A DNA stretch of 64,000 nucleotides from Cognaticolwellia mytili (lineage in GTDB: Bacteria > Pseudomonadota > Gammaproteobacteria > Enterobacterales > Alteromonadaceae). The notes under the pieces are model-generated. The model did no database searches and was not told the origin of the DNA. It saw only the letters and a list, made by a program, of their open reading frames with translations. The DNA is taken from NCBI RefSeq assembly GCF_002104475.1, contig NZ_NBOF01000007.1, forward strand, positions 62,001-126,000, in the 5' to 3' direction. The translations under genes and the position numbers were made by a program. Positions 1 through 64,000 of this stretch are shown here, piece after piece (position 1 is the first letter of the stretch; each line of letters starts with the position of its first letter).

Positions 1-444
1 CACTTTCCTTCTAAAGCACGTATGTTTGAAGGGTTAATCGAATTTATCGAAGAATCCATTTTCTCTCGAGTGAATCTAATTTTAACTGATCATAAAGAAG
101 CCTTAGTTCGTTGCCACCATATTCTGCATGTCTTATTAATTTTTGCTGAGCGCAATCCAGGTATGTGTCGAATTCTTGCTGGGGATGCTTTAATGGGTGA
201 AAACGAGCGTTTACGTACTCGTGTAAACCAGTTCTTTGAAAAACTAGAATCACAATTTAAGCAAGTATTACGTGAACGAAAGTTACGTGAAGGCAAAGGT
301 TTCACAGTTTCCGAACAAGCGTTAGCAAATATTTTAATGGCCTTCGCTGAAGGTAAAATAAACCAATATGTTCGCTCTGATTTTACCAAGAAGCCGAGTA
401 ATGATTTTAATGAACAATGGCAATTTTTAATGGCTGATAAATAG
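1..444 (+). CDS. slmA: Nucleoid occlusion factor SlmA, C-terminal part
   Basis: The gene is cut by the left window edge; frame 1 is open from base 1 and reads [18 protein letters not shown], which matches the stretch of SlmA just after the TetR-type helix-turn-helix. The visible 147 residues correspond to the all-helical dimerisation and FtsZ-interaction domain, with the family's ERNPG and LREGKG segments. SlmA binds specific chromosomal sites and blocks FtsZ ring assembly over the nucleoid. The DNA-binding N-terminus lies outside the window. No odd features are visible. pepD follows 71 bases downstream. Confidence 0.93.
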
Positions 445-515
445 CCTTATTTGAAAAGAACATTGTCGACTATACGCCAAGCTACATTGGCAATTGAGAT
501 ATTTAAGGAAAAACT

Positions 516-1988
516 TTGAGCAAGTTAGCACAGCTAAAACCAAGTAAATTATGGCAAATTTTTGAAACAATTTGTAGTATTCCGCATCCTTCTAAACATG
601 AACAGAAGATATCGCTTTGGATCCAGTCTTGGGCTACTGAGTTAGGATTAATTGTTAAGGAAGATGCTGTTGGCAACTTAATCATTAAAAAGCCAGCCAC
701 TGCGGGCATGGAAAAAAGAAAGGGCGTTATTTTACAAGCTCATATGGATATGGTGCCGCAGAAAAACTCTGATACCGATCATGACTTTCTTGTTGATCCG
801 ATTAAACCATACATTATTACTGAGGCTGACGGTGATTGGGTCACGGCAGAAGGCACAACTTTAGGGGCTGATAATGGCGTTGGTTTATCGTCAGCATTAG
901 CCGTTTTAGCAAGTGATGACATTCCTCATGGTCCACTAGAAGTTTTAGTAACTATTGATGAAGAAGCTGGCATGACAGGCGCTTTTGGTCTTGAAGCAGG
1001 TTGGTTAGAAGGTGATTTACTGATCAATACTGACTCTGAGCAAGAAGGTGAAGTGTACATGGGTTGTGCGGGTGGTATCGACGGTGAAGCAACATTCGCG
1101 ATTACCAACGAAGACGCACCTGCTGATGTTGAATCATTCAACCTCTCAATTTCAGGTTTAAAAGGCGGCCATTCTGGTGTTGATATTCACACCGGTCGTG
1201 CCAATGCTAACAAACTTTTAGTTAGATTCTTACTTGATGCCAGCAATGAATTTGATTTACGTTTAACAGAATTAAATGGCGGTAGCTTACGTAACGCTAT
1301 TCCACGCGAGGCTGATGCAAGTTTTGTTATTGCTGCTACGCAAGTTGAAGCGTTCAAGGCTAAGTTGGCAGAATCTTTAGCCACAATGCGTCAATCTTTA
1401 GGTTCAATCGAAACTGATATCGAAATGTTGCTAATTTCACCAGAAACTTTTGATGAATGTTGGACTATCGAAACTCAAAGCACAATTTTACGTGCCCTTA
1501 ACGCCTGCCCTAACGGCGTGTTGCGTATGAGTGATGATATTGAAGGTATCGTAGAAACCTCGTTAAACTTAGGTGTTATGCGTAGTAAAGGTAACAAATT
1601 TGTTGCCATGACATTAATTCGCAGCTTACATGACGATGGTCGCTTAGATGCACAAACCATGGTGCAATCTGTATTTGATTTATCAGGCGCTAACATTGCC
1701 TTTTCAGGTGCATACCCAGGCTGGAAACCAGATACTAGTTCAGCGCTAATGAAAACGGTACGTGATACCTATCAATCGCTATTTGATAAAGTACCGGAAA
1801 TTATGGTTATCCATGCAGGTCTTGAATGTGGCTTGTTTAAAACCGCATATCCACACTGGGATATGGTGTCATTTGGTCCAACAATCAAATTCCCACATTC
1901 TCCAAATGAAAAAATTCAAATTGCCACTGTTGAGCAGTATTGGCAGTTATTGGTCGCAGTACTAGCCAACATTCCAGAAAAAGTATAA
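516..1988 (+). CDS. pepD: Aminoacyl-histidine dipeptidase (M20C)
   Basis: This 490-residue cytosolic metallopeptidase hydrolyses Xaa-His dipeptides and related dipeptides. The M20 di-zinc signature is complete: HMDMV (His76, Asp78), GADNGVG (Asp119) and DEEAGMTG (Glu149/Glu150). Length fits E. coli PepD (about 485). The start is a TTG at 516, preceded by AAGGAA at 505-510; the following MSKLAQLKPSKLWQIF matches the family N-terminus, so TTG is preferred over any internal ATG. It has its own upstream spacing from slmA and is probably a single-gene unit. Confidence 0.95.
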   Translation: MSKLAQLKPSKLWQIFETICSIPHPSKHEQKISLWIQSWATELGLIVKEDAVGNLIIKKPATAGMEKRKGVILQAHMDMVPQKNSDTDHDFLVDPIKPYIITEADGDWVTAEGTTLGADNGVGLSSALAVLASDDIPHGPLEVLVTIDEEAGMTGAFGLEAGWLEGDLLINTDSEQEGEVYMGCAGGIDGEATFAITNEDAPADVESFNLSISGLKGGHSGVDIHTGRANANKLLVRFLLDASNEFDLRLTELNGGSLRNAIPREADASFVIAATQVEAFKAKLAESLATMRQSLGSIETDIEMLLISPETFDECWTIETQSTILRALNACPNGVLRMSDDIEGIVETSLNLGVMRSKGNKFVAMTLIRSLHDDGRLDAQTMVQSVFDLSGANIAFSGAYPGWKPDTSSALMKTVRDTYQSLFDKVPEIMVIHAGLECGLFKTAYPHWDMVSFGPTIKFPHSPNEKIQIATVEQYWQLLVAVLANIPEKV

Positions 1989-2022
1989 CTACTGTTTCAT
2001 TAGATAATAGGCTTGAGTAAAT

Positions 2023-2066
2023 GCAGCACGGTATTGCAATCCCGCGCTGTATTCTCTTAATTTTCT
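2023..2066 (+). terminator. Possible intrinsic terminator after pepD
   Basis: CAGCACGG pairs with CCGCGCTG across a 10-base loop with one A/C mismatch, and is followed by a pyrimidine-rich TATTCTCTTAATTTTC tail. The mismatch and the lack of a clean T run keep this tentative. Confidence 0.35.
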
Positions 2067-2123
2067 CCTGCTCACATTAAAAATCACTTGGAGTTAAAAA
2101 GGTCGACTAGATCAACTTAGTGT

Positions 2124-2147
2124 CAGTTAGTCTAAAGTCTAATAAAC
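2124..2147 (-). promoter_or_regulatory. ACTTTAG-type conserved site, copy 1
   Basis: On the minus strand this reads ATTAGACTTTAGACTAAC. It lies about 65 bases before the response-regulator gene at 2201. Nearly the same sequence recurs upstream of the hybrid kinase gene (6462-6480) and in the symporter/DUF294 divergent promoter (11863-11880). The three genes belong to one inferred pathway, so the site is likely an operator for the LuxR-type regulator or another common regulator. That assignment is inference. Confidence 0.6.
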
Positions 2148-2200
2148 AATTATGCTTATACCTTCTACACTGAAGACGGGGTTTCTAAAGGAAAAATAAC

Positions 2201-2860
2201 ATGATTCAGCCAGAAAAAATTATAATAGCTGACGATCACCCATTATTTAGACAAGCGTTATTAGGCACATTAAAATTAAAATTAACGCAAACAAAATGGT
2301 TGGAAGCACAAACAATTGCAGAATTAGAACAACAACTTAGCACTCATAATGATAGTGATCTCGTGTTACTAGATTTACATATTCCCGGCGCACATGGCTT
2401 TAACACGTTAATCCATGTGCGTAATCACTTCCCACAAATACCTGTTGTCATCGTTTCGGCGCATGAAGACCACGAAACAATAAATAAATCTATGGGTTAT
2501 GGTGCATCTGGTTTTATCCCAAAATCAACACCGGTAGACGATATTTATAATGCTATTCAGCATGTGTTATTAGGTAATATATGGACACCTGAGGCATACA
2601 GTGAGTCAGCACCGATGCAAGACAATAATGATATTGCTGAACGCGTTGCTAGCCTCACCCAACAACAGTATCGTATTCTTATGATGTTTGCCCAAGGCAT
2701 GCTCAATAAGCAAATAGCCTATGACTTACATGTATCCGAAGCAACGATTAAAGCTCACGCCACAGCAATTTTTCGTAAACTTGATGTTCGTAACCGTACG
2801 CAAGCTGTTATTGCTATCGCACAACTTGATATTGCTGATGTACAACTTCAAAACAGCTAA
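2201..2860 (+). CDS. LuxR-family response regulator, CrbR/ErdR-like
   Basis: This 219-residue protein has an N-terminal receiver domain (acidic DD at 11-12, phosphoacceptor Asp58 in LLDLHIPG, conserved Lys108) and a C-terminal LuxR/NarL helix-turn-helix (about 150-210, with LTQQQYRILMMFAQGMLNKQIA). It faces the transporter-fused hybrid kinase at 2926-6372, with a symporter operon beyond. That arrangement matches the CrbS/CrbR (Vibrio) and MxtR/ErdR (Pseudomonas) systems, which control acetyl-CoA synthetase and acetate uptake. The domain calls are seen; the pathway is inferred from family and context. The AAAGGA ribosome site lies before ATG 2201. A conserved site upstream suggests autoregulation. 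Confidence 0.85.
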   Translation: MIQPEKIIIADDHPLFRQALLGTLKLKLTQTKWLEAQTIAELEQQLSTHNDSDLVLLDLHIPGAHGFNTLIHVRNHFPQIPVVIVSAHEDHETINKSMGYGASGFIPKSTPVDDIYNAIQHVLLGNIWTPEAYSESAPMQDNNDIAERVASLTQQQYRILMMFAQGMLNKQIAYDLHVSEATIKAHATAIFRKLDVRNRTQAVIAIAQLDIADVQLQNS

Positions 2861-2894
2861 ATTCCAGCGCTAAAGTGAATACGGTCAAACGCCA

Positions 2895-2927
2895 AGTATC
2901 GCCACTAATTTAGTGAGTGGTGATACT
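2895..2927. terminator. Convergent hairpin between regulator and kinase genes
   Basis: AGTATCGCCACT pairs with AGTGGTGATACT (12 bp, one G-T wobble) around a 9-base loop. It sits exactly where the two convergent genes end and overlaps the kinase stop codon. There is no T run, so termination efficiency is uncertain. Confidence 0.4.
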
Positions 2928-5900
2928 ATTCTAAATATTTAGCTTGAAGTTTCTTTGTCAGCATCGCACTCATCATTGCCCTCAACGCTGCAGGTTTAAC
3001 TAATTTACGCATAAAACCAATATCAGCAGCTAAAGTTTTTTCCTCTAGATCACTATCCGTTGTTGCGGTAATTAAAATAGCTGGTACATACTGATGGCTT
3101 AGTCTTCTTAACTCAGCAATGAGTGAAATACCGTTAAAGTCACCATCAAGTTGATAATCGACTAGTAAAATCTCAATATCGTTTTTATGCTCTTTATAGA
3201 GCAGTATTGCCTGCTTGAATGAGCCAGCAGCTAACACATTACAATCCCATGCTGACAGCAACTCAATCATGCCATTAAGCACATCTGGGTCGTTATCAAT
3301 ACACATTACCGTAACACCTTTCAAACCAATATTAGTGGCTGGTTTAACCACGGCAGCTTCTGCTCTTGCCTGAGTTTGCTCAACACCAACAGTAAACTTA
3401 CAGCCCATGCCCACTTCAGATTGTAGCGCCAAAGAGTGCCCTAATAACTGCGCCAAACTTTGAGTAATATTAAGGCCTAAGCCCAAACCACCTGCTGATG
3501 AGCTTTGTTGATTGTCCAATTGAGTAAACTGTTCAAAAACCATGGCTTGTTTATCTAATGGGATACCAGGACCGTTATCAAGCACCTGAATATAAATACC
3601 TTCACTTCTGGCTCTAGCACCTAGAAGTACTTTACCTGGGCTAGCATAGCGAAAGGCGTTACCAACCAAATTTTGCAATATACGACGTAGTAAATTTCGA
3701 TCCGAGCGCAGCCACAGCGAACTACCGCGCACACGAAATTCAACATTCAAATCAATAGCACTAGCAGAGAATTCCTTTGCCAAATCATCAAATAAAGATT
3801 TAACCGAAAATGAGCTAATGTTAGGTTTGATATTTCCACTTTCAATACGGGCAATTTCAGCTAAATCAGCAACTAAATCATTAGCTACTTTTAAAGAGTG
3901 ATCAATATTATCGACTTGTCGTTGTTGACTGTCAGTTAAGCTTCCCTGACTAGCTAACGCTGCAGTAAATAATCGTGCAGCTTCTAATGGCTGCATTAAA
4001 TCATGGCTACAAGCTTTCAAATAAAGGCTTTTTTTAACATGTGCTTGTTCTGCTTTTTCTCTTGCCAACGCCAGTGCATCATTAGTTTGCTCTAGTTTTT
4101 GTGTACGCTCTTGCACTCGTGTTTCTAAGTCGACGTTAGCCTCTATTAGGCCTCGTTCAGCTTGGCGATAGGCGGTAATATCTGAAAATAGCATGACAAA
4201 GCCACCACCCGGCAACGGGTTGCCTTCAATACGGATCACTCTGCCATCACTATGTTCTCGTTCTGAACTGTGTGAGCTACCATTGCGCAGGTGGGCTAAA
4301 CGTTTATTAACTTGTTCATCAATTTCATCGATACCACTCAAGCCACATAGGCCGCGATGAACATTGTATCGAATTAATCCCGACACCGGACTACCTTGGT
4401 ATATCAACTTACTTGGATAATCAAATAAATCTACATACTTCTTATTCCATGCCACAAGATTAAGATCACTATCAACAATAGAGATCCCCTCACTGGCATT
4501 TTCTATTGCACTTTGTAGTAAATCTTGGCTATATTGCTGTCGCTGATTTGATGCTTCTTCCACTAACATTGCAATTTCGTCTAAGGCAATATCTCGCCCC
4601 TCTAACGCAGAAGATAACACTAGACGTGCAGATGAAGCCCCCATCACACTCGCTAATGTATTCTCTGTGTGCTGTAATAGTTTTTGGTTATAAGCCACAT
4701 TACTCATTTTGTCTTTATCGGCTGAACGTTGAAATTGGGCTGAGCTAATAGCTGATTTTTCTTCACCAACAAAACGTGAAACGAGTAACTCAAGTTCTTG
4801 ATGGTTTATTTGTTTATGCTGTTGTAATTGCAGTGCTTTTGGTGCGCGATATTCTAGAAATAAAGATGCCTGCATACGCTCTAGCACACTTTGACGACTG
4901 ACATGAGAAATAAGCCACATCGATATGATATTGACTGATAACGACAACAGACTAGCTAATGAATTAGCAGGTAAAAAGCCATCACGAAAAGGATGAGGGT
5001 AAACACCAAACTGAGGAATGAAATTTAAGAATAACCAAGCAGAAAACCCAATAACAATACCGCCATAAACCGCAGTTAGAGAAGCTCTTCGCCAATAAAA
5101 TGCAGCGACTAACGCAGGTGATAACTGAGCAAAAGCACCAAAAGCTATTTCACCTAATGAACTTAAGGTATCAGGTGATGCCATTAAGAACACGCTATAA
5201 CCAAGTAATATAACAAATAAAACTAAAACTTTACGAATAGTCAATAACCGTAAACGAAAGTTATCATAGTCAGAATGGTTATGCTTCTTCGCACGATAAA
5301 GCCAAGGAAAAACAATTTCATTACTCAGCATGGTACTCAAAGCAATAGATGAAATAATCACCATAGAACTCGCAGCTGAAATAGCCCCCAAAAATGTCAG
5401 CAAAGTCAGCCAAGGTTGTTGCTGGTACCAAGGTAAAAACAAAACATAAGCATCCGATGGTACTGAGTCACCAAGCAATAAGTGCCCTGCTAAACCTAGA
5501 GGCACAGCAAAAATTGCAAACACTAGTAAATAAAGTGGAAAAATACGGCGACTTAGCCAAGTATCTTTTTCATCTTTAAGTTCAACAACCATCACTTGAA
5601 ATTGGCGAGGTAAAGACAGAAAAGCTGCCATAGTAATCACCAACATAGCAAACATTGACATAATATTAGGAAAATTTAATTGTTCATCAAGCTGAATATT
5701 AGCTGAGGAACGACGCCAAATTTCCATCGGTGAATCAAATAAAACATAGGTAACAAAAATACCAACAGCCAGAAAGGAAAACAGTTTTACTAATGACTCA
5801 AAAGCAATCGCTAGCATCACTCCAGGGTGACGCTCAGTAACATCAATATTTCGTATACCAAAAACAACAGTAAAGCCAGCTAGCACTAAACTAACAATAA

Positions 5901-6372
5901 GACCAAAGTGCCAATTAGGTAAGCTTTGTTCTGCTTGAAGTTGCTGAAACGAGTAAACGATCGCTTTTAACTGTAATGCGATATACGGCATAGTACCGAT
6001 TAACGCGACGATAGTGACTAAAATAGCCAGCTTGTGTGACTTTCCAAAACGTGCAGCTAATAAATCTGCAATTGAGGTCAAATTTAATTTTAAGCTAACG
6101 CGTATAATCCGTTGAATAAAAGGCCAAGCAAAGGTAAATAGTAAGATTGGTCCCAGATATATAGGCAAATGAGAAAGAAAGTTACTTGAAGCTTGGCCTG
6201 TTGTGCCTAAAAAACTCCAAGACGTACAATACACTCCTAAAGTTAACGCATAAATGACGGCCTGACTTCTACGCACCAATTTGTGGCGATACTTATCTCC
6301 AATATAAGCAATAAAAAAAAGCAAACCTATATAGGCAAAACTTAAGCCCGCTAACTGCCAATTTGGAAACAT
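2926..6372 (-). CDS. Transporter-fused hybrid histidine kinase, CrbS/MxtR-like
   Basis: This 1148-residue membrane sensor begins with a sodium:solute symporter (SSS) domain of many helices (about 1-490). A linker and a PAS domain (about 615-735) follow, then a coiled coil, HisKA with His790 in ACSHDLMQPLE, and HATPase (Asn905, DNGPGIP at 932, GLGLGL near 963). A C-terminal receiver domain has Asp1072. This is the architecture of CrbS, MxtR and CbrA-type kinases, where a transporter-like domain is joined to a kinase. With the LuxR regulator at 2201 it should form a phosphorelay pair sensing a small carboxylate such as acetate (inferred). The conserved ACTTTAG site lies about 90-108 bases upstream of its ATG. 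Confidence 0.88.
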   Translation of the reverse strand: MFPNWQLAGLSFAYIGLLFFIAYIGDKYRHKLVRRSQAVIYALTLGVYCTSWSFLGTTGQASSNFLSHLPIYLGPILLFTFAWPFIQRIIRVSLKLNLTSIADLLAARFGKSHKLAILVTIVALIGTMPYIALQLKAIVYSFQQLQAEQSLPNWHFGLIVSLVLAGFTVVFGIRNIDVTERHPGVMLAIAFESLVKLFSFLAVGIFVTYVLFDSPMEIWRRSSANIQLDEQLNFPNIMSMFAMLVITMAAFLSLPRQFQVMVVELKDEKDTWLSRRIFPLYLLVFAIFAVPLGLAGHLLLGDSVPSDAYVLFLPWYQQQPWLTLLTFLGAISAASSMVIISSIALSTMLSNEIVFPWLYRAKKHNHSDYDNFRLRLLTIRKVLVLFVILLGYSVFLMASPDTLSSLGEIAFGAFAQLSPALVAAFYWRRASLTAVYGGIVIGFSAWLFLNFIPQFGVYPHPFRDGFLPANSLASLLSLSVNIISMWLISHVSRQSVLERMQASLFLEYRAPKALQLQQHKQINHQELELLVSRFVGEEKSAISSAQFQRSADKDKMSNVAYNQKLLQHTENTLASVMGASSARLVLSSALEGRDIALDEIAMLVEEASNQRQQYSQDLLQSAIENASEGISIVDSDLNLVAWNKKYVDLFDYPSKLIYQGSPVSGLIRYNVHRGLCGLSGIDEIDEQVNKRLAHLRNGSSHSSEREHSDGRVIRIEGNPLPGGGFVMLFSDITAYRQAERGLIEANVDLETRVQERTQKLEQTNDALALAREKAEQAHVKKSLYLKACSHDLMQPLEAARLFTAALASQGSLTDSQQRQVDNIDHSLKVANDLVADLAEIARIESGNIKPNISSFSVKSLFDDLAKEFSASAIDLNVEFRVRGSSLWLRSDRNLLRRILQNLVGNAFRYASPGKVLLGARARSEGIYIQVLDNGPGIPLDKQAMVFEQFTQLDNQQSSSAGGLGLGLNITQSLAQLLGHSLALQSEVGMGCKFTVGVEQTQARAEAAVVKPATNIGLKGVTVMCIDNDPDVLNGMIELLSAWDCNVLAAGSFKQAILLYKEHKNDIEILLVDYQLDGDFNGISLIAELRRLSHQYVPAILITATTDSDLEEKTLAADIGFMRKLVKPAALRAMMSAMLTKKLQAKYLE

Positions 6373-6461
6373 AAGAGCTCTCTATTTATTATTCTGAGTA
6401 ATATTTGTCACTATGATCAATACTACGATAACAAGCTCGTAAGACGAATGAAACTCTCCTC

Positions 6462-6480
6462 ATTTAGACTTTAGTCGTAG
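6462..6480 (+). promoter_or_regulatory. ACTTTAG-type conserved site, copy 2
   Basis: The sequence ATTTAGACTTTAGTCGTAG lies upstream of the minus-strand hybrid kinase gene. The core GACTTTAGTC is an inverted repeat with a two-base spacer (GACT-TT-AGTC). See copies at 2124-2147 and 11863-11880. Confidence 0.6.
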
Positions 6481-6607
6481 GACATTTAAGCTAATACTAT
6501 TTAATTAGCTTAAACTGAAGTTATTGTTTTCATTGGAAGCATTTTTCATCAGTTACACTCAAGCCACTCGAAAATACCAGGTTCAACACTTTATGTGTAA
6601 ATAAGTA

Positions 6608-8533
6608 CTAGCTATGATGCTCACCTTTGAATTGAATAACTAAGCCTTCTAAGCTTTCCGCTAGCTTATTTAAACTTTCAGCATTGCCCACAATTGCCTG
6701 TACATTGCTCATATTTTCTTTAGATACGTGGGTCAGATCCGTCATATTGTTGTTAATATCACTAATCGTTAGCGCTTGTTCTTCAGTTGCCGAAGCCACT
6801 AAATGGTTTGAATCCAAGATTTGGTCCGTCAGTTCCATACTGGTTTGTAAAATATCTTCTGCTTTGGCAATCGATTGTGTGGTATTTTCAGACTGCTCAA
6901 TAATCTGCGTTATCTCTTTTGAGGCAACCGCCGAGGTCTCTTTCAAGGTTTTCATGATAGCTTGGATTTCAGCCGTTGATTCCACTGTTTTACTTGCTAG
7001 CGTTCTGACTTCATCCGCAACCACTGAAAATCCGCGTCCATGTTCACCTGCTCGTGCTGCTTCAATCGCGGCATTTAATGCCAGTAAATTAGTTTGATCT
7101 GAAATTGTTTGAATAACGCCTAATGCGCCAGCTATCATTTCACTATTTGTCGCGAGGGTATTAATGACATTAGAAACATCATTAATTTTCTGACCAAGCT
7201 CTTCAACTTCTGATTTTGCTGAATGGATAACGAGACTTATTGAGTCACTATTCCCTTTAATATTTTCTGCAATATCAGATGCTTGAATAGCATTCTTCGC
7301 CACATCAGCTACAGTTTCACTGATTTGACTGAGCGCATTAGAAATATGATGAGAATTTTCGTCATTACTCTCTGAGCTCGTTATTGTTTCATTAGCCTTA
7401 GTTTGTAAAGCATCTGCTGTTTCTCTCAAAGCTAATGTTGTGTGAGATACTTGAGAAAACACGCCCTCTAGCTTAGTAATAAACTGATTGTAACCAAGCG
7501 CAACATTTACTAGTTCTTGTTGACCGCTTTCAGGAATCCGATAAGAAATATCGGCCTTTCCTTGCCCAAGCTGTAAAAATAACTCCGCTAATAAGTTAAT
7601 TGGCCTGGTAATTGATTTAGCAATTAGCAGCGCTACAAAAATAGCAATAATTACCACAATTAAAGACCAAGTAATCATTTGTGTATTAGTCTCATTTAGT
7701 GAAGAAAAAACTTCGTCTTTTGGCACTTGCACTACCACATACCATTGCGCGCTTGGGATAAAACTTGCTGCAACCAATATATCTTCTTTCTTTTCTTGTA
7801 CATCACCAAGACTAAATGCTGATTTACTCAATATTTTAGCGGCAATATTTTGTGAGTAGATTGTATCAATAGACTGACCAACAAGTGCTTTATCTTTATG
7901 CAGCTGAATAATGCCTTTATCATTCACTAAATAGACAAAGCCTGTTTTTTCCAATTTAAAACTACTTAACAGGTTCACAATATCTTCAAATGATTTTGCG
8001 ATACCAGCTAACCCTTCACCATTAACCTCTTGATAATTTACAAAAAGATCTATTTGATCAGAATCAGGGTAAGCATAAATACTTACTGAGCTATCTTTGC
8101 CACTATCACGATAAGCATAAAACCAACCATCGACCTCATCATTTTTCAACTGACGAAGATAGCCATCTTGGTTCCAGTAATGACCAGATTCGCGATCGGC
8201 AAAAGAGGTTTTACTCAAATTGTGTTGATTTGCTATCCCTGTTAATTTTTTTAATAAATGCTCCTCTCCTTGTTTCGACTGCCCTTGTACAAACCAGTTT
8301 TTTATAAATGGGTCAGTCGCGATTTGTTGAGCGATAACCCGCATCATCGAAATTTCTTTATCTATCTCACCATTAATTTGCTTAATAGTATTCGGTAATT
8401 CTTGCTTGAGCATCCGATCTTCAATAATACTTCTAGCACTCCATTGACTCAAAACACCAACTAATGTGGCGGTTAATAAAACGAATAGAATGAATGCGAG
8501 TGTTACTTTTTGTTTAATCGATAAGTTCGGCAT
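6608..8533 (-). CDS. Methyl-accepting chemotaxis protein, dCache-type
   Basis: The 641-residue chemoreceptor has a first membrane helix at about 9-30, a long periplasmic domain (about 35-280) that looks like a double-Cache ligand domain, a second helix near 285-305, a HAMP domain and a cytoplasmic signalling domain. The highly conserved hairpin tip reads [20 protein letters not shown]. It would relay ligand binding to CheA/CheW. It sits between the CrbS-like kinase and the symporter operon, so the ligand could be the same carboxylate; that is inference from position only. No strong Shine-Dalgarno sequence precedes ATG 8533, and no alternative start looks better. Confidence 0.9.
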
Positions 8534-8706
8534 GGTTAAAAGTCAGGTGAAAACATTGGGAGTAGACCATTATTCTAAATAAAAAATTAATTTATAGATA
8601 GAGAATATAAACCGTACTACCAATTTAAAATTATATTACGTGGCACTAACCGCGAACACATGACTCAGGACGAACTAAAAATTTGAAAACTCTTATTTAA
8701 CTTAAG

Positions 8707-8887
8707 CTCGGGATAATGTGAATGAAAAACATAACTATTTAAAATTATTACAAAACCTCAATCCACAGTAGTGATATTTATGTCTAGTTCAAGGCGTTTA
8801 AGTGTGCCCAATAACGCGTTATTGGCAACTTAAACAACGTAAAAATAGGCTTTAATAGCTCTGCTGTAGCATTTTGCTTATCCCGAG
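8707..8887. mobile_element. MITE-like element, 181 bp
   Basis: Perfect 10-bp terminal inverted repeats CTCGGGATAA (8707-8716) and TTATCCCGAG (8878-8887) bound a non-coding 181-bp segment. Inside lies a 40-base near-palindrome (8796-8835) centred on CCAATAACGCGTTATTGG. No transposase frame is present. The structure fits a miniature inverted-repeat element mobilised in trans. It fills most of the 430-base gap between the chemoreceptor and the next small gene. I could not identify the parent element or a target duplication. Confidence 0.5.
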
Positions 8888-8964
8888 TTCAGGTTATTTA
8901 TAATGGCCAACAGAGTAAAAATGCTCACGTTGGCCAAATGAAAGGTTAGTTTGTGCTGATGGGG

Positions 8965-9405
8965 CTACTTAGTGGTTTGAGTATAGAATTCCGCAATATA
9001 TTGCCCACCTTTGATATTAGCAATTACACGCAACTTATATTTATCACCTTTCATACTTATTTTATTTCGCAACGGCGTAGGGCTCTGCCAATAGTATGGA
9101 CTATCGCTCATACCCAGAGGGTAAGCACTAGCTTGGTTTTCACCTTCTACAAGAAAAAGCGTAGCACTATCAAGTGGAAAAGTTGAATTGAGGGTTGTGC
9201 TACCTTCTTTATCATAAATATTAATTTCAAAATCACCCGACTTCAGCACACATTTTTGATTGATTACATCACAGTGCCCAAACGGTACCATATTAAAAAT
9301 ACGTTGTTGCTGTGCTTCATTTTCAATATAAAAATCTGACGCTATGTAACCACCTAAGATAAGAAACGGTGCCACCATTAAGGCCATTTTTGTATGACGG
9401 TTCAT
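8965..9405 (-). CDS. Hypothetical membrane-anchored periplasmic protein
   Basis: I do not recognise this 146-residue protein. It has an N-terminal hydrophobic segment (about 7-24) that could be a signal anchor, then a soluble beta-rich domain with a Cys pair (FGHCDVINQKC) that could form a disulfide. The C-terminal part, with 'YYWQSPTPLRNKI' and 'YKLRVIANIKGGQYIAEF', resembles a small immunoglobulin-like or beta-sandwich fold, but that is only an impression. ATG 9405 is chosen over ATG 9411 because AAGG lies six bases upstream of it. It stands alone between the MITE-like element and the symporter operon. Confidence 0.6.
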   Translation of the reverse strand: MNRHTKMALMVAPFLILGGYIASDFYIENEAQQQRIFNMVPFGHCDVINQKCVLKSGDFEINIYDKEGSTTLNSTFPLDSATLFLVEGENQASAYPLGMSDSPYYWQSPTPLRNKISMKGDKYKLRVIANIKGGQYIAEFYTQTTK

Positions 9406-9433
9406 AATCATCCTTATTATTTTTTAATATTAT

Positions 9434-9456
9434 GCCCAAGCCACTTGGAAATGCAA
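9434..9456 (+). repeat. Short dispersed repeat, CCAAGCCACTTGGAAATGCA type
   Basis: This short imperfect palindrome (CCAAG..CTTGG) resembles copies at 6556-6581, 32004-32030 and 37959-37985. All are intergenic. Function unknown. Confidence 0.35.
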
Positions 9457-9615
9457 AATTCAGCAAGCCGAGAAAGAGTTTGAGTATATTTACTATGATA
9501 ATTGAAAATCATTCTACAACACTACATCGATTGACTATTGTTGTTACGAGCCAAATTTATACCAATTTAATTGAGCTAATACCCATTAGCGCCAACTAAG
9601 AACTTACTACTTAAA

Positions 9616-9647
9616 GAAAAAATAAAGGCTCCACAAAGGGAGCCTTT
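9616..9647 (-). terminator. Intrinsic terminator of the symporter operon
   Basis: AAAGGCTCC and GGAGCCTTT form a perfect 9-bp stem with a 6-base loop. On the minus strand it is followed by ATTTTTTC. It lies 33 bases after the stop of the symporter large subunit. Confidence 0.9.
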
Positions 9648-9679
9648 CTTCCATGTGGTGCAAACATTATCACAGTATA

Positions 9680-11416
9680 CTAGTGATCGTGTGCTGCACC
9701 TGCGCCGTGAGGAATGCGCATATTATCAACCATTTGTTGAATATGAGCTGGCGCTGGTCCTGTTGATTTCAATACAGTAAACGCTACTGCAAAGTTAACC
9801 AAAGCACCAACTGAACCAAAGGCATTTGGTGAAATTCCAAAGAACCAGTTAGGCTCCATATCGCCTAGAAATGAGCTAGGTGCATAAAACATAATACCTT
9901 TGTGTTGGAACACATACAGCATAGTTACACCGATACCTGAGATCATACCTGCAACGGCAGCTTTACCACTCATTTTCTTAGAGAATATCCCCATCATTAG
10001 CGCTGGGAATATTGATGATGCAGCTAAACCAAATGCTAGCGCCACCGTCCCTGCAGCAAAGCCAGGCGGATTTAAACCAAGCCAACCTGCAACTATGATG
10101 GATAATGTCATTACTACTCGTCCGGCAAGCAATTCATTTTTCTCTGACATGTCTGGCGTTAATATACCTTTCATCAAATCATGAGAAATAGAGGACGAAA
10201 TAGCTAATAGTAAACCGGCTGCCGTTGACAACGCAGCAGCTAAACCACCGGCGGCAACAAGTGCAATTACCCAGTTAGGTAGGTTCGCAATCGCCGGGTT
10301 AGCTAGTACCATAATGTCACGGTCAACTTTAACCATTTCATTGGTAGCTTTGTCTGCAGTGTATTGAACTTTGCCATCACCATTCTTTTCTTCATATTTC
10401 AATAAACCGGTTTTTTCCCAGTCTTTAAACCATTGTGGACGTTCAGAATATTCCATATTCTGACCTGCTGCAGGTTCAATAGTATTCATTAAGTTCAAGC
10501 GTGCCATTGCGCCAACTGCCGGAGCAACCGTATATAGCAATGCGATGAAAACTAAAGCGTAACCTGCTGACTGACGTGCTGCTTTTACTGAAGGTACAGT
10601 GAAGAAGCGCATAATAACGTGTGGTAAACCTGCAGTACCAATCATCAGAGACATGGTATAAGCAAACATATTTACTGTGCCGCCCATGTTATCAGTGGTG
10701 TACTCTTTAAAGCCAAGATCTGTTACTACCATATCTAGCTTATCAAGCAAGTAAACACCGCTACCATCGGCTAATGTAGAGCCTAAGCCTAGTTGTGGAA
10801 TTGGGTTACCCGTTAATTGTAGAGAAATAAACACAGCTGGAATTGTATAAGCAAAGATCAATACACAATACTGAGCAATTTGCGTGTAAGTAATACCCTT
10901 CATACCACCCAATACCGCATATACCCATACCACGAACATACCGATATAAAGGCCTAAATCATAATCAACTTCTAAGAAGCGAGAGAAGGCAACACCTACG
11001 CCTTTCATTTGACCAATGATATAAGTTAATGACGCTATGATTAAACAAATAACGGCGACTACACGTGCTGTTTTAGAATAATAGCGGTCAAAAATAAATT
11101 CAGGTACCGTAAATTTACCATGCTTACGCATGTAAGGAGCAAGTAACATGGCGAGTAATACATAACCGCCCGTCCAACCCATCAAGAATACTGAGCCACC
11201 GTAACCTAAAAATGAAATCATCCCGGCCATTGAAATAAATGAAGCAGCACTCATCCAATCGGCACCAATTGCCATACCATTTTGCATTGGCGTTACACCG
11301 CCACCTGCAACATAGAAGTCACTGGTAGAACCGGCTCTTGCCCACCAGGCAATGCCGAAATAAACGGCAAAAGAACCAAATACCGCAATGTATGTATAGA
11401 GTTTTAACTCATCCAT
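9680..11416 (-). CDS. Sodium:solute symporter large subunit, ActP-like
   Basis: This 578-residue, roughly 13-helix membrane transporter belongs to the SSS family. Its sequence (SIVVAG, KAAVAGMISG, ISHDLMKG and a C-terminal His-containing tail) fits the two-component branch defined by Vibrio VC_2705, which pairs with a small DUF4212 subunit. The likely substrates are acetate or other short carboxylates taken up with sodium. ATG 11416 overlaps the small-subunit stop (TAATG), and GGAGGA lies six bases upstream, so translation is coupled. Position in the CrbS/CrbR-like cluster supports carboxylate uptake; substrate identity is inferred. Confidence 0.9.
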   Translation of the reverse strand: MDELKLYTYIAVFGSFAVYFGIAWWARAGSTSDFYVAGGGVTPMQNGMAIGADWMSAASFISMAGMISFLGYGGSVFLMGWTGGYVLLAMLLAPYMRKHGKFTVPEFIFDRYYSKTARVVAVICLIIASLTYIIGQMKGVGVAFSRFLEVDYDLGLYIGMFVVWVYAVLGGMKGITYTQIAQYCVLIFAYTIPAVFISLQLTGNPIPQLGLGSTLADGSGVYLLDKLDMVVTDLGFKEYTTDNMGGTVNMFAYTMSLMIGTAGLPHVIMRFFTVPSVKAARQSAGYALVFIALLYTVAPAVGAMARLNLMNTIEPAAGQNMEYSERPQWFKDWEKTGLLKYEEKNGDGKVQYTADKATNEMVKVDRDIMVLANPAIANLPNWVIALVAAGGLAAALSTAAGLLLAISSSISHDLMKGILTPDMSEKNELLAGRVVMTLSIIVAGWLGLNPPGFAAGTVALAFGLAASSIFPALMMGIFSKKMSGKAAVAGMISGIGVTMLYVFQHKGIMFYAPSSFLGDMEPNWFFGISPNAFGSVGALVNFAVAFTVLKSTGPAPAHIQQMVDNMRIPHGAGAAHDH

Positions 11417-11670
11417 TATGATTCCTCCACATCGTATTTTTGATCAAGTTCGTTCATCTTTTTGGTATACCAAAAAACTAAACCAACAAATGTATAAATT
11501 GAGCCTTGTTGTGCAAACCAGAAACCTAGTTTGTAGCCTCCGAGACGTATCGCATTTAATGGTTCTACAAGCAGTAAACCAAAACCAAATGAAACCACGA
11601 ACCAGACAGCAAGACATATAAATATTAGGCGCAGATTTTCTGACCAATATGTTGCATTACCTTCCATCAT
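11416..11670 (-). CDS. Sodium:solute symporter small subunit (DUF4212)
   Basis: This 84-residue protein has two hydrophobic helices (about 12-35 and 52-70) around the conserved GFGLLLVEPLN and GFWFAQQGSIYTFV segments, which are diagnostic of the DUF4212 family. Family members are always found next to a VC_2705-type symporter and are thought to be its small subunit. AGGAGA precedes two adjacent ATGs (11670 and 11667). It is the first gene of the operon, and its promoter shares the 313-base region with the divergent DUF294 gene, where a conserved regulatory site lies. Confidence 0.92.
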   Translation of the reverse strand: MMEGNATYWSENLRLIFICLAVWFVVSFGFGLLLVEPLNAIRLGGYKLGFWFAQQGSIYTFVGLVFWYTKKMNELDQKYDVEES

Positions 11671-11983
11671 TCTCTCCTAGCAATTGTTCCTAATAAGCTT
11701 TTTGCTTAATTAGGCATAGCGTTTTATGATTTTTATACGCTTTCACCTGTTGTTTAAAGAGAGGTTGACTATTAATTAGACCTGTTAGTTTTACCAACAT
11801 ATGGTAAATAAATACTTAACCTACTCTAGGTACCACACTAGCAACCTTTTTTAGACGCTCCTATTAAACTTTAGTCTAGGAGTTATGTGAAACAGTTGAC
11901 TTAACCGTGACAATTGCCCTAAATACAAGCAACAAACTTATTCTATAACCGTCACTGGCGGAATATTTATTTGAGATATTGTA
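11671..11983. promoter_or_regulatory. Divergent promoter region, symporter / DUF294
   Basis: This 313-base gap feeds two divergent units. It contains the conserved ACTTTAG site (11863-11880) and a related fragment, TTTTTTAGACGC, near 11847-11858. I could not place either promoter with certainty. Confidence 0.5.
11863..11880 (+). promoter_or_regulatory. ACTTTAG-type conserved site, copy 3
   Basis: ATTAAACTTTAGTCTAGG lies about 104-121 bases before the DUF294 gene and 193-210 before the symporter small-subunit gene. It matches the sites upstream of the response regulator (2124-2147) and the hybrid kinase (6462-6480). Confidence 0.6.
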
Positions 11984-13825
11984 ATGGACTCAGCACTCAC
12001 CGAAATTAGCGAATTTGTACAAGCGATACCGCCATTGGATTTATTACCAAGCAAACTCATTGAACAAATAGTCAAAGAAATCAATATTTGTTATGTGCGT
12101 AGAGGGCAGCTGTTGCCACCACAGGGGATCAGCGATGAAAATATCTATATTTTACGCAAAGGTGCTTTAAGCTATGCCACTAATGACAACGAGCTATTAG
12201 GTAAATACGGTGAAGGCGATATTTGTACGGTTTTCTGTCTCGGTAATGATGAGCATATAAAAGTTTCAACCGATGAAGATACTTTGCTGTATAGCATTTG
12301 TTATAAAATTTTTGCGCAGTTAGTAAACGAACATCCTGATGTTATTGCCTTCTTTCATCAAACGTCTGAGCAGCGACTTAATAAAAAAATGCTGCAAGTT
12401 AATGAAGATGCCATTCTAAATTCCTCACTATTAAATAGCTCTATCGCTAACTTTTACCATAGCCCAGTAGTAACTGTTGCCCCTGAAACTAGCATCCAAC
12501 AAGCAGCAATTTTGATGACCGAACGAGGATTCTCTTGCTTAGTCATTGCGCAGAATAATAACCCGCTAGGCATTGTCACTGACAAGGATATTCGTCGTCG
12601 CTGCGTTGCACAAGGACTCGATATTTCTCAACCAGTTAGTAAAATCATGACCAGCGACATGACCACCATCGACATTAAAAATAACGCCTATGACGCTTTA
12701 ATGATGATGACCCAAAAGCATATCCATCACTTACCTGTTACCGCCAATAACCAGCTAAAGGGCATGGTCACAGTAACAGATCTAATGAATAACGAAGGTC
12801 AAAATGCCGTTAATATTACCAGTGTCATTCATAAAGCAAAATCGGTTAGCGAATTATGCGAAATCAGTAAAATGATACCTAAATTGCAAATTCGCATGGC
12901 TAAGTTAGGCACTACAGCCGATCACGTAGGTAAAAGTATTAGCGCTATCACTATGGCTTTTACCATCCGACTAATTGAAATGGCAGAAAAACTGTTAGGA
13001 CCAGCGCCTGTTCCCTATGCATGGTTAGCAGCAGGCTCACAAGCAAGACAAGAACAATTCGCTCACTCCGACCAAGACAATGCGCTGATCATTTCAAACA
13101 ATATGCAGCCGCAGCATAGCTACTGGTTTAAAGATTTAGCCACTTTTGTTTCTGATGGTCTAGCGTCTTGTGGCTTTATCTACTGCCCAGGCGAAGTTAT
13201 GGCAACTAATGAAAAATGGTGTCAAACACAATCACAGTGGTCGAAGTATTTTGCCAAGTGGATCAATACTCCTGATCCAAAAGCACTATTACATTGCAGT
13301 GTTTTTTTTGATTTAAGCACAGTTTATGGTGATAGCCGCTTACTTGACGAAGTACGAATGAAAATGCTGCAAACAACACAACGTAGCACACTATTTATTG
13401 CGCATTTATCGCGTAACGCACTAAATTTAAGGCCTCCTTTAGGTTTTTTTCGCGACTTTGTCTTAATTCAAGACGGCGAAAACAAGGCGACTTTAGATTT
13501 AAAACACAACGGCATTGCACCGATAGTCGATTTAGCACGCATTTATGCACTGTCAGAAGGTATAGCATCAGTGAATACCATTGAACGTTTGCAACAAGCA
13601 GCAGGCACACCATCTTTAACTAAGGCATCAGCGGCAAACCTTATCGACGCTTATGAATTTTTAAGTATGCTGCGCATGGAACATCAAGCAAAAAAACTGC
13701 AGCAAGGAGAGCAACCGAATAACTACTTACCGCCGAAAGAAATCTCTAAGCTTGAACGTGAACACCTAAAAGACGCCTTTAAAGTGATAAAAACCATGCA
13801 AGACAGCCGTCAGTCAACTTTGTAG
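11984..13825 (+). CDS. CBS-domain nucleotidyltransferase, DUF294 family
   Basis: The 613-residue protein has a cyclic-nucleotide-binding-like domain (about 15-130), a tandem CBS pair (about 155-275), a DUF294 nucleotidyltransferase domain and a helical C-terminal domain (about 450-610). The transferase motif GSQARQEQ at 351 is followed by Asp363-x-Asp365 in SDQDNAL, so the catalytic site looks intact. Related proteins sit beside acetate permease genes in many proteobacteria and are often described as signal-transduction proteins; GlnD-like uridylylation is a structural analogy. It begins the plus-strand half of the acetate module; the exonuclease gene follows after 15 bases. Confidence 0.88.
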   Translation: MDSALTEISEFVQAIPPLDLLPSKLIEQIVKEINICYVRRGQLLPPQGISDENIYILRKGALSYATNDNELLGKYGEGDICTVFCLGNDEHIKVSTDEDTLLYSICYKIFAQLVNEHPDVIAFFHQTSEQRLNKKMLQVNEDAILNSSLLNSSIANFYHSPVVTVAPETSIQQAAILMTERGFSCLVIAQNNNPLGIVTDKDIRRRCVAQGLDISQPVSKIMTSDMTTIDIKNNAYDALMMMTQKHIHHLPVTANNQLKGMVTVTDLMNNEGQNAVNITSVIHKAKSVSELCEISKMIPKLQIRMAKLGTTADHVGKSISAITMAFTIRLIEMAEKLLGPAPVPYAWLAAGSQARQEQFAHSDQDNALIISNNMQPQHSYWFKDLATFVSDGLASCGFIYCPGEVMATNEKWCQTQSQWSKYFAKWINTPDPKALLHCSVFFDLSTVYGDSRLLDEVRMKMLQTTQRSTLFIAHLSRNALNLRPPLGFFRDFVLIQDGENKATLDLKHNGIAPIVDLARIYALSEGIASVNTIERLQQAAGTPSLTKASAANLIDAYEFLSMLRMEHQAKKLQQGEQPNNYLPPKEISKLEREHLKDAFKVIKTMQDSRQSTL

Positions 13826-13840
13826 CAATAGACCATAATT

Positions 13841-14539
13841 ATGCTTAATCATCATCCCCTAACTCGCTGGATACTCGGCTATGAAGCACAACGCAAACGC
13901 ATGTTAAAAAAGGCATCGCACGGCCCTTTACGTGATTTCCTTGCTGTGCCTTTTCCTGCACTCAATACACCATTTGAGCAAATACCTATTTTGGCGGTAG
14001 ATTTTGAAACTACGGGTTTAGATGCTATCGCTGATAAATTGCTCAGCGTTGGCTGCGTCGATCTTTTTCATCATCAAATAAAGCTTGGCAGTAGTTACCA
14101 TGAAATTATTAATTCAAAAGGTCGGTTAAAAGCAGATAACGTCACCATCCATCAAATCACTGATGATCAAAAAGACCAAGGAAAACCTTTAGCTGAAGTG
14201 ATAGAACAGTTACTTAAGCGCTTAGCTGGCAAAGTGATGTTAGTGCATTTTTCTCGTATCGAACGGCAGTTTTTACGACAAGCTTGCTTAGAGCTTTATG
14301 GCATGGCACCACCATTACCGATGATCGATACGCTAGTTGTGGCGAAAAAAAGGCTCGATAAAAGAGATGTCGCTTATGATCCTTCCGAATTAAGGCTGTC
14401 AGCATTAAGAGCCAACTACGGCTTTCCTGATCACTATGCTCACAATGCACTTAACGACGCCATTGCAACCGCTGAGTTACTACTAGCACAAGTAAATGAA
14501 CGTGGCGAAAACATGACATTACGACAACTAATTTTATAA
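13841..14539 (+). CDS. DnaQ-like 3'-5' exonuclease
   Basis: The 232-residue protein has a DEDD exonuclease fold: ExoI DFETTGLD (Asp54, Glu56), an ExoII region around VMLVHFSRIERQFL, and ExoIII HNALNDAIATAEL with a His before the Asp, which makes it DEDDh type. The N-terminal 40 residues (HPLTRWILGYEAQRKRML) are typical of the family member that follows the DUF294 gene in acetate clusters. It is probably co-transcribed with the upstream gene, 15 bases away. A role in DNA proofreading is possible but unproven; why it travels with acetate genes is unknown. Confidence 0.88.
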   Translation: MLNHHPLTRWILGYEAQRKRMLKKASHGPLRDFLAVPFPALNTPFEQIPILAVDFETTGLDAIADKLLSVGCVDLFHHQIKLGSSYHEIINSKGRLKADNVTIHQITDDQKDQGKPLAEVIEQLLKRLAGKVMLVHFSRIERQFLRQACLELYGMAPPLPMIDTLVVAKKRLDKRDVAYDPSELRLSALRANYGFPDHYAHNALNDAIATAELLLAQVNERGENMTLRQLIL

Positions 14540-14678
14540 ATTAACCCTTTAACACACTATAAATACAGAGAAAAAATCAAGAACATTCATTTGCTTTTGC
14601 CGCTTTAAACACTTAAGTTACCTTGAAATTAAATTTTTTAATGTTATATCAAGCAATTAAAGTAAAGGTATATTGGCC

Positions 14679-15770
14679 ATGTTAACTCGTTATAAAAGCT
14701 TTTTACTGGTCATTTCACTATTACTACTAACATCGTGTTCGTCGGCAGAACATCAAGAAGCCCTGCGGTTATACGAAATAGCCAAGGCAAATAACAACAT
14801 TCATCAGTTAACTACCGCATTAAGTACGCTAACGAAATTGTCACCTGAAGAATATCAGGCCGAATTTACTAAAGTGGCAAAGGCCAAAAAGCAACTTGAG
14901 CAAGCACAGCACGCTCAAACTCAAGGCAATGATTATGAGGCTTACCTTGCTAGTCATAATTCTTATCGAAGTGTTCCTAGTAACGACAGTAAAAAAATTC
15001 TCATTAGTTCAGGTAAAGAATTATTACCGATACTAAAAACTCAGTTAGCCATAGATAAATCATTTCAGTATCGTCCTAAAAAGCTAACGACATTATTTGA
15101 AGCCTATAGCCAATTACCAATCACGCATTGGGATTTAATCAAGGTAAATAATACCGTAGAACAGCTAAGTAGAGCGGTTATTGAGCTAGATAAGGCGCTT
15201 AGTTTGATTGCAGGTGAGGCGAAAAATACTGAAATACCTGAGATTTCACTATGGCAAAATACCATGGAAAGCCAATTAATGGTGGTTGTGCAAACCCGAA
15301 ATTATTTTGCCAATTTAGCGCGTTATCGCAGCGCTAACGAATTGGCTAATTTAAATCAAGCGCTTAGCGCTGAAAGCAAAAAATTACTATCTCTCGTTCG
15401 GCCTAAATTTGCACAAGAGTCTATGAGTAAAGCTTTTCAACAAGCAAATAACCAATATGCTCCGTTTCAAAACCTAATCGCCAATATTTCTTTAGCGGAA
15501 AACTTAAGTAAGAAAGACATACACATTAGTTGGTATGAAAACTGGCACAGCATTGAAAAAGCAACGTTAGCGCCTAAAGGTGAATTTGAACATTATCCTG
15601 CAGAGAGTAAAAAAAGAGCTAAGCAACTTGATAGTTACTTAAACAAGAGCAACATCAGTATCCCTTCACTAACCGATAGCTTTGAAAATCAAACAGCTTT
15701 AAGCCAAAAGCTGCCTCAACTTATGAGACTTACCGACAAGTTAAAAGAAGACAAAGCATTACTGTTATAA
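14679..15770 (+). CDS. Hypothetical lipoprotein
   Basis: This 363-residue protein begins with a lipoprotein signal (hydrophobic LLVISLLLLTSC, lipobox LTSC with Cys19). The mature part is strongly helical, with heptad-like stretches such as KAKKQLEQAQHAQTQ, and may contain degenerate TPR-like helices. I do not recognise a family. ATG 14679 is preferred over a TTG two codons upstream because AAAGG lies ten bases before it. It stands alone between the exonuclease gene and the opposing MarC gene. It is likely anchored to a membrane and periplasm-facing. Confidence 0.7.
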   Translation: MLTRYKSFLLVISLLLLTSCSSAEHQEALRLYEIAKANNNIHQLTTALSTLTKLSPEEYQAEFTKVAKAKKQLEQAQHAQTQGNDYEAYLASHNSYRSVPSNDSKKILISSGKELLPILKTQLAIDKSFQYRPKKLTTLFEAYSQLPITHWDLIKVNNTVEQLSRAVIELDKALSLIAGEAKNTEIPEISLWQNTMESQLMVVVQTRNYFANLARYRSANELANLNQALSAESKKLLSLVRPKFAQESMSKAFQQANNQYAPFQNLIANISLAENLSKKDIHISWYENWHSIEKATLAPKGEFEHYPAESKKRAKQLDSYLNKSNISIPSLTDSFENQTALSQKLPQLMRLTDKLKEDKALLL

Positions 15771-15810
15771 ATAACAAACACAGAGTAAACTGTTAAAAAA
15801 TCTTGGCTAA

Positions 15811-16428
15811 TTAAGCGAGGCCATTAGCTACCGCGGTTACGCCAATAATAATCATTTGTGTGCCTATAACCGCAAGAATAAGCCCCATTAAACGAGTCAC
15901 AATGCTAAGCCCTGCTTTACCAATAACTTTTAAAATATTAGCGCTAAAAATAAAACAAAAAAAGGTAATAAAACATAGCAAGGCAAAAACAAAAATGGTG
16001 ATTAGTATACCGGACATTTCCCCTGAAGAAGAATAATTCATCGCCGTTGCAATAGTGCCAGGCCCTGCGAGTAAAGGTACGGCTAACGGTGAAACAGCAA
16101 CATCAGAATCATCATGACTTTCTGACGAGTGCAATTTAGAACCTTGACCGTTAAGCATATGGTAACCAACTAAGAAAACCAATATACCACCGGTAACTCT
16201 TAGAGCTGACAACGTAATACCAAATAATTGAAAAATAGCTTTACCGAGCACCGAAAAACATAGGATCACACAAAAAGTAATAACCAACGCTTTCGCAGCA
16301 ATTTTAACTTGTTCTGCTCTAGTTTTATCACCGACAAGACCAGCAAAAACAGCAGTGTTAGCAATAGGGTTCATAATGGCAAAAAAACCTAGAAATACCG
16401 TCATTGCTTGCGTGTACAAGTCATTCAT
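15811..16428 (-). CDS. MarC/UPF0056 family membrane protein
   Basis: This 205-residue protein has about six hydrophobic segments and the family signatures FFAIMNPIANTAVFAGL near the N-terminus and VPLLAGPGTIATAM in the middle. MarC-family proteins are inner-membrane proteins of unknown function; the old link to multiple antibiotic resistance was not upheld. Length is normal. It converges with the lipoprotein gene at 14679. AGGA lies about 12 bases before the start. Confidence 0.9.
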   Translation of the reverse strand: MNDLYTQAMTVFLGFFAIMNPIANTAVFAGLVGDKTRAEQVKIAAKALVITFCVILCFSVLGKAIFQLFGITLSALRVTGGILVFLVGYHMLNGQGSKLHSSESHDDSDVAVSPLAVPLLAGPGTIATAMNYSSSGEMSGILITIFVFALLCFITFFCFIFSANILKVIGKAGLSIVTRLMGLILAVIGTQMIIIGVTAVANGLA

Positions 16429-16634
16429 AAAATAACAATTCCTAATATTAGGTTGATAAAGAGCGCAAAATCTAGCCGTTGTTAACTCAACTTAATTATT
16501 ACGATACAGCTAATTTTCTACGTTATAGCACTAGCGTCACCATAAGTTATTTTAGTTAAATGCACAAAATTACTTTGTCTGCAGCAAATCTATGAGACAA
16601 TTACAATCTGCAATCACATATTAATGGCGCCAAC

Positions 16635-16871
16635 ATGAAACTTTTAGCTCGTAACCTTTCACGCTCAACAACTGAACAAGAACTCCGTACTTTATTTTCG
16701 GAGCACGGCACTGTTAAGGAATGTACTTTAGTTTTAGATCAAGAGACGGGAAAATCAAAGGGCTTTGCATTCGTTGAAATGCCGGATGAAAAAGAAGCAA
16801 AATTAGCGTTATCTAAACTACATGAAACAAAAGTTTCTAATAATAAAATTCGCGTAAAAATAGCACAGTAA
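16635..16871 (+). CDS. Small RRM-type RNA-binding protein
   Basis: The 78-residue protein is a single RNA recognition motif: RNP2 is LLARNL at the N-terminus and RNP1 is KGFAFVEM near residue 43. Proteins of this type are common in marine gammaproteobacteria and cyanobacteria and resemble cold-responsive RNA-binding proteins. No signal or extra domain is present. It is transcribed alone; a terminator follows at 16896-16931. Confidence 0.93.
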   Translation: MKLLARNLSRSTTEQELRTLFSEHGTVKECTLVLDQETGKSKGFAFVEMPDEKEAKLALSKLHETKVSNNKIRVKIAQ

Positions 16872-16895
16872 TATTATTCAAATTATTGTATAAAG

Positions 16896-16931
16896 AAAAG
16901 CCAGCGTTTTTATGACGTTGGTTCTTTGTTT
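16896..16931 (+). terminator. Intrinsic terminator after the RRM gene
   Basis: CCAGCGT pairs with ACGTTGG (one wobble) around a seven-base loop and is followed by TTCTTTGTTT. Confidence 0.6.
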
Positions 16932-17295
16932 AATAAAATTGCGTCGTGAAATCTATTTTCACATTGATGTGCTTATTTACAATTTTCTCAGGGCATAACA
17001 ACTGTGGCTGCACATCATATTTTAGACTACTAATTACTGAATGAGATTGGCTTCTAATGATCACTTTTGCCCAATGTGATTCTAAATATTACCTATTGAG
17101 TATCAAGTATTATGATTGAAAAGTCGTATTTTCAAAAATGCCACCTTGATTGTATCTCTTTAAAAACGCTCAACCGTAAACGAGATTAATATCAACCGTT
17201 ATGCGCAGTCACACAACATTCTCATTATTTCTGATATTTCACATATAACCAAATAGTTGTATTGTTTATACAATAAATTATTTTAGAGCAAAGGC
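16932..17295. other. Non-coding gap, nothing recognised
   Basis: This 364-base stretch lies between the RRM terminator and the small-RNA promoter. It has no long reading frame, no clear repeat and no strong hairpin that I can see. The last 100 bases are AT-rich and may include upstream promoter elements for the RNA gene. Confidence 0.5.
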
Positions 17296-17325
17296 TTTAC
17301 TTTTATAGAGTTGTTGCTCTATACT
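17296..17325 (+). promoter_or_regulatory. Sigma-70 promoter of small RNA B with internal inverted repeat
   Basis: The -35 is TTTACT (17296-17301) and the -10 is TATACT (17320-17325), with an 18-base spacer. Within it TATAGAG and CTCTATA form a perfect inverted repeat separated by TTGTTG. The same arrangement, with TAGAGTTCTTACTCTA, is seen in the promoter of the second RNA (32519-32548 minus), so the repeat may be an operator. Confidence 0.65.
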
Positions 17326-17331
17326 AAATTT

Positions 17332-17422
17332 GTTCTCGTTAGAGCACCTTGTTGTATTAATTTTGTATTCTAGCTTCCCCAAGCTGACTATGCCGATGGC
17401 CACTTTTGCCATCGGTTTTTTT
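17332..17422 (+). ncRNA. Candidate small RNA B, paralogue of RNA A
   Basis: The inferred transcript is about 91 nt, from seven bases after the -10 to the end of a T7 tract. No open reading frame of note lies between promoter and terminator. It contains a possible 5' hairpin (CTC-GTTA-GAG), an AU-rich core CTTGTTGTATTAATTTTG, a hairpin AGCTT-CCCC-AAGCT with an all-C loop, and a terminator stem CCGATGGC/GCCATCGG. The same order of elements, with clear sequence identity, occurs at 32420-32512 minus. The AU-rich core is a plausible Hfq site and the C-rich loop a plausible Shine-Dalgarno binder; both roles are inferred. I do not recognise a named family. Confidence 0.7.
17393..17422 (+). terminator. 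Intrinsic terminator of small RNA B
   Basis: CCGATGGC and GCCATCGG form a perfect 8-bp stem with loop CACTTTT and a seven-T tail. The nearest upstream plus-strand gene (RRM) already has its own terminator 460 bases earlier. Confidence 0.92.
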
Positions 17423-17605
17423 ATGCCTTAAATATACTTTAGCTACTATGTATTCCCTAGCCGTATTCAAATATAGTGACATTTTCATATTCGAGAATTA
17501 TTCATTACTTTTCCGGTCTATTGTTAGGCAACAATGATTAACGCTAATATTTCTTTCATTGTCTGTACGGTCTGTTAAATGTCCAATGAGCACTAAGGGT
17601 AATTT

Positions 17606-18049
17606 ATGTCATCATATAAAAAATCAAGCCAAGCTATTGCTGCCTTAACGGCTGAACAATATCGCGTTACACAAGAAAGCGGCACTGAACGCCCTTGGAC
17701 TGGCGAATTATTAGAAAATACTGCTATTGGCATTTATGTTGATATTGTTTCAGGTGAACCTTTATTCGCTTCAGCTGATAAATTTGATTCTGGTTGTGGT
17801 TGGCCTAGCTTTAGTAAGCCTATTGAAACCATTAACATTAATGAGATCACCGATGAAACTCACGGCATGGTGCGCACTGAAGTTCGCTCTGTTCATGGTG
17901 ATAGTCACTTAGGCCATGTATTTACAGATGGCCCTGTTGCACAAGGCGGATTACGCTATTGTATTAATTCTGCTTCACTAAAGTTTATTGATCGCAATGA
18001 TATGATTGCTGCAGGTTACGCAGCCTATTTATCACAAGTGGAAGGATAA
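17606..18049 (+). CDS. msrB: Peptide-methionine (R)-S-oxide reductase
   Basis: The 147-residue cytosolic enzyme reduces methionine-R-sulfoxide in proteins. Conserved motifs are [14 protein letters not shown] and the catalytic GLRYCIN. The two CxxC zinc pairs of E. coli MsrB are missing: the first region reads [10 protein letters not shown] and the second [11 protein letters not shown]. It is therefore the zinc-free form. AAGGG lies seven bases before ATG. msrA follows after four bases, so the pair repairs both sulfoxide diastereomers from one transcript. Confidence 0.94.
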
Positions 18050-18053
18050 AGTT

Positions 18054-18548
18054 ATGGCTATCGAACGAGCAGTTTTAGCAGGCGGTTGTTTCTGGGGCAT
18101 GCAAGATTTGATTCGCAAGCTACCTGGCGTTATAGAAACACGTGTTGGTTATACCGGTGGCAGTGTTGAAAATGCTAATTACCATAATCAAGGCGATCAC
18201 GCAGAAGGCATAGAAATTCTCTTTGAAAATACAATGATCGGGTATCGAAAAATTTTAGCATTCTTTTTTCAAATACATGATCCAACTACAAAAAATCAGC
18301 AAGGCAATGATAGGGGAAGTAAATATCGTTCCGCTATTTACTATACAAGTGCCGAGCAAAGAACTATCGCTGAAAAAACTATTGTTGATATAGATGCTTC
18401 AGGGTTGTGGCCAGGTAAAGTGGTAACAGAAATTGCTCCGACGGGAGAGTTTTGGCAAGCTGAGACAGAGCATCAAGATTATTTACAGCACGTGCCTTAT
18501 GGTTACACGTGCCATTTCCCAAGACCTGATTGGGTATTACCAGAATAA
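18054..18548 (+). CDS. msrA: Peptide-methionine (S)-S-oxide reductase
   Basis: This 164-residue enzyme carries the MsrA active-site motif GGCFWGM at residues 11-17 and family segments RVGYTGG and [19 protein letters not shown]. It reduces methionine-S-sulfoxide. A longer frame starts inside msrB, but ATG 18054 is the natural start, with AAGGAT at 18042-18047. It is shorter than E. coli MsrA (212) but normal for this subclass. It is in an operon with msrB. Confidence 0.94.
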
Positions 18549-18561
18549 TAAACTATTGTTC

Positions 18562-18594
18562 GAAGAGTAGTCGTTAATTTAGCGACTATTCTTC
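18562..18594. terminator. Convergent hairpin between msrA and engB
   Basis: GAAGAGTAGTCG pairs with CGACTATTCTTC (one mismatch) around a nine-base loop. It overlaps the last codons of engB on the other strand. There is no strong T run, so it is a possible bidirectional terminator. Confidence 0.45.
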
Positions 18595-19233
18595 AATAAT
18601 TACTTCTTCGTTTAATGGTTCAATGTTTTCATCATGAAACCAGTCACAAATAACTGCATTGGCTTGGTCTGAGCCTGTGCGTTTTAATGACGAGAATGCT
18701 TGTACTTTAATGTTGGCATTTAAGTCTGCTAGTTGCTTTTTAACAGCTAATACTTGCGCGCTTACTTTACCTTGAGAAAGTTTATCACTTTTAGTTAGTA
18801 GGGCTAAAATTGGTAAGTCACCTTCTGCAGCCCATTTGATAAGGTCCATATCAAGGTCTTTTAATGGATGTCTGATATCCATCAGTACCACTAAACCTTT
18901 CAAACATTCACGTTTTTCTAAGTATTCGCCTAAAGCTTTCTGCCATTTTTTCTTCATTTCCATTGGCACTTTAGCAAAACCGTAGCCGGGTAAATCGACT
19001 AAGCGTTTGTTTTCAGCAATTTCGAAAATATTAATAAGCTGTGTACGTCCAGGAGTTTTACTGGTACGTGCAAGGCCTCTTTGGTTAGTAAGCGTATTTA
19101 ATGCGCTCGACTTACCAGCGTTAGAACGACCGGCAAATGCCACTTCAATGCCGCTATCTGCTGGTAAACGACGAATATCGGGTGCGCTAATGGTAAAAGT
19201 CGCTTTGGTCAGATGAATGGCTGTAGATGACAA
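18586..19233 (-). CDS. engB: Ribosome biogenesis GTPase EngB (YihA/YsxC)
   Basis: The 215-residue GTPase has all G motifs: GRSNAGKSS (G1), TPGRTQ (G2), DLPGYGFAK (G3), TKSDK (G4) and FSSLKRTG (G5). It is needed for assembly of the large ribosomal subunit. The start is TTG at 19233; the N-terminus [11 protein letters not shown] and overall length match E. coli YihA, and no ATG gives a better fit. It is divergent from the four-haem cytochrome gene, as engB and cytochrome c4 genes often are. Confidence 0.95.
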
Positions 19234-19300
19234 GGTTAAGGTCCAACTATAATAATAAAAAACGTATTATATCGCTTTTTCTCACTAAAGATGCAATTGT

Positions 19301-19316
19301 ATTAGACTTTAGGCAA
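19301..19316 (+). promoter_or_regulatory. Possible weak fourth ACTTTAG-type site
   Basis: ATTAGACTTTAGGCAA shares its first 12 bases with the site before the response regulator, but lacks the right half seen in the other three copies. It lies 115-130 bases before the four-haem cytochrome gene. It may be chance. Confidence 0.25.
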
Positions 19317-19430
19317 TTTTTTTCGCTAAAACCCCCTATAAAGTGTGTGAATAGTGTATGATGTCGCCAATTTTTTCGGCTTATTGAATACATTCAATAA
19401 AAAATACTAAAGCATGTTGAGAGTTTTGTT

Positions 19431-20657
19431 ATGAAACAGATTTTAACTTCGATAATTTTAACACTATTAAGCATTAATATTGCTGTGGCTGCATCGGGTG
19501 ATGCTGACGCAGGTAAAGTTAAGGCAGCCGCTTGTGCTGCATGTCATGGTTCAAATGGTATTGGCTCTACTGATACTTATCCTAACTTAGCGGGTCAACA
19601 TTCTGACTATATTGTTAAGCAATTAAAAGCGTTCAAAGCGGGTGACCGTAAAGATCCTTTAATGGGCTCAATGGCTGCGCCATTATCTGAACAAGATATG
19701 GCTGACGTTGCGGCATATTTTGCAGGCTTACCACGCAGTGTTGCTACTGCTGATAGTGGTGCCGCAGATACAGGTGCAACCGCTAGTGCCGCACCTGTTG
19801 CTTACGTACCTAACCCAGCAGCTGGTAAAAGCTTATATGAATTAGGCGATGCTTCTCGTAGCATTGGTGCTTGTATTGGTTGTCATGGTAGTGAAGGTAA
19901 CAGCGATGTATTAATTTACCCTAACTTAGCTAACCAACATCCTGAATACATTGCTAAGCAGTTGAATAACTTCAAAAACAAAGACCGTGTTAACTACGCA
20001 ATGAATCAATTTGCTGGTGGCATGACTGAAGACGATATTGCTGATATGGCTGCCTATTTTGCTGACCCCGCTGCCGTTGCTAACGTGGTTTCACGCAAAG
20101 TAATGCCAGTAGCAGCAGTAACTGCAGAAGTTATTGCAGGTCAAACTAAAGCGGCGGTATGTGCAGCTTGTCATGGTACAGACGGTAACAGCCCAGTTGC
20201 TATTTATCCGAAACTTGCGGGTCAAAGCGTTGGCTATATTGTTAAGCAATTGCAAGAGTTTAAAGCTGGTACACGTAAAGACCCAGTGATGGCGCCTATG
20301 GCTGCAGCATTAAGCGAGCAAGACATGCTAGAAATCGCTAGCTACTTTGCCGCGCAAAAAGTTGTCGTTGCAGATTTAGCCGGTTCTGATATTGGTCAGA
20401 AACTTTATTTTGGTGGTCATGTTAAACGCAAAATTACTGCTTGTGCTGCTTGTCATGGTGCGAATGGTAAAGGCATGAATAAAGCAGGTTTCCCAACTAT
20501 TGCAGGGCAAAACGAAGCATACTTAAAAGCACAATTGATGAAATTCAAAAATGGTGAGCGTAATAATGATTACAACACCATGATGCAAAGTGTTGCTTCT
20601 AAGCTTTCAGCAAGCGATATTGACGAATTAGCGAAATACATGGCAGCAATGAAGTAA
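19431..20657 (+). CDS. Four-haem c4-type cytochrome c (duplicated dihaem)
   Basis: The 408-residue periplasmic protein has a signal peptide (cleavage likely after AVA, about residue 20) and four CxxCH haem sites: Cys35-Cys38-His39, Cys148-Cys151-His152, Cys244-Cys247-His248 and Cys338-Cys341-His342. Each domain carries the c4-type pattern YPNLAGQ followed by a Met-containing axial segment (DPLMGSM, MNQFAGGM, DPVMAPM, MMQS). Ordinary cytochrome c4 is a dihaem protein of about 190-210 residues, so this looks like an internal duplication. The third and fourth domains resemble the neighbouring dihaem protein. It should carry electrons to a terminal oxidase (family inference). Confidence 0.9.
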   Translation: MKQILTSIILTLLSINIAVAASGDADAGKVKAAACAACHGSNGIGSTDTYPNLAGQHSDYIVKQLKAFKAGDRKDPLMGSMAAPLSEQDMADVAAYFAGLPRSVATADSGAADTGATASAAPVAYVPNPAAGKSLYELGDASRSIGACIGCHGSEGNSDVLIYPNLANQHPEYIAKQLNNFKNKDRVNYAMNQFAGGMTEDDIADMAAYFADPAAVANVVSRKVMPVAAVTAEVIAGQTKAAVCAACHGTDGNSPVAIYPKLAGQSVGYIVKQLQEFKAGTRKDPVMAPMAAALSEQDMLEIASYFAAQKVVVADLAGSDIGQKLYFGGHVKRKITACAACHGANGKGMNKAGFPTIAGQNEAYLKAQLMKFKNGERNNDYNTMMQSVASKLSASDIDELAKYMAAMK

Positions 20658-20691
20658 TTTAGTGAAAAATTACCGATTTAGTCAACATTAG

Positions 20692-20718
20692 AAAAAGCAG
20701 CGAATATCGCTGCTTTTT
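20692..20718 (+). terminator. Intrinsic terminator after the four-haem cytochrome
   Basis: AAAAAGCAGCGA and TCGCTGCTTTTT pair around ATA. The T tail suits the plus strand; the matching A run upstream could also allow minus-strand use. Confidence 0.9.
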
Positions 20719-20886
20719 TGTTACTACAACTACTATTGATCTATGCACGTGTTATTAAACATTTAACTGGCTTTTTTAACACCAATATTTCACAATCATG
20801 AAATTCGTGTAGAATACAAAAGTAATGTATCTAGCTATTTTTTATAGCAAACAATTTATCGTATAACGACAAGCAGAGACTAACCC

Positions 20887-21507
20887 ATGAAAAAACTTAT
20901 CATTACTGTTTTATTAGGATTAAGTGCAGTAGTTACTGCCAATGCAGCCCAAGGCGATGCCGAAGCTGGTAAAAGCAAAACAGCTATGTGTGCTGCTTGT
21001 CATGGTACTGACGGCAATAGTTTAGTGCCAATGTATCCAAAATTAGCAGGACAAAGCGCTAGCTATTTGGTTAAGCAACTTGCTGATTTTAAATTAGGTA
21101 TGACATCTGGCGGTGCATCGGGTCGTGTTGACCCAGTAATGGGTGGCATGGCAATGACACTTAGCGAGCAAGACATGGCTGACGTAGCCGCTTTTTACGC
21201 AAGCCAAAAATCAACTACTGGTGACGGTAGCGATAATGCACATGGTAAGAAACTTTACTTAGGTGGTAACGCTGAAATGGAAGTAACTGCTTGTGTTGCA
21301 TGTCACGGCATTAACGGCAACGGCATGTCTAGCGCAGGTTTCCCTGCTCTTGCTAGCCAAAACGCCGACTACTTAAAAAGTCAGTTAGAAAAATTCCGTA
21401 ATGGTTCTCGCAATAACGACATGAATGGTATGATGCAAGGTGTTGCGGCAAACTTAACCGATGCAGAAATTGCCGCACTTTCGCAATATATGTCTTCACT
21501 AAAATAA
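20887..21507 (+). CDS. Dihaem cytochrome c4
   Basis: The 206-residue periplasmic protein has a signal peptide ending at ANA/AQG (about residue 20) and two CxxCH sites in AMCAACHGTDG and TACVACHGING. Axial Met candidates are in DPVMGGMAM and MNGMMQG. Length and two-domain layout are those of cytochrome c4, an electron carrier between the bc1 complex and oxidases. It follows the four-haem gene by 229 bases with its own leader and a terminator on each side, so it is likely transcribed separately. Confidence 0.93.
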   Translation: MKKLIITVLLGLSAVVTANAAQGDAEAGKSKTAMCAACHGTDGNSLVPMYPKLAGQSASYLVKQLADFKLGMTSGGASGRVDPVMGGMAMTLSEQDMADVAAFYASQKSTTGDGSDNAHGKKLYLGGNAEMEVTACVACHGINGNGMSSAGFPALASQNADYLKSQLEKFRNGSRNNDMNGMMQGVAANLTDAEIAALSQYMSSLK

Positions 21508-21553
21508 TAACTAGCGCTAATCGATTAGCGTTTTAGCAAAGTTATTCGGAATG

Positions 21554-21577
21554 AGCAGCGTTTATCGCTGCTTTTTT
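21554..21577 (+). terminator. Intrinsic terminator after cytochrome c4
   Basis: AGCAGCG/CGCTGCT with loop TTTAT and a TTTTT tail. The tail runs directly into the terminator-linked repeat ATGTTCAGGATGAACGG. Confidence 0.9.
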
Positions 21578-21578
21578 A

Positions 21579-21603
21579 TGTTCAGGATGAACGGTATAAC
21601 GCG
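21579..21603 (+). repeat. Terminator-linked repeat, copy 1
   Basis: TGTTCAGGATGAACGGTATAACGCG starts at the T tail of the cytochrome c4 terminator. A copy with 24 of 25 identical bases is at 52744-52768 on the minus strand. Shorter relatives follow the terminators at 23823 and 27703. Confidence 0.75.
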
Positions 21604-21629
21604 AGTACATGGATGTACAAGAGCGTATA

Positions 21630-21691
21630 TGTTCAGGATAAAAGGTCAGTTTTTTGGTTCCTGACAAAAACTAAGTACCTACATCCATGTA
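21630..21691 (+). repeat. Dispersed 62-base repeat, copy 1
   Basis: The unit has the order GTTCAGGAT, GGTCAGTTTT, GGTTCCTGAC, AAAAACTAAGTACCTACAT, CCATGTA. It is closely repeated at 21891-21937 (plus) and 27641-27702 (minus). Confidence 0.75.
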
Positions 21692-21890
21692 GGCAATAAC
21701 ACGATCACAGGGCCACTCATAGTCATCTATGACTCCATGGCATTAATACATCCATTTATGTCGATGTGAAAGAGTGACGATGTTCAGGCCTCTCCCAGAC
21801 TTCCTGTCTTTCAAGGTATTAGTACATCTCGGTAATTGCTCCTGCATTACTCTAATAACTTACATCCTGTAAGAACATGCACGTCGAAGC

Positions 21891-21937
21891 ACGGTCAGCT
21901 TTTGGTTCCTGAAAAACTAAGTGCTTACATTCATGTA
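21891..21937 (+). repeat. Dispersed repeat, copy 2 (shorter)
   Basis: This is a diverged and shortened copy of 21630-21691, retaining ACGGTCAG, TTTTGGTTCCTGA, AAAACTAAGTGCTTACAT and TCATGTA. Confidence 0.7.
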
Positions 21938-22070
21938 CAAGTTCCTTTCAATTTCATTATATTTATTTAAACAAGTACAAATTAAATACAATATACCATT
22001 GTGCTAAGTATTTGATCATTGCTACTATCAGAGGCAAATTTTATTATGCCATTAGGGTAGTACTGCTCAA

Positions 22071-23741
22071 ATGAAACAGACATTACTTTCTTCAATAATT
22101 ATCATCTCTAGCCTGCTTAGCACCAATAGTGCTAGCGCAGAGCTATTCCCTAAACGTGCTATAGATGATCATCAGCAAAATATATTTAGAGGCACAATAA
22201 CGCCAGAGCGCGCATGGTGGGATTTAACTCACTACAACCTTGATATTGCTGTTGACCCACAAAGTAAAAGTATTGCTGGCACCAACACCATGAAATACAA
22301 AGTGTTGTCTGAGAGTAAACGTCTACAAATTGAATTACAGCCACCGATGCAACTCACTAAAGTTGAACAAAACGGCAAAATGCTTGCTGTTGAACAATTA
22401 GGCTATTCTTATTTTATTAAGTTAGAAGCAGAGCAAGAAATTGGTCAAGAATATCAACTGAGCATGCATTTTTCCGGTATTCCTCATGAAGCAATTCGTG
22501 CGCCATGGGACGGCGGTATCACTTGGGCAAAAGATGATAATGGCATAGACTTTATTGCCTCAACTTGCCAAGGCTTGGGTGCCAGTATTTGGTGGCCAAA
22601 TAAAGATCACGCTTACGACGAGCCAAATAATGGCGCTTTGATTAGCGTTGAAGTACCTGAGCACTTAATGGATGTTTCTAATGGCCGTTTAATTAAGGTT
22701 GATCATAATAAACAAGCAAAAACCAAAACCTATCATTGGCAAGTGGTTAACCCAATTAACAATTATGGTATCAATATCAATATTGGTGACTATGTGCATT
22801 TTGGCGAGAAATATGCCGGTGAATCAGGCCAACTTGATATGGATTATTATGTCCTACGCGATAATCTAGAAAAAGCCAAAACACAATTCAAAGACGCAAA
22901 ACGTACCATAGAAGCATTTGAGCATTGGTTCGGCCCATACCCATTTTATCAGGACAGCTTTAAACTTGTTGAAGCACCGTATTTAGGCATGGAACACCAA
23001 AGCTCGGTTACTTATGGTAACGGTTATCAAAATGGTTATTTAGGCAAAGACCGAAGCCAAGCTGGCCCTGGTATGCTATTCGATTTTATTATTGTGCACG
23101 AGTCAGGTCATGAATGGTTTGCTAACAACATAACCCATAATGACGTTGCTGATTTATGGATCCACGAAAGCTTTACTAACTATTCCGAGAGCTTATTTTT
23201 GGAGTATCACTTTGATCAAGAAAAAGCATTTGAATACATTCGTGGTCAGCGTTTAAACATTCAAAACAAAAGCCCTATTATCGGTAAATATGGCGTTCAT
23301 CAGGAAGGCTCTAGTGACATGTACGATAAAGGCGGCAACATGTTACATACCATTCGCCAAATTATTGATAACGACGAGACCTGGCGTGAAATTTTGCGTG
23401 GCTTAAACGAAAAGTTTTACCACAGCATTACCGATTCTGCACAAGTTGAAAGTTATATTAGCGAACAAGCAAGTAAAGATTTTAGTAAAATATTCGACCA
23501 ATACTTACGAGATATTCGTATTCCGACGTTAGAATACTTTGTTAAGAATAATGAAATGCAATATCGCTGGGGTAATGCTATTGATGGTTTTGATATGCCG
23601 ATTAAGATAACCATTGCAGGTAAAACTCAATGGTTGTCACCTACTAGTCAATGGGAAAAAATGAGCTTGGAAGTTAAAAATAGCCAAGTTAAAGTCGATG
23701 CAAACTTTTATGTAAATACGCTTAATTTGCTAGGTAATTAG
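22071..23741 (+). CDS. M1-family zinc aminopeptidase, secreted
   Basis: The 556-residue protein has a signal peptide (about 1-24, ending ASA). The gluzincin site is complete: HESGH (His343, Glu344, His347) with Glu366 in WIHESF nineteen residues downstream. LGMEHQSS takes the place of the GAMEN substrate-binding motif. It lacks the C-terminal HEAT domain of PepN-type enzymes and matches shorter periplasmic M1 proteins. It would trim peptides in the periplasm. It is a single-gene unit after a long repeat-filled gap. Confidence 0.92.
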   Translation: MKQTLLSSIIIISSLLSTNSASAELFPKRAIDDHQQNIFRGTITPERAWWDLTHYNLDIAVDPQSKSIAGTNTMKYKVLSESKRLQIELQPPMQLTKVEQNGKMLAVEQLGYSYFIKLEAEQEIGQEYQLSMHFSGIPHEAIRAPWDGGITWAKDDNGIDFIASTCQGLGASIWWPNKDHAYDEPNNGALISVEVPEHLMDVSNGRLIKVDHNKQAKTKTYHWQVVNPINNYGININIGDYVHFGEKYAGESGQLDMDYYVLRDNLEKAKTQFKDAKRTIEAFEHWFGPYPFYQDSFKLVEAPYLGMEHQSSVTYGNGYQNGYLGKDRSQAGPGMLFDFIIVHESGHEWFANNITHNDVADLWIHESFTNYSESLFLEYHFDQEKAFEYIRGQRLNIQNKSPIIGKYGVHQEGSSDMYDKGGNMLHTIRQIIDNDETWREILRGLNEKFYHSITDSAQVESYISEQASKDFSKIFDQYLRDIRIPTLEYFVKNNEMQYRWGNAIDGFDMPIKITIAGKTQWLSPTSQWEKMSLEVKNSQVKVDANFYVNTLNLLGN

Positions 23742-23799
23742 TAACAAAAAAATGAGCGTTAAGCTTGAACATATACACGCTTATGCATTGTCATATAAG

Positions 23800-23822
23800 G
23801 ATATGCCCTTCGTCCTGAACTG
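23800..23822 (-). repeat. Terminator-linked repeat, diverged copy 2
   Basis: On the minus strand the T tail of the adjoining terminator is followed by CAGTTCAGGACGAAGGGCATAT, a diverged form of the ATGTTCAGGATGAACGGTAT repeat. Confidence 0.5.
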
Positions 23823-23848
23823 AAAAAGGGAAGCTTATGCTTCCCTTT
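23823..23848 (-). terminator. Intrinsic terminator of the beta-barrel gene
   Basis: AAAGGGAAGC and GCTTCCCTTT form a perfect 10-bp stem with loop TTAT. On the minus strand a TTTTT tail follows. It may also serve the convergent M1 gene. Confidence 0.85.
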
Positions 23849-23878
23849 CGTTATAGCAATTAAGTAAACGCGGGTTAA

Positions 23879-24412
23879 TTAAAATTGATAGTTAAAACCA
23901 ACTGTGAACACTTCAATTTCATCATAAATTTCATAAGACAACTGAACACTAGTGTTGTCATTGATTTTTTTACCAAAACCTCCACCAAAACCGACTTCAC
24001 CGTCGTCATCACTTGCTGACTCACCAAAAGCACTAAACTCTAGATCAACGCTGGCATATGAAGGCACCACATATAAGTAAACACCATTGTCATAGTTATA
24101 CTGAGCACGAACAGAAAAGCTGTAAAAGCTCTTCATTTCCACATTAATTGTGCCATTGAGCGGGCCAAAATCAATTTTCACATCATCATCAGAAATACCC
24201 GTGCCTATTCGTAATTCAGGTACAAGTGAAAGAGAGCTGTCTTCTAGATAAAATTCATAAGCGAGGGAGCCATACATTGCAGCAAGAGAAAGTTCTGTTC
24301 CATCTTCTTCGTCGGAAAAGCTAAGGTAACCTGCACCAGTAGACCAATTAGCAGAAACAGTTAACGGTAAAGTTAATAGCGGTAATGCAAATAGAAACTT
24401 TTTAAACACCAT
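23879..24412 (-). CDS. Small outer-membrane beta-barrel protein
   Basis: The 177-residue protein has a signal peptide (VFKKFLFALPLLTLPLTVSA, cleavage before NWS). Alternating hydrophobic strands follow, and the end FNYQF carries the terminal Phe of outer-membrane proteins. Size and strand count suggest an eight-stranded barrel of the OmpA/OmpW-like class; I cannot name the family. ATG 24412 is used because AAAGGAT lies just upstream; a longer frame has no ribosome site. Several acidic loops (SDEEDG, ESASDDDGE) suggest cation binding. Confidence 0.75.
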   Translation of the reverse strand: MVFKKFLFALPLLTLPLTVSANWSTGAGYLSFSDEEDGTELSLAAMYGSLAYEFYLEDSSLSLVPELRIGTGISDDDVKIDFGPLNGTINVEMKSFYSFSVRAQYNYDNGVYLYVVPSYASVDLEFSAFGESASDDDGEVGFGGGFGKKINDNTSVQLSYEIYDEIEVFTVGFNYQF

Positions 24413-24679
24413 AATATCCTTTGATTGATTCTCGAGCATAAGAAAGCTCGCATGCTAACAAACCACATTTGGCTAATCAATAATCAGAGAGAGGTTACAG
24501 CGGAATAAGCGTAACAAAATATTAATTCGTCACTAAGTTGCATTACACTTAATAAAATTCAAGCAACATGATGAGAAATAAATAGTCCAACTAAGCGCTG
24601 ACAGTCGACTGCTATTCAGGCTATGATCTTGAGATATAGAATTGAATCAAATCAACAGAAATAGTTAAGGTCCTTACCA

Positions 24680-25258
24680 ATGATAGAAGTTATTGAGCCA
24701 GAAAAATTTAGAACCGTAGCATGGAAAAATGGTAAGGGAGAAACCATAGAAATGGCCATCAACTCAGGTGGTACGTTAGATGACTTTAGCTGGCGTTTAA
24801 GCATGGCAAGTGTAGTTGAGGATGGGATATTTTCTAATTTTTCTGGCTATACCCGCAATCTAATTTTAGTTGCAGGTGATGGCATAAACTTACAGCACAA
24901 TGATAGCAAAATCGATAAGTTAACTAACTTGCTCGATTACGCGACATTTGATGGTGGTGACAAAACAGTAGGCAACTTACATACTAACGAAATAACTGAT
25001 TTTAATGTTATTGCCCGTACTTCAGATTATCGTACCATCGTAGATTGTCAGAAAAAAGCTGAAAATATTACACTTGAGAAAAGCGACCTTTGCTTTATTT
25101 ATAGCTTATACAAAGCTGCAGAACTTAGCTTTTCTGACATCGCAGAGAATAAAACGTTACCTGCAGGGCATTTGATGAAAATCAGTGACCTAAAAAGTCA
25201 ATCTACACATGTCAGTGGTGAAAGTATTATTATCGTTTACCTGAATCGTTGCAGGTAA
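24680..25258 (+). CDS. HutD/Ves family cupin-like protein
   Basis: The 192-residue protein matches the HutD/Ves family: the N-terminal FRTVAWKNGKGETIEMA, the FSWRLSMASVVEDGIFS core and GYTRNLILVAGDG. HutD accompanies histidine-utilisation genes in pseudomonads, where it is thought to tune the pathway; E. coli Ves responds to cold. No hut genes are in view, so the role here is open. AAGG lies before the ATG. It is flanked by unrelated genes with its own promoter region. Confidence 0.88.
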   Translation: MIEVIEPEKFRTVAWKNGKGETIEMAINSGGTLDDFSWRLSMASVVEDGIFSNFSGYTRNLILVAGDGINLQHNDSKIDKLTNLLDYATFDGGDKTVGNLHTNEITDFNVIARTSDYRTIVDCQKKAENITLEKSDLCFIYSLYKAAELSFSDIAENKTLPAGHLMKISDLKSQSTHVSGESIIIVYLNRCR

Positions 25259-25434
25259 TCCTTTCAACTCATTGCATACTTCTCATACACGTAAAGCGCC
25301 TCAGACTATCACCACAGCATAAAAGTAGGGTTATTAATCGCTATAAATAGCCCTTCTAACTTTTAATTATGATTTTTTATTCACGTTAACGTAGGCTGAC
25401 GTACAGTTTAAAATCTTTTATTAAGGATAATGCT

Positions 25435-26958
25435 ATGAAAATTAGCCGTTTGATACCCGTATTTAGCCTGTTATTAATTTTGTCTCCACTTGCCAATGCC
25501 GAATTTGAACGCAAGGTTGCTATTGATGAAAGTAGTACCAGTAGTCATAAAACTAAGATTAATGGGAAATCATTCGAGTACAGTGCAACAACAGGCACTC
25601 AGCCTGTTTGGGACGAAGAAGGCAACGCAACCGCCACACTTTTTTATACCTATTATCAACGCTCAAAAGTAAAAAATAGAGCAGCACGACCACTACTTAT
25701 TTCATTCAATGGTGGCCCTGGTTCTGCATCAGTTTGGATGCATGTTGCTTACACTGGCCCTAAAGTACTTAATGTTGACAGTGAAGGTTTCCCATTGCAG
25801 CCATATGGCGTGAAAGCTAATGATTTTTCTATTTTAGACACTGCTGATATTGTTTTTGTGAACCCTGTTAATACTGGCTATTCGCGTATTTTGCCGAAAA
25901 AAGATGGCAAAATGCCAACAAAAGCAGAACAAAAGAAAATGTTTTTTGGTGTTAATGCCGACGTAAAATATTTAGCCGAATGGATAAACACCTTTGTCAC
26001 TCGCAACAATCGTTGGCAATCACCGAAATACCTTATTGGCGAGAGTTACGGCACTACACGTGTTTCGGGCTTAGCTTTAGAACTACAATCGCGTCAGTGG
26101 ATGTATTTAAACGGAGTCATATTAGTGTCGCCAACTGATATTGGAATTAAACGTGATGGACCAGTAAAAGCAGCGAATCGCTTACCCTATTTCACAGCAA
26201 CCGCCTGGTACCATAAAGCGCTAGCTAAGAATCTACAAAATCAAGATTTACTCGATATATTGCCCGAAGTTGAGCAGTTTACTGTTGAAAAATATTTACC
26301 CGCTTTAGCCAAAGGTGGATTTATTTCTGCACCAGACAAACAAGCAATTGCTGAGCAAGTTGCAAAATATTCTGGCCTATCAGTTCAAGAAGTTTTACGT
26401 AACAATTTAGATATTGAAGCTTCATACTTTTGGAAAGAACTATTACGGAATCGCGAGCAAACAGTTGGGCGATTAGACTCTCGTTATTTAGGTATCGATG
26501 AAAAAGCAACGGGCAGTCGCCCAGATTACAATGCAGAATTAACCTCATGGCTACATAGCTTCACACCCGCAATTAATTACTATTTACGTGAAGAGCTAAA
26601 TTATAAGACTGACATTAAATATAACATGTTTGGCAATGTTCATCCTTGGGACAGAAGCAAGAATAAAACTGGTGAAAACTTACGTCTAGCAATGGCACAA
26701 AATCCATACTTAAATGTCATGATTCAATCTGGTTATTATGATGGGGCAACCAATTACTTCGACGCTAAATATACCTTATGGCAGCTCGATCCAAGCGGTA
26801 AAATGCAAGATAGATTATCCTTTAAGGGTTATAGAAGTGGCCATATGATGTATTTACGTTATCAAGATTTAGAAGCAGCAAATCAAGACATTCGTCAGTT
26901 TATGCAAGCAACGTTACCTGATAAAAAAACGCCAGCAAAATACCCAAGCAAAAAATAG
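25435..26958 (+). CDS. S10 family serine carboxypeptidase-like protein
   Basis: The 507-residue secreted protein has a signal peptide (about 1-22, ending ANA). It shows the S10 pattern: FNGGPGSASVW forms the oxyanion hole, GESYG holds nucleophile Ser204, an Asp follows in SGYYDGATNYFDA and a His in RSGHMMYL. The triad therefore looks intact. Members release C-terminal residues from peptides. AAGGA precedes the ATG. With the neighbouring M1 and M16 enzymes it forms a run of extracytoplasmic peptidases, which fits peptide scavenging (inference). Confidence 0.92.
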   Translation: MKISRLIPVFSLLLILSPLANAEFERKVAIDESSTSSHKTKINGKSFEYSATTGTQPVWDEEGNATATLFYTYYQRSKVKNRAARPLLISFNGGPGSASVWMHVAYTGPKVLNVDSEGFPLQPYGVKANDFSILDTADIVFVNPVNTGYSRILPKKDGKMPTKAEQKKMFFGVNADVKYLAEWINTFVTRNNRWQSPKYLIGESYGTTRVSGLALELQSRQWMYLNGVILVSPTDIGIKRDGPVKAANRLPYFTATAWYHKALAKNLQNQDLLDILPEVEQFTVEKYLPALAKGGFISAPDKQAIAEQVAKYSGLSVQEVLRNNLDIEASYFWKELLRNREQTVGRLDSRYLGIDEKATGSRPDYNAELTSWLHSFTPAINYYLREELNYKTDIKYNMFGNVHPWDRSKNKTGENLRLAMAQNPYLNVMIQSGYYDGATNYFDAKYTLWQLDPSGKMQDRLSFKGYRSGHMMYLRYQDLEAANQDIRQFMQATLPDKKTPAKYPSKK

Positions 26959-27142
26959 TCAAACTTCTTACTTATATAAGGTTATCGTACTAAAAAATTG
27001 CAGTAACCTTATTCACATACTTCTTAAAGCCACCTTTAACTGACACATTGAAGGTGATTAATTTTTTATCTTCGACTTTATCAACTAATCGGTGTTGCTA
27101 AATACAAATTGTACCTATATTATTATTATTAAAGGAATTAAG

Positions 27143-27172
27143 ATGATGAATTCATGGAAGTTAATGACTTAG
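27143..27172 (+). other. Nine-codon mini-ORF overlapping the receiver gene start
   Basis: AAAGGA at 27131-27136 is ideally spaced for ATG 27143, which opens MMNSWKLMT and stops at 27172. The receiver gene's own ATG (27154) is in another frame, 18 bases after that ribosome site. Its frame has an in-frame TAA five codons upstream, so it cannot start earlier. The mini-ORF may couple or limit translation. Confidence 0.4.
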
Positions 27173-27531
27173 ACACCGATATACTTATCATAGACGATAG
27201 TGCAACCAATATTCGTGTTGTTTCGAATATTATTCAGCCATTGGGCTGCAAAATTTTTGCCGCTAAATCAGGTCCACAAGCATTAAGTTTACTCACATCC
27301 TTTAAACCATCCCTCATTATTTTAGATATTCAAATGCCTGAAATGAATGGCTTTGAATGCTGTAAACGCATTAAGTCCGTCGCAAGTCGCACCGATATTC
27401 CCATTGTATTTCTTTCCGGCTCTCACGATGAAGCAGATCAGTTGCAAGCATCTGATTTAGGGGCTAGTGCGTATTTAACTAAGCCGTTTTGTGCGGATGA
27501 ATTAATCAGTGTAGTTAAACGTTTCGCATAA
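27154..27531 (+). CDS. Single-domain response regulator
   Basis: The 125-residue protein is only a receiver domain: acidic pair in IIDDSATN, phosphoacceptor Asp in LIILDIQMPEMNG, switch residue in VFLSGSHDE and Lys in LTKPFCADEL. It has no output domain, so it would act through protein contact, like CheY or Spo0F, or as a relay. No kinase is adjacent. A mini-ORF occupies the best ribosome site (see 27143-27172). Confidence 0.9.
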   Translation: MEVNDLDTDILIIDDSATNIRVVSNIIQPLGCKIFAAKSGPQALSLLTSFKPSLIILDIQMPEMNGFECCKRIKSVASRTDIPIVFLSGSHDEADQLQASDLGASAYLTKPFCADELISVVKRFA

Positions 27532-27702
27532 AATTTTTTGTTTATTCAAAACCCACTAAAATATACATTCATGTATAGCGATATATTAATGTTGTGGTGC
27601 CATAGACGGTAAAGGGCTTCCATTCACCTGCGCTACTGTCTACATGGATATAGGTACTTAGTTTTTGTCGGGAACATAAAAACTGACCGTACATCCTGTA
27701 CA
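27532..27702 (-). repeat. Repeat-filled gap with dispersed repeat copy 3
   Basis: The part at 27641-27702 is, on the minus strand, a copy of the 62-base repeat at 21630-21691. It begins at the T tail of the M16 gene terminator with TTTTTTATGTACAGGATGTACGG. The rest (27532-27640) holds TACATTCATGTA-like palindromes and no gene. Confidence 0.75.
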
Positions 27703-27730
27703 TAAAAAAGGCCGCTAATTAGCGGCCTTT
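27703..27730 (-). terminator. Intrinsic terminator of the M16 protease gene
   Basis: AAAGGCCGCT and AGCGGCCTTT form a 10-bp perfect stem with loop AATT, followed by TTTTTT on the minus strand. Confidence 0.92.
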
Positions 27731-27744
27731 ATCGTTCAAGTTAT

Positions 27745-30594
27745 TTAGATTTCATAGTTTATCACTTGATAGCCTAATGCTTCTAACTGCGGTCTTAACG
27801 TTTTTGCATCACCAACGACTACCATTAGCATTTGACTTAGATCTAAGTGTTTTTTCGCTAAGGCGTTAATCTCTTCTTTGCTTATATTTGCGACTATATT
27901 ATTACGCTTTTCAACAAAATTAGCTGTTAAGTCATGCTCTAAAATTTGCGCTAGAAAGCCGAGTTTACTTCCTGGCGTTTCATACTTTAAGGCATCTTTT
28001 TGATTAATCGCATTACGCATAAATGCTAGCTCTTCATCACTAATGCCTTTATCAGCATAATTTTGAATTTCTTGAACAAATTCAACAATTGACTTATCAG
28101 TCACATCCGCTCTAACTTCGGCACTGGCGGTAAATGCACCAGAAAATTTATCACCATAGAAATAAGAGCGTGCACCATAAGTGTAACCCTTGTCTTCACG
28201 TAAATTTAAGTTAATACGGCTATTAAAAGCACCTCCTAAAGGGAAGTTCATCAAGTAAGTTCTATAGTATTCACCAATAATATCTTGAGTGAGCGCTCGC
28301 TTACCAATACGAATAGCTGATTGCGCAGCATTGTCTTTATTCACTAAATAAATAACACCCATTTTAGCTGTTGAGGCAGGCAACGTGAGCTCAAGCTTTT
28401 TCCCTTCACCACTGAGCGACTTGAAGATAGCTAACGATTTTATTACTTGGGTTTTGTCTAGATCTGACACCAAGATGATTTCGCTGTCGTTCGCGACCAC
28501 TTGCTGCTGATAAAGCGCTTTAATATCAGCCAACTCAATATTAGCTAGTGACAACTCCGAACCTTGACCTGATGTAGCGGCAATATTATCTGCATGAAGC
28601 AATTGGCGATAAGCGGTAGAGGCTAAATAACCTGCATCTTTTTTACTATTAATAGCACCTTGAATGGCATTGTTTTTATTACGATCAAATTCACTTGCCA
28701 AAAATGCCGGAGCAGTAAGTTTTTCATAAACCAACGCTAATGTTGCATCCAAGTGTTTAGTTAAGGTATTTACGTTAACTGTTAAATAACGATTACCGGC
28801 ATAAACTCCAACAGAAGCACCTAATTTTTGTAGCGCCTTACTCATATCCTCAGCACTACGCTTACGGGTAGACTCATTCAACAAAGCCGCTAGTAGTGAT
28901 GCTGTACCGGCTTTTTCTTTACTTTCATAGTAATGGCCAGCAGGAATTTTTATTAGCAGAGATGTTGTTGGTGTTTCCAAGCTTTGGGTAGCAAGAATTT
29001 CCATACCGTTCGCAAAGCTTTCCTGCCACATTTTAGGTATTTCAACGGCTTTATTTTTCCCCGCTATTGGCACTATGCTACGGTCAAAATTATCATTCGC
29101 TTTACGGACTTGTAAATCAGCATCTGATGTGATTTTTTGCTCAGGAATTATACGCTCTTGTGGACTAAAATTGTCTTTCGCTGCCACAAGCTCTGGCTTG
29201 CCTTTCGGCACAATGCTCATAATAACGCCATGCTTATTTTTGATATACTTTTGAAAAACTCGCATAACATCGGCTTTCGTGACATTGGCATAACGCGTGA
29301 TATCTTGCTCAATATAATTTGGATTACCTTTGAAAGTTTCATTGGCGGCGAGTTGACTCACTTTGCCAGCAACACTTTGTAAACCAAAAATAAAACCCGC
29401 TTCCATTTCGGCCTTCGCTTTAATTAAATCATCGTCTTCAACGCCGCGCGCTTCAAACTCAATCAAAGTATCACGAATAACTTTTTCCATATCGGCCAAG
29501 GTTTTGCCAGAAGCTGGATTGGGCAGCGCTAACAGGTTAAAAGTACAGGCCAATTCAGCACAAGGGTGACTGACAGAGGCTTGCACTGCTAATTGATTTT
29601 TCACTAAATTTTTATAAAGCAGCGATGTTTTCCCCCCCCCTAGAATACTTGAAAGCAAATCAAGCGGTGCTTCATCTTCATCTCGAACACTGACCGTTGG
29701 GTAAGACATATAAATTAACGGCAAATGAACATTGTCTTCTAGTGAAATATAGCGATCGGCAGCAATAGTAAAGCTTGGTTTTTCAGGCAGTTTGACTTCT
29801 GGGCCACGTGGAATACTACCGAAGTACTTATTTACCATTACCAAGGTTTTTTCAACATTGATATCACCACCAATAGTCAAAGTGGCATTGTTAGGGCCAT
29901 ACCAACGTAAGAAAAATGCTTTCAAATCATTAACATTAACGCGATTTAGGTCATCAATATAGCCAATTGTTTGCCAAGAGTACGGATGTCCAACAGGGTA
30001 CATCGCTTGTGAAACACGCTCTCGTAATAGGCCGTATGGACGATTATCATAACTTTGACCACGTTCATTTTTTACTGTTTCACGCTGTACTTCGAATTTT
30101 TCTCGTGTAACTGCATCTACCAAAAATCCCATACGGTCAGCTTCAAGCCAAAGCATTTTTTCTAATTGGCTAGCAGGTACGGTTTGAAAATAGTTTGTAC
30201 GATCACTATTCGTCGTGCCATTCATAGTACCGCCCGACTCAGTAACCATTTTAAAATGCTGATCATCACCAACATGTTCAGAGCCCTGAAACATCATATG
30301 TTCAAAGAAATGTGCAAAGCCTGATTTACCGATTTCTTCACGACCAGAGCCAACGTGATAAGTCATATCAACATGCACTAAAGGGTCTGAATTGTCTTGA
30401 TGTAAAATTAGCGTTAAGCCGTTGTCCAACACATATTTTTGATATGGAATCACCGTTTTTCCTGCTTCTGATGCCACTTCCTCCACAAAAGTCATACCAG
30501 CAACAGGCGCCTTAGGCGTATTTATTTTTCCAATTTCAGTATTTTCACAGGCTACTAAGCAAGTTAGTAACAGCGGTAACGTCCATTTTTTCAA
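27745..30594 (-). CDS. M16 family zinc protease lipoprotein
   Basis: The 949-residue protein is a fused two-half M16 (pitrilysin/insulinase-like) enzyme. A lipoprotein signal ends in LVAC (Cys16). The N-terminal half has the inverted zinc motif HFFEH (His95, Glu98, His99) and the later Glu-containing segment; the C-terminal half lacks it and acts as partner. The start is TTG at 30594 with GAGGAAA five bases upstream. It should degrade peptides at the periplasmic face. A nine-base G tract encodes part of ILGGGKTS (see findings). A Cys-Gly miniprotein gene lies upstream on the same strand. Confidence 0.93.
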   Translation of the reverse strand: MKKWTLPLLLTCLVACENTEIGKINTPKAPVAGMTFVEEVASEAGKTVIPYQKYVLDNGLTLILHQDNSDPLVHVDMTYHVGSGREEIGKSGFAHFFEHMMFQGSEHVGDDQHFKMVTESGGTMNGTTNSDRTNYFQTVPASQLEKMLWLEADRMGFLVDAVTREKFEVQRETVKNERGQSYDNRPYGLLRERVSQAMYPVGHPYSWQTIGYIDDLNRVNVNDLKAFFLRWYGPNNATLTIGGDINVEKTLVMVNKYFGSIPRGPEVKLPEKPSFTIAADRYISLEDNVHLPLIYMSYPTVSVRDEDEAPLDLLSSILGGGKTSLLYKNLVKNQLAVQASVSHPCAELACTFNLLALPNPASGKTLADMEKVIRDTLIEFEARGVEDDDLIKAKAEMEAGFIFGLQSVAGKVSQLAANETFKGNPNYIEQDITRYANVTKADVMRVFQKYIKNKHGVIMSIVPKGKPELVAAKDNFSPQERIIPEQKITSDADLQVRKANDNFDRSIVPIAGKNKAVEIPKMWQESFANGMEILATQSLETPTTSLLIKIPAGHYYESKEKAGTASLLAALLNESTRKRSAEDMSKALQKLGASVGVYAGNRYLTVNVNTLTKHLDATLALVYEKLTAPAFLASEFDRNKNNAIQGAINSKKDAGYLASTAYRQLLHADNIAATSGQGSELSLANIELADIKALYQQQVVANDSEIILVSDLDKTQVIKSLAIFKSLSGEGKKLELTLPASTAKMGVIYLVNKDNAAQSAIRIGKRALTQDIIGEYYRTYLMNFPLGGAFNSRINLNLREDKGYTYGARSYFYGDKFSGAFTASAEVRADVTDKSIVEFVQEIQNYADKGISDEELAFMRNAINQKDALKYETPGSKLGFLAQILEHDLTANFVEKRNNIVANISKEEINALAKKHLDLSQMLMVVVGDAKTLRPQLEALGYQVINYEI

Positions 30595-30775
30595 AACACT
30601 TTCCTCAATTTAATCGTACTACTACTTTAAGTTGTCATAATAATATCTATATTGATTACAAGCACAATAGCTTAGTTCTGCAATTGAGCTAGAGCTTTAC
30701 ATTTTTATGTAAAATTTCATGACATTTTACCGGAATTTATGACGATGGCTTTCCAATAACATAAATTTTGGGCAA

Positions 30776-30801
30776 TAAAAAAGCAGCCAATGCTGCTTCT
30801 T
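30776..30801 (-). terminator. Intrinsic terminator after the Cys-Gly miniprotein
   Basis: On the minus strand AGCAGC-ATTG-GCTGCT is followed by TTTTTTATT. Confidence 0.85.
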
Positions 30802-30820
30802 TTATCGATACGCTGAAAAA

Positions 30821-30916
30821 TCAATCTTCTTCAGTTGTTTCTACTGCTTCTTCAGTTTCTTTTTGCTCTGCTACTGGTTCGTGACCTTCGCCACCACATC
30901 CACCACAACATCCCAT
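30821..30916 (-). CDS. Cys-Gly-rich 31-residue miniprotein
   Basis: This short frame reads MGCCGGCGGEGHEP followed by an acidic tail. Three cysteines cluster in MGCCGGCGG and the rest is Glu-rich. GGAG precedes the ATG (GGAGAATG, spacing short) and an intrinsic terminator follows, which makes a real gene likely. Small proteins with CCGG/CCGS-type starts are known in marine gammaproteobacteria, without a proven function; the Cys cluster suggests metal or redox binding. It is too short for normal gene callers. Confidence 0.65.
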   Translation of the reverse strand: MGCCGGCGGEGHEPVAEQKETEEAVETTEED

Positions 30917-31138
30917 AATCATTCTCCGTTGTTTAAACCTACGATGATAATATCAGTTGAAAAAACCCAGTTATTGATCAAAATCACCTAAATGAAATTC
31001 ACTTATATTACCTATTGATTAATAAAGAGTTAAATATTCAAATTTATTGACTTAATGACCTCATTGAAAAATAAACTTGCAAAAACACCAAAGTGATATC
31101 AAAATGATATCACTAAAAACAAATTACTGGAAAACGAT

Positions 31139-32002
31139 ATGTTTACAGAAAAAGAAGTAAAAGCACCAAACGGCATTGGCTTTATTGTTGTCCTATTTCT
31201 AGTACAACTTAGCGCTTTAAGCCTAACGATCTATTCTTTACCCAATAACCCAGCCCTAACAATACTGGGTTTAATAGCTAACATTGTGATTTTTATTGGA
31301 TGGTTTGGTTTTTTTATGGTTAATCCAAAAGAAGGTCGTGTTTTACAACTTTTTGGCAAATATTCGGGCACGGTGCATTCATCAGGTTTGCGCTGGGCTA
31401 ATCCATTTAATACCAAAATGCGCGTATCTCTTAGAGTCAGAAACTTCGAAAGTAGTAAATTGAAAGTGAATGACAAAAGCGGTAATCCAATTGAAATTGC
31501 CGCCGTAATTGTTTGGGAGGTCGTTGATACTGCTGAAGCTATTTTTCAAGTTGATGATTACGAAGACTATGTATCCATTCAAAGTGAGTCCGCATTGCGA
31601 AACCTAGCCACTAGCTATGCCTATGATCATCATGAAGAAGAAGGTATTTCTTTACGTAGTAACCCTATTGAAATTTCTGATGCATTAAAAGGCGAAGTAC
31701 AAGACCGTCTAGGCAAGGCCGGTGTTAGAGTGATTGAAGCAAGAATTAGCCATCTGGCTTACGCACCTGAAATAGCCAATGCTATGCTACGTAGGCAACA
31801 AGCAATGGCTATTATCGCTGCTCGCACAAAAATTGTTGAAGGTGCTGTCGGCATGGTAGAAATGGCGCTACATAGTTTAGACGAACGGAATATAGTGGAG
31901 CTTGATGCTGAACGAAAAGCCGCAATGGTGAGCAACTTACTTGTCGTACTTTGCTCTGATGAAGCTGCACAACCTATCGTTAATGCTGGTAGTTTGTATT
32001 AA
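31139..32002 (+). CDS. SPFH-domain membrane protein
   Basis: The 287-residue protein has two N-terminal hydrophobic segments (about 12-32 and 40-60). An SPFH (stomatin/prohibitin/flotillin/HflK) domain follows, beginning [19 protein letters not shown], with a helical C-terminal part containing [12 protein letters not shown]. Such proteins form membrane rings or scaffolds. The Arc-like gene follows 87 bases downstream; SPFH-Arc pairs recur in gammaproteobacteria, which suggests a functional link, though its nature is unknown. Confidence 0.9.
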
Positions 32003-32003
32003 A

Positions 32004-32030
32004 ATATACTCAAACCATTTGAGAATATAT
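32004..32030 (+). repeat. Short dispersed repeat, ACTCAAACCATTTGAG type
   Basis: ACTCAAACCATTTGAGAATAT resembles the short repeats at 6556-6581, 9434-9456 and 37959-37985. Here it falls between the SPFH and Arc genes and forms a CTCAAA/TTTGAG stem. Confidence 0.35.
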
Positions 32031-32089
32031 GGAGCTCGTTTTGTGCGAGCCCAAATACTACTTGGTATACCATTAATTAGAGGTTCATC

Positions 32090-32281
32090 GTGGCAAAGAA
32101 AGCATACCCATTACGTATAAACGAAGAAATATTGGCAGCTATGCAACGTTGGTCTGACGATGAATTACGTAGTTTAAATGCCCAAATAGAATATGTCTTA
32201 CGAGACGCTTTGCGTAAATCAGGACGTAGTAAGCCCATGAAAATAGAAGCTATTATAGATCCAATCGATAAGGCAGAGTAA
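32090..32281 (+). CDS. Arc-family ribbon-helix-helix protein
   Basis: The 63-residue protein starts at GTG 32090 with AGAGG seven bases upstream. The N-terminal strand KKAYPLRIN and helices EEILAAMQRWSDDELRSLNAQIEYVLRDALRKS fit the Arc/MetJ fold, with RSLNAQIEY as the Arc-like turn. It is paired with the SPFH gene and may regulate it or itself. DNA target unknown. Confidence 0.88.
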   Translation: MAKKAYPLRINEEILAAMQRWSDDELRSLNAQIEYVLRDALRKSGRSKPMKIEAIIDPIDKAE

Positions 32282-32420
32282 AAGTAATCGTGACAAGATA
32301 CTTCATCAACTCTCAGGCCGAGCAGCATAATGTAATTTTATTACATCCTAGGTTTTTGAGGATGCTCTTATTTTTGTAACTCAGTAGTAACAGGCACTAA
32401 GAATTTACTTTTTCATAGAT
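32282..32420. other. Short non-coding stretch between the Arc gene and RNA A
   Basis: No gene is visible. A palindromic run TAATGTAATTTTATTACAT lies near 32327-32345 and may act as a weak terminator for the SPFH-Arc unit. Confidence 0.3.
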
Positions 32421-32512
32421 AAAAAAAAACCGAGAACTAGTGTTCTCGGCTTATAAGCTATGAGGAAAGCTAAAATATACAAATTATTACAACAAGCGTT
32501 CGTGTTAGGAAC
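32420..32512 (-). ncRNA. Candidate small RNA A, downstream of polA
   Basis: The inferred transcript is about 93 nt. On the minus strand it has a 5' hairpin GTTC-CTAACAC-GAAC, the AU-rich core CTTGTTGTAATAATTTGTAT, a small AGCT/AGCT stem around TTCCTC and a terminator CCGAGAAC/GTTCTCGG with nine T. Identity to RNA B (17332-17422) runs through promoter, core and middle hairpin, while the outer stems differ in sequence but not in place. It lies downstream of polA on the same strand, as Spot 42 does in enterics, but I see no convincing Spot 42 sequence beyond a short AUAUUUUAGC match. Confidence 0.72.
32421..32449 (-). terminator. Intrinsic terminator of small RNA A
   Basis: CCGAGAAC/GTTCTCGG, loop of four, then nine T on the minus strand. 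polA has its own terminator 260 bases upstream, so this one belongs to a separate transcript. Confidence 0.93.
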
Positions 32513-32518
32513 AAAACG

Positions 32519-32548
32519 ATTATAGAGTAAGAACTCTAAGTTTGTAAA
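32519..32548 (-). promoter_or_regulatory. Sigma-70 promoter of small RNA A with internal inverted repeat
   Basis: The -35 is TTTACA (32543-32548) and the -10 is a consensus TATAAT (32519-32524), with an 18-base spacer. TAGAG-TTCTTA-CTCTA spans the spacer, as in the RNA B promoter. Confidence 0.75.
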
Positions 32549-32704
32549 GGTAATTCTGTAGTTTTTTTACATCATATTTTTTTGTTATATTTTTCCAGCT
32601 TTCTGATAAAAGAAAATTCTGTATATGGAGTTATAGTGCGGTATTAATATTGAACTCAATTTATAGATAAGGAAACACTGAGTTTGAAGGCAATAATTTG
32701 TGAT

Positions 32705-32730
32705 AAAAAAAGGCCTCAATCTAGAGGCCT
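32705..32730 (-). terminator. Intrinsic terminator of polA
   Basis: AGGCCTC and GAGGCCT pair around AATCTA and are followed on the minus strand by TTTTTTTATCA. It lies about 110 bases after the polA stop. Confidence 0.88.
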
Positions 32731-32838
32731 ATAAAAAATCACACCATGAAGGGGTCAATTGGTGCTAAATATTAGAACGTATAAGCCCTAAATAAATTTC
32801 AAGTGGCACTTAATAACCCCTTAAAGTTTTCTTAAACG

Positions 32839-35589
32839 TTAATGTGCTTGCTCCCAATTTTCACCTATACCAGCTTCTGCAATCAGTGGCACACTCATTT
32901 CAACCGCATTATTCATTATATCTACTAATTTAGCGGTAGTTTCTTCCACAATGTCTTGATGTATTTCAAAAACCAATTCATCGTGAACTTGCATAGTCAT
33001 TTTGATACGAGGATCATTTTGTTCCAGTATCCATGCATCAACCGACAACATTGCCTTTTTAATGATATCGGCAGCTGTGCCTTGCATTGGCGCGTTAATC
33101 GCGGCACGTTCTGCCGCCTTTTTGCGCATACCATTTTTAGATTTAATGTCAGGTAAATAAAGTCGGCGACCAAATAACGTTTCAACATAGCCAGTGTCGC
33201 TAGCTTGCTGGCGAGTATCTTCCATGTATTGCGAAACATTTGGATAACGCTCAAAATACTTATCCATGTACTCTTGTGCGGTATGACGCGAAACATTTAA
33301 CTGTTTAGCCAAGCCAAATGCTGACATGCCGTAAATCAAGCCAAAATTAACCGCTTTCGCACTACGACGTTGATCGCTAGTCACTTCATCTAATGGCACA
33401 GCAAATATTTCCGCTGCTGTAGCCTTATGAACATCTTTACCTTCAGAGAACGCTTTAACTAAGCCTGGGTCATCAGACAAGTGTGCCATTATTCTTAATT
33501 CAATTTGTGAATAATCTATCGCAACAATTTTATGATCTGTTGGTGCAATAAAGGCAAGACGAATTTTACGCCCTTCTTCACTTCTGATTGGAATATTTTG
33601 TAAGTTAGGATCGGTCGAAGATAAACGCCCTGTTGCTGTTACCGCTTGGTGATATGAGGTATGTACTCGATTCGTTTTAGGGTCAACCAGTAAAGGCAGT
33701 TTATCAGTATAAGTAGATTTTAATTTACTTAAGCCTCGATTTTCTAAAATCACTTTCGGTAACGGGTAATCAAGTGCTAACTCTTGCAACACTTCTTCTG
33801 CTGTCGAAGGCGCGCCTTTCGGGGTTTTCTTCAATACTGGAATTTTTAACTCTTCAAATAAAATAGTTTGTAGCTGTTTAGGAGAGCTAAGGTTAAAGCT
33901 TTTTCCGGCAATATTATGCGCTTCAATTTCTAGTTCAGATAAGCGAGTACCAATAGTATGACTTTGCTGATCTAACATATCGCAGTCAATCAAAACGCCA
34001 TATTGTTCCATGCGAGCCAAAACAGGTAGTAATGGCATTTCTATCTCGTTAAATACTGAAAGTTGACTACTGCTTTTGGCTAGTTTTGGCATTATTGCTT
34101 GATGCAACCTTAGCGTAATATCAGCGTCTTCAGCGGCATAATGCCCTGCCTTTTCAATTTCAATTTGATTAAAAGTTAGCTGTTTCGCGCCTTTGCCGGC
34201 AATATCTTCAAAATGCACAGTTTTATAACCAAGGTACTTATCTGCCAAAGCATCCATATTATGGCGAGTAGCAACACTGTTTAAACAGTACGACTCAATC
34301 ATGGTATCGAAAGTAATGCCTTTCATCGCAATATCATAATGAGATAAAACATTAGCGTCGTACTTTAAATTTTGTCCGACTTTATTTTGTGTTTCACTTT
34401 CTAGTAAAGGCTTAAGCTGGGCCAACACCCAGTCTCTGTCTAGTTGCTCTGGTGCGTCTTCATAATCATGTGCAACGGGTACATAAGCCGCTTTACCTAC
34501 TTCAACTGAAAATGATAAACCTACCAATTCAGCTTTTTGGTAATCTACACTGGTTGTTTCAGTATCAAAGGCGAACACCTCTGAATTAGTCAGCTTATCT
34601 AACCAGCCTTGAAAATCAGCTTTGTTGAGTACAATGTCGTACTCAACATCAATATTACTTTCAGCGACTTCATCATCGCTACTATCTTCAACTTCCGCGC
34701 TATCGCTTTTCTCAGCTTTATCGCCATTATTTAAGTCAGCGAGCAATCGTCTTAGTTCATATTTTTCATATAATGCTTTCAAAGTTTCTAAATCGGCGCC
34801 AACAGGCTTTATTTCTTCTACCGATTGCTCAAGATCAACATCAAGCTTAATCGTTGCCAATTCAAACGACAGCGGTAATTGCGTTAAAGCTGAACGCAGA
34901 TTCTCACCTACTTTACCTTTAATTTGATCAGCATTAGCCATCACTTCTTTTAACGTAGGGTAGGCGGTTAGCCATTTAACCGCAGTTTTAGGACCACATT
35001 TTTCTACCCCTGGAATATTATCAACCTTGTCACCCATTAAGGCTAAGTAATCAATAATTTGATCAGGACGAACGCCGAATTTTTCTACAACGCCCGCTTC
35101 ATCCATTTCGACATTAGTCATGGTATTAATCAAACGCACGTGTTGGTTAACCAACTGCGCCATATCTTTATCACCGGTTGAAATAACCGTTTCCATACCT
35201 AATGCGGTCGCTTGATTAGATAAAGTGCCAATCACATCATCGGCCTCTACACCGCCAATAACTAAAAGTGGCAAACCCATTGCAGTAATAATTTCATGTA
35301 GTGGCGCAATCTGACTACGCAAATCATCCGGCATTGGCGGACGGTTAGCTTTATATTCTGGGTACATATCATTGCGAAAGGTTTTTCCTTTAGCATCAAA
35401 AATCACCACAACATTACCATTGGGATAGTCTTTTTTTAGACTTTTTAGCATATTCAATACGCCAGTTATAGCGCCAGTAGGTTGCCCGTCAGATGTCGAC
35501 AAAGCTTGCAAATAAGGCACATGATATGCACGAAATAAGTAGGATGAACCATCGACTAAAATTAGCGGTGATTGGTCAGAAGTTGGCAT
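32839..35589 (-). CDS. polA: DNA polymerase I
   Basis: The 916-residue enzyme has three domains: a 5' nuclease (about 1-290), a 3'-5' exonuclease with the DTET site (FAFDTETTSVDYQ) and a family A polymerase. Polymerase motifs are DYSQIELRIMAHLS (A), RRSAKAVNFGLIYG (B) and QVHDELVFE (C). It fills gaps in repair and removes Okazaki primers. ATG 35589 (MPTSDQSPLILVDGSSYLFRAYH) aligns with E. coli PolA; upstream in-frame TTG 35640 and ATG 35631 would add an unusual leader. Downstream lies small RNA A. Confidence 0.96.
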   Translation of the reverse strand: MPTSDQSPLILVDGSSYLFRAYHVPYLQALSTSDGQPTGAITGVLNMLKSLKKDYPNGNVVVIFDAKGKTFRNDMYPEYKANRPPMPDDLRSQIAPLHEIITAMGLPLLVIGGVEADDVIGTLSNQATALGMETVISTGDKDMAQLVNQHVRLINTMTNVEMDEAGVVEKFGVRPDQIIDYLALMGDKVDNIPGVEKCGPKTAVKWLTAYPTLKEVMANADQIKGKVGENLRSALTQLPLSFELATIKLDVDLEQSVEEIKPVGADLETLKALYEKYELRRLLADLNNGDKAEKSDSAEVEDSSDDEVAESNIDVEYDIVLNKADFQGWLDKLTNSEVFAFDTETTSVDYQKAELVGLSFSVEVGKAAYVPVAHDYEDAPEQLDRDWVLAQLKPLLESETQNKVGQNLKYDANVLSHYDIAMKGITFDTMIESYCLNSVATRHNMDALADKYLGYKTVHFEDIAGKGAKQLTFNQIEIEKAGHYAAEDADITLRLHQAIMPKLAKSSSQLSVFNEIEMPLLPVLARMEQYGVLIDCDMLDQQSHTIGTRLSELEIEAHNIAGKSFNLSSPKQLQTILFEELKIPVLKKTPKGAPSTAEEVLQELALDYPLPKVILENRGLSKLKSTYTDKLPLLVDPKTNRVHTSYHQAVTATGRLSSTDPNLQNIPIRSEEGRKIRLAFIAPTDHKIVAIDYSQIELRIMAHLSDDPGLVKAFSEGKDVHKATAAEIFAVPLDEVTSDQRRSAKAVNFGLIYGMSAFGLAKQLNVSRHTAQEYMDKYFERYPNVSQYMEDTRQQASDTGYVETLFGRRLYLPDIKSKNGMRKKAAERAAINAPMQGTAADIIKKAMLSVDAWILEQNDPRIKMTMQVHDELVFEIHQDIVEETTAKLVDIMNNAVEMSVPLIAEAGIGENWEQAH

Positions 35590-35688
35590 GATAATTTTTT
35601 GACTAGAAGAAAGATTGGCTAAGCATGCCATAATCGGCAAATTCTCTCTAGCACTTCATTATATTTAGTCACATCAAATGACGAAAAT

Positions 35689-35697
35689 TGTGGATAA
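35689..35697 (-). promoter_or_regulatory. Perfect DnaA box 1
   Basis: TGTGGATAA on the plus strand is TTATCCACA on the minus strand, the consensus DnaA 9-mer. It lies 100 bases before the polA start. Confidence 0.5.
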
Positions 35698-35831
35698 GTG
35701 TGTTGAAAAGCGCGAATAAAGACTATAAAGAACTGCTGAACTTTACGTCAACCTAGCTACAAAGCATTGTAATAGTTAAAAAAATATACCTAGAGAATTG
35801 TTTTTATATATTTATTATTATTTTTTTATTA

Positions 35832-35840
35832 TGTGGATAA
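35832..35840 (-). promoter_or_regulatory. Perfect DnaA box 2
   Basis: A second TTATCCACA on the minus strand, in the same orientation as box 1. Confidence 0.5.
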
Positions 35841-36121
35841 ATAAATATCTGTGCGTAATTTTATCTGTTCAATTAACGAACAATAAAATTTAGCGAGCTA
35901 AGAGATTAACAGAAAACAGTGCTATTACCAGACAATTATTAAATTATTTTTACAGTTTTATAACACCTTTAAATAACAAAAAAACATAAGCAAGATTTAG
36001 CAAGGGCTAGCACAATTATAGTAATCAAAATTTAGTTGCTTTTTTTATTTATCAAAAAAATTATAGAGCAAAAATAAAGATTTTTATTAATTAAGTTAAT
36101 TGCCACAATTAGGGGAACCAG

Positions 36122-37003
36122 TTACATAAAAACAATCCAAATAAGTGCAACAGAAACACAATATGAAAAACCTAATTTTGCAATATTAGTGAGTAATTGA
36201 TTCAAACTTTGCTTTTGTAAATAAAAACCCATTTTAATCGACTGATAGCTTGGTAATACCAACAAAATGGTTGTCAATAACAGCATTTTTGACACCTGCA
36301 TGGCAACGACTGAATGAACAACGAGTGCCCCCACAATTAGTACTGCAAGTAAAGTTCTTGCCCTTCTATTTCCTACAACAACAGCTAAGGTGTGCTTTTC
36401 TGCTCGCCAATCTGTAGTAATATCTCTAATGTTATTGACTAACATAATGGCACAGCTATACAAACCTGCACTCGTTGCTAAACCAAAAGCTATTATTGAA
36501 ATGGTGCCCGTTTGCAAGTAAAAGCTCCCAAGTACAGCCACCCAGCCAAAGAAAATCAATACGGTAACTTCACCTAAAGCATTCGATGCCAGTGGAAATG
36601 GTCCTGCGCTATAAGCAAAAACCCCTAAAAATGACAATATACCCAGTAATAATATCCAATAACCTCCCATGGCGATGAGGTATAGTCCCGATACGACAGC
36701 AATCGCGCATACCAATGCTAATGCAAGCTTTATCGCTGATGCTGAAATTAAACCTGATTGCACTGCTCTTATTGGGCCTAGCCTTTGCTCATTATCTACA
36801 CCAGACAAACTATCAAAAAGATCATTAGCAAGGTTAACTGAAACTTGTAGCGATATAGCGCAAATCAACGCCGCAGCAAATATACCAAAGTGTATTTGAG
36901 TTTCACTTGTTGCCAATGATGTGCCTAATAAAATAGGGCCAATTGATGCCAGTAAGGTTTTGGGACGAATAGCTAGCCACCAGTTATTGAGATAATATTT
37001 CAT
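36122..37003 (-). CDS. menA: 1,4-dihydroxy-2-naphthoate polyprenyltransferase
   Basis: The 293-residue membrane protein has about eight or nine helices and belongs to the UbiA family. RPKTLLASIGPILLG at the start and NDLFDSLSGVDNEQRLGP (Asn60-Asp61, Asp64, Asp70) match MenA rather than UbiA. The second Asp-rich region is NNIRDITTDWRAEKHTLAV. It attaches the isoprenoid tail in menaquinone synthesis. No other men genes are adjacent. It is divergent from the BASS transporter. Confidence 0.9.
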   Translation of the reverse strand: MKYYLNNWWLAIRPKTLLASIGPILLGTSLATSETQIHFGIFAAALICAISLQVSVNLANDLFDSLSGVDNEQRLGPIRAVQSGLISASAIKLALALVCAIAVVSGLYLIAMGGYWILLLGILSFLGVFAYSAGPFPLASNALGEVTVLIFFGWVAVLGSFYLQTGTISIIAFGLATSAGLYSCAIMLVNNIRDITTDWRAEKHTLAVVVGNRRARTLLAVLIVGALVVHSVVAMQVSKMLLLTTILLVLPSYQSIKMGFYLQKQSLNQLLTNIAKLGFSYCVSVALIWIVFM

Positions 37004-37085
37004 TGTACTTATGTTTTATTTACTATTGAGGCCTTAACGTTATTAAGGTTATCTTACGTTGACATTAAATATCAAATAGGTTTTT

Positions 37086-37937
37086 ATGCAAGAAGTTATA
37101 TCTCAGGTATTACTACCCGTTGTACTCGCCGCGATTATGTTAGCGATGGGATTAAGCTTGTCGCTCAATGATTTCAAACGTGTTTTCCTTCACCCTAAAG
37201 TGACCCTGCTAGGGTTAATATTACAATTAGTATTATTGCCAGCTATTGCTCTTATTATTGCTTATAGCCTTTCTTTATCTCCCATAGCAAGTTCTGGCTT
37301 ATTACTGCTCGCATTATGCCCAGGCGGAGCGACTTCAAATTTATTTAGCTATTTAGCCAAAGGCAATGTAGCGTTAAGTGTAACTTTAACAGCCATTACT
37401 AGCATTTTTATCCCTTTTAGCTTACCAATCATTTTTTCAATATATGTTGAATTTTTAGGCCGTGATCAACAAGTTTTTGTACTCCCACTCGTGATTGTTA
37501 TTAAGAAGCTTTTTGTCGTTACGGTAATGCCTATACTTGCTGGAATGTTATTACGTTATCGCTTTAAAAAAACGGTTCTAAATTATGAAAAAATAATAAA
37601 ACGAGTGGCAGCAGGCACGATGCTGACCATTGTCATTTTATTACTGTTAACCAATATGAAAGTAGTATTAGAAATGGCAACAGTTAATGGTATTGCTGTC
37701 CTATCTCTATGTTGCTTTTCGCTACTTATTACTTATGGTATTAGTACAATGATATTAACTAGCGCTAAGGATATAAAAACAATTGCTATCGAAGTGGGCG
37801 TACAAAATGCAGGCACCGCAATGATGGTTGCCTTTACAATTATAAATCAACCACAACTTGCCGTTATACCGTTAATGTATGGTCTATTAATGAATATTCC
37901 TGTATTTATCTTTGTATGGTGGGTACAGAGAAAATAA
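37086..37937 (+). CDS. Bile acid:sodium symporter (BASS) family transporter
   Basis: The 283-residue protein has about nine or ten membrane helices. Family hallmarks are LALCPGGATSNLFSYLAKGNVALSVTLTA, the first sodium-site region, and the later EVGVQNAGTAMM repeat. Bacterial members move small organic acids with sodium; the substrate here is unknown. It lies 82 bases from divergent menA. Confidence 0.92.
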   Translation: MQEVISQVLLPVVLAAIMLAMGLSLSLNDFKRVFLHPKVTLLGLILQLVLLPAIALIIAYSLSLSPIASSGLLLLALCPGGATSNLFSYLAKGNVALSVTLTAITSIFIPFSLPIIFSIYVEFLGRDQQVFVLPLVIVIKKLFVVTVMPILAGMLLRYRFKKTVLNYEKIIKRVAAGTMLTIVILLLLTNMKVVLEMATVNGIAVLSLCCFSLLITYGISTMILTSAKDIKTIAIEVGVQNAGTAMMVAFTIINQPQLAVIPLMYGLLMNIPVFIFVWWVQRK

Positions 37938-38050
37938 AAAAGTGGTTCAATTTAACTATGTATCTAGATCATTTGAAAATACAGCCTCAAATAACATGGG
38001 TACATAACAAAGAAGAGCATCAAACTCCTCTTTGTTAAGAGATTTTGGCC

Positions 38051-38512
38051 TTAAATTATTTTTTTGCATTCTTTAATACAAGCTTCACACGATTCCGCGC
38101 AAGCCTTGCAATTTTCGTGGGTATCAGCGTGTTTATTACATTCATCGGCACACACTTGGCACACATCAATACAAATTTTAGCCACAGCAACAAGTTGCGG
38201 TGATTCATAAGTCGCCATTTTCGCTAATGCTCGGCACATCACTATCATTTCATTAACCGTATCAGCACATTTCGCTAATGATGTATCACCCGTTTTAAAT
38301 AATTCTATGCAGTGAGCTACACATTCATCACCATGTTGCGCACATTCATTTGCAATACTGATAATTGTCTTGTTAATTTTTGAAACATGATGATGGTGAC
38401 TATGGTTTTTGCCTGCAAGTACGGGTGAAGCAGCTAATACCGCTGTTGTCGCTGCTAGACCTTTTAATAGATTGCGTCGTGAAACTGATTTCCGTGTGTT
38501 CTTAACTGTCAT
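38051..38512 (-). CDS. Tat-exported four-helix copper-storage protein, Csp1-like
   Basis: The 153-residue protein has a twin-arginine signal (SRRNLLKGLAATTAVLAASPVLA). The mature part is a Cys-rich four-helix bundle of the DUF326 type, with 14 cysteines spaced every three or four residues (ICIDVCQVCADEC and CKACAESCEACIKEC). Csp1 of methanotrophs has 13 such Cys and stores Cu(I) in its core. A His tract HSHHHH follows the signal. GGAG precedes the ATG. The next gene upstream on the same strand is a His/Met-containing periplasmic protein, perhaps a partner. Confidence 0.85.
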   Translation of the reverse strand: MTVKNTRKSVSRRNLLKGLAATTAVLAASPVLAGKNHSHHHHVSKINKTIISIANECAQHGDECVAHCIELFKTGDTSLAKCADTVNEMIVMCRALAKMATYESPQLVAVAKICIDVCQVCADECNKHADTHENCKACAESCEACIKECKKII

Positions 38513-38742
38513 AAATTACTCCACTCTTAAAGCATCATTACCGCGTACTAACAATCAATGATTAATTTTTCGTTGTGATATTACTGAGATAAGCCTAACA
38601 ATATAAAATTACATTATTGGCAGTACAATACAAAAATGATGCTTATCATATTATGTTAAGCACATAATATGAGCACTTATTACTTATATTGATAATAAAT
38701 ATTAATATCTCCAAAAGCACTCTAGTGATAGAGAGCATTAAA

Positions 38743-39210
38743 TTAATGAGTAATTTTTTGCCAATTTATATCATCAAAGTACACAGGATAATCTTGTAAT
38801 GCCTGAATGAGTAGAATTGCTCCATACTTTGGATTTTCGCTACCTTTCATTAAACCACTACCTTTCATAATTTTAGCAAGTAACAGATGTAACTGTGCGT
38901 CAGCCTGCGCTGGTAATTTACAGTGCTCAAACAAGTAGCTTAATTGCTGATCAACTTTATTTGCTAACATTAAGAATTGTTGCTTCGAGAATTTGTCATA
39001 ATGAATATCATCAAGGTTAAGCATTAACATTTGGCGAATATTCGACATCCCCTTGTGCAAACTTTCATCAATTGACCACTTTTTCCCATGATCCAATTGT
39101 AATGTTTGCTTATTCATTGCATGGTGCTGATGTTCCTCTGCTGATACAAGTGTGCTTAACATCCCATTAAGCATTAGCATCGTTATCAATAAGTATTTTC
39201 TTGCACTCAT
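38743..39210 (-). CDS. Hypothetical periplasmic protein, His/Met-rich start
   Basis: The 155-residue protein has a signal peptide (about 1-24, ending VSA) followed by EEHQHHAMN, then a mostly helical domain beginning KKWSIDESLHKGMSNIRQML. Similar 'KW..D..L..GM..IR' proteins occur near copper genes, and the next gene here is a copper-storage-like protein 230 bases away. A metal role is inferred only. I cannot name a family. Confidence 0.7.
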   Translation of the reverse strand: MSARKYLLITMLMLNGMLSTLVSAEEHQHHAMNKQTLQLDHGKKWSIDESLHKGMSNIRQMLMLNLDDIHYDKFSKQQFLMLANKVDQQLSYLFEHCKLPAQADAQLHLLLAKIMKGSGLMKGSENPKYGAILLIQALQDYPVYFDDINWQKITH

Positions 39211-39233
39211 GTTTGAACACCCTTTTCAGAAAT

Positions 39234-39265
39234 TAAAAACGCTGTGTTTTACTAAAACACAGCGT
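39234..39265 (-). terminator. Intrinsic terminator of gorA
   Basis: ACGCTGTGTTTT and AAAACACAGCGT form a 12-bp stem with a three-base loop, then TTTTAATTT on the minus strand. Confidence 0.92.
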
Positions 39266-39293
39266 CATCGACATAATCCTAACAACTTCAGAA

Positions 39294-40646
39294 TTACATA
39301 GTAACGAATTCTTCCGCCGATGTAGGGTGAATGGCAACAGTATTATCAAAATCAGCCTTAGTAGCGCCCATTTTCATTGCCACAGCAAAACCTTGTAGTA
39401 ATTCATCACTACCAAAACCAATACTATGTATGCCAACAATTTTTTCTTCTTTACCAACACACACTAACTTCATACGAGTTGGATCACGGTAATCTTCAGT
39501 GATTGCTTGGTATAAAGCAGTAAATTGAGATTTATAGACAGTCACTTGCTCTTCACCATATTCGGCAATCGCTTCTTTCTCTGATAAACCGACTGTACCA
39601 ATTACTGGATGACTAAATACAACGGTTGCGATGTTCGAATAATCTAAATGTTCGTAAGGTTTATTGTTAAATAAACGTTCACACAAACGACGACCCGCCG
39701 CTACAGCAACAGGTGTTAGTTGTGCGCGTCCGGTGTTATCACCTACCGCATAAATGCCATCTACATTGGTATTTTGATACTTATCAGTTGGAATAAAGCC
39801 ACGTTCATTAAGTTCAATGCCAGTAGCCTCGATATTAATGTTATCAGTTGCTGGTTCACGGCCAATTGCCCAAATTAAAGTATCAACAGGCCCAATCGAT
39901 TTACCGTTTTCTAAATGAATCGTTAGCTTACCGTCAGCATGCTTTTCAACACGTATTGGTACACTCATAGTATGTAATGTTGGGCCATGCTTGGCCATTT
40001 GCTCTACCAAAGTATCACTAAGAATATCGTCAAAGCCACGTAATGGTTTCTCTTTGCGCACGAGTAAATGTGACTCACTACCTAATGCGTGCATAACGCC
40101 AGCAAGCTCCACAGCGATATAACCCGCACCAACAACGGCAACCTTCTCTGGTTGCTCAGTTAATGCAAAAAAGCCATCAGAATCAATACCGTGCTCTGCA
40201 CCTTCAATATTAGGCCGGCTCGGACGCCCTCCGGTAGCAATGGTAATATGATCTGCGGTATATAAAACACCATCAACTTCCACGGTATTTTTATTAACAA
40301 ATTTAGCAAAACCATTGATCACAGTAACATCATTACTGGCAAAGCCACGCGCATAAGCAGCATGAATACGTTCAATATAGGCTTCACGGTTTTTGACTAG
40401 TGTCCCCCAATCAAAACCTTGTAATCGCGCTTTAAAACCATAGTCATTAGCGTAATGCAAAGCATCAGCAATTTGCCCGGCATACCACATAGCTTTTTTA
40501 GGTACACAACCAACATTTACACAAGTACCACCAATGTGTTTAGCTTCAATAACAGCAGCTTTTTTACCTAAACGAGCCGCTCTATTTGCAGAAGCAATGC
40601 CACCACTACCCGCACCAATTGAAATATAGTCAAAATGTTGTGTCAT
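39294..40646 (-). CDS. gorA: Glutathione-disulfide reductase
   Basis: The 450-residue flavoenzyme has an FAD motif [14 protein letters not shown], the redox disulfide GGTCVNVGC (Cys42, Cys47), an NADPH motif [12 protein letters not shown] and the C-terminal His-Glu pair in [11 protein letters not shown]. It keeps glutathione reduced in the cytosol. AAGG lies before the ATG. Length equals E. coli Gor (450). Confidence 0.95.
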
Positions 40647-40742
40647 GCTTATTACCTTATGTTCTTGTAATGTCGATGTATCTGTTAAATATAGATGAGT
40701 GCAAAATATAAAAAACCAACAGCTTGTATGATAAAAATTTAA

Positions 40743-43700
40743 TTATAAATTAGCTTTAGAGTCAGACCTAAGCATTACGGCTTTAATTTCATCAGTATTT
40801 TCTTTTAATTTTTCTAAAAATTCATCAGCCAATAAAGGCTTATAGTAAAAGTAGCCTTGAATATAATGACACTGTCGGTCAACTAGATAATTTAATTGCT
40901 CTTTTGTTTCGACACCTTCAGCAATACAATACTTATTTAGACTTTTAGCTAATACGAGTGTTGCATCAACGATTGCTTCATCTGTTTTTTCAATACCGAT
41001 GCCACTAACAAAGCTTCGATCAATTTTAATAATATCCAACGGCAGCTGTTTCAGATAACTCAATGATGAAAAACCTGTCCCAAAATCATCAAGTGAAAGT
41101 AAAACTCCCATTTCATGTAATTCATTCATGGTTTTAATCGCTTTTTCTGGTTCAAAAATAAAAGCACTTTCCGTTATTTCTATTTTCAATGCGTTCGCGG
41201 GTAATTCAAAGTAATCGAGCTGTTTTTTTATAGAAGAGATTAAATTTTTATCACTAAAGTGTTTTGCTGAAAAGTTAACGGACAAATAGAAATTAGGCCT
41301 TTCAGCACGCCATAATTTCAACTGTTTGAAACCCCGTATGATCGCTTGTTCGGTCATCGGAATAATAAGGCCCAACTCTTCCGCAAGGCCAATAAATTCT
41401 ATAGGAGATACCACGGTATTATCATGACTCCAACGCATTAAAAGTTCAGCGCCAACTGATTTTCCTGTGTATGCATCAATAATTGGTTGATAAACATTAA
41501 AAAATTCTTCATTGGTAAAAGCGAGTTTTAAGTTTGTTTCCTTCGCAAGGCGCTGCTTTGCTTCTTTGTTCATATGCTCTGTAAAGAATTGGTAATTATT
41601 ACGCCCTAATTGCTTTGCATGGTACATCGCAACATCAGAGTTTCTAAACAGTTCTTCTGAATCATCTGCATCATTCGGATATAACGAAATTCCAATGCTA
41701 GCACCAATGCTGACAACATTATTATTTAGTTTAAAAGGTTGCTGAACTAAATTAATAAACTTTTGCGCTATACCTGCAAGTTCATTTGCACTACGAAAAC
41801 GTTCAAGTAGTGCAACAAATTCATCACCACCAATTCGAGCGAGAGTGTCGTCGGCTCGTAACGATGTTGATAAACGTTTAGACACTTCTTTTAGCAATAA
41901 ATCACCACATTCATGTCCTAACGAATCATTTACTTGCTTAAATCGATCAAGATCGATAAAAAACAATGCAATCGGTTCTTTACTTCGGCGTGAAGACGCA
42001 GTCGCATGTTCAATACGGTCAAGTAACAAACTTCGATTAGGCAAACCCGTTAGGTGGTCGTAATTAGCCATAATACGTAGTTCATTTTCAGCAGTTTTTT
42101 GCGCCGAGATGTCCGTATAAACGCAAATAAAAAGTGTCTTTTGGTGCTCTATACTAGTACTAACACTGATATTAATAATGACATGATATTCTCTACCATT
42201 AGGGGCTTTAACTAATTCTTCACCACGCCAATAGCCTTGCTTTAATACTACAGGCAGCAATTTACGATAGTGTTCAATTCGACTCCTTGAAATACCAGGT
42301 ATTCCCTTAGATAAGGCTAACTCCTCATTCGTCCAACCGAAAACATCAGACATTGACTTGTTTGCGCGACCAACTTCGAACGTTTCATCAAAAATTAACA
42401 CCCAATCTCGTGTTTGCTCAAATGCAGCGCCATAATATTGAGCCCGCTCTTGAATAACTTTTGACTCCGTTATATTGCTATATGAACCTGTTACACGAGA
42501 AGGTAATCCGGACTTATCAAAAGCAACAATTTTGCCAACATCTCGATACCACGTCCAATGGGCATTAGCACACTTTAATCGATATACACATTCAAAAAAG
42601 CCTTCAGGATCAGCGTTAGCAATAAAGACTTGCCATTTGGCGACAAACTCATCCTGATCTTCAGGGTGAATAAATTCGACATGATGCGCAAAACTAATAG
42701 CGTAATTTTCTCTTTGATAGCCAAGCTCATCTACAAAACGCTTAGCAAAAATAATATCAGTATTCGCTGTCCAATCCCAAACATCACTATTACTCGCTGA
42801 TAAGGCGAGCTGCAAACGATTCTCTCTATACTTAACTTCTTTATGGGCTTCAACAAGTTCATTTTGTCTCAATTGCCGACTTCTAAACCATAATGTTATT
42901 GCGATAATAAATATAACAACATAGAAGCTATACGCTAATGGCGATCGCCAAGGGGCATAGTTAACATTAAGTCGAATAAGAGCCGGAGGAGAATATTGCC
43001 CAGTGACGACTGATTTAACTTGCACTTTAAACGTGTGCTCACCAGAATCTAAACGCGGAAAAGTAACAAAATTGTGCAGAGTTTCAGGGAAAGATACCCC
43101 ATCAATAAAGCCATATTTAAATATAGGGCTTTCAATATGCCCATAAGAAAAGCTACTGAAATCAATACGAATACCAAAATCATCATGCGCTAAGTTTATT
43201 TGATAATTATTTGGAAAAGTATGTGGAGTATTAAGAGGGCGAGATAACGTATCCACATTTACTATACTGACAGTATTGTTAACAGCATTGTTTTTATTAT
43301 CAAGGGCGATGGGATCAAAAAAACTTACGCCAGAAATACCGCCATAAGCAAATCGACCATCTTGCAACTGATAAAAAGCTCCGGCATTAAACTCCGAGCT
43401 CGCTAAACCATCTAATTTAGTAAAACGGCGTATATTTTTATCAGCAGCGCGTAAGCGAAAGAGCCCTCCATGACTTGAAACCCATACATTGTCAGCGCTA
43501 TCGACTTGCACGCCGTATACGTTCACATCAAGTATACTATTGTGCTCATTGAAAAAATATTTCACCTGATAGTCATCGGGAGTTATCGCTAATAATCCAA
43601 CCTGTGAATATGAAAGCCAAATTAATCCATTGCTATCTTGAGCCCAGCGGTCAATATAGCTATAACCTGCCTTAGAAATATTTTCATGATGATATACTTG

Positions 43701-45329
43701 AGTTAGTTGCTGACTTACGTGGTTATACTGCCATAATGTATCGGTTGTAGAGATCAAAACATCATTGGGATTTTTTGAAAACGACGCCATAATATGCCAA
43801 ACATATTCACTGTTAAAATAGTCTGGCAGGCCTGCTATTTTTTCCATTGCTCCCGTTCTTGCATGAACCTTATGAATACCTAGATCTGATATTACCCAAA
43901 TATACTCACCTAAGCTTTCTATTGTTGCCCAGCCATCTTTTACTTCCAGCAGTTCTTCGGTCTTTTGAGGGAACTTCGGGTTGATTATTTTTTTCTTATC
44001 ACCATCAAAAATTTTAATACCGCTTGCTGTCGACAGCCAGAGTCTTCCCAAATAGTCTTTTTCAATTTCATAGATATTACTTTTCGTAAAAGCCGATTTT
44101 TTCTGCTTATCCTCTATATATCGTGTAATAAGATTTTTTTCTACATCGATTAAATTAAGGCCCGCATCTGTACCTACCCATAACTTTTGATCTTCGGCTA
44201 ATGCGATAGCATTAATATTACCATTGGATAAACTGTTTTCATTTGAATTATCATGCACATAGGTTGTTACTATTTCTGTTTTAGGATCCCATTTATATGC
44301 CCCTGAACTTTGCGAACCCATCCATAATTGACCATTATCATCAACTAACAAACTAATAATATTATCATCAGCGACTGACTGAAAATATTCACTGAATTTA
44401 AATAAGAACTCACTCTCTTGATTGCGAGGCCCCAGACGATATAGCCCTGAAGTTGTTGCAATATATATAATATTTTCAAAAGTGAGTAGTTGCCAAACTG
44501 AAATGTTTTCAATTTCTATATAATAAGAAAGATCAGACGTTTTACCCTGTAAAAATGCAACAACATCCTCATTAGAAACACTAAATACGCCATCATTGGT
44601 ACCAAGATAATAGCGCCCGTTTATAAACGTAGCACTAAATACCTTGCCGCTTTCAGCCTGATTAAAACTAGTTCCTGAAAGATTACTATGTTCAATATTT
44701 GGAAATTTCTTTAACTTCTCTAGTGCCAAATCATAAACAAATAATCCTGCTCGACTAGCAAATAAGACCTGCTCATTAACAACACTCACGCTATATAAAG
44801 TATCGACATTGCTAAAATAATCAGAAAAATCAATACGCCGTTTTATGGATTTGGACACCGAGTCATAATGTAATGCTGTGTTTTCAGTAACAAACCAAAA
44901 ATCATTGTTTTTCCTATCCTCAACAACCCGCCAAACATTAAGCCCTTTACTGTCTGAAGATGAGTCAATAATTAAGTCATATTCACTACTTTCAGGGTCA
45001 TAGGTATACAGTCCCTTATCAAACAGCGCTATCCAGACTACACCATCACTAGCAACATAAAGATGATTAACACTATATTTATGAAAATCTTCGTTTGGGC
45101 CTAATAAGGTAGAAAAGGTATAGCCATCATAAATATTAATACCATTTTCAGTACCGAACCAAAGATAACCTTGTTTATCTTGTGCTAACGCCATAACACT
45201 TGCTTGAGATAAGCCATCTTCAACAGTAATGTGATCTAAAACAATGTTGTTAATCTTGGCGCTTACCGCAAAAGTAAAGCAGCATAAACAGATTAAAGTG
45301 ATGAAAGGGAATCGTAGGATACACAGCAT
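40743..45329 (-). CDS. Beta-propeller sensor with PAS, GGDEF and EAL domains
   Basis: The 1528-residue protein has a signal peptide (about 1-24), then a large periplasmic region of repeated two-component propeller blades (WFGTENGINIYDG, LWVGTDAGLNLID, LWMGSQSSGAYKW) and a Y_Y_Y-type sandwich. After a membrane helix (about 808-825) come two PAS domains, a GGDEF domain (RIGGDEFVALL) and an EAL domain. EAL residues look intact: Glu in GAELLMRW, ITES, LDDFGTGFSS and EGVET, with ELL replacing EAL. It should turn a periplasmic signal, perhaps a saccharide, into cyclic-di-GMP synthesis or breakdown. Confidence 0.9.
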   Translation of the reverse strand: MLCILRFPFITLICLCCFTFAVSAKINNIVLDHITVEDGLSQASVMALAQDKQGYLWFGTENGINIYDGYTFSTLLGPNEDFHKYSVNHLYVASDGVVWIALFDKGLYTYDPESSEYDLIIDSSSDSKGLNVWRVVEDRKNNDFWFVTENTALHYDSVSKSIKRRIDFSDYFSNVDTLYSVSVVNEQVLFASRAGLFVYDLALEKLKKFPNIEHSNLSGTSFNQAESGKVFSATFINGRYYLGTNDGVFSVSNEDVVAFLQGKTSDLSYYIEIENISVWQLLTFENIIYIATTSGLYRLGPRNQESEFLFKFSEYFQSVADDNIISLLVDDNGQLWMGSQSSGAYKWDPKTEIVTTYVHDNSNENSLSNGNINAIALAEDQKLWVGTDAGLNLIDVEKNLITRYIEDKQKKSAFTKSNIYEIEKDYLGRLWLSTASGIKIFDGDKKKIINPKFPQKTEELLEVKDGWATIESLGEYIWVISDLGIHKVHARTGAMEKIAGLPDYFNSEYVWHIMASFSKNPNDVLISTTDTLWQYNHVSQQLTQVYHHENISKAGYSYIDRWAQDSNGLIWLSYSQVGLLAITPDDYQVKYFFNEHNSILDVNVYGVQVDSADNVWVSSHGGLFRLRAADKNIRRFTKLDGLASSEFNAGAFYQLQDGRFAYGGISGVSFFDPIALDNKNNAVNNTVSIVNVDTLSRPLNTPHTFPNNYQINLAHDDFGIRIDFSSFSYGHIESPIFKYGFIDGVSFPETLHNFVTFPRLDSGEHTFKVQVKSVVTGQYSPPALIRLNVNYAPWRSPLAYSFYVVIFIIAITLWFRSRQLRQNELVEAHKEVKYRENRLQLALSASNSDVWDWTANTDIIFAKRFVDELGYQRENYAISFAHHVEFIHPEDQDEFVAKWQVFIANADPEGFFECVYRLKCANAHWTWYRDVGKIVAFDKSGLPSRVTGSYSNITESKVIQERAQYYGAAFEQTRDWVLIFDETFEVGRANKSMSDVFGWTNEELALSKGIPGISRSRIEHYRKLLPVVLKQGYWRGEELVKAPNGREYHVIINISVSTSIEHQKTLFICVYTDISAQKTAENELRIMANYDHLTGLPNRSLLLDRIEHATASSRRSKEPIALFFIDLDRFKQVNDSLGHECGDLLLKEVSKRLSTSLRADDTLARIGGDEFVALLERFRSANELAGIAQKFINLVQQPFKLNNNVVSIGASIGISLYPNDADDSEELFRNSDVAMYHAKQLGRNNYQFFTEHMNKEAKQRLAKETNLKLAFTNEEFFNVYQPIIDAYTGKSVGAELLMRWSHDNTVVSPIEFIGLAEELGLIIPMTEQAIIRGFKQLKLWRAERPNFYLSVNFSAKHFSDKNLISSIKKQLDYFELPANALKIEITESAFIFEPEKAIKTMNELHEMGVLLSLDDFGTGFSSLSYLKQLPLDIIKIDRSFVSGIGIEKTDEAIVDATLVLAKSLNKYCIAEGVETKEQLNYLVDRQCHYIQGYFYYKPLLADEFLEKLKENTDEIKAVMLRSDSKANL

Positions 45330-45583
45330 ACTTTTTAAAAACTCAACTTAGTAACAACTAAACTACAAACTTATATGTAACAAATACATAATAAATTTAG
45401 TATGGCACTTAAAATATTAAAAAAAATAATTTAAACAAGAAAAGTGACAATATTTACAGTTATTTTAGTGTCAGCATAAACTTTATAATTTAGCTAACCG
45501 CAATAGAGTCTTACATCGTCACTTGAATTTAATAATTCTGCCCAAATCTATGTTTTATAATTACTGACTCAGTTGTACCAACT

Positions 45584-47626
45584 ATGACAAATCCATTGTT
45601 ACAAAACACCCAACTTCCGCAATTTTCTAAAATCAAACCAGAACATATTAAGCCTGCAGTTGAAGAAGCTATAGCAAACTGTAAAACAGCTATTGCTGAT
45701 GTGCTTGCTAGCAACATTCAGTTTACTTGGGAAAACTTAGTTACACCTATTGATGAAGTTGATGACGTATTAGGTAAACTTTGGTCTCCGGTTTCACATA
45801 TGAATTCAGTGGTCAATAGTGATGAGCTGCGTGAAGCTTATGAATCATGTTTACCACTTTTATCTGAATACGGTACTTTTGTTGGTCAGCATTCCGGGTT
45901 ATTTGCTGCCTACCAACAATTGAGTGAAAGTAATGAATTTAAAGAATTAACGACTGCTCAACAAAAAGTTATCACCAACGCCTTAAGAGATTTCAAATTA
46001 TCAGGTATTGCACTTAACGAGCAAGACCAAAAACGTTACGGTGAAATTGCCACACGCTTATCCGATTTAAGCTCTACATTTGGTAATAACTTACTTGATG
46101 CCACTGAAGCCTTTAGCGTCAATGTAACAGATGAAGCTGAATTATCTGGCTTGCCAGAAAGCGCTAAAGAAGCAGCAAAAGCATTGGCACAATCACAAGA
46201 GAAATCAGGCTGGTTATTTACCTTAGATATTCCAAGCTACTTACCGGTAATGACTTATAGCGACAATAGCGAATTACGTGAAAAAATGTATCGCGCCTTT
46301 GTTTCACGTGCTTCAGATATTGGTCCAAATGGTGGTGAATACGACAATAGCCCAATTATGGCTGAGCTATTGTCACTACGTCATGAGCTTGCTCAACTGC
46401 TAGGTTTTGATAACTTTGCAGAAAAGTCATTAGCAACAAAAATGGCCAACAATACTAGTGAGGTTATCGGCTTTTTAGAAAACCTTGCCGTAAAGTCTAA
46501 ATCACAAGGCCAGCAAGATTTAGCTGAAGTACGAGCTTTTGCTGAAGAGAAGTTTCAGCAAAGTGATTTACAAGCCTGGGATTTACCTTATTTCAGCGAA
46601 AAATTAAAGCAAGAACGCTACGCTATTTCTGATGAAGAACTACGCCCTTACTTCCCAGAAAACAAAGTTGTGGCGGGCTTACTTGAAGTTGTACATCGTT
46701 TATTCGGCTTAAATATTACCGAACGACAAGACATAGACACCTGGCATAAAGATGTAAAATTCTTTGATGTTTTTGATAAAAACCAGCAATTGCGCGGTAG
46801 CTTTTATCTAGATTTATACGCTCGTTCAAAGAAACGTGGCGGTGCATGGATGGATGATTGTGTTGGCCGACGCGAGCTAAGCAATGGCGACATTCAATAT
46901 CCTGTTGCCTACTTAACCTGTAACTTTAACGGCCCTGTTGGTGATAAACCGGCATTATTCACTCACGATGAAGTCGTTACCCTATTTCATGAATTTGGTC
47001 ATGGTATTCACCACATGCTAACGCAAATAAACGCTGCGGGTGTTTCGGGTATTAACGGCGTGCCATGGGACGCTGTTGAATTACCAAGCCAATTTTTAGA
47101 AAATTGGTGCTGGCAGCCAGAAGCACTGGCTTTTATTTCTGGTCATTACCAAACAGGTGAAGCATTACCGCAAGCCATGCTAGACAAAATGTTAGCGGCG
47201 AAAAATTTCCAATCTGCCATGCAAATGATCCGTCAACTTGAATTCAGCTTATTTGATTTCAAAATGCATGCGCAATATTCACCAGAAAAAGGCGACGAAA
47301 TTCAACAAGTACTCAACCAAGTACGCGATGATTATTCAGTAGTAAAAGCGCCAGAATTTAACCGCTTTCAGCATAGCTTTGGCCATATATTTGGTGGCGG
47401 TTATTCAGCTGGTTACTACAGCTACAAATGGGCTGAAGTGTTATCAAGTGATGCTTTTTCTCGCTTTGAAGACGAAGGTATATTCAATCAACAAGTTGGC
47501 AACGACTTTTTAACTAACGTGTTAGAAATGGGTGGTTCAAAAGAGCCAAGCGAACTTTTCAAAGCCTTTAGAGGCCGCGAACCAGAAATTGATGCATTAT
47601 TACGCCACAGCGGTATCACAGGATAA
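45584..47626 (+). CDS. prlC: Oligopeptidase A (M3A)
   Basis: The 680-residue cytosolic zinc peptidase carries HEFGH in TLFHEFGHGIHHML, with further family segments RSKKRGGAWMDDC and FGHIFGGGYSAGYYSYKWAEV. It degrades peptides released from other proteases and cleaved signal peptides. Length matches E. coli PrlC (680). It heads an operon with the glycosylase-like gene (5-base gap) and rsmJ, an order like the prlC-rsmJ pair of enterics. Confidence 0.96.
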   Translation: MTNPLLQNTQLPQFSKIKPEHIKPAVEEAIANCKTAIADVLASNIQFTWENLVTPIDEVDDVLGKLWSPVSHMNSVVNSDELREAYESCLPLLSEYGTFVGQHSGLFAAYQQLSESNEFKELTTAQQKVITNALRDFKLSGIALNEQDQKRYGEIATRLSDLSSTFGNNLLDATEAFSVNVTDEAELSGLPESAKEAAKALAQSQEKSGWLFTLDIPSYLPVMTYSDNSELREKMYRAFVSRASDIGPNGGEYDNSPIMAELLSLRHELAQLLGFDNFAEKSLATKMANNTSEVIGFLENLAVKSKSQGQQDLAEVRAFAEEKFQQSDLQAWDLPYFSEKLKQERYAISDEELRPYFPENKVVAGLLEVVHRLFGLNITERQDIDTWHKDVKFFDVFDKNQQLRGSFYLDLYARSKKRGGAWMDDCVGRRELSNGDIQYPVAYLTCNFNGPVGDKPALFTHDEVVTLFHEFGHGIHHMLTQINAAGVSGINGVPWDAVELPSQFLENWCWQPEALAFISGHYQTGEALPQAMLDKMLAAKNFQSAMQMIRQLEFSLFDFKMHAQYSPEKGDEIQQVLNQVRDDYSVVKAPEFNRFQHSFGHIFGGGYSAGYYSYKWAEVLSSDAFSRFEDEGIFNQQVGNDFLTNVLEMGGSKEPSELFKAFRGREPEIDALLRHSGITG

Positions 47627-47631
47627 TATTG

Positions 47632-48345
47632 ATGGCTTTAGAAAAGGTTGATGACATTTATCAACGCGCCGCTGCTCGTAAAGGTGGCGTAGCGAAACTC
47701 AACTTGTTACTGGGTGAAGGCAAACAAGATCATTTGTTGCCCGAACTTGGCGACGATAGAATATTAGCGGAATTCACTAAAAAAATATTCCAGTCTGGTT
47801 TTGTGTGGCGCGTGGTAGAAAATAAATGGCCTAACTTTGAAGACAGCTTTTTCAATTTCAATATTGAAAAAATATTAATGATGCCAGAAGAAATGATGGA
47901 ACGTAAAGCTAGCGATCCGGCAATAATTCGTAACTTTAATAAAGTAAAAACCATTAAAGCTAACGGCCAAATGATATTTGAGGAAAGCCAGAATGGTCAT
48001 AGCTTTGCTGAATTTATTGCCCAATGGCCAAGCGATAACATTATTGGTTTATGGGCGCACTTGAAAAAGCACGGACAACGCCTTGGCGGTAATACTGGCC
48101 CTTATGCCTTAAGAACTTTGGGTAAAGACACCTTTATTTTAAGCCGCGATGTTGAAGCCTACTTCCGTGCCCATGATACTATCAGCGGTGGTATTCAAAC
48201 TAAATCTAGCTTATCAGCTATTCAAAATAGTTTTAATAGCTGGCAACAGCAATGTGACCTGTCACTCGGACAGTTAAGCCGCCTTATTGCCTATGCTACT
48301 GGTGATAACTATGTTCATGTAGAAGAAATTGCTAATGATAAATAA
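47632..48345 (+). CDS. DNA-3-methyladenine glycosylase I-like protein
   Basis: The 237-residue protein resembles the Tag family (segments [40 protein letters not shown] and the later helices). The N-terminal and C-terminal Cys/His zinc ligands of E. coli Tag are not visible, so it is a divergent or zinc-free branch. ATG 47632 is used; a TTG at 47629 adds one residue only. It is translationally linked to prlC (5 bases) and overlaps rsmJ by 11 bases. Substrate is unproven. Confidence 0.8.
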
Positions 48346-49126
48346 TATTGCCGTTGCCTATGTTGATTCCGTTGATACGGAAAAAGCTAAAAAAATAGCC
48401 AAACAATGGCAACTAAACTATATCGGCGATATTGCAGCAATCAAAAATCATCCCGAGCTGTTGTTTGCTTTGCAAGTGAATATGCAACGCTTAGAACTAA
48501 GTAAACTAGACGAGCCAAAATTAGGCGCAATTTGTGTAGATTTTGTTGATGGAGCAACCGCCCATCGTCGCAAATTTGGTGGTGGCCGTGGTCAAGACAT
48601 TGCCAAAGCTGTCGGCTTAAAACATGGTTTCACCCCTAACGTGCTCGATGCCACCGCAGGCTTAGGGCGAGACGCGTTTGTATTGGCCACTTTAGGCTGT
48701 AATGTCACCATGATGGAACGTATGCCCATTGTCGCGGCATTGCTTGAAGATGGCTTAGCAAGAGCAAAGCTAAGCACAGAAATTAATGATATTACCGACA
48801 GAATGAGTTTAATTAATTCTTCTTCTATCGAGAATATGAATTTAGCAATAGCGCCTGACGTTATTTACCTCGACCCTATGTATCCACACCGAGAAAAATC
48901 TGCCGCAGTTAAAAAAGAAATGCGCGTATTTCAATCGCTTGTCGGTGAGGATCTTGATGCCGATAACTTACTCGCGCCAGCTATAGCATTAGCCAAGTAT
49001 CGCGTAGTCGTAAAACGCCCAAGTTATGCCCCACCTTTAGACGGCAAGAAACCATCAACCAGTATTAACATGAAAAAGAACCGTTTTGATGTTTATGTTA
49101 ATCAAGCGATCCCAAAGAAAAGTTAA
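48335..49126 (+). CDS. rsmJ: 16S rRNA (guanine1516-N2)-methyltransferase
   Basis: The 263-residue methyltransferase has [19 protein letters not shown], the SAM motif [17 protein letters not shown] and the catalytic [23 protein letters not shown], all as in E. coli RsmJ. It modifies G1516 of 16S rRNA. ATG 48335 overlaps the end of the glycosylase-like gene, with AGAAGAAA upstream. Confidence 0.95.
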
Positions 49127-49256
49127 TCACTTACCTGTATTACTTTATTAGCACTGGCAATAAAGTTGTCATATTAGTGTCATGCAACCGTAACCTAACT
49201 GTCACATAAAAACGTGAAAATTCAGCATCTTTTGAATGCGTTAGTGACAGGGTTGG

Positions 49257-51197
49257 ATGCCAGTGCGAGTTTCAAGTTTTTCAAAAATATCCGTGGTAGC
49301 GATCAGCCTATTTGCTATCGTTTTTTTGACGACTATGTATCATGTTGGCAATTCTTTAACGGCAAGCAAAGCGCACCTATCTAGTTATCAAAAACTTAAG
49401 TCAGCAACCACGGTAAACTTCTACCGCACGATTTCGCAGTATTTACAATCTGGTGATGCCGGGTTACTCACCCCTGCCCAACAACAATTAACCGATATTG
49501 ATGAGCTCGCTAAACAATTAAATTTGCAAAAATTGAGTAAAGATATTGCGCAAAAAACTGCAAAACTAAAAAATGATATTAAGACGAAATATCGTGCCTT
49601 AGGTAAACTCAGTGGTGATCCGTTAGCACTCATTCACAATGCTGAACAAAGCATGCTGTCCGTTAACCACGCCATTGCACAGTACGCTCAACAAAGCGTA
49701 AAAATCACTAGCGAAGAAAAAATTACTTACCTAGTCTTAGTACATAAAATTTCAGCGAGCTTGAATGAATTAATTAGCGCCCGAGAAAAGTATTTCTCAG
49801 GCAACCTAAACAATAAAGGCCGCATCAATACCATATCTAACGAACTAAACACCTTGACACAACAACTAAGCCGACTGCCAAGTTTAGCCATTTATGCGGA
49901 AGTAGATGAGGATGATTTTTTTGCTGACGAAGAAGATAGCGAAGACCTTGCTGATGAGGAAATTAGCGAAATTAATTCTCTAGCCGGCCGTTATATTAAC
50001 GAACTAGAGAATACCTTAGCACTTGGTGATAGCAACAAAGCTGGCATCAAACAGTTAATCAATGATGTCGCTGAACTTGAACAAATCATTCTCACAGGTG
50101 AAACTCATGTCATCGAAGAACAAGAAGCCTTAAATCAGCAATTAATGCAGGTTGTTAGCGCATTAACAACATTTTTAATCGTCTTCCTAGTCGCTAATTA
50201 CTGGCTACAAAGATCGGTTATTTTAAATCCTTTACGTAAGCTGCGTGACAGCTTCGTTGCTTTGGTTGAACAAGGAAAAGTAGATAACATTGAAGGCATT
50301 TCAGTAAAAACAGAACTAGGTGAAATTTCCTCTAGCTTTAATCAAATGGTCAATAAATTAGCCAACGATGATCGTCAAAAGTCACATCAATTAGATTTGG
50401 TTGCCAAAGCATTAAAAGCCATGGATAGCCAAGTAAAAAATATCTATCAATCCTCAACAAGTACCAGTGAGCATGTACAAGGTGCACGAGGTATTATGTC
50501 AGCGCTAGGGCAAGCAACGGAAACGGTGAATGACTTATCAAGCCAAGTGGTTGGCAATGCGCAAGCGACCCAACAGGCGATGGAAGCCAGTCAAAGTCGT
50601 GTTGTACAAGTGCTTGAAGCGAGTGAATCGACCAATATCGCTGCACAGCAAAGTAAAACGGCAATTACCTCACTATCACAATCGGTAAATAGCGTTACTA
50701 CTATTGTCGACGTTATTGCGGCTATTGCTGATCAAACAAACTTATTAGCGTTAAATGCAGCCATTGAAGCAGCACGAGCAGGTGAGCATGGCCGAGGCTT
50801 TTCGGTAGTGGCTGATGAAGTCAGACAACTAGCAGGTAAAACTCAGCAATCGCTACAACAAATCTCCGCCAAACTTGAGCAATTACAAAATGCGACTAAC
50901 TCTATACAAACGACAATTTTTGATATAGAGACCGCATCGACAAATCAACGAAGTATTGCTGATGAGCTGCAAAAAACAGCGATTGAAGTGACTGGGCAAG
51001 CCAAAGTTTCAGCTGAAGTGGCATTAAATACTTTAGAACAAATCACTTTACAGCGAAAACATTTCATTACCTTTGAAACCGCAATGACTAATGTCGACCA
51101 AGAAGTAAGTCAATCACAAAAGTTAGCAGAAACCATCGCATACGATGTCAACAATCATGTTTCAGGTATTAGTGAAACACTTAAGCACGCTAGTTAG
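49257..51197 (+). CDS. Methyl-accepting chemotaxis protein
   Basis: The 646-residue receptor has a first membrane helix at about 9-28 and a helical periplasmic domain to about 298. A second helix follows (about 299-316), then HAMP and a signalling domain with the tip [20 protein letters not shown]. The periplasmic domain has a strongly acidic patch (residues 216-238), which could bind cations or a basic ligand. Its sensor is all-helical and differs from the dCache receptor at 6608. It stands alone after the prlC operon. Confidence 0.9.
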
Positions 51198-51310
51198 TTT
51201 TTCACACTGGGTCATCCATACGTTCAACTGAATTCATCACGATATAATTAATAGAAAAGTTGTTAGGCTAGTATCAATATGGCAGAATCTTTGGTGAAAC
51301 TAACGGGGGT

Positions 51311-51454
51311 ATGCGTGAATTTATCCATATTATCGATAGACCAAGAGCTACTTGTAAAGGTTGTGCTCATGCTGTAATGGCTTATGTAACGCCGTCAAAG
51401 CCTTTTCTTGTTTACCCCGTACTAACTAACACAACTAAAACGGAAATATTATGA
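51311..51454 (+). CDS. Small unrecognised ORF coupled to the peroxiredoxin gene
   Basis: This frame of 47 residues reads MREFIHIIDRPRATCKGC followed by AHAVMAYVTPSKPFLVYPV; it has a CxxC and looks like real protein. Its stop TGA overlaps the peroxiredoxin ATG (ATGA). The frame is open upstream to a stop at 51269 and includes GRIFGETNGG, so it may be the end of a decayed gene. The GGGGG just before ATG 51311 is too close to be a good ribosome site. It could be a short coupled gene or a remnant. Confidence 0.35.
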   Translation: MREFIHIIDRPRATCKGCAHAVMAYVTPSKPFLVYPVLTNTTKTEIL

Positions 51455-51924
51455 TCCAAGAAAACGTGGCAATGCCTGTTGGACAGCTGCAAGAATTAAA
51501 AAACGGTGAAATGATCACCCACAATACCGCTGAGTTTTTTGCTAATAAGAAAGTTGTTATGTTTGCCGTTCCCGGTGCTTTCACACCAACGTGTTCAGCA
51601 GCCCATTTACCTGGATATGTCGTGTCAGCTGACGAGCTAAAAGCAAAAGGTATAGATGCTATCATTTGTTTATCGGTTAACGATGCTTTTGTAATGGCAG
51701 CATGGGGCGAAGCACAAAATGCTGAAAACTTAATGATGTTAGCTGATGGCGATGGCAGCTATACCAAAGCACTCGGCTTAGAAATGGAAACGGCTGCATT
51801 TGGTGGCCTGCGCTCACAGCGTTATTCCATGATCATCGACAATGGTGTCGTTACCAATTTGAACGTTGAAAAGCCTAAAGAGTTTGAAGTCAGTAAAGCT
51901 GAAACGATACTAAATCAGTTATAA
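51451..51924 (+). CDS. Peroxiredoxin, Prx5-type
   Basis: The 157-residue thiol peroxidase has the peroxidatic Cys48 in PGAFTPTCSAAHLPGY and the downstream DAIICLSVNDAFVMAAWG, typical of the Prx5/AhpE-like redoxin group. It removes hydrogen peroxide and organic peroxides, using glutathione or thioredoxin. No glutaredoxin domain is fused. A terminator follows at 51944. The ferritin gene beyond it suggests a local theme of oxidative and iron stress, though the two are separate units. Confidence 0.93.
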   Translation: MIQENVAMPVGQLQELKNGEMITHNTAEFFANKKVVMFAVPGAFTPTCSAAHLPGYVVSADELKAKGIDAIICLSVNDAFVMAAWGEAQNAENLMMLADGDGSYTKALGLEMETAAFGGLRSQRYSMIIDNGVVTNLNVEKPKEFEVSKAETILNQL

Positions 51925-51943
51925 ATTTTTGTTAAAGCTATCT

Positions 51944-51966
51944 AGGGAGTATATGCTCCCTTTTGA
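51944..51966 (+). terminator. Intrinsic terminator of the peroxiredoxin gene
   Basis: AGGGAG-TATATG-CTCCCT is followed by TTTTG. The stem is six base pairs and the T tail is short. Confidence 0.7.
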
Positions 51967-52165
51967 TTATTACGCTCATTTCATAGCCATGTTTAATCAC
52001 TCACAGGCAATTAAATAGTTAAAAAAATATAAATAAAAACAATTCGCGTTTTCTCGCAGCCCTTGTTTTATAAGGGATTTTGTAATTTATGATTTGAATA
52101 TGGATAAATAATCACGCATACTGCGCAAATAATTTATGTGATAAAACGCACAACGGAGCAGCACA

Positions 52166-52699
52166 ATGTTAAAACCTGAAATGGTTAAGCAATTAAACAA
52201 ACAAATTAACTTAGAGTTTTATTCTTCTAACTTGTACTTACAAATGAGTGCATGGTGTGAAGAAAAAGGTTTTGAAGGTGCAGCTATGTTCATGCGTAAG
52301 CATGCTGCAGAAGAAATGGATCACATGACACGTCTATTTACTTACGTGAGTGAAACTGGTGCACTACCAATTCTAGGTAGCATTGATGCGCCACCACATG
52401 AGTTTGAATCATTAGCTGATGTATTTGAGAAAACCTATCAGCATGAGTGTGAAATAACTGAGCACATTAATAGCTTGGCACACCAAGCATTTACTAATCA
52501 GGACTATTCTACTTTTAACTTTTTACAATGGTATGTTGCTGAACAGCACGAAGAAGAAACCTTGTTTAAGAGTGTTCTAGATAAAATCAACTTGGTTGGA
52601 CACGATGGCCATGCGCTATTTTTTGTTGATAAAGATTTAGCAGAAATGGCAAAAGTCGGTAGCGGTGGCAGCATTATGACCGATGTAGCAGCTCAATAA
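52166..52699 (+). CDS. ftnA: Non-haem ferritin
   Basis: The 177-residue protein has the ferritin four-helix pattern. Ferroxidase residues are Glu17 (INLEFYSS), Glu50 and His53 (AAEEMDHM), plus the later Glu in [11 protein letters not shown] and [10 protein letters not shown]. It oxidises and stores iron as a 24-mer. GGAG lies nine bases before the ATG. Length is slightly above E. coli FtnA (165). No clear Fur box was found by eye. Confidence 0.95.
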
Positions 52700-52743
52700 A
52701 ATTCGTTCTGTTGAACATCAACGCTTTGTCACATCCATGTGAT

Positions 52744-52768
52744 CGCGTCATACCGTTCATCCTGAACA
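52744..52768 (-). repeat. Terminator-linked repeat, copy 4
   Basis: On the minus strand, the T tail of the neighbouring terminator runs into ATGTTCAGGATGAACGGTATGACGCG, nearly identical to 21579-21603. Confidence 0.75.
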
Positions 52769-52770
52769 TA

Positions 52771-52805
52771 AAAAAGGCTTGCCGGGATCAGCTGCAAGCC
52801 TTTTT
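52771..52805. terminator. Bidirectional terminator between ftnA and the acidic lipoprotein gene
   Basis: AAAAAGGCTTGC and GCAAGCCTTTTT form a 12-bp stem with an 11-base loop and A/T runs on both sides, so it can serve both convergent genes. Confidence 0.92.
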
Positions 52806-52848
52806 CATTTCTACCAAAAAGTTAACGCTGATAATTAGCGCTTAATAT

Positions 52849-54369
52849 TTACTCATCTTCTGTTTGTTTAATCATCTCAATGCGATAGCCTGTTGGCGAG
52901 TCGGCATCATCTTCGACCACTAAAAACAGTTCATCTGACTCTTCGTCCAGAATCATTTCAAAACTTGATAATATAATTTCACTGCTATCAACTTCTGCAA
53001 TAGCAAAGACTCGATAAGTATTGTTCTGCAAATTAAGAGACTCAGGCTGGGTATACACCGCATTACGATTATATAAAGCCGTTTCTATGGTTTCGTCGCT
53101 ACGTACGAAGTAAAACGTTACTAGATTAAAATCATCATTATCAACTAAGTTAACCATAGTGATTTGATGATCATAAATACTTTCACGGGTGCTGTTATCA
53201 ACAACTAGTGAATGAATTGTCACTTCAATTTCATCAACAATACCGTCATCGTTTTCATCAACGTCACCATCGCCATCATGGTCAACGTCTTCTTCATTTA
53301 AGTAGAAAAATATCGTTTTGTTAGTATTCTCTGCCAAACCTAATAGATGGTTACTTAGCAACGGCTCAGACGTATTAGGAATTAATAAGTCTAAACTATA
53401 GTCTCCTTTTTCCATTTCTTGTGTTGCACTATAAGTACCACGTTCTAAATTGCTAATCTCTGATTCTTCATCAACACCATTAATATACACGTCAAAAGTA
53501 CCTGTATAGTTAGGAATTAATTCATGCGCTTTAATTGCATTGTAAGCACGAAACTTTGCTTCAGAATCTGTATCTAAATATTCGGTAATTGACGAGTTCG
53601 ACATTTGATCCATTGCATAAGCTGAAGTGCCTGAGCCAGTATTTTCACGTACTATCATCACATACTGTGACGGGTAGGCGTAATCAATATCATCTGAAGT
53701 AAATAGCACCTCTTCTGTACCTGATTTGGTGATATAGAAAATATAGTTATCTTGATCAAATTTTTGATTGTCAGATAATTGCTTATAGCTGTAGTTACCA
53801 ACTAATAATGCTTCATTAAAAGTTTCATCTGACTCCGACATATAAACATCAACACCCTCTGAATCAGGATGTAAATTTAACACTCGTAAGTTAAATAAGT
53901 CGTTATCTTCGTCTTCATCATCATCTAATACTGCAATACTGTAAGTTTCAACTTGTGGTGACGTTACATCATCAATTAACACTAAAAGTTGAATGGTATC
54001 TGTCGATACGTTAATTTCCCCTTCGGCAATAAGCTCTAAGTCATCACGGTCAGCACTATCTTCATCTTGCCAGCCCATTTCATAAAAATAGCTATCAGTA
54101 TCAATTTCAAAATTACTCAACGACTTTGTATATTCAACACCGTTAAACGTAACTTCAAAATTTTCATCGTCGTCGTTATCGTCTGACTCAAGGTCTTCAT
54201 CAATGGTGAGAATTATTTCAGGGGCATTTTTCGAACTATTGTAAAACTTCACATAACCAACATTCGAGCTGTCATCGCTTCCACCACAGCTAATTAGCCC
54301 AATAGCAGATGCAAGTAAAAGTACTTTTGAAGAAGATATGTATGAAAATACGCAGGATTTAGAGCTCAT
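52849..54369 (-). CDS. Acidic lipoprotein with calcium-binding repeat (DUF4397-like)
   Basis: The protein of 506 residues has a lipoprotein signal (LLLASAIGLISC, followed by GGSDDSS) and a very acidic beta-rich body. Segments such as GYVKFYNSSKNAPEIILTID and NLRVLNLHPDSEGVDVYM recall DUF4397 repeats. A DHDGDGDVDENDDGIVDE stretch resembles thrombospondin type 3 or dockerin-like calcium sites. ATG 54369 is chosen because GGA lies seven bases upstream; ATG 54381 has no ribosome site. It is likely surface- or periplasm-facing; function unknown. Confidence 0.75.
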   Translation of the reverse strand: MSSKSCVFSYISSSKVLLLASAIGLISCGGSDDSSNVGYVKFYNSSKNAPEIILTIDEDLESDDNDDDENFEVTFNGVEYTKSLSNFEIDTDSYFYEMGWQDEDSADRDDLELIAEGEINVSTDTIQLLVLIDDVTSPQVETYSIAVLDDDEDEDNDLFNLRVLNLHPDSEGVDVYMSESDETFNEALLVGNYSYKQLSDNQKFDQDNYIFYITKSGTEEVLFTSDDIDYAYPSQYVMIVRENTGSGTSAYAMDQMSNSSITEYLDTDSEAKFRAYNAIKAHELIPNYTGTFDVYINGVDEESEISNLERGTYSATQEMEKGDYSLDLLIPNTSEPLLSNHLLGLAENTNKTIFFYLNEEDVDHDGDGDVDENDDGIVDEIEVTIHSLVVDNSTRESIYDHQITMVNLVDNDDFNLVTFYFVRSDETIETALYNRNAVYTQPESLNLQNNTYRVFAIAEVDSSEIILSSFEMILDEESDELFLVVEDDADSPTGYRIEMIKQTEDE

Positions 54370-54381
54370 ATTTTTTTCCAT

Positions 54382-54704
54382 TAAAATTAATTGCCATCAC
54401 TGCACAGAGTATACTGGCAGCTAACCAATGCTCCCGGCCAATAATATGGCCGAATTAGCATGTTGTAGAGCAGAGTTTTATGGATAAGTTCTCCTATTGT
54501 TCTCATCTTTGCACTTCTTTACTTAATTATACTTTTCCTGACAGAACTCATTAATAAAGGGATTAAGAAAACATATAAAATAATGTAGATAACACGTTGT
54601 GAAAAAGGCGAAAGATAATATCAGAAGTTTTAATGCAAAAGAGTTAGCCATGAAGAGTTGAGTTTAAAAACAAAAATAAGGTTTTGTGGATGTATTAAAA
54701 TGAA
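54382..54704. other. Non-coding gap, one hairpin
   Basis: No gene is visible between the lipoprotein gene and the cytochrome b561 terminator. CGGCCA-ATAATA-TGGCCG at 54435-54452 forms a small hairpin without a T tail. The rest holds no recognised signal. Confidence 0.4.
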
Positions 54705-54742
54705 AAATGAGTGGCAAAAAAATTTCTTTCTGCCACTCATTA
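54705..54742 (-). terminator. Intrinsic terminator of the cytochrome b561 gene
   Basis: ATGAGTGGCA and TGCCACTCAT form a 10-bp stem around a 14-base loop; on the minus strand TTTTTCATTTT follows. Confidence 0.8.
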
Positions 54743-54774
54743 CCAGAGTTTACTTAGGAGTTGTTAATATTTAA

Positions 54775-55323
54775 TTACTTCAAAGAAAACATACGAGTAA
54801 TGGTTTCATCTTTATCAATTAAATGATGTTTTAATGCGCCAACAATATGTAAAACGATCGCAGCGATTACAAAATAGGTAATTAAGCCGTGAATTTCGTG
54901 CCCTAAACCGCCAACAGCACCATTTAATGCAACAGTTTCACCAGCAGCGTCTAGTGTTTCAGTAATCAGCTCTAAACCGAAAAGACTTAAACCATGACCA
55001 CCACCAATCGACATCATCAAACCTGACAACGGGTAAAGTACCGTAGAAATAATGAGTATCCAGTGAATAGCTTTGGCAATAGTGTGCTGTGCTTTGTTCA
55101 TTGCGCCAACAGCGCTTGGCCAGCCTTTCTTAACTCGCCATAAAACGCGTACCAGTGCTAATACAAATATAATAGCACCAAACGACTTATGTAGATCATA
55201 CAAAGCAAATATTTCAAATTCACTCATGATGATACCAACGGCTAGTAATGAAATCATACCCAAGGCAATGATAATGTGTAGTAGTTTAGTTGTACCCGAC
55301 AAGGTTGCATGTGTATCGTTCAC
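54775..55323 (-). CDS. Cytochrome b561
   Basis: The 182-residue protein has four membrane helices and paired His ligands (LLHIIIALG, YDLHKSFGAI, AIHWILIIST and HEIHGLITYF/LHIVGALKHH). It matches the CybB family of di-haem b-type cytochromes, which pass electrons between quinones and periplasmic or superoxide partners. The start is GTG 55323 with GGAGGG nine bases before it. A glycine-rich periplasmic loop is somewhat longer than in E. coli CybB. Confidence 0.9.
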   Translation of the reverse strand: MNDTHATLSGTTKLLHIIIALGMISLLAVGIIMSEFEIFALYDLHKSFGAIIFVLALVRVLWRVKKGWPSAVGAMNKAQHTIAKAIHWILIISTVLYPLSGLMMSIGGGHGLSLFGLELITETLDAAGETVALNGAVGGLGHEIHGLITYFVIAAIVLHIVGALKHHLIDKDETITRMFSLK

Positions 55324-55475
55324 GGTAAATTCCCTCCAGAATTCTAATTTAAAGCCATTATAACAAGATAAAGGTTAAGTTCAGGTTAAAAAAGTTAGCG
55401 ACTTAACCTTGCTCGCGCTCATCAGCCTTCTCACGTATAATGCCGCCTTTTCAACGTATAAATTAGGTTATTCCC

Positions 55476-56660
55476 TTGATATTTTCTGATGTGGTTATTA
55501 TTGGTGCAGGCGCAGCAGGCTTAATGGCAGCTGCCACTGCAGGCTATAGAGGGCGTAGTGTCACAGTCGTTGATATGGGGAAAAAACCTGGCCGTAAAAT
55601 ATTAATTTCAGGTGGCGGGCGTTGTAACTTTACCAACGAAAACGCTGGCCCAGAAAACTACCTTTGCCAAAATCCTCACTTTACTAAATCGGCGCTTAGC
55701 CGTTATAGCGCACAAGACTTTATTGAGCTTGTCGACCGTCACGGCCTTAATTATCACCACAAAACCTTAGGCCAATTATTTTGTGATGATAGCGCGCAAG
55801 ACATCGTTGATATTTTGCTGACCGAATGTGAATGGGCTGGTGTCAATATCGCCATGCGTAGCGAAGTGATTGCCATCAGTAAAAATGAAACAGGTTATAT
55901 AGTGCAAACCAGTGGCGAAAGTTATCAATGTGAATCTTTAGTTGTTGCCTCTGGTGGTTTAACTATGCCAAAACTTGGCGCTAGTCCTATGGGTTATAAA
56001 ATTGCTGAAAAATTTGGCTTAAGTGTTCTGCCAACAACCGCTGCACTAGTGCCTTTTACTTTGCATGAACACGATAAACAAAAGTTTGATGGCTTATCTG
56101 GCATTAGCATCTTTACTGAAATATTCAGTGAAGATGGTACTACATTTAAAGAGAATATACTGTTTACTCATCGCGGCTTATCAGGCCCAGCCGTACTACA
56201 AATATCTTCTTTCTGGCAAGCGGGCCAAGCGGTAACCATAAACCTATTACCAGAATCATCTATTGACAGTTTGATAACTGAATGGCGTGAAACTAGCCCA
56301 CAAAAATCACTAAAAAATCTATTAAGTACCGTATTGCCTAAACGCTTTATTGAAGCATTAGTAAAACAAAAAGATATTTCAGATAAAGCTATTAACCAGA
56401 TCAGCAACGACGAAATTACTTACTTAGGTCAATATCTGCATAATTGGCAAATAAAACCCAATGGCACCGAAGGCTACCGTACAGCAGAAGTGACTTTAGG
56501 CGGCGTTAATACTGATGAATTATCTTCCAAAACTTTTGAAGCAAAAAAATCCAAGGGCTTATTTTTCATCGGTGAAGTGATTGACGTGACAGGTTGGCTT
56601 GGCGGCTATAACTTCCAATTCGCTTGGAGCTCAGGTGCTGCGTGCGGGCAGGCATGTTAG
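55476..56660 (+). CDS. HI0933-family NAD(P)/FAD-dependent oxidoreductase
   Basis: The 394-residue flavoprotein has an N-terminal FAD motif GAGAAGLMAAATAGYRG, then GRKILISGGGRCNFTN and the C-terminal GGVNTDELSSKTFEAKKSKGLFFIGEVIDVTGWLGGYN, which are hallmarks of the HI0933/YhiN family. The physiological substrate is not established. The start is TTG 55476 (MIFSDVVIIG), with AGG about nine bases upstream. The winged-helix regulator begins four bases after its stop, so the two are probably co-transcribed. Confidence 0.92.
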   Translation: MIFSDVVIIGAGAAGLMAAATAGYRGRSVTVVDMGKKPGRKILISGGGRCNFTNENAGPENYLCQNPHFTKSALSRYSAQDFIELVDRHGLNYHHKTLGQLFCDDSAQDIVDILLTECEWAGVNIAMRSEVIAISKNETGYIVQTSGESYQCESLVVASGGLTMPKLGASPMGYKIAEKFGLSVLPTTAALVPFTLHEHDKQKFDGLSGISIFTEIFSEDGTTFKENILFTHRGLSGPAVLQISSFWQAGQAVTINLLPESSIDSLITEWRETSPQKSLKNLLSTVLPKRFIEALVKQKDISDKAINQISNDEITYLGQYLHNWQIKPNGTEGYRTAEVTLGGVNTDELSSKTFEAKKSKGLFFIGEVIDVTGWLGGYNFQFAWSSGAACGQAC

Positions 56661-56663
56661 TTT

Positions 56664-58592
56664 ATGATATTCAGCTTTAAAAAATTTCAATTTGATTCCG
56701 AGCAGCAAATCTTAACAAAAGATGGCAGTACACGCTCCTTCAATGAAAAGCCTGCGCGCTTATTAACATTATTTTTATCTGAACCTAATAAGATTCATAA
56801 TAAAGCTGAAATTTTAGAATACGTATGGCCTGACAGAGTAGTTACTGAGCAAGTTGTCTTTCAAAACATTAGTTATTTGCGGGTACTTTTTGGTAACGAC
56901 GCAATTAAAACCTTTGTTAAAAAAGGCTACCAATGGCAACTACCGTTAACAGTTGCTGCCGATGATCCGGGTCAAGGTATCAGAGCAATATGTCAAACAG
57001 AACAAATCCAAGACCTTGTATCTGACGATAACTTAAGTGCTACATCACGACCAATAGTCAATTTAGATCATCCACTTTCCGACAGCTCTATGAAAGATGA
57101 GCATAAGACTACGTCACCTTGGAGCAATAAAAGATTATTGCTTAGTTTATTGCTTGTGGCTATCGTGACTTACGTCTTTTGGCTAAATCCTCAGCAAGAA
57201 AAATTCGAAACGAAAGCCTCTCTTATTGTCTTGCCATTTGAATATAAAGACACTGCAAAGGCAGGCCATATAAAGAATGTCATCGCAAATAATCCGCAAT
57301 TAGAAATTCGATTTCCTTTACATGGACCAAGCAATCAGATTTTGTTTGATTCACCATTTAACACTTGGCAAGCCCAAGCCAAAACACCCAATACGCTAAT
57401 TTTGGCAACACGCTTTTACGATGTGGGCACCTGTGGTGTATTAAGATTTTATCTACAGGGGAAATATCGAGGCTGGCAAGGCTACATTTATGCTGTCAGT
57501 CAAATCGATCGCGTTAAGCAGCTCAATCAATTAATCACTCTAGTTGCTGATAGCGAGTATTTTTCAGTTAAATCTGAACATATGGCGCTATCAAAATTAA
57601 CTGCATTACATAATAAAGCACATGAAAATTTACTGGTAATGTCTCAATTGGCGAACAAAAACTACCAACTAGGTTTTCTAGACCGCGCTGCAGCATTGGC
57701 TAATACCATGCTTGAGTCTGAACCCAATGAATTAAATATCGGTTTGTTAAACCTGTTAAAAATTAAAGTTGCATTAAGAAATACTGACTGGCAAAGCGCA
57801 TTACCACACATTACTACGGCAATTAATGCTTTCAATAAGTTAAACCTACCACACCTTGAGTCCTTAACTCGAATAGAGCAGGCCTGGTATGAAGTGCATA
57901 ACAACAATTATCCCCAGATTCGTAAATCGCTAAATTTAGCGATTAATAAAGCGAGAATAAGCAATGAACCGTTGCAGGAAATGCTGGCACATCTTGTTCA
58001 ATCATCGTTAGCATCAAAAAATAATCAGCTAGCCTTAATGCGTAATGAACTTGATTCGGCCAAACAATTATTTGCGCTGCACCAGCTGGGTAATGAGCAT
58101 CAAGTTCCCATGTTTTATACGTTGGCTGCTGCAGCTAATTCGCTAGAAGAAAGACTTTTACAATATGGCGCTGTTTTACAACAACCTTTTTCTCCTCTAT
58201 ATAGTGACAAATTTTATTATGCTGCTGAAGCCTTACGCGATGCTCATATTGCACAGCAACAATGGGATAAAGCCAAAACAACGATTAAGCCGTGGCAACG
58301 TCGTTCTTTTATTTCCCTGACACAAGCCCATATAGCATTTGCTCAACAAGATAGTGCGACAGGAGTAAAAGCTGCTATTCAAGCATTTAGGCGCGCCCAA
58401 ATTGACTATGACGTGCAAGACGCGCTTAATGCCGCACTGCTACTATTAACGCTTTCAGAGCAAAATTCCAATATTACTAATCCGCCGCAATACGTTAGTT
58501 ATATTAAGCAAAATGCTAACCACCGATGGCTTAGAGATAACCAATTTGCGCTTAAAAGGTTAAAATTACTAAAAGGTGTTGCGATCTTTTAA
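56664..58592 (+). CDS. CadC/ToxR-like membrane transcription regulator
   Basis: The 642-residue protein has an OmpR/CadC-type winged helix (about 1-95, KPARLLTLFLSEPNKIHNKAEILEYVWPDRVVTEQVVFQNISYLR). A linker and a single membrane helix follow (about 153-170), then a long periplasmic TPR-like domain. Such one-component regulators bind DNA from the membrane in response to a periplasmic cue. It converges with the SUMF1-like gene, a possible target (inference). No strong ribosome site is seen; coupling to the preceding gene is likely. Confidence 0.88.
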   Translation: MIFSFKKFQFDSEQQILTKDGSTRSFNEKPARLLTLFLSEPNKIHNKAEILEYVWPDRVVTEQVVFQNISYLRVLFGNDAIKTFVKKGYQWQLPLTVAADDPGQGIRAICQTEQIQDLVSDDNLSATSRPIVNLDHPLSDSSMKDEHKTTSPWSNKRLLLSLLLVAIVTYVFWLNPQQEKFETKASLIVLPFEYKDTAKAGHIKNVIANNPQLEIRFPLHGPSNQILFDSPFNTWQAQAKTPNTLILATRFYDVGTCGVLRFYLQGKYRGWQGYIYAVSQIDRVKQLNQLITLVADSEYFSVKSEHMALSKLTALHNKAHENLLVMSQLANKNYQLGFLDRAAALANTMLESEPNELNIGLLNLLKIKVALRNTDWQSALPHITTAINAFNKLNLPHLESLTRIEQAWYEVHNNNYPQIRKSLNLAINKARISNEPLQEMLAHLVQSSLASKNNQLALMRNELDSAKQLFALHQLGNEHQVPMFYTLAAAANSLEERLLQYGAVLQQPFSPLYSDKFYYAAEALRDAHIAQQQWDKAKTTIKPWQRRSFISLTQAHIAFAQQDSATGVKAAIQAFRRAQIDYDVQDALNAALLLLTLSEQNSNITNPPQYVSYIKQNANHRWLRDNQFALKRLKLLKGVAIF

Positions 58593-58621
58593 TTCTGTGA
58601 CACCTTTAAGTTAGCTGATAA

Positions 58622-60358
58622 CTAGCCTTTTATTTCTGTAAATTCAAGCCAATCCATATACCAACGATCCGGAGTTTCACGAACCACATTCATTTCAATT
58701 GTATAATTACCTTTTTCTAAGAATACCTTATGGCGTTTAGATATTTTATCGTCAATTTTAGGGTCATAACTTACTTTCCCTATAAGCTGGTTATCTCGCC
58801 ATAGTTTAAAAAACTCACCTTTCGAGCCAATTTTTCCACGATAATTTAAGTTGTACCAAGCTGACTTTTTGACATCAATATTGAATTCAGCTTTCGATAC
58901 TAATTGCTCCGCCCCAGTATATTTCACTAAATAATATAACTCCGGCTTATCACCTTTTGCTTTTCTGTGTTTAAGATGCAGATTCTCTAAATTCGAAGTC
59001 TCAAACATGTTAATACGCCCTGGAATATCTAGACTTTTCGACTTAACGAATACAGCAGGCGTACTAGGTAAACTCGTTAAATTATCCGCTACTGCAACAA
59101 TTCGAAAACTTCCGCCTGACTCAGGTAAGTCAACTAAAGTGCTAGTACTTGAGGCTGGTACGGTCGCAACTTTATCGTAATACTGTTGGTAGAATCCTCC
59201 CAGTAAGTGTCCAAATGAATTGGCAGATTTATATATATCAAAACTCGTTATTCGTAGATCTTTACTCACATTCCAGTTGAGCTCAAATGTATGATTGTTA
59301 GGTGCATTTTTATTTTTTATTAGCTCAGTGACATTAGGTATTGGCAGTAGCTTTGTTCTACTTACTAAGTGTTTTTTTTGTGCACTCTTTAAGCGTGCTT
59401 CAAATGTTACAGCTGATTTTTCTGTTTCTTCCTTATGACCATCAGAGGCTAGACGAAATCCAATTGCAGCACTTGGTTTCCGTGTTTTTCTATAGGCAGA
59501 TCGTAAAGTATGTCGGTCAGGAACAAAATGCCAAATTGTACCCCGCATAGATACATCTTTACATTTATCAACTCTCATCTCTTTATCAGAATGTGCTTGA
59601 TAACCGGGGTAGTAACATTGTCCTAATATTTGAAGGGTATTGCCCACCATATCATATAGACCAAAAGGATTAGGTCTATATAAACCAACAATAGCGTTGT
59701 ATGGTTCGCCGTCATCGCAGTTTGCATGACCGATAAAGCCCACGTAACTCGCGCCGTATTGTCTAGAGGCAAAATACTCACTCGATTGATCGCCAAAATT
59801 CCCGTATGAGCACGCCTGAGTATTATTAGGGTCATCTCCCCAGAAAAATTTACTCGAAGTATTGGCTCTAACAGAGTATTCCCACTCCTGCTCTGTTGGT
59901 AAACGATATTGCACGCCTGTTTTATTACTCAACCATTTTGCATAGTCATTAGCATCTTGCCAGGTAACACACGTGACAGGCTGGTATTCATTATTAGTAT
60001 AACGATGGTTATCCCAAGTAGCCGTGATACCTTCCTCGGCGGCCCCCATCCAGTTTTCACTAAGTGTATCATTACAATTTTTTTTAGGACGAAACCCTGT
60101 ATCATGAGCAAATTTCTCGAACTCAATGACTGTTACTGGATATTTTCCCATTTGAAAGGCTGTCAAAGATACAGAATGTCGAGGCTTCTCGTTTTTCTTT
60201 CCTAAATCATTACCCATCATAAAGCTACCAGCTGGAATATTCACCATAGATGGAGCAATGTAGTCTTGTGCCCAAGTAGTCGAAATTGAACCCATGCCAA
60301 TAAGCAGGGTTTTAACGGTTGCATTTAACGCAATCTCATAAAATGATTTTTTTAACAT
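58622..60358 (-). CDS. SUMF1/FGE-sulfatase-domain secreted protein
   Basis: The 578-residue protein has a signal peptide (about 1-30). A formylglycine-generating-enzyme-like domain follows (about 36-305: VNIPAGSFMMG, YPVTVIEFEKFAHDTG, RLPTEQEWEYSVRA, FGLYDMVGNTLQ, IGFRLASDG), then a beta-rich C-terminal region (DRWYMDWLEF) that may bind carbohydrate. The paired catalytic Cys of true FGE are not evident, so it is probably a non-FGE member. GAGGAAA precedes the ATG. No sulfatase gene is in view. Confidence 0.8.
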   Translation of the reverse strand: MLKKSFYEIALNATVKTLLIGMGSISTTWAQDYIAPSMVNIPAGSFMMGNDLGKKNEKPRHSVSLTAFQMGKYPVTVIEFEKFAHDTGFRPKKNCNDTLSENWMGAAEEGITATWDNHRYTNNEYQPVTCVTWQDANDYAKWLSNKTGVQYRLPTEQEWEYSVRANTSSKFFWGDDPNNTQACSYGNFGDQSSEYFASRQYGASYVGFIGHANCDDGEPYNAIVGLYRPNPFGLYDMVGNTLQILGQCYYPGYQAHSDKEMRVDKCKDVSMRGTIWHFVPDRHTLRSAYRKTRKPSAAIGFRLASDGHKEETEKSAVTFEARLKSAQKKHLVSRTKLLPIPNVTELIKNKNAPNNHTFELNWNVSKDLRITSFDIYKSANSFGHLLGGFYQQYYDKVATVPASSTSTLVDLPESGGSFRIVAVADNLTSLPSTPAVFVKSKSLDIPGRINMFETSNLENLHLKHRKAKGDKPELYYLVKYTGAEQLVSKAEFNIDVKKSAWYNLNYRGKIGSKGEFFKLWRDNQLIGKVSYDPKIDDKISKRHKVFLEKGNYTIEMNVVRETPDRWYMDWLEFTEIKG

Positions 60359-60615
60359 CTGTTTCCTCTAAGCTTTTAGTTTTAATTGGCTATAGGCTAA
60401 GAGAGTTAACTTTCTTCATCTTAAAATTTATCTATTGTTTCTCTAAAAAAGTTTTAAGTATATTTTTCAGGTGGTTACTTGTTTTAAAGTGCTAGTATCA
60501 TAGAATCTGTGATGACTAGATAATGATTGAAGTCCGTAACTTGCCAAGATCAAAGATAAAAATCGACAGTGTAGGAGATTAAATTAAAGCGAAACACAAT
60601 TTTTCACTGGCGTCA

Positions 60616-61030
60616 CTACGGTAACATCACTATGTCATGATTAATTGCAATGAACTGACTCAGCAGTAGTTGATCAGCTTTTAAGTCAGTAATTCTCCAT
60701 GAAGATGCATTTAGGTGGGTTATTGGCTTTATAAATTGGCCAGTTAAATTGTACTGGTTCAATATAAAGCTGTCCGGATTAACACTATAAATAAACGACT
60801 CATGAATTAATAAAGCTTTTCCATTTAGCTTTGCTAATCGCTTTATTTCAGTATCATTTTCATCTAATGAACGAGTAAAGACTTCACCGTAAACATTGCT
60901 ATAAATTAGCTGGTTATGATAAACCCAAGCTCCTTCAACTTGATTGATTCCAAATGGGCGTAACGTTTTCTTCTGAAAATCAAAGCGATACAAACCTCCA
61001 GGCTGAGGATCATTTAGCCTTGCTGAGAAA
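60616..61030 (-). pseudogene. C-terminal fragment of a propeller-type protein
   Basis: The frame is open from about 61030 (TAG upstream) to 60616 and reads ARLNDPQPGGLYRFDFQKKTLRPF, then about 110 residues ending in IVMLP. It looks like the last blades of a WD40/TolB-like domain, as found at the C-terminus of CadC-like regulators. It has no start region or membrane part. The N-terminal portion is missing and the sequence runs into the metallo-hydrolase fragment on the other strand. Confidence 0.65.
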
Positions 61031-61574
61031 AACTACCGGTAATGATAAGCCAATAGCGCAACACATTGTTACTCATCACCATACTGACCATATGATGGGA
61101 CTTAACGATGTAGTAAAACAGGGGGCAAATTTAGTCATTCACCCAACTAACATAATCGCTGTGCGAAAGCACTTGCAAGAGCCTCTAGCTGACAATCGAT
61201 TTGTGCGAATAAAAGAGGCGAGCTACTTGGCCGACGGCAAAGTTATGCTATTTGATGTGCCGAATAGTCACGCTAAGCATAATTTAGCGCTCTATCTACC
61301 TGACCATAAGTTAATTTTTACGGAAGATATGTTTGGCAGTAGTTTTCAAACTGAATTACATTCTCCCAATGGCTGGCCAAGTGTTGACACTTATCATCGA
61401 TTGGATGTGTTAGTAAATAAAATCAATCAGTTGGATATTAAAGTAGATCAATATGTATCATCCCACCACGCCAGAGTATTGAACCAAGCAGAGATAGATA
61501 AAGCGTTGGTGTTAAGCCGCCCTTCTAAAGACCAGCTAATAAAACGGTTATTTTCTGGCAATACCGAACAGTAA
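61000..61574 (+). pseudogene. Metallo-beta-lactamase-fold hydrolase, 5'-truncated
   Basis: The frame carries the zinc motif THHHTDHMMG and the later NSHAKHNLALYLPDHKLIFTEDMFG (third His) and YVSSHHARVL, typical of the MBL fold. Homology starts only around LRKTTGNDKPIAQHIVTHHHTDH; the usual first strands and N-terminal signal are absent. Upstream, the sequence belongs to the opposite-strand propeller fragment. It is best read as a decayed or deletion-joined remnant, though a short translated protein cannot be excluded. Confidence 0.7.
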
Positions 61575-61684
61575 AATTGAGCAATTTAGATTAAAAACTT
61601 CCTTTGTTATTAATTTAATTACGTCAAACCGTGTTGTATTTAAAATGCAGCATGGTTTTCGAAGCATTTCAAAAGCGAACTCAG

Positions 61685-62578
61685 TTATATTTTATTCTCA
61701 AGCAAATAATTCACAAAGCTCTTTAACGCTCGGTTCATCATAAGATTTGCAGGATAAACCAGCGACACTGGCACTCTATCAAACTCATAGTTTTTAAGTA
61801 TCGGTATTAACTGCCCAGAATCTAAATAACTTTGGGTTAAAAACGTGGGTAAATAGGCAATGCCGTTACCATATGCTGCCAATTGGGCGACAATGTCACC
61901 ATCATTCGCTTCATTATGACTCGTTACCGCTACATTCGCTTCTTTACCATTTTCTTGGTATCGCCAGCGTTTGGGTAAGCGATTTGAACTGTCGGTAATA
62001 CACCTATGCTCTACAAGTTCCTTTGGATGTATGGGTTCACCATAGCGCGCTAAATAATCAGGACTAGCAACAAAATTTACTTTGATATCACCGTATCGTC
62101 TAGCGATATAACTTGAATCTGGCAATTCGCCAATTCTGACGCTTAAGTCAACGCCCTCTTCCACCATGTTGACAAAGCGATTGAGAAACAACCAAGATAT
62201 TTTAACTTCTGGATGTATTGCCATAAACTCACTGGCTACTTTTAAAAAACCAAGTGACACTGAGCCTCGTGGCGCTGAAATAGTAAGTTGTCCAGATAAT
62301 TCAGCATCTGACTGTTGGGTACTATTTTCAAGAGTAGATATTCGGCCTAACACTTCTTTAAACTCTTCTAAGTAACGATTCCCTTCGGCCGTTAAGTGCA
62401 TAGCTCTGGTGGTACGATATAAAAATTGACATGAAAAGTGCGCTTCAAGATCTGAAACCTGACGGCTGATCGCAGAGGTGACAATATCAAGTTCTCTTGA
62501 AACAGCACTAAAACTGCCTTTTTCAGCCACCATAACAAAAGTATTCATGGCTTTAAGTAAGTCTATCTTTCTCTTCAT
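61685..62578 (-). CDS. LysR-type transcriptional regulator
   Basis: The 297-residue protein has a winged helix-turn-helix (LLKAMNTFVMVAEKGSFSAVSRELDIVTSAISRQVSDLEAHF) and a LysR substrate-binding domain. ATG 62578 starts MKRKIDLLKAM; ATG 62590 would add four residues. It is divergent from the short-chain dehydrogenase, with 110 bases between, the usual arrangement for a LysR target. The inducer is unknown. Confidence 0.93.
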   Translation of the reverse strand: MKRKIDLLKAMNTFVMVAEKGSFSAVSRELDIVTSAISRQVSDLEAHFSCQFLYRTTRAMHLTAEGNRYLEEFKEVLGRISTLENSTQQSDAELSGQLTISAPRGSVSLGFLKVASEFMAIHPEVKISWLFLNRFVNMVEEGVDLSVRIGELPDSSYIARRYGDIKVNFVASPDYLARYGEPIHPKELVEHRCITDSSNRLPKRWRYQENGKEANVAVTSHNEANDGDIVAQLAAYGNGIAYLPTFLTQSYLDSGQLIPILKNYEFDRVPVSLVYPANLMMNRALKSFVNYLLENKI

Positions 62579-62688
62579 GAGAACAATCATTTCTTTTTAT
62601 CATTATTTATCTCATTAAACATCTTAAATATACTTGTTTCAAGCTTAATTATTGAAAACCTAATTCCTTAAAACACTTGGAGATAAAG

Positions 62689-63288
62689 ATGAAAATTTTA
62701 CTTATTGGCGCAAGCGGTACTATCGGCAAAGCAGTAACGACAGCATTAGCAAACCAACACGACGTTATAGCAGCAAATTATTCTGGTGGTGATGTTAGTG
62801 TTGATATCGGCAATCAAGCCTCTATCAAAGCAATGTTTGAACAAGTAGGAAATGTTGACGCTATTGTTTCTACCGCTGGCTTAGCAAACTTTTCTGCCTT
62901 AGCTGAATTAACTGACGCAGACTACGACCTTGCACTGAATAATAAATTGATGGGACAAATTAACTTAATGCGTTTAGGTAAAAATTACCTGAATGACAAT
63001 GGCTCAGTTACCCTTACTTCTGGTGTTTTATCTCAAGAGCCGATGCAAGGTAGTAGCGTTATCAGCATGGCCAACGGTGCTTTAGAAAGCTTTATTAAAG
63101 CGGCCAATTTAGAATTAGAAAACATGCGCATAAACGCCGTAGCGCCTATTTTTGTTAAAGAAACTATGGCAATGATGGGTATGGATACACAAGACGGCTT
63201 ATCTGCAAAAGACACAGCCAAAGCTTATGTTGCAGCTGTCACAGGTACTATGAGCGGTACAACACTTGCCGTTACAGACTACGTATAA
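62689..63288 (+). CDS. Short-chain dehydrogenase/reductase-like protein
   Basis: The 199-residue protein has the Rossmann motif GASGTIGKAV and an N-terminal strand KILLIG. The usual YxxxK catalytic pair is absent: the region reads VISMANGALESFIKAANLEL, as in a subset of short SDR proteins. ATG 62689 is used, with TTGGAG six bases upstream; a longer TTG frame starts in that ribosome site. It is divergent from the LysR gene and probably its target. Confidence 0.88.
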   Translation: MKILLIGASGTIGKAVTTALANQHDVIAANYSGGDVSVDIGNQASIKAMFEQVGNVDAIVSTAGLANFSALAELTDADYDLALNNKLMGQINLMRLGKNYLNDNGSVTLTSGVLSQEPMQGSSVISMANGALESFIKAANLELENMRINAVAPIFVKETMAMMGMDTQDGLSAKDTAKAYVAAVTGTMSGTTLAVTDYV

Positions 63289-63473
63289 TTTATCCCGTAC
63301 AGATTAGAAAAATTTTCTAGTTCGTACATTGCTACGGTGAAAAATATACGAATGTAAATAAATGTATCTAAAGTGCTTTTTATCGCAAAAAATCTGCACT
63401 TTAGCCTAATATAAGACGCAAAACAGCACGGATATTTTATAATCTCGCTAATGTAGTTTATTGAGATCGTAGA

Positions 63474-64000
63474 ATGAATTTAACGCGTAACGCTTTAAAA
63501 AATCCAGCTGCCATTATCGTGATAGTCGCGTTGGTACTGGTATTTGGCTTAATGAGTGTTTTTAAGCTTCCGATCCAATTAACGCCTGATATTGAACAAC
63601 CACAAATTACTATTTCGACTGGCTGGCGTAGTGCAGCACCTGCAGAAATGGAGTCGGTCATTATTGAACCGATTGAGAATGTTGTAAAAAACACTCAAGG
63701 TGTAACTAAAGTCACCACTAGCATTCAACGTGGTTTCGGCAATATTACCTTAACGTTCGATGTTGGTGCTGATATGCAACGCGCCATGCTCGATGTAATT
63801 AATAATCTCAACCAAGCACCACCATTACCGCTAGACGCCATTGAACCCGTTGTTTCAGCAGGCGGCGGCAGAGGCGGCCCAAATACTGCCTCTTTAATGA
63901 TTAAAACCTTACCTGACAATCCAAATTCAGATTTAGGTATGTATCAAAAGTTGATTGAGGACGTGGTTAAACCACGTTTTGCACGTATTCCTGGCATGGG
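63474..64000 (+). CDS. RND efflux permease, N-terminal part
   Basis: The frame is open to the window end (175 codons). It starts MNLTRNALKNPAAIIVIVALVLVFG, with a first membrane helix and then LPIQLTPDIEQPQITISTGWRSAAPAEMESVIIEPIE, the usual start of the porter domain of RND (AcrB/MexB-like) pumps. No membrane-fusion-protein gene lies directly upstream, so it may follow this gene or be elsewhere. The substrate is unknown. Confidence 0.9.
   Translation, partial: MNLTRNALKNPAAIIVIVALVLVFGLMSVFKLPIQLTPDIEQPQITISTGWRSAAPAEMESVIIEPIENVVKNTQGVTKVTTSIQRGFGNITLTFDVGADMQRAMLDVINNLNQAPPLPLDAIEPVVSAGGGRGGPNTASLMIKTLPDNPNSDLGMYQKLIEDVVKPRFARIPGM

Follow-up and report, generated by a model that had tools for sequence, protein, structure and literature searches.

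Spot 42, encoded by spf, is the textbook sRNA of carbon control; it is repressed by cAMP-CRP and base-pairs with mRNAs for the use of sugars. In Escherichia coli, the gene order is polA-spf-yihA, i.e., spf lies between polA and engB. The regulator HexR is described in Vibrio parahaemolyticus with the motif TGTAATTAAATTACA and, at pgi, the site TGAAAAAAAATTACA, and in Vibrio, HexR sites that precede a promoter are regarded as activating (available text of PMC11906056). RccR of Pseudomonas, a relative of HexR, is reported with TGTAGT/ACTACA at 15 bp (excerpts of PMC5489143), and this similarity of form suggests that the type of site belongs to the regulator family. Among sRNA siblings, the accessible part of PMC9973317 describes NgncR_162/NgncR_163 of Neisseria, in which the SL2 loop and the SL1–SL2 linker pair with targets at ribosome-binding sites.

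The locus discussed here lies in a stretch of 64,000 nucleotides from Cognaticolwellia mytili (the window). An earlier note on this DNA had marked a promoter followed by an intrinsic terminator as one member, B, of a paralogous sRNA pair, the other member being A. The meaning of the place was lacking in that first reading: as judged from sequence comparison, A is in the spf (Spot 42) locus and has a spf-type promoter. The features around B are as follows.

17284 to 17300, plus strand: upstream palindrome of B (TAGAGCAAAGGCTTTAC), spanning the -35 region; pattern found in 25/31 engB/msrB-adjacent copies
17296 to 17325, plus strand: promoter of B, TTTACT-18-TATACT, a 9/12 match, kept in homologues
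17306 to 17321, plus strand: spacer palindrome TAGAG-N6-CTCTA of B, reaching into the -10 box; read from the sequence and present in most homologues
17332 to 17422, plus strand: sRNA B, the engB-side copy, about 91 nt, with putative ends set by promoter and terminator
17332 to 17345, plus strand: 5′ hairpin of B, from folding; helix 1 paired in 97.2% (38 sequences), without double changes
17348 to 17356, plus strand: linker CUUGUUGUA of B, the probable seed; UGUUGU columns invariant in 38 sequences
17372 to 17385, plus strand: middle hairpin of B, from folding; loop CCCC at 17377-17380, and CCCC in 31/31 engB/msrB-adjacent copies
17392 to 17422, plus strand: intrinsic terminator of B; stem 17392-17416 with 9 pairs, 6 of them G-C, then a T run; changes on both sides in 8/9 pairs
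17606 to 18049, plus strand: msrB (TIGR00357)
18586 to 19233, minus strand: engB/yihA GTPase (TIGR03598)

The corresponding features around A are all on the minus strand.

32331 to 32345, minus strand: second HexR-like site TGTAATAAAATTACA, 75 nt beyond the T run of A
32421 to 32512, minus strand: sRNA A, the polA-side copy, about 92 nt, with putative ends set by promoter and terminator; covariance-model match of 106 bits
32519 to 32548, minus strand: promoter of A, TTTACA-18-TATAAT, read from the sequence and conserved
32523 to 32538, minus strand: spacer palindrome TAGAG-N6-CTCTA in the promoter of A
32557 to 32571, minus strand: HexR-like site TGTAAAAAAACTACA of A, starting at -59 and placed as in spf promoters; 11/15 against the spf consensus
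32839 to 35640, minus strand: polA, DNA polymerase I (NF004397 and TIGR00593)

The likeness of B and A holds on alignment, as the earlier note had expected, over both promoter and RNA, and it extends through the 5′ hairpin, the U-rich linker, the middle hairpin, and the terminator. A covariance model (R1; 17 pairs, built from 38 homologues, A and B included) matches exactly two places in the window, which are A (106 bits) and B (77.9 bits, 17328-17424). Both RNAs fold better than their dinucleotide shuffles (z -4.30 for B and -3.47 for A, with 0/200 shuffles equally good in each case). Among the 38 homologues, 96.8% of the paired cells can pair, and both sides are changed in 51 cells vs 12.9 in shuffles. 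These double changes are confined to the terminator stem, where they affect 8/9 pairs, and are absent from the other two hairpins. The notion that the outer stems differ in sequence while keeping their place applies to the terminator stem but not to the 5′ stem (GUUC/GAAC), which has the same sequence in both copies; B begins with GTTC and so does A.

The orphan intrinsic terminator that first drew attention to B is indeed a 9-pair stem followed by a T run, and the statement that no gene lies within about 460 bases upstream agrees with the nearest upstream gene found, an RRM protein gene that ends at 16871, 460 nt ahead of the putative B start at 17332. The promoter is present and conserved, although "near-consensus" was a generous term for a 9/12 match. 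Promoter-like matches in the B region number 11 vs 6.6 expected (sd 2.6), which is little above chance; it is the conservation that makes the B promoter convincing.

In the genus, B is present in 17/17 genomes and A in 14/17, with no A found in G008, G012, and G013. Running the covariance model against related genomes, as the earlier note had proposed, extended the family well beyond the genus. With a threshold of E 0.01 or better, R1 occurs in 77/246 genomes and 19/52 genera of the GTDB family (one of these genomes, G193, matches only at E 0.006), and in 10/394 genomes of the order, all from genera already in the family list; the family and order searches both used the stricter Infernal filters. 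Counted from the match table, 60 of the 77 bearers have two copies, 16 have one, and one has three. Named records with the RNA core are mostly Colwellia, Cognaticolwellia, Thalassotalea, and Thalassomonas, together with less well placed MAGs. The copies lie only 0.2 to 2.4 kb apart on the same contig in six genomes (G017, G152, G175, G224, G242, and G267), an arrangement that fits an ancestral tandem pair.

The earlier note knew of no named RNA with this sequence, and Rfam likewise has no matching family. At gathering thresholds Rfam gives no match in the window, and at loose thresholds it gives only weak sub-threshold matches that are not the same for A and B. Two candidate identities were rejected: Qrr (RF00378; 24.3 bits for B against a cut-off of 50, no match for A) and SdsR_RyeB (RF00111; 23.3 bits for A against a cut-off of 38, no match for B). 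Among the papers listed for Spot 42 or for sRNAs in Colwellia, Colwelliaceae, and Alteromonadales, none concerns the A/B family by its title or abstract. Collectively, the comparisons support A and B as a paralogous sRNA pair without an Rfam name that arose by an old, clade-wide duplication. The pair also has features expected of trans-acting sRNAs, as far as the sequence tells: a predicted promoter and terminator of its own and a conserved RNA structure.

The position of the copies links the family to Spot 42. All 14 A copies in the genus (14/14) lie downstream of polA and on the polA strand, and the interval between polA and A is without any ORF of at least 80 aa. For the B copies of the genus, msrB comes next and engB is seen behind it in several loci; outside the genus, B-type copies face engB. 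In one genome (G023), the single copy found is located between polA and engB and is of the B type by promoter and seed. The Spot 42 model RF00021 scores at least 35 bits in 46/246 family genomes, and none of these 46 carries R1. Four R1 bearers (G117, G146, G156, and G183) also have RF00021 matches, at 27 to 31 bits, which are taken as chance. RF00021 matches neither A nor B at E values up to 10, and it has no match in their own genome.

For 13 more genera without an R1 or RF00021 match at E 0.01, the region flanking polA was inspected in one genome per genus. GTAGGGTA, with which Spot 42 begins, is present in eight of these 13 flanks, and 7 of the 8 have an upstream site of at least 12/15; thus, RF00021 under-reports Spot 42 in the family. 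In the other five (L248, L252, L253, L255, and L257), GTAGGGTA is absent after polA, so that further lineages may have lost spf or had it replaced. In a tree of PolA fragments, rooted only at the midpoint, a branch with 100/100 support separates the 28 bearers from 42 Spot 42 rows; the bearers are reached by a long branch (0.29).

The promoters provide a second link. A palindrome, TGTAATTTAATTACA, is common to A-type and spf promoters and is equally far from the start in both. Its best match starts at -58 or -59 in 38/41 spf promoters, and a site of at least 12/15 at about -58 is found in 40 of 50 spf promoters (two rows kept among the 50, L249 and L259, seem anchored on the wrong GTAGGGTA). 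These are counts on a 15-mer; in a weight matrix of the spf element, shifts of one base in phase blurred the signal. The copies of the new family were compared in 81 distinct promoters, found by a fixed motif rule in the fetched loci, which cover part of the copies of the family search, with "neighbour" meaning a gene within the fetched stretch. A site of at least 12/15 at -60 to -58 occurs in 24/32 polA-adjacent copies, vs 0.06 in dinucleotide shuffles, and is missing from the remaining 8/32. The 12/15 site at these positions was found in 0/31 engB/msrB-adjacent copies, in 1/17 copies whose neighbours were not seen, and not in the G023 copy. At least one A-type copy (L141) has a perfect spf-type site, yet stands kilobases from polA. 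In another locus (L190), TGAAAATAAATTACAAAAAGTGCTTT agrees with the E. coli spf promoter at all but one of 26 bases. An exact match to TGTAATNNNATTACA is found only once in the genome; thus, no regulon of exact TGTAATNNNATTACA sites is seen genome-wide. As a side observation, a second HexR-like site of at least 13/15 is found further upstream (counted from -250 to -64) in 13/50 spf loci, most of them near -108; these loci include L068, L113, L115-L117, L119, L120, and L125.

The palindrome TGTAATTTAATTACA agrees with the published HexR motif (available text of PMC11906056), and the E. coli spf element at -59 (L272:545-559) is TGAAAAAAAATTACA, letter for letter the V. parahaemolyticus pgi HexR site given in that text. 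The E. coli TGAAAAAAAATTACA at -59 stands downstream of the CRP site named in the accessible part of PMC3295665. The genome has a single HTH_6 protein, which is HexR (NF008451, 520.9 bits; cut-off 296), and its gene lies between zwf and a pyruvate kinase gene. Inexact HexR-like sites are found ahead of hexR; the best, TGTAACTAAACTACA, scores 13/15 and differs from the site of A at two of 15 bases. Moreover, TGTAANNAANNTACA occurs twice in the window, both times flanking A, with 0.12 expected and two reached in 3/100 shuffles. A site of at least 13/15 past the terminator is found in 19/32 polA-adjacent copies, vs 0.05 in simple shuffles, and in 0/31 engB/msrB-adjacent copies. The predicted 15-bp palindromes, the first of them imperfect, together with the presence of HexR in the genome suggest that A fits a HexR regulon. 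The two predicted sites of A are 226 bp apart and could also make a repressing loop. An 83-aa ORF (32077-32328), without a Pfam or NCBIfam match, starts just downstream of the HexR-like site at 32331-32345, and this site may serve the ORF instead of, or besides, A. With respect to Spot 42 itself, the predicted site makes control by HexR in E. coli a testable lead; the available text of PMC4423775 concerns hexR and a Neisseria sRNA, not the control of Spot 42.

In addition to their promoters, the two groups of copies differ in linker and loop. TTGTTGT together with CCTC characterizes the polA-adjacent class (27/32 copies), and CTGTTGT together with CCCC the engB/msrB-adjacent class (30/31). The sole exception in the latter class is the B of the window, which has an extra T before TGTTGT and the loop CCCC; four polA-adjacent copies of the genus combine TTGTTGT with CCCC. 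A palindrome of the TAGAG(T/C)AA..CTTTAC type is present in 25/31 engB/msrB-adjacent vs 0/32 polA-adjacent copies. TAGAG-N6-CTCTA, or a near form, covers the spacer and the -10 box in most copies of both classes. The pattern TTAGAG-N6-CTCTAWA, whose first base excludes B, occurs in the genome only at A, and with this single place the spacer palindrome could be tied to no regulator.

Candidate targets were sought with the pattern WTACAACARGN{0,30}ATG, which has 43, 27, 45, and 54 matches in four genomes; the backward pattern, an unfair control with respect to codon bias, has 23, 22, 27, and 22 in the same genomes. Of 20 places read among the matches listed, most are apparently inside coding sequence and no gene recurs, and the seed scan, as far as these places go, gave no convincing target. 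In G064, two sequences (L227, about 182-240, and L228, about 213-270) have a common leader like TTGTAGA(G/A)ATACAACAGGAGG before a tiny ORF. These leaders are complementary to the B-type linker and have a Shine-Dalgarno-like end.

How might the family have come to occupy the Spot 42 locus? That A and B merely resemble each other by chance in AT-rich DNA has next to nothing to recommend it: the match of the B promoter alone is unremarkable, but the conservation in 19/52 genera and the compensatory changes speak against chance, and the genus-wide and family-wide conservation had already ruled it out. A role of B in cis, as a leader or attenuator of msrB (same strand, start 184 nt downstream), is also very improbable. 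While msrB follows B on the same strand in 17 genus loci, the distance between them differs by many hundred bases among species, B-type copies in other genera face engB without msrB, A has no gene in that position, and B ends in a conserved terminator; the variable distance, the msrB-less loci, and the terminator led us to reject this role. A possible alternative to replacement of Spot 42, although an unlikely one, is that A and B are its descendants and have drifted beyond recognition. The same locus, the same promoter element, and the long branch to the bearers (0.29) would fit such drift, and in the best local matches a AUGUUCUAUCUUUC-like segment of Spot 42 is aligned with AUAUUCUAGCUUUC. 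However, these matches are insignificant, as eight single-sequence comparisons of the RNA body with Spot 42 gave p values from 0.165 to 0.817; the averaged score was 18.56 vs 16.32 in shuffles, which ignore relatedness. RF00021 lists neither copy even at E 10, and the other lineages read have retained GTAGGGTA at the 5′ end of Spot 42. Because this 5′ end is so well kept there, replacement is preferred over drift.

A separate question is whether the AT-rich element at -59 is a HexR site or plainly an UP element for the RNA polymerase alpha subunit. UP elements lie at about such a promoter position, and TGAAAAAAAATTACA, the form found in E. coli, is very rich in A. We nevertheless doubt this explanation, giving it a minor share of the probability, since the palindrome keeps its TG...CA ends in most rows and further copies stand where an UP element makes no sense, i.e., past the A terminator (19/32) and about 50 bp upstream in 13/50 spf loci. 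Moreover, the E. coli element is identical in sequence to the pgi HexR site published for V. parahaemolyticus (available text of PMC11906056).

What the comparison brings out is the family, its locus, the promoter element common to A and spf, the two paralogue classes, and the fact that the family and Spot 42 exclude each other. We consider it probable, from the sequence evidence, that the spf promoter was kept while a new sRNA took the place of the Spot 42 transcript and was then duplicated, with A controlled by HexR and B by another input. The wider reading, in which a sRNA of core metabolism was swapped, in a single ancestor, for an unrelated RNA under its own HexR-type promoter, the newcomer was duplicated with its second copy escaping to a new signal, and HexR is an overlooked regulator of Spot 42 in many gammaproteobacteria, E. 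coli included, is held more tentatively, at somewhat less than even chances. In the replacement model, the ancestor of Colwellia, Cognaticolwellia, Thalassotalea, and Thalassomonas would have swapped the spf-driven transcript for a new RNA body, which would then have duplicated in tandem between polA and engB. By a later rearrangement, A would have ended up beside polA and B beside engB (in this genome, msrB stands between B and engB). Both RNAs are presumably transcribed, and Hfq might hold them via the U-rich linker and the terminator tail. The UGUUGU linker and the C/U-rich apical loop may pair with the ribosome-binding regions of mRNAs; the loop, mostly CCUC in the A type and CCCC in the B type, could in both forms pair with purine-rich ribosome-binding sites. 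Linker and loop are the likely seeds, and the Neisseria siblings and VcdR, as described in the available texts, are precedents. A would be under HexR, and hence KDPG, through the predicted sites at -59 and past the terminator, while B, without HexR-like sites, would respond to another regulator via its own palindromes. Two signals would thus act on related sets of targets.

A clade that keeps the place and promoter of a textbook sRNA while the RNA is exchanged would be a natural experiment on whether input or transcript is the conserved unit, and the pair would be a case of sRNA duplicates splitting their inputs. The predicted HexR site in spf promoters, including that of E. coli, is directly testable.

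Among the known systems, VcdR of Vibrio cholerae, which pairs through four consecutive cytosines, resembles the pair in this presumed mode of pairing and in its carbon-metabolism context, but as a 306-nt dual-function RNA at another locus that is repressed by CRP, it is an analogy by description (accessible part of PMC8672173). NgncR_162/NgncR_163 are likewise two sibling sRNAs with three stem-loops, and have a metabolic role such as the pair may have, whereas their locus is another one and the copies are adjacent, i.e., the analogy is one of working, not of membership (excerpts of PMC9973317). VSsrna24 of Vibrionaceae is also a second sRNA in the polA-engB interval; by the description in the available text of PMC3295665, it is set apart by its length of about 60 nt, its occurrence together with Spot 42, and its reported limitation to Vibrionaceae. 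The closest system is Spot 42 (spf, RF00021), with which the pair has in common the place downstream of polA toward engB, the size class, and the intrinsic terminator. The spf upstream element at -58/-59 is found in the A type (24/32) and not in the B type (0/31). In contrast to Spot 42, the pair has no match to the covariance model and no 5′ end GTAGGGTACAGAGG, and the new family usually has two copies, of which B is under another promoter.
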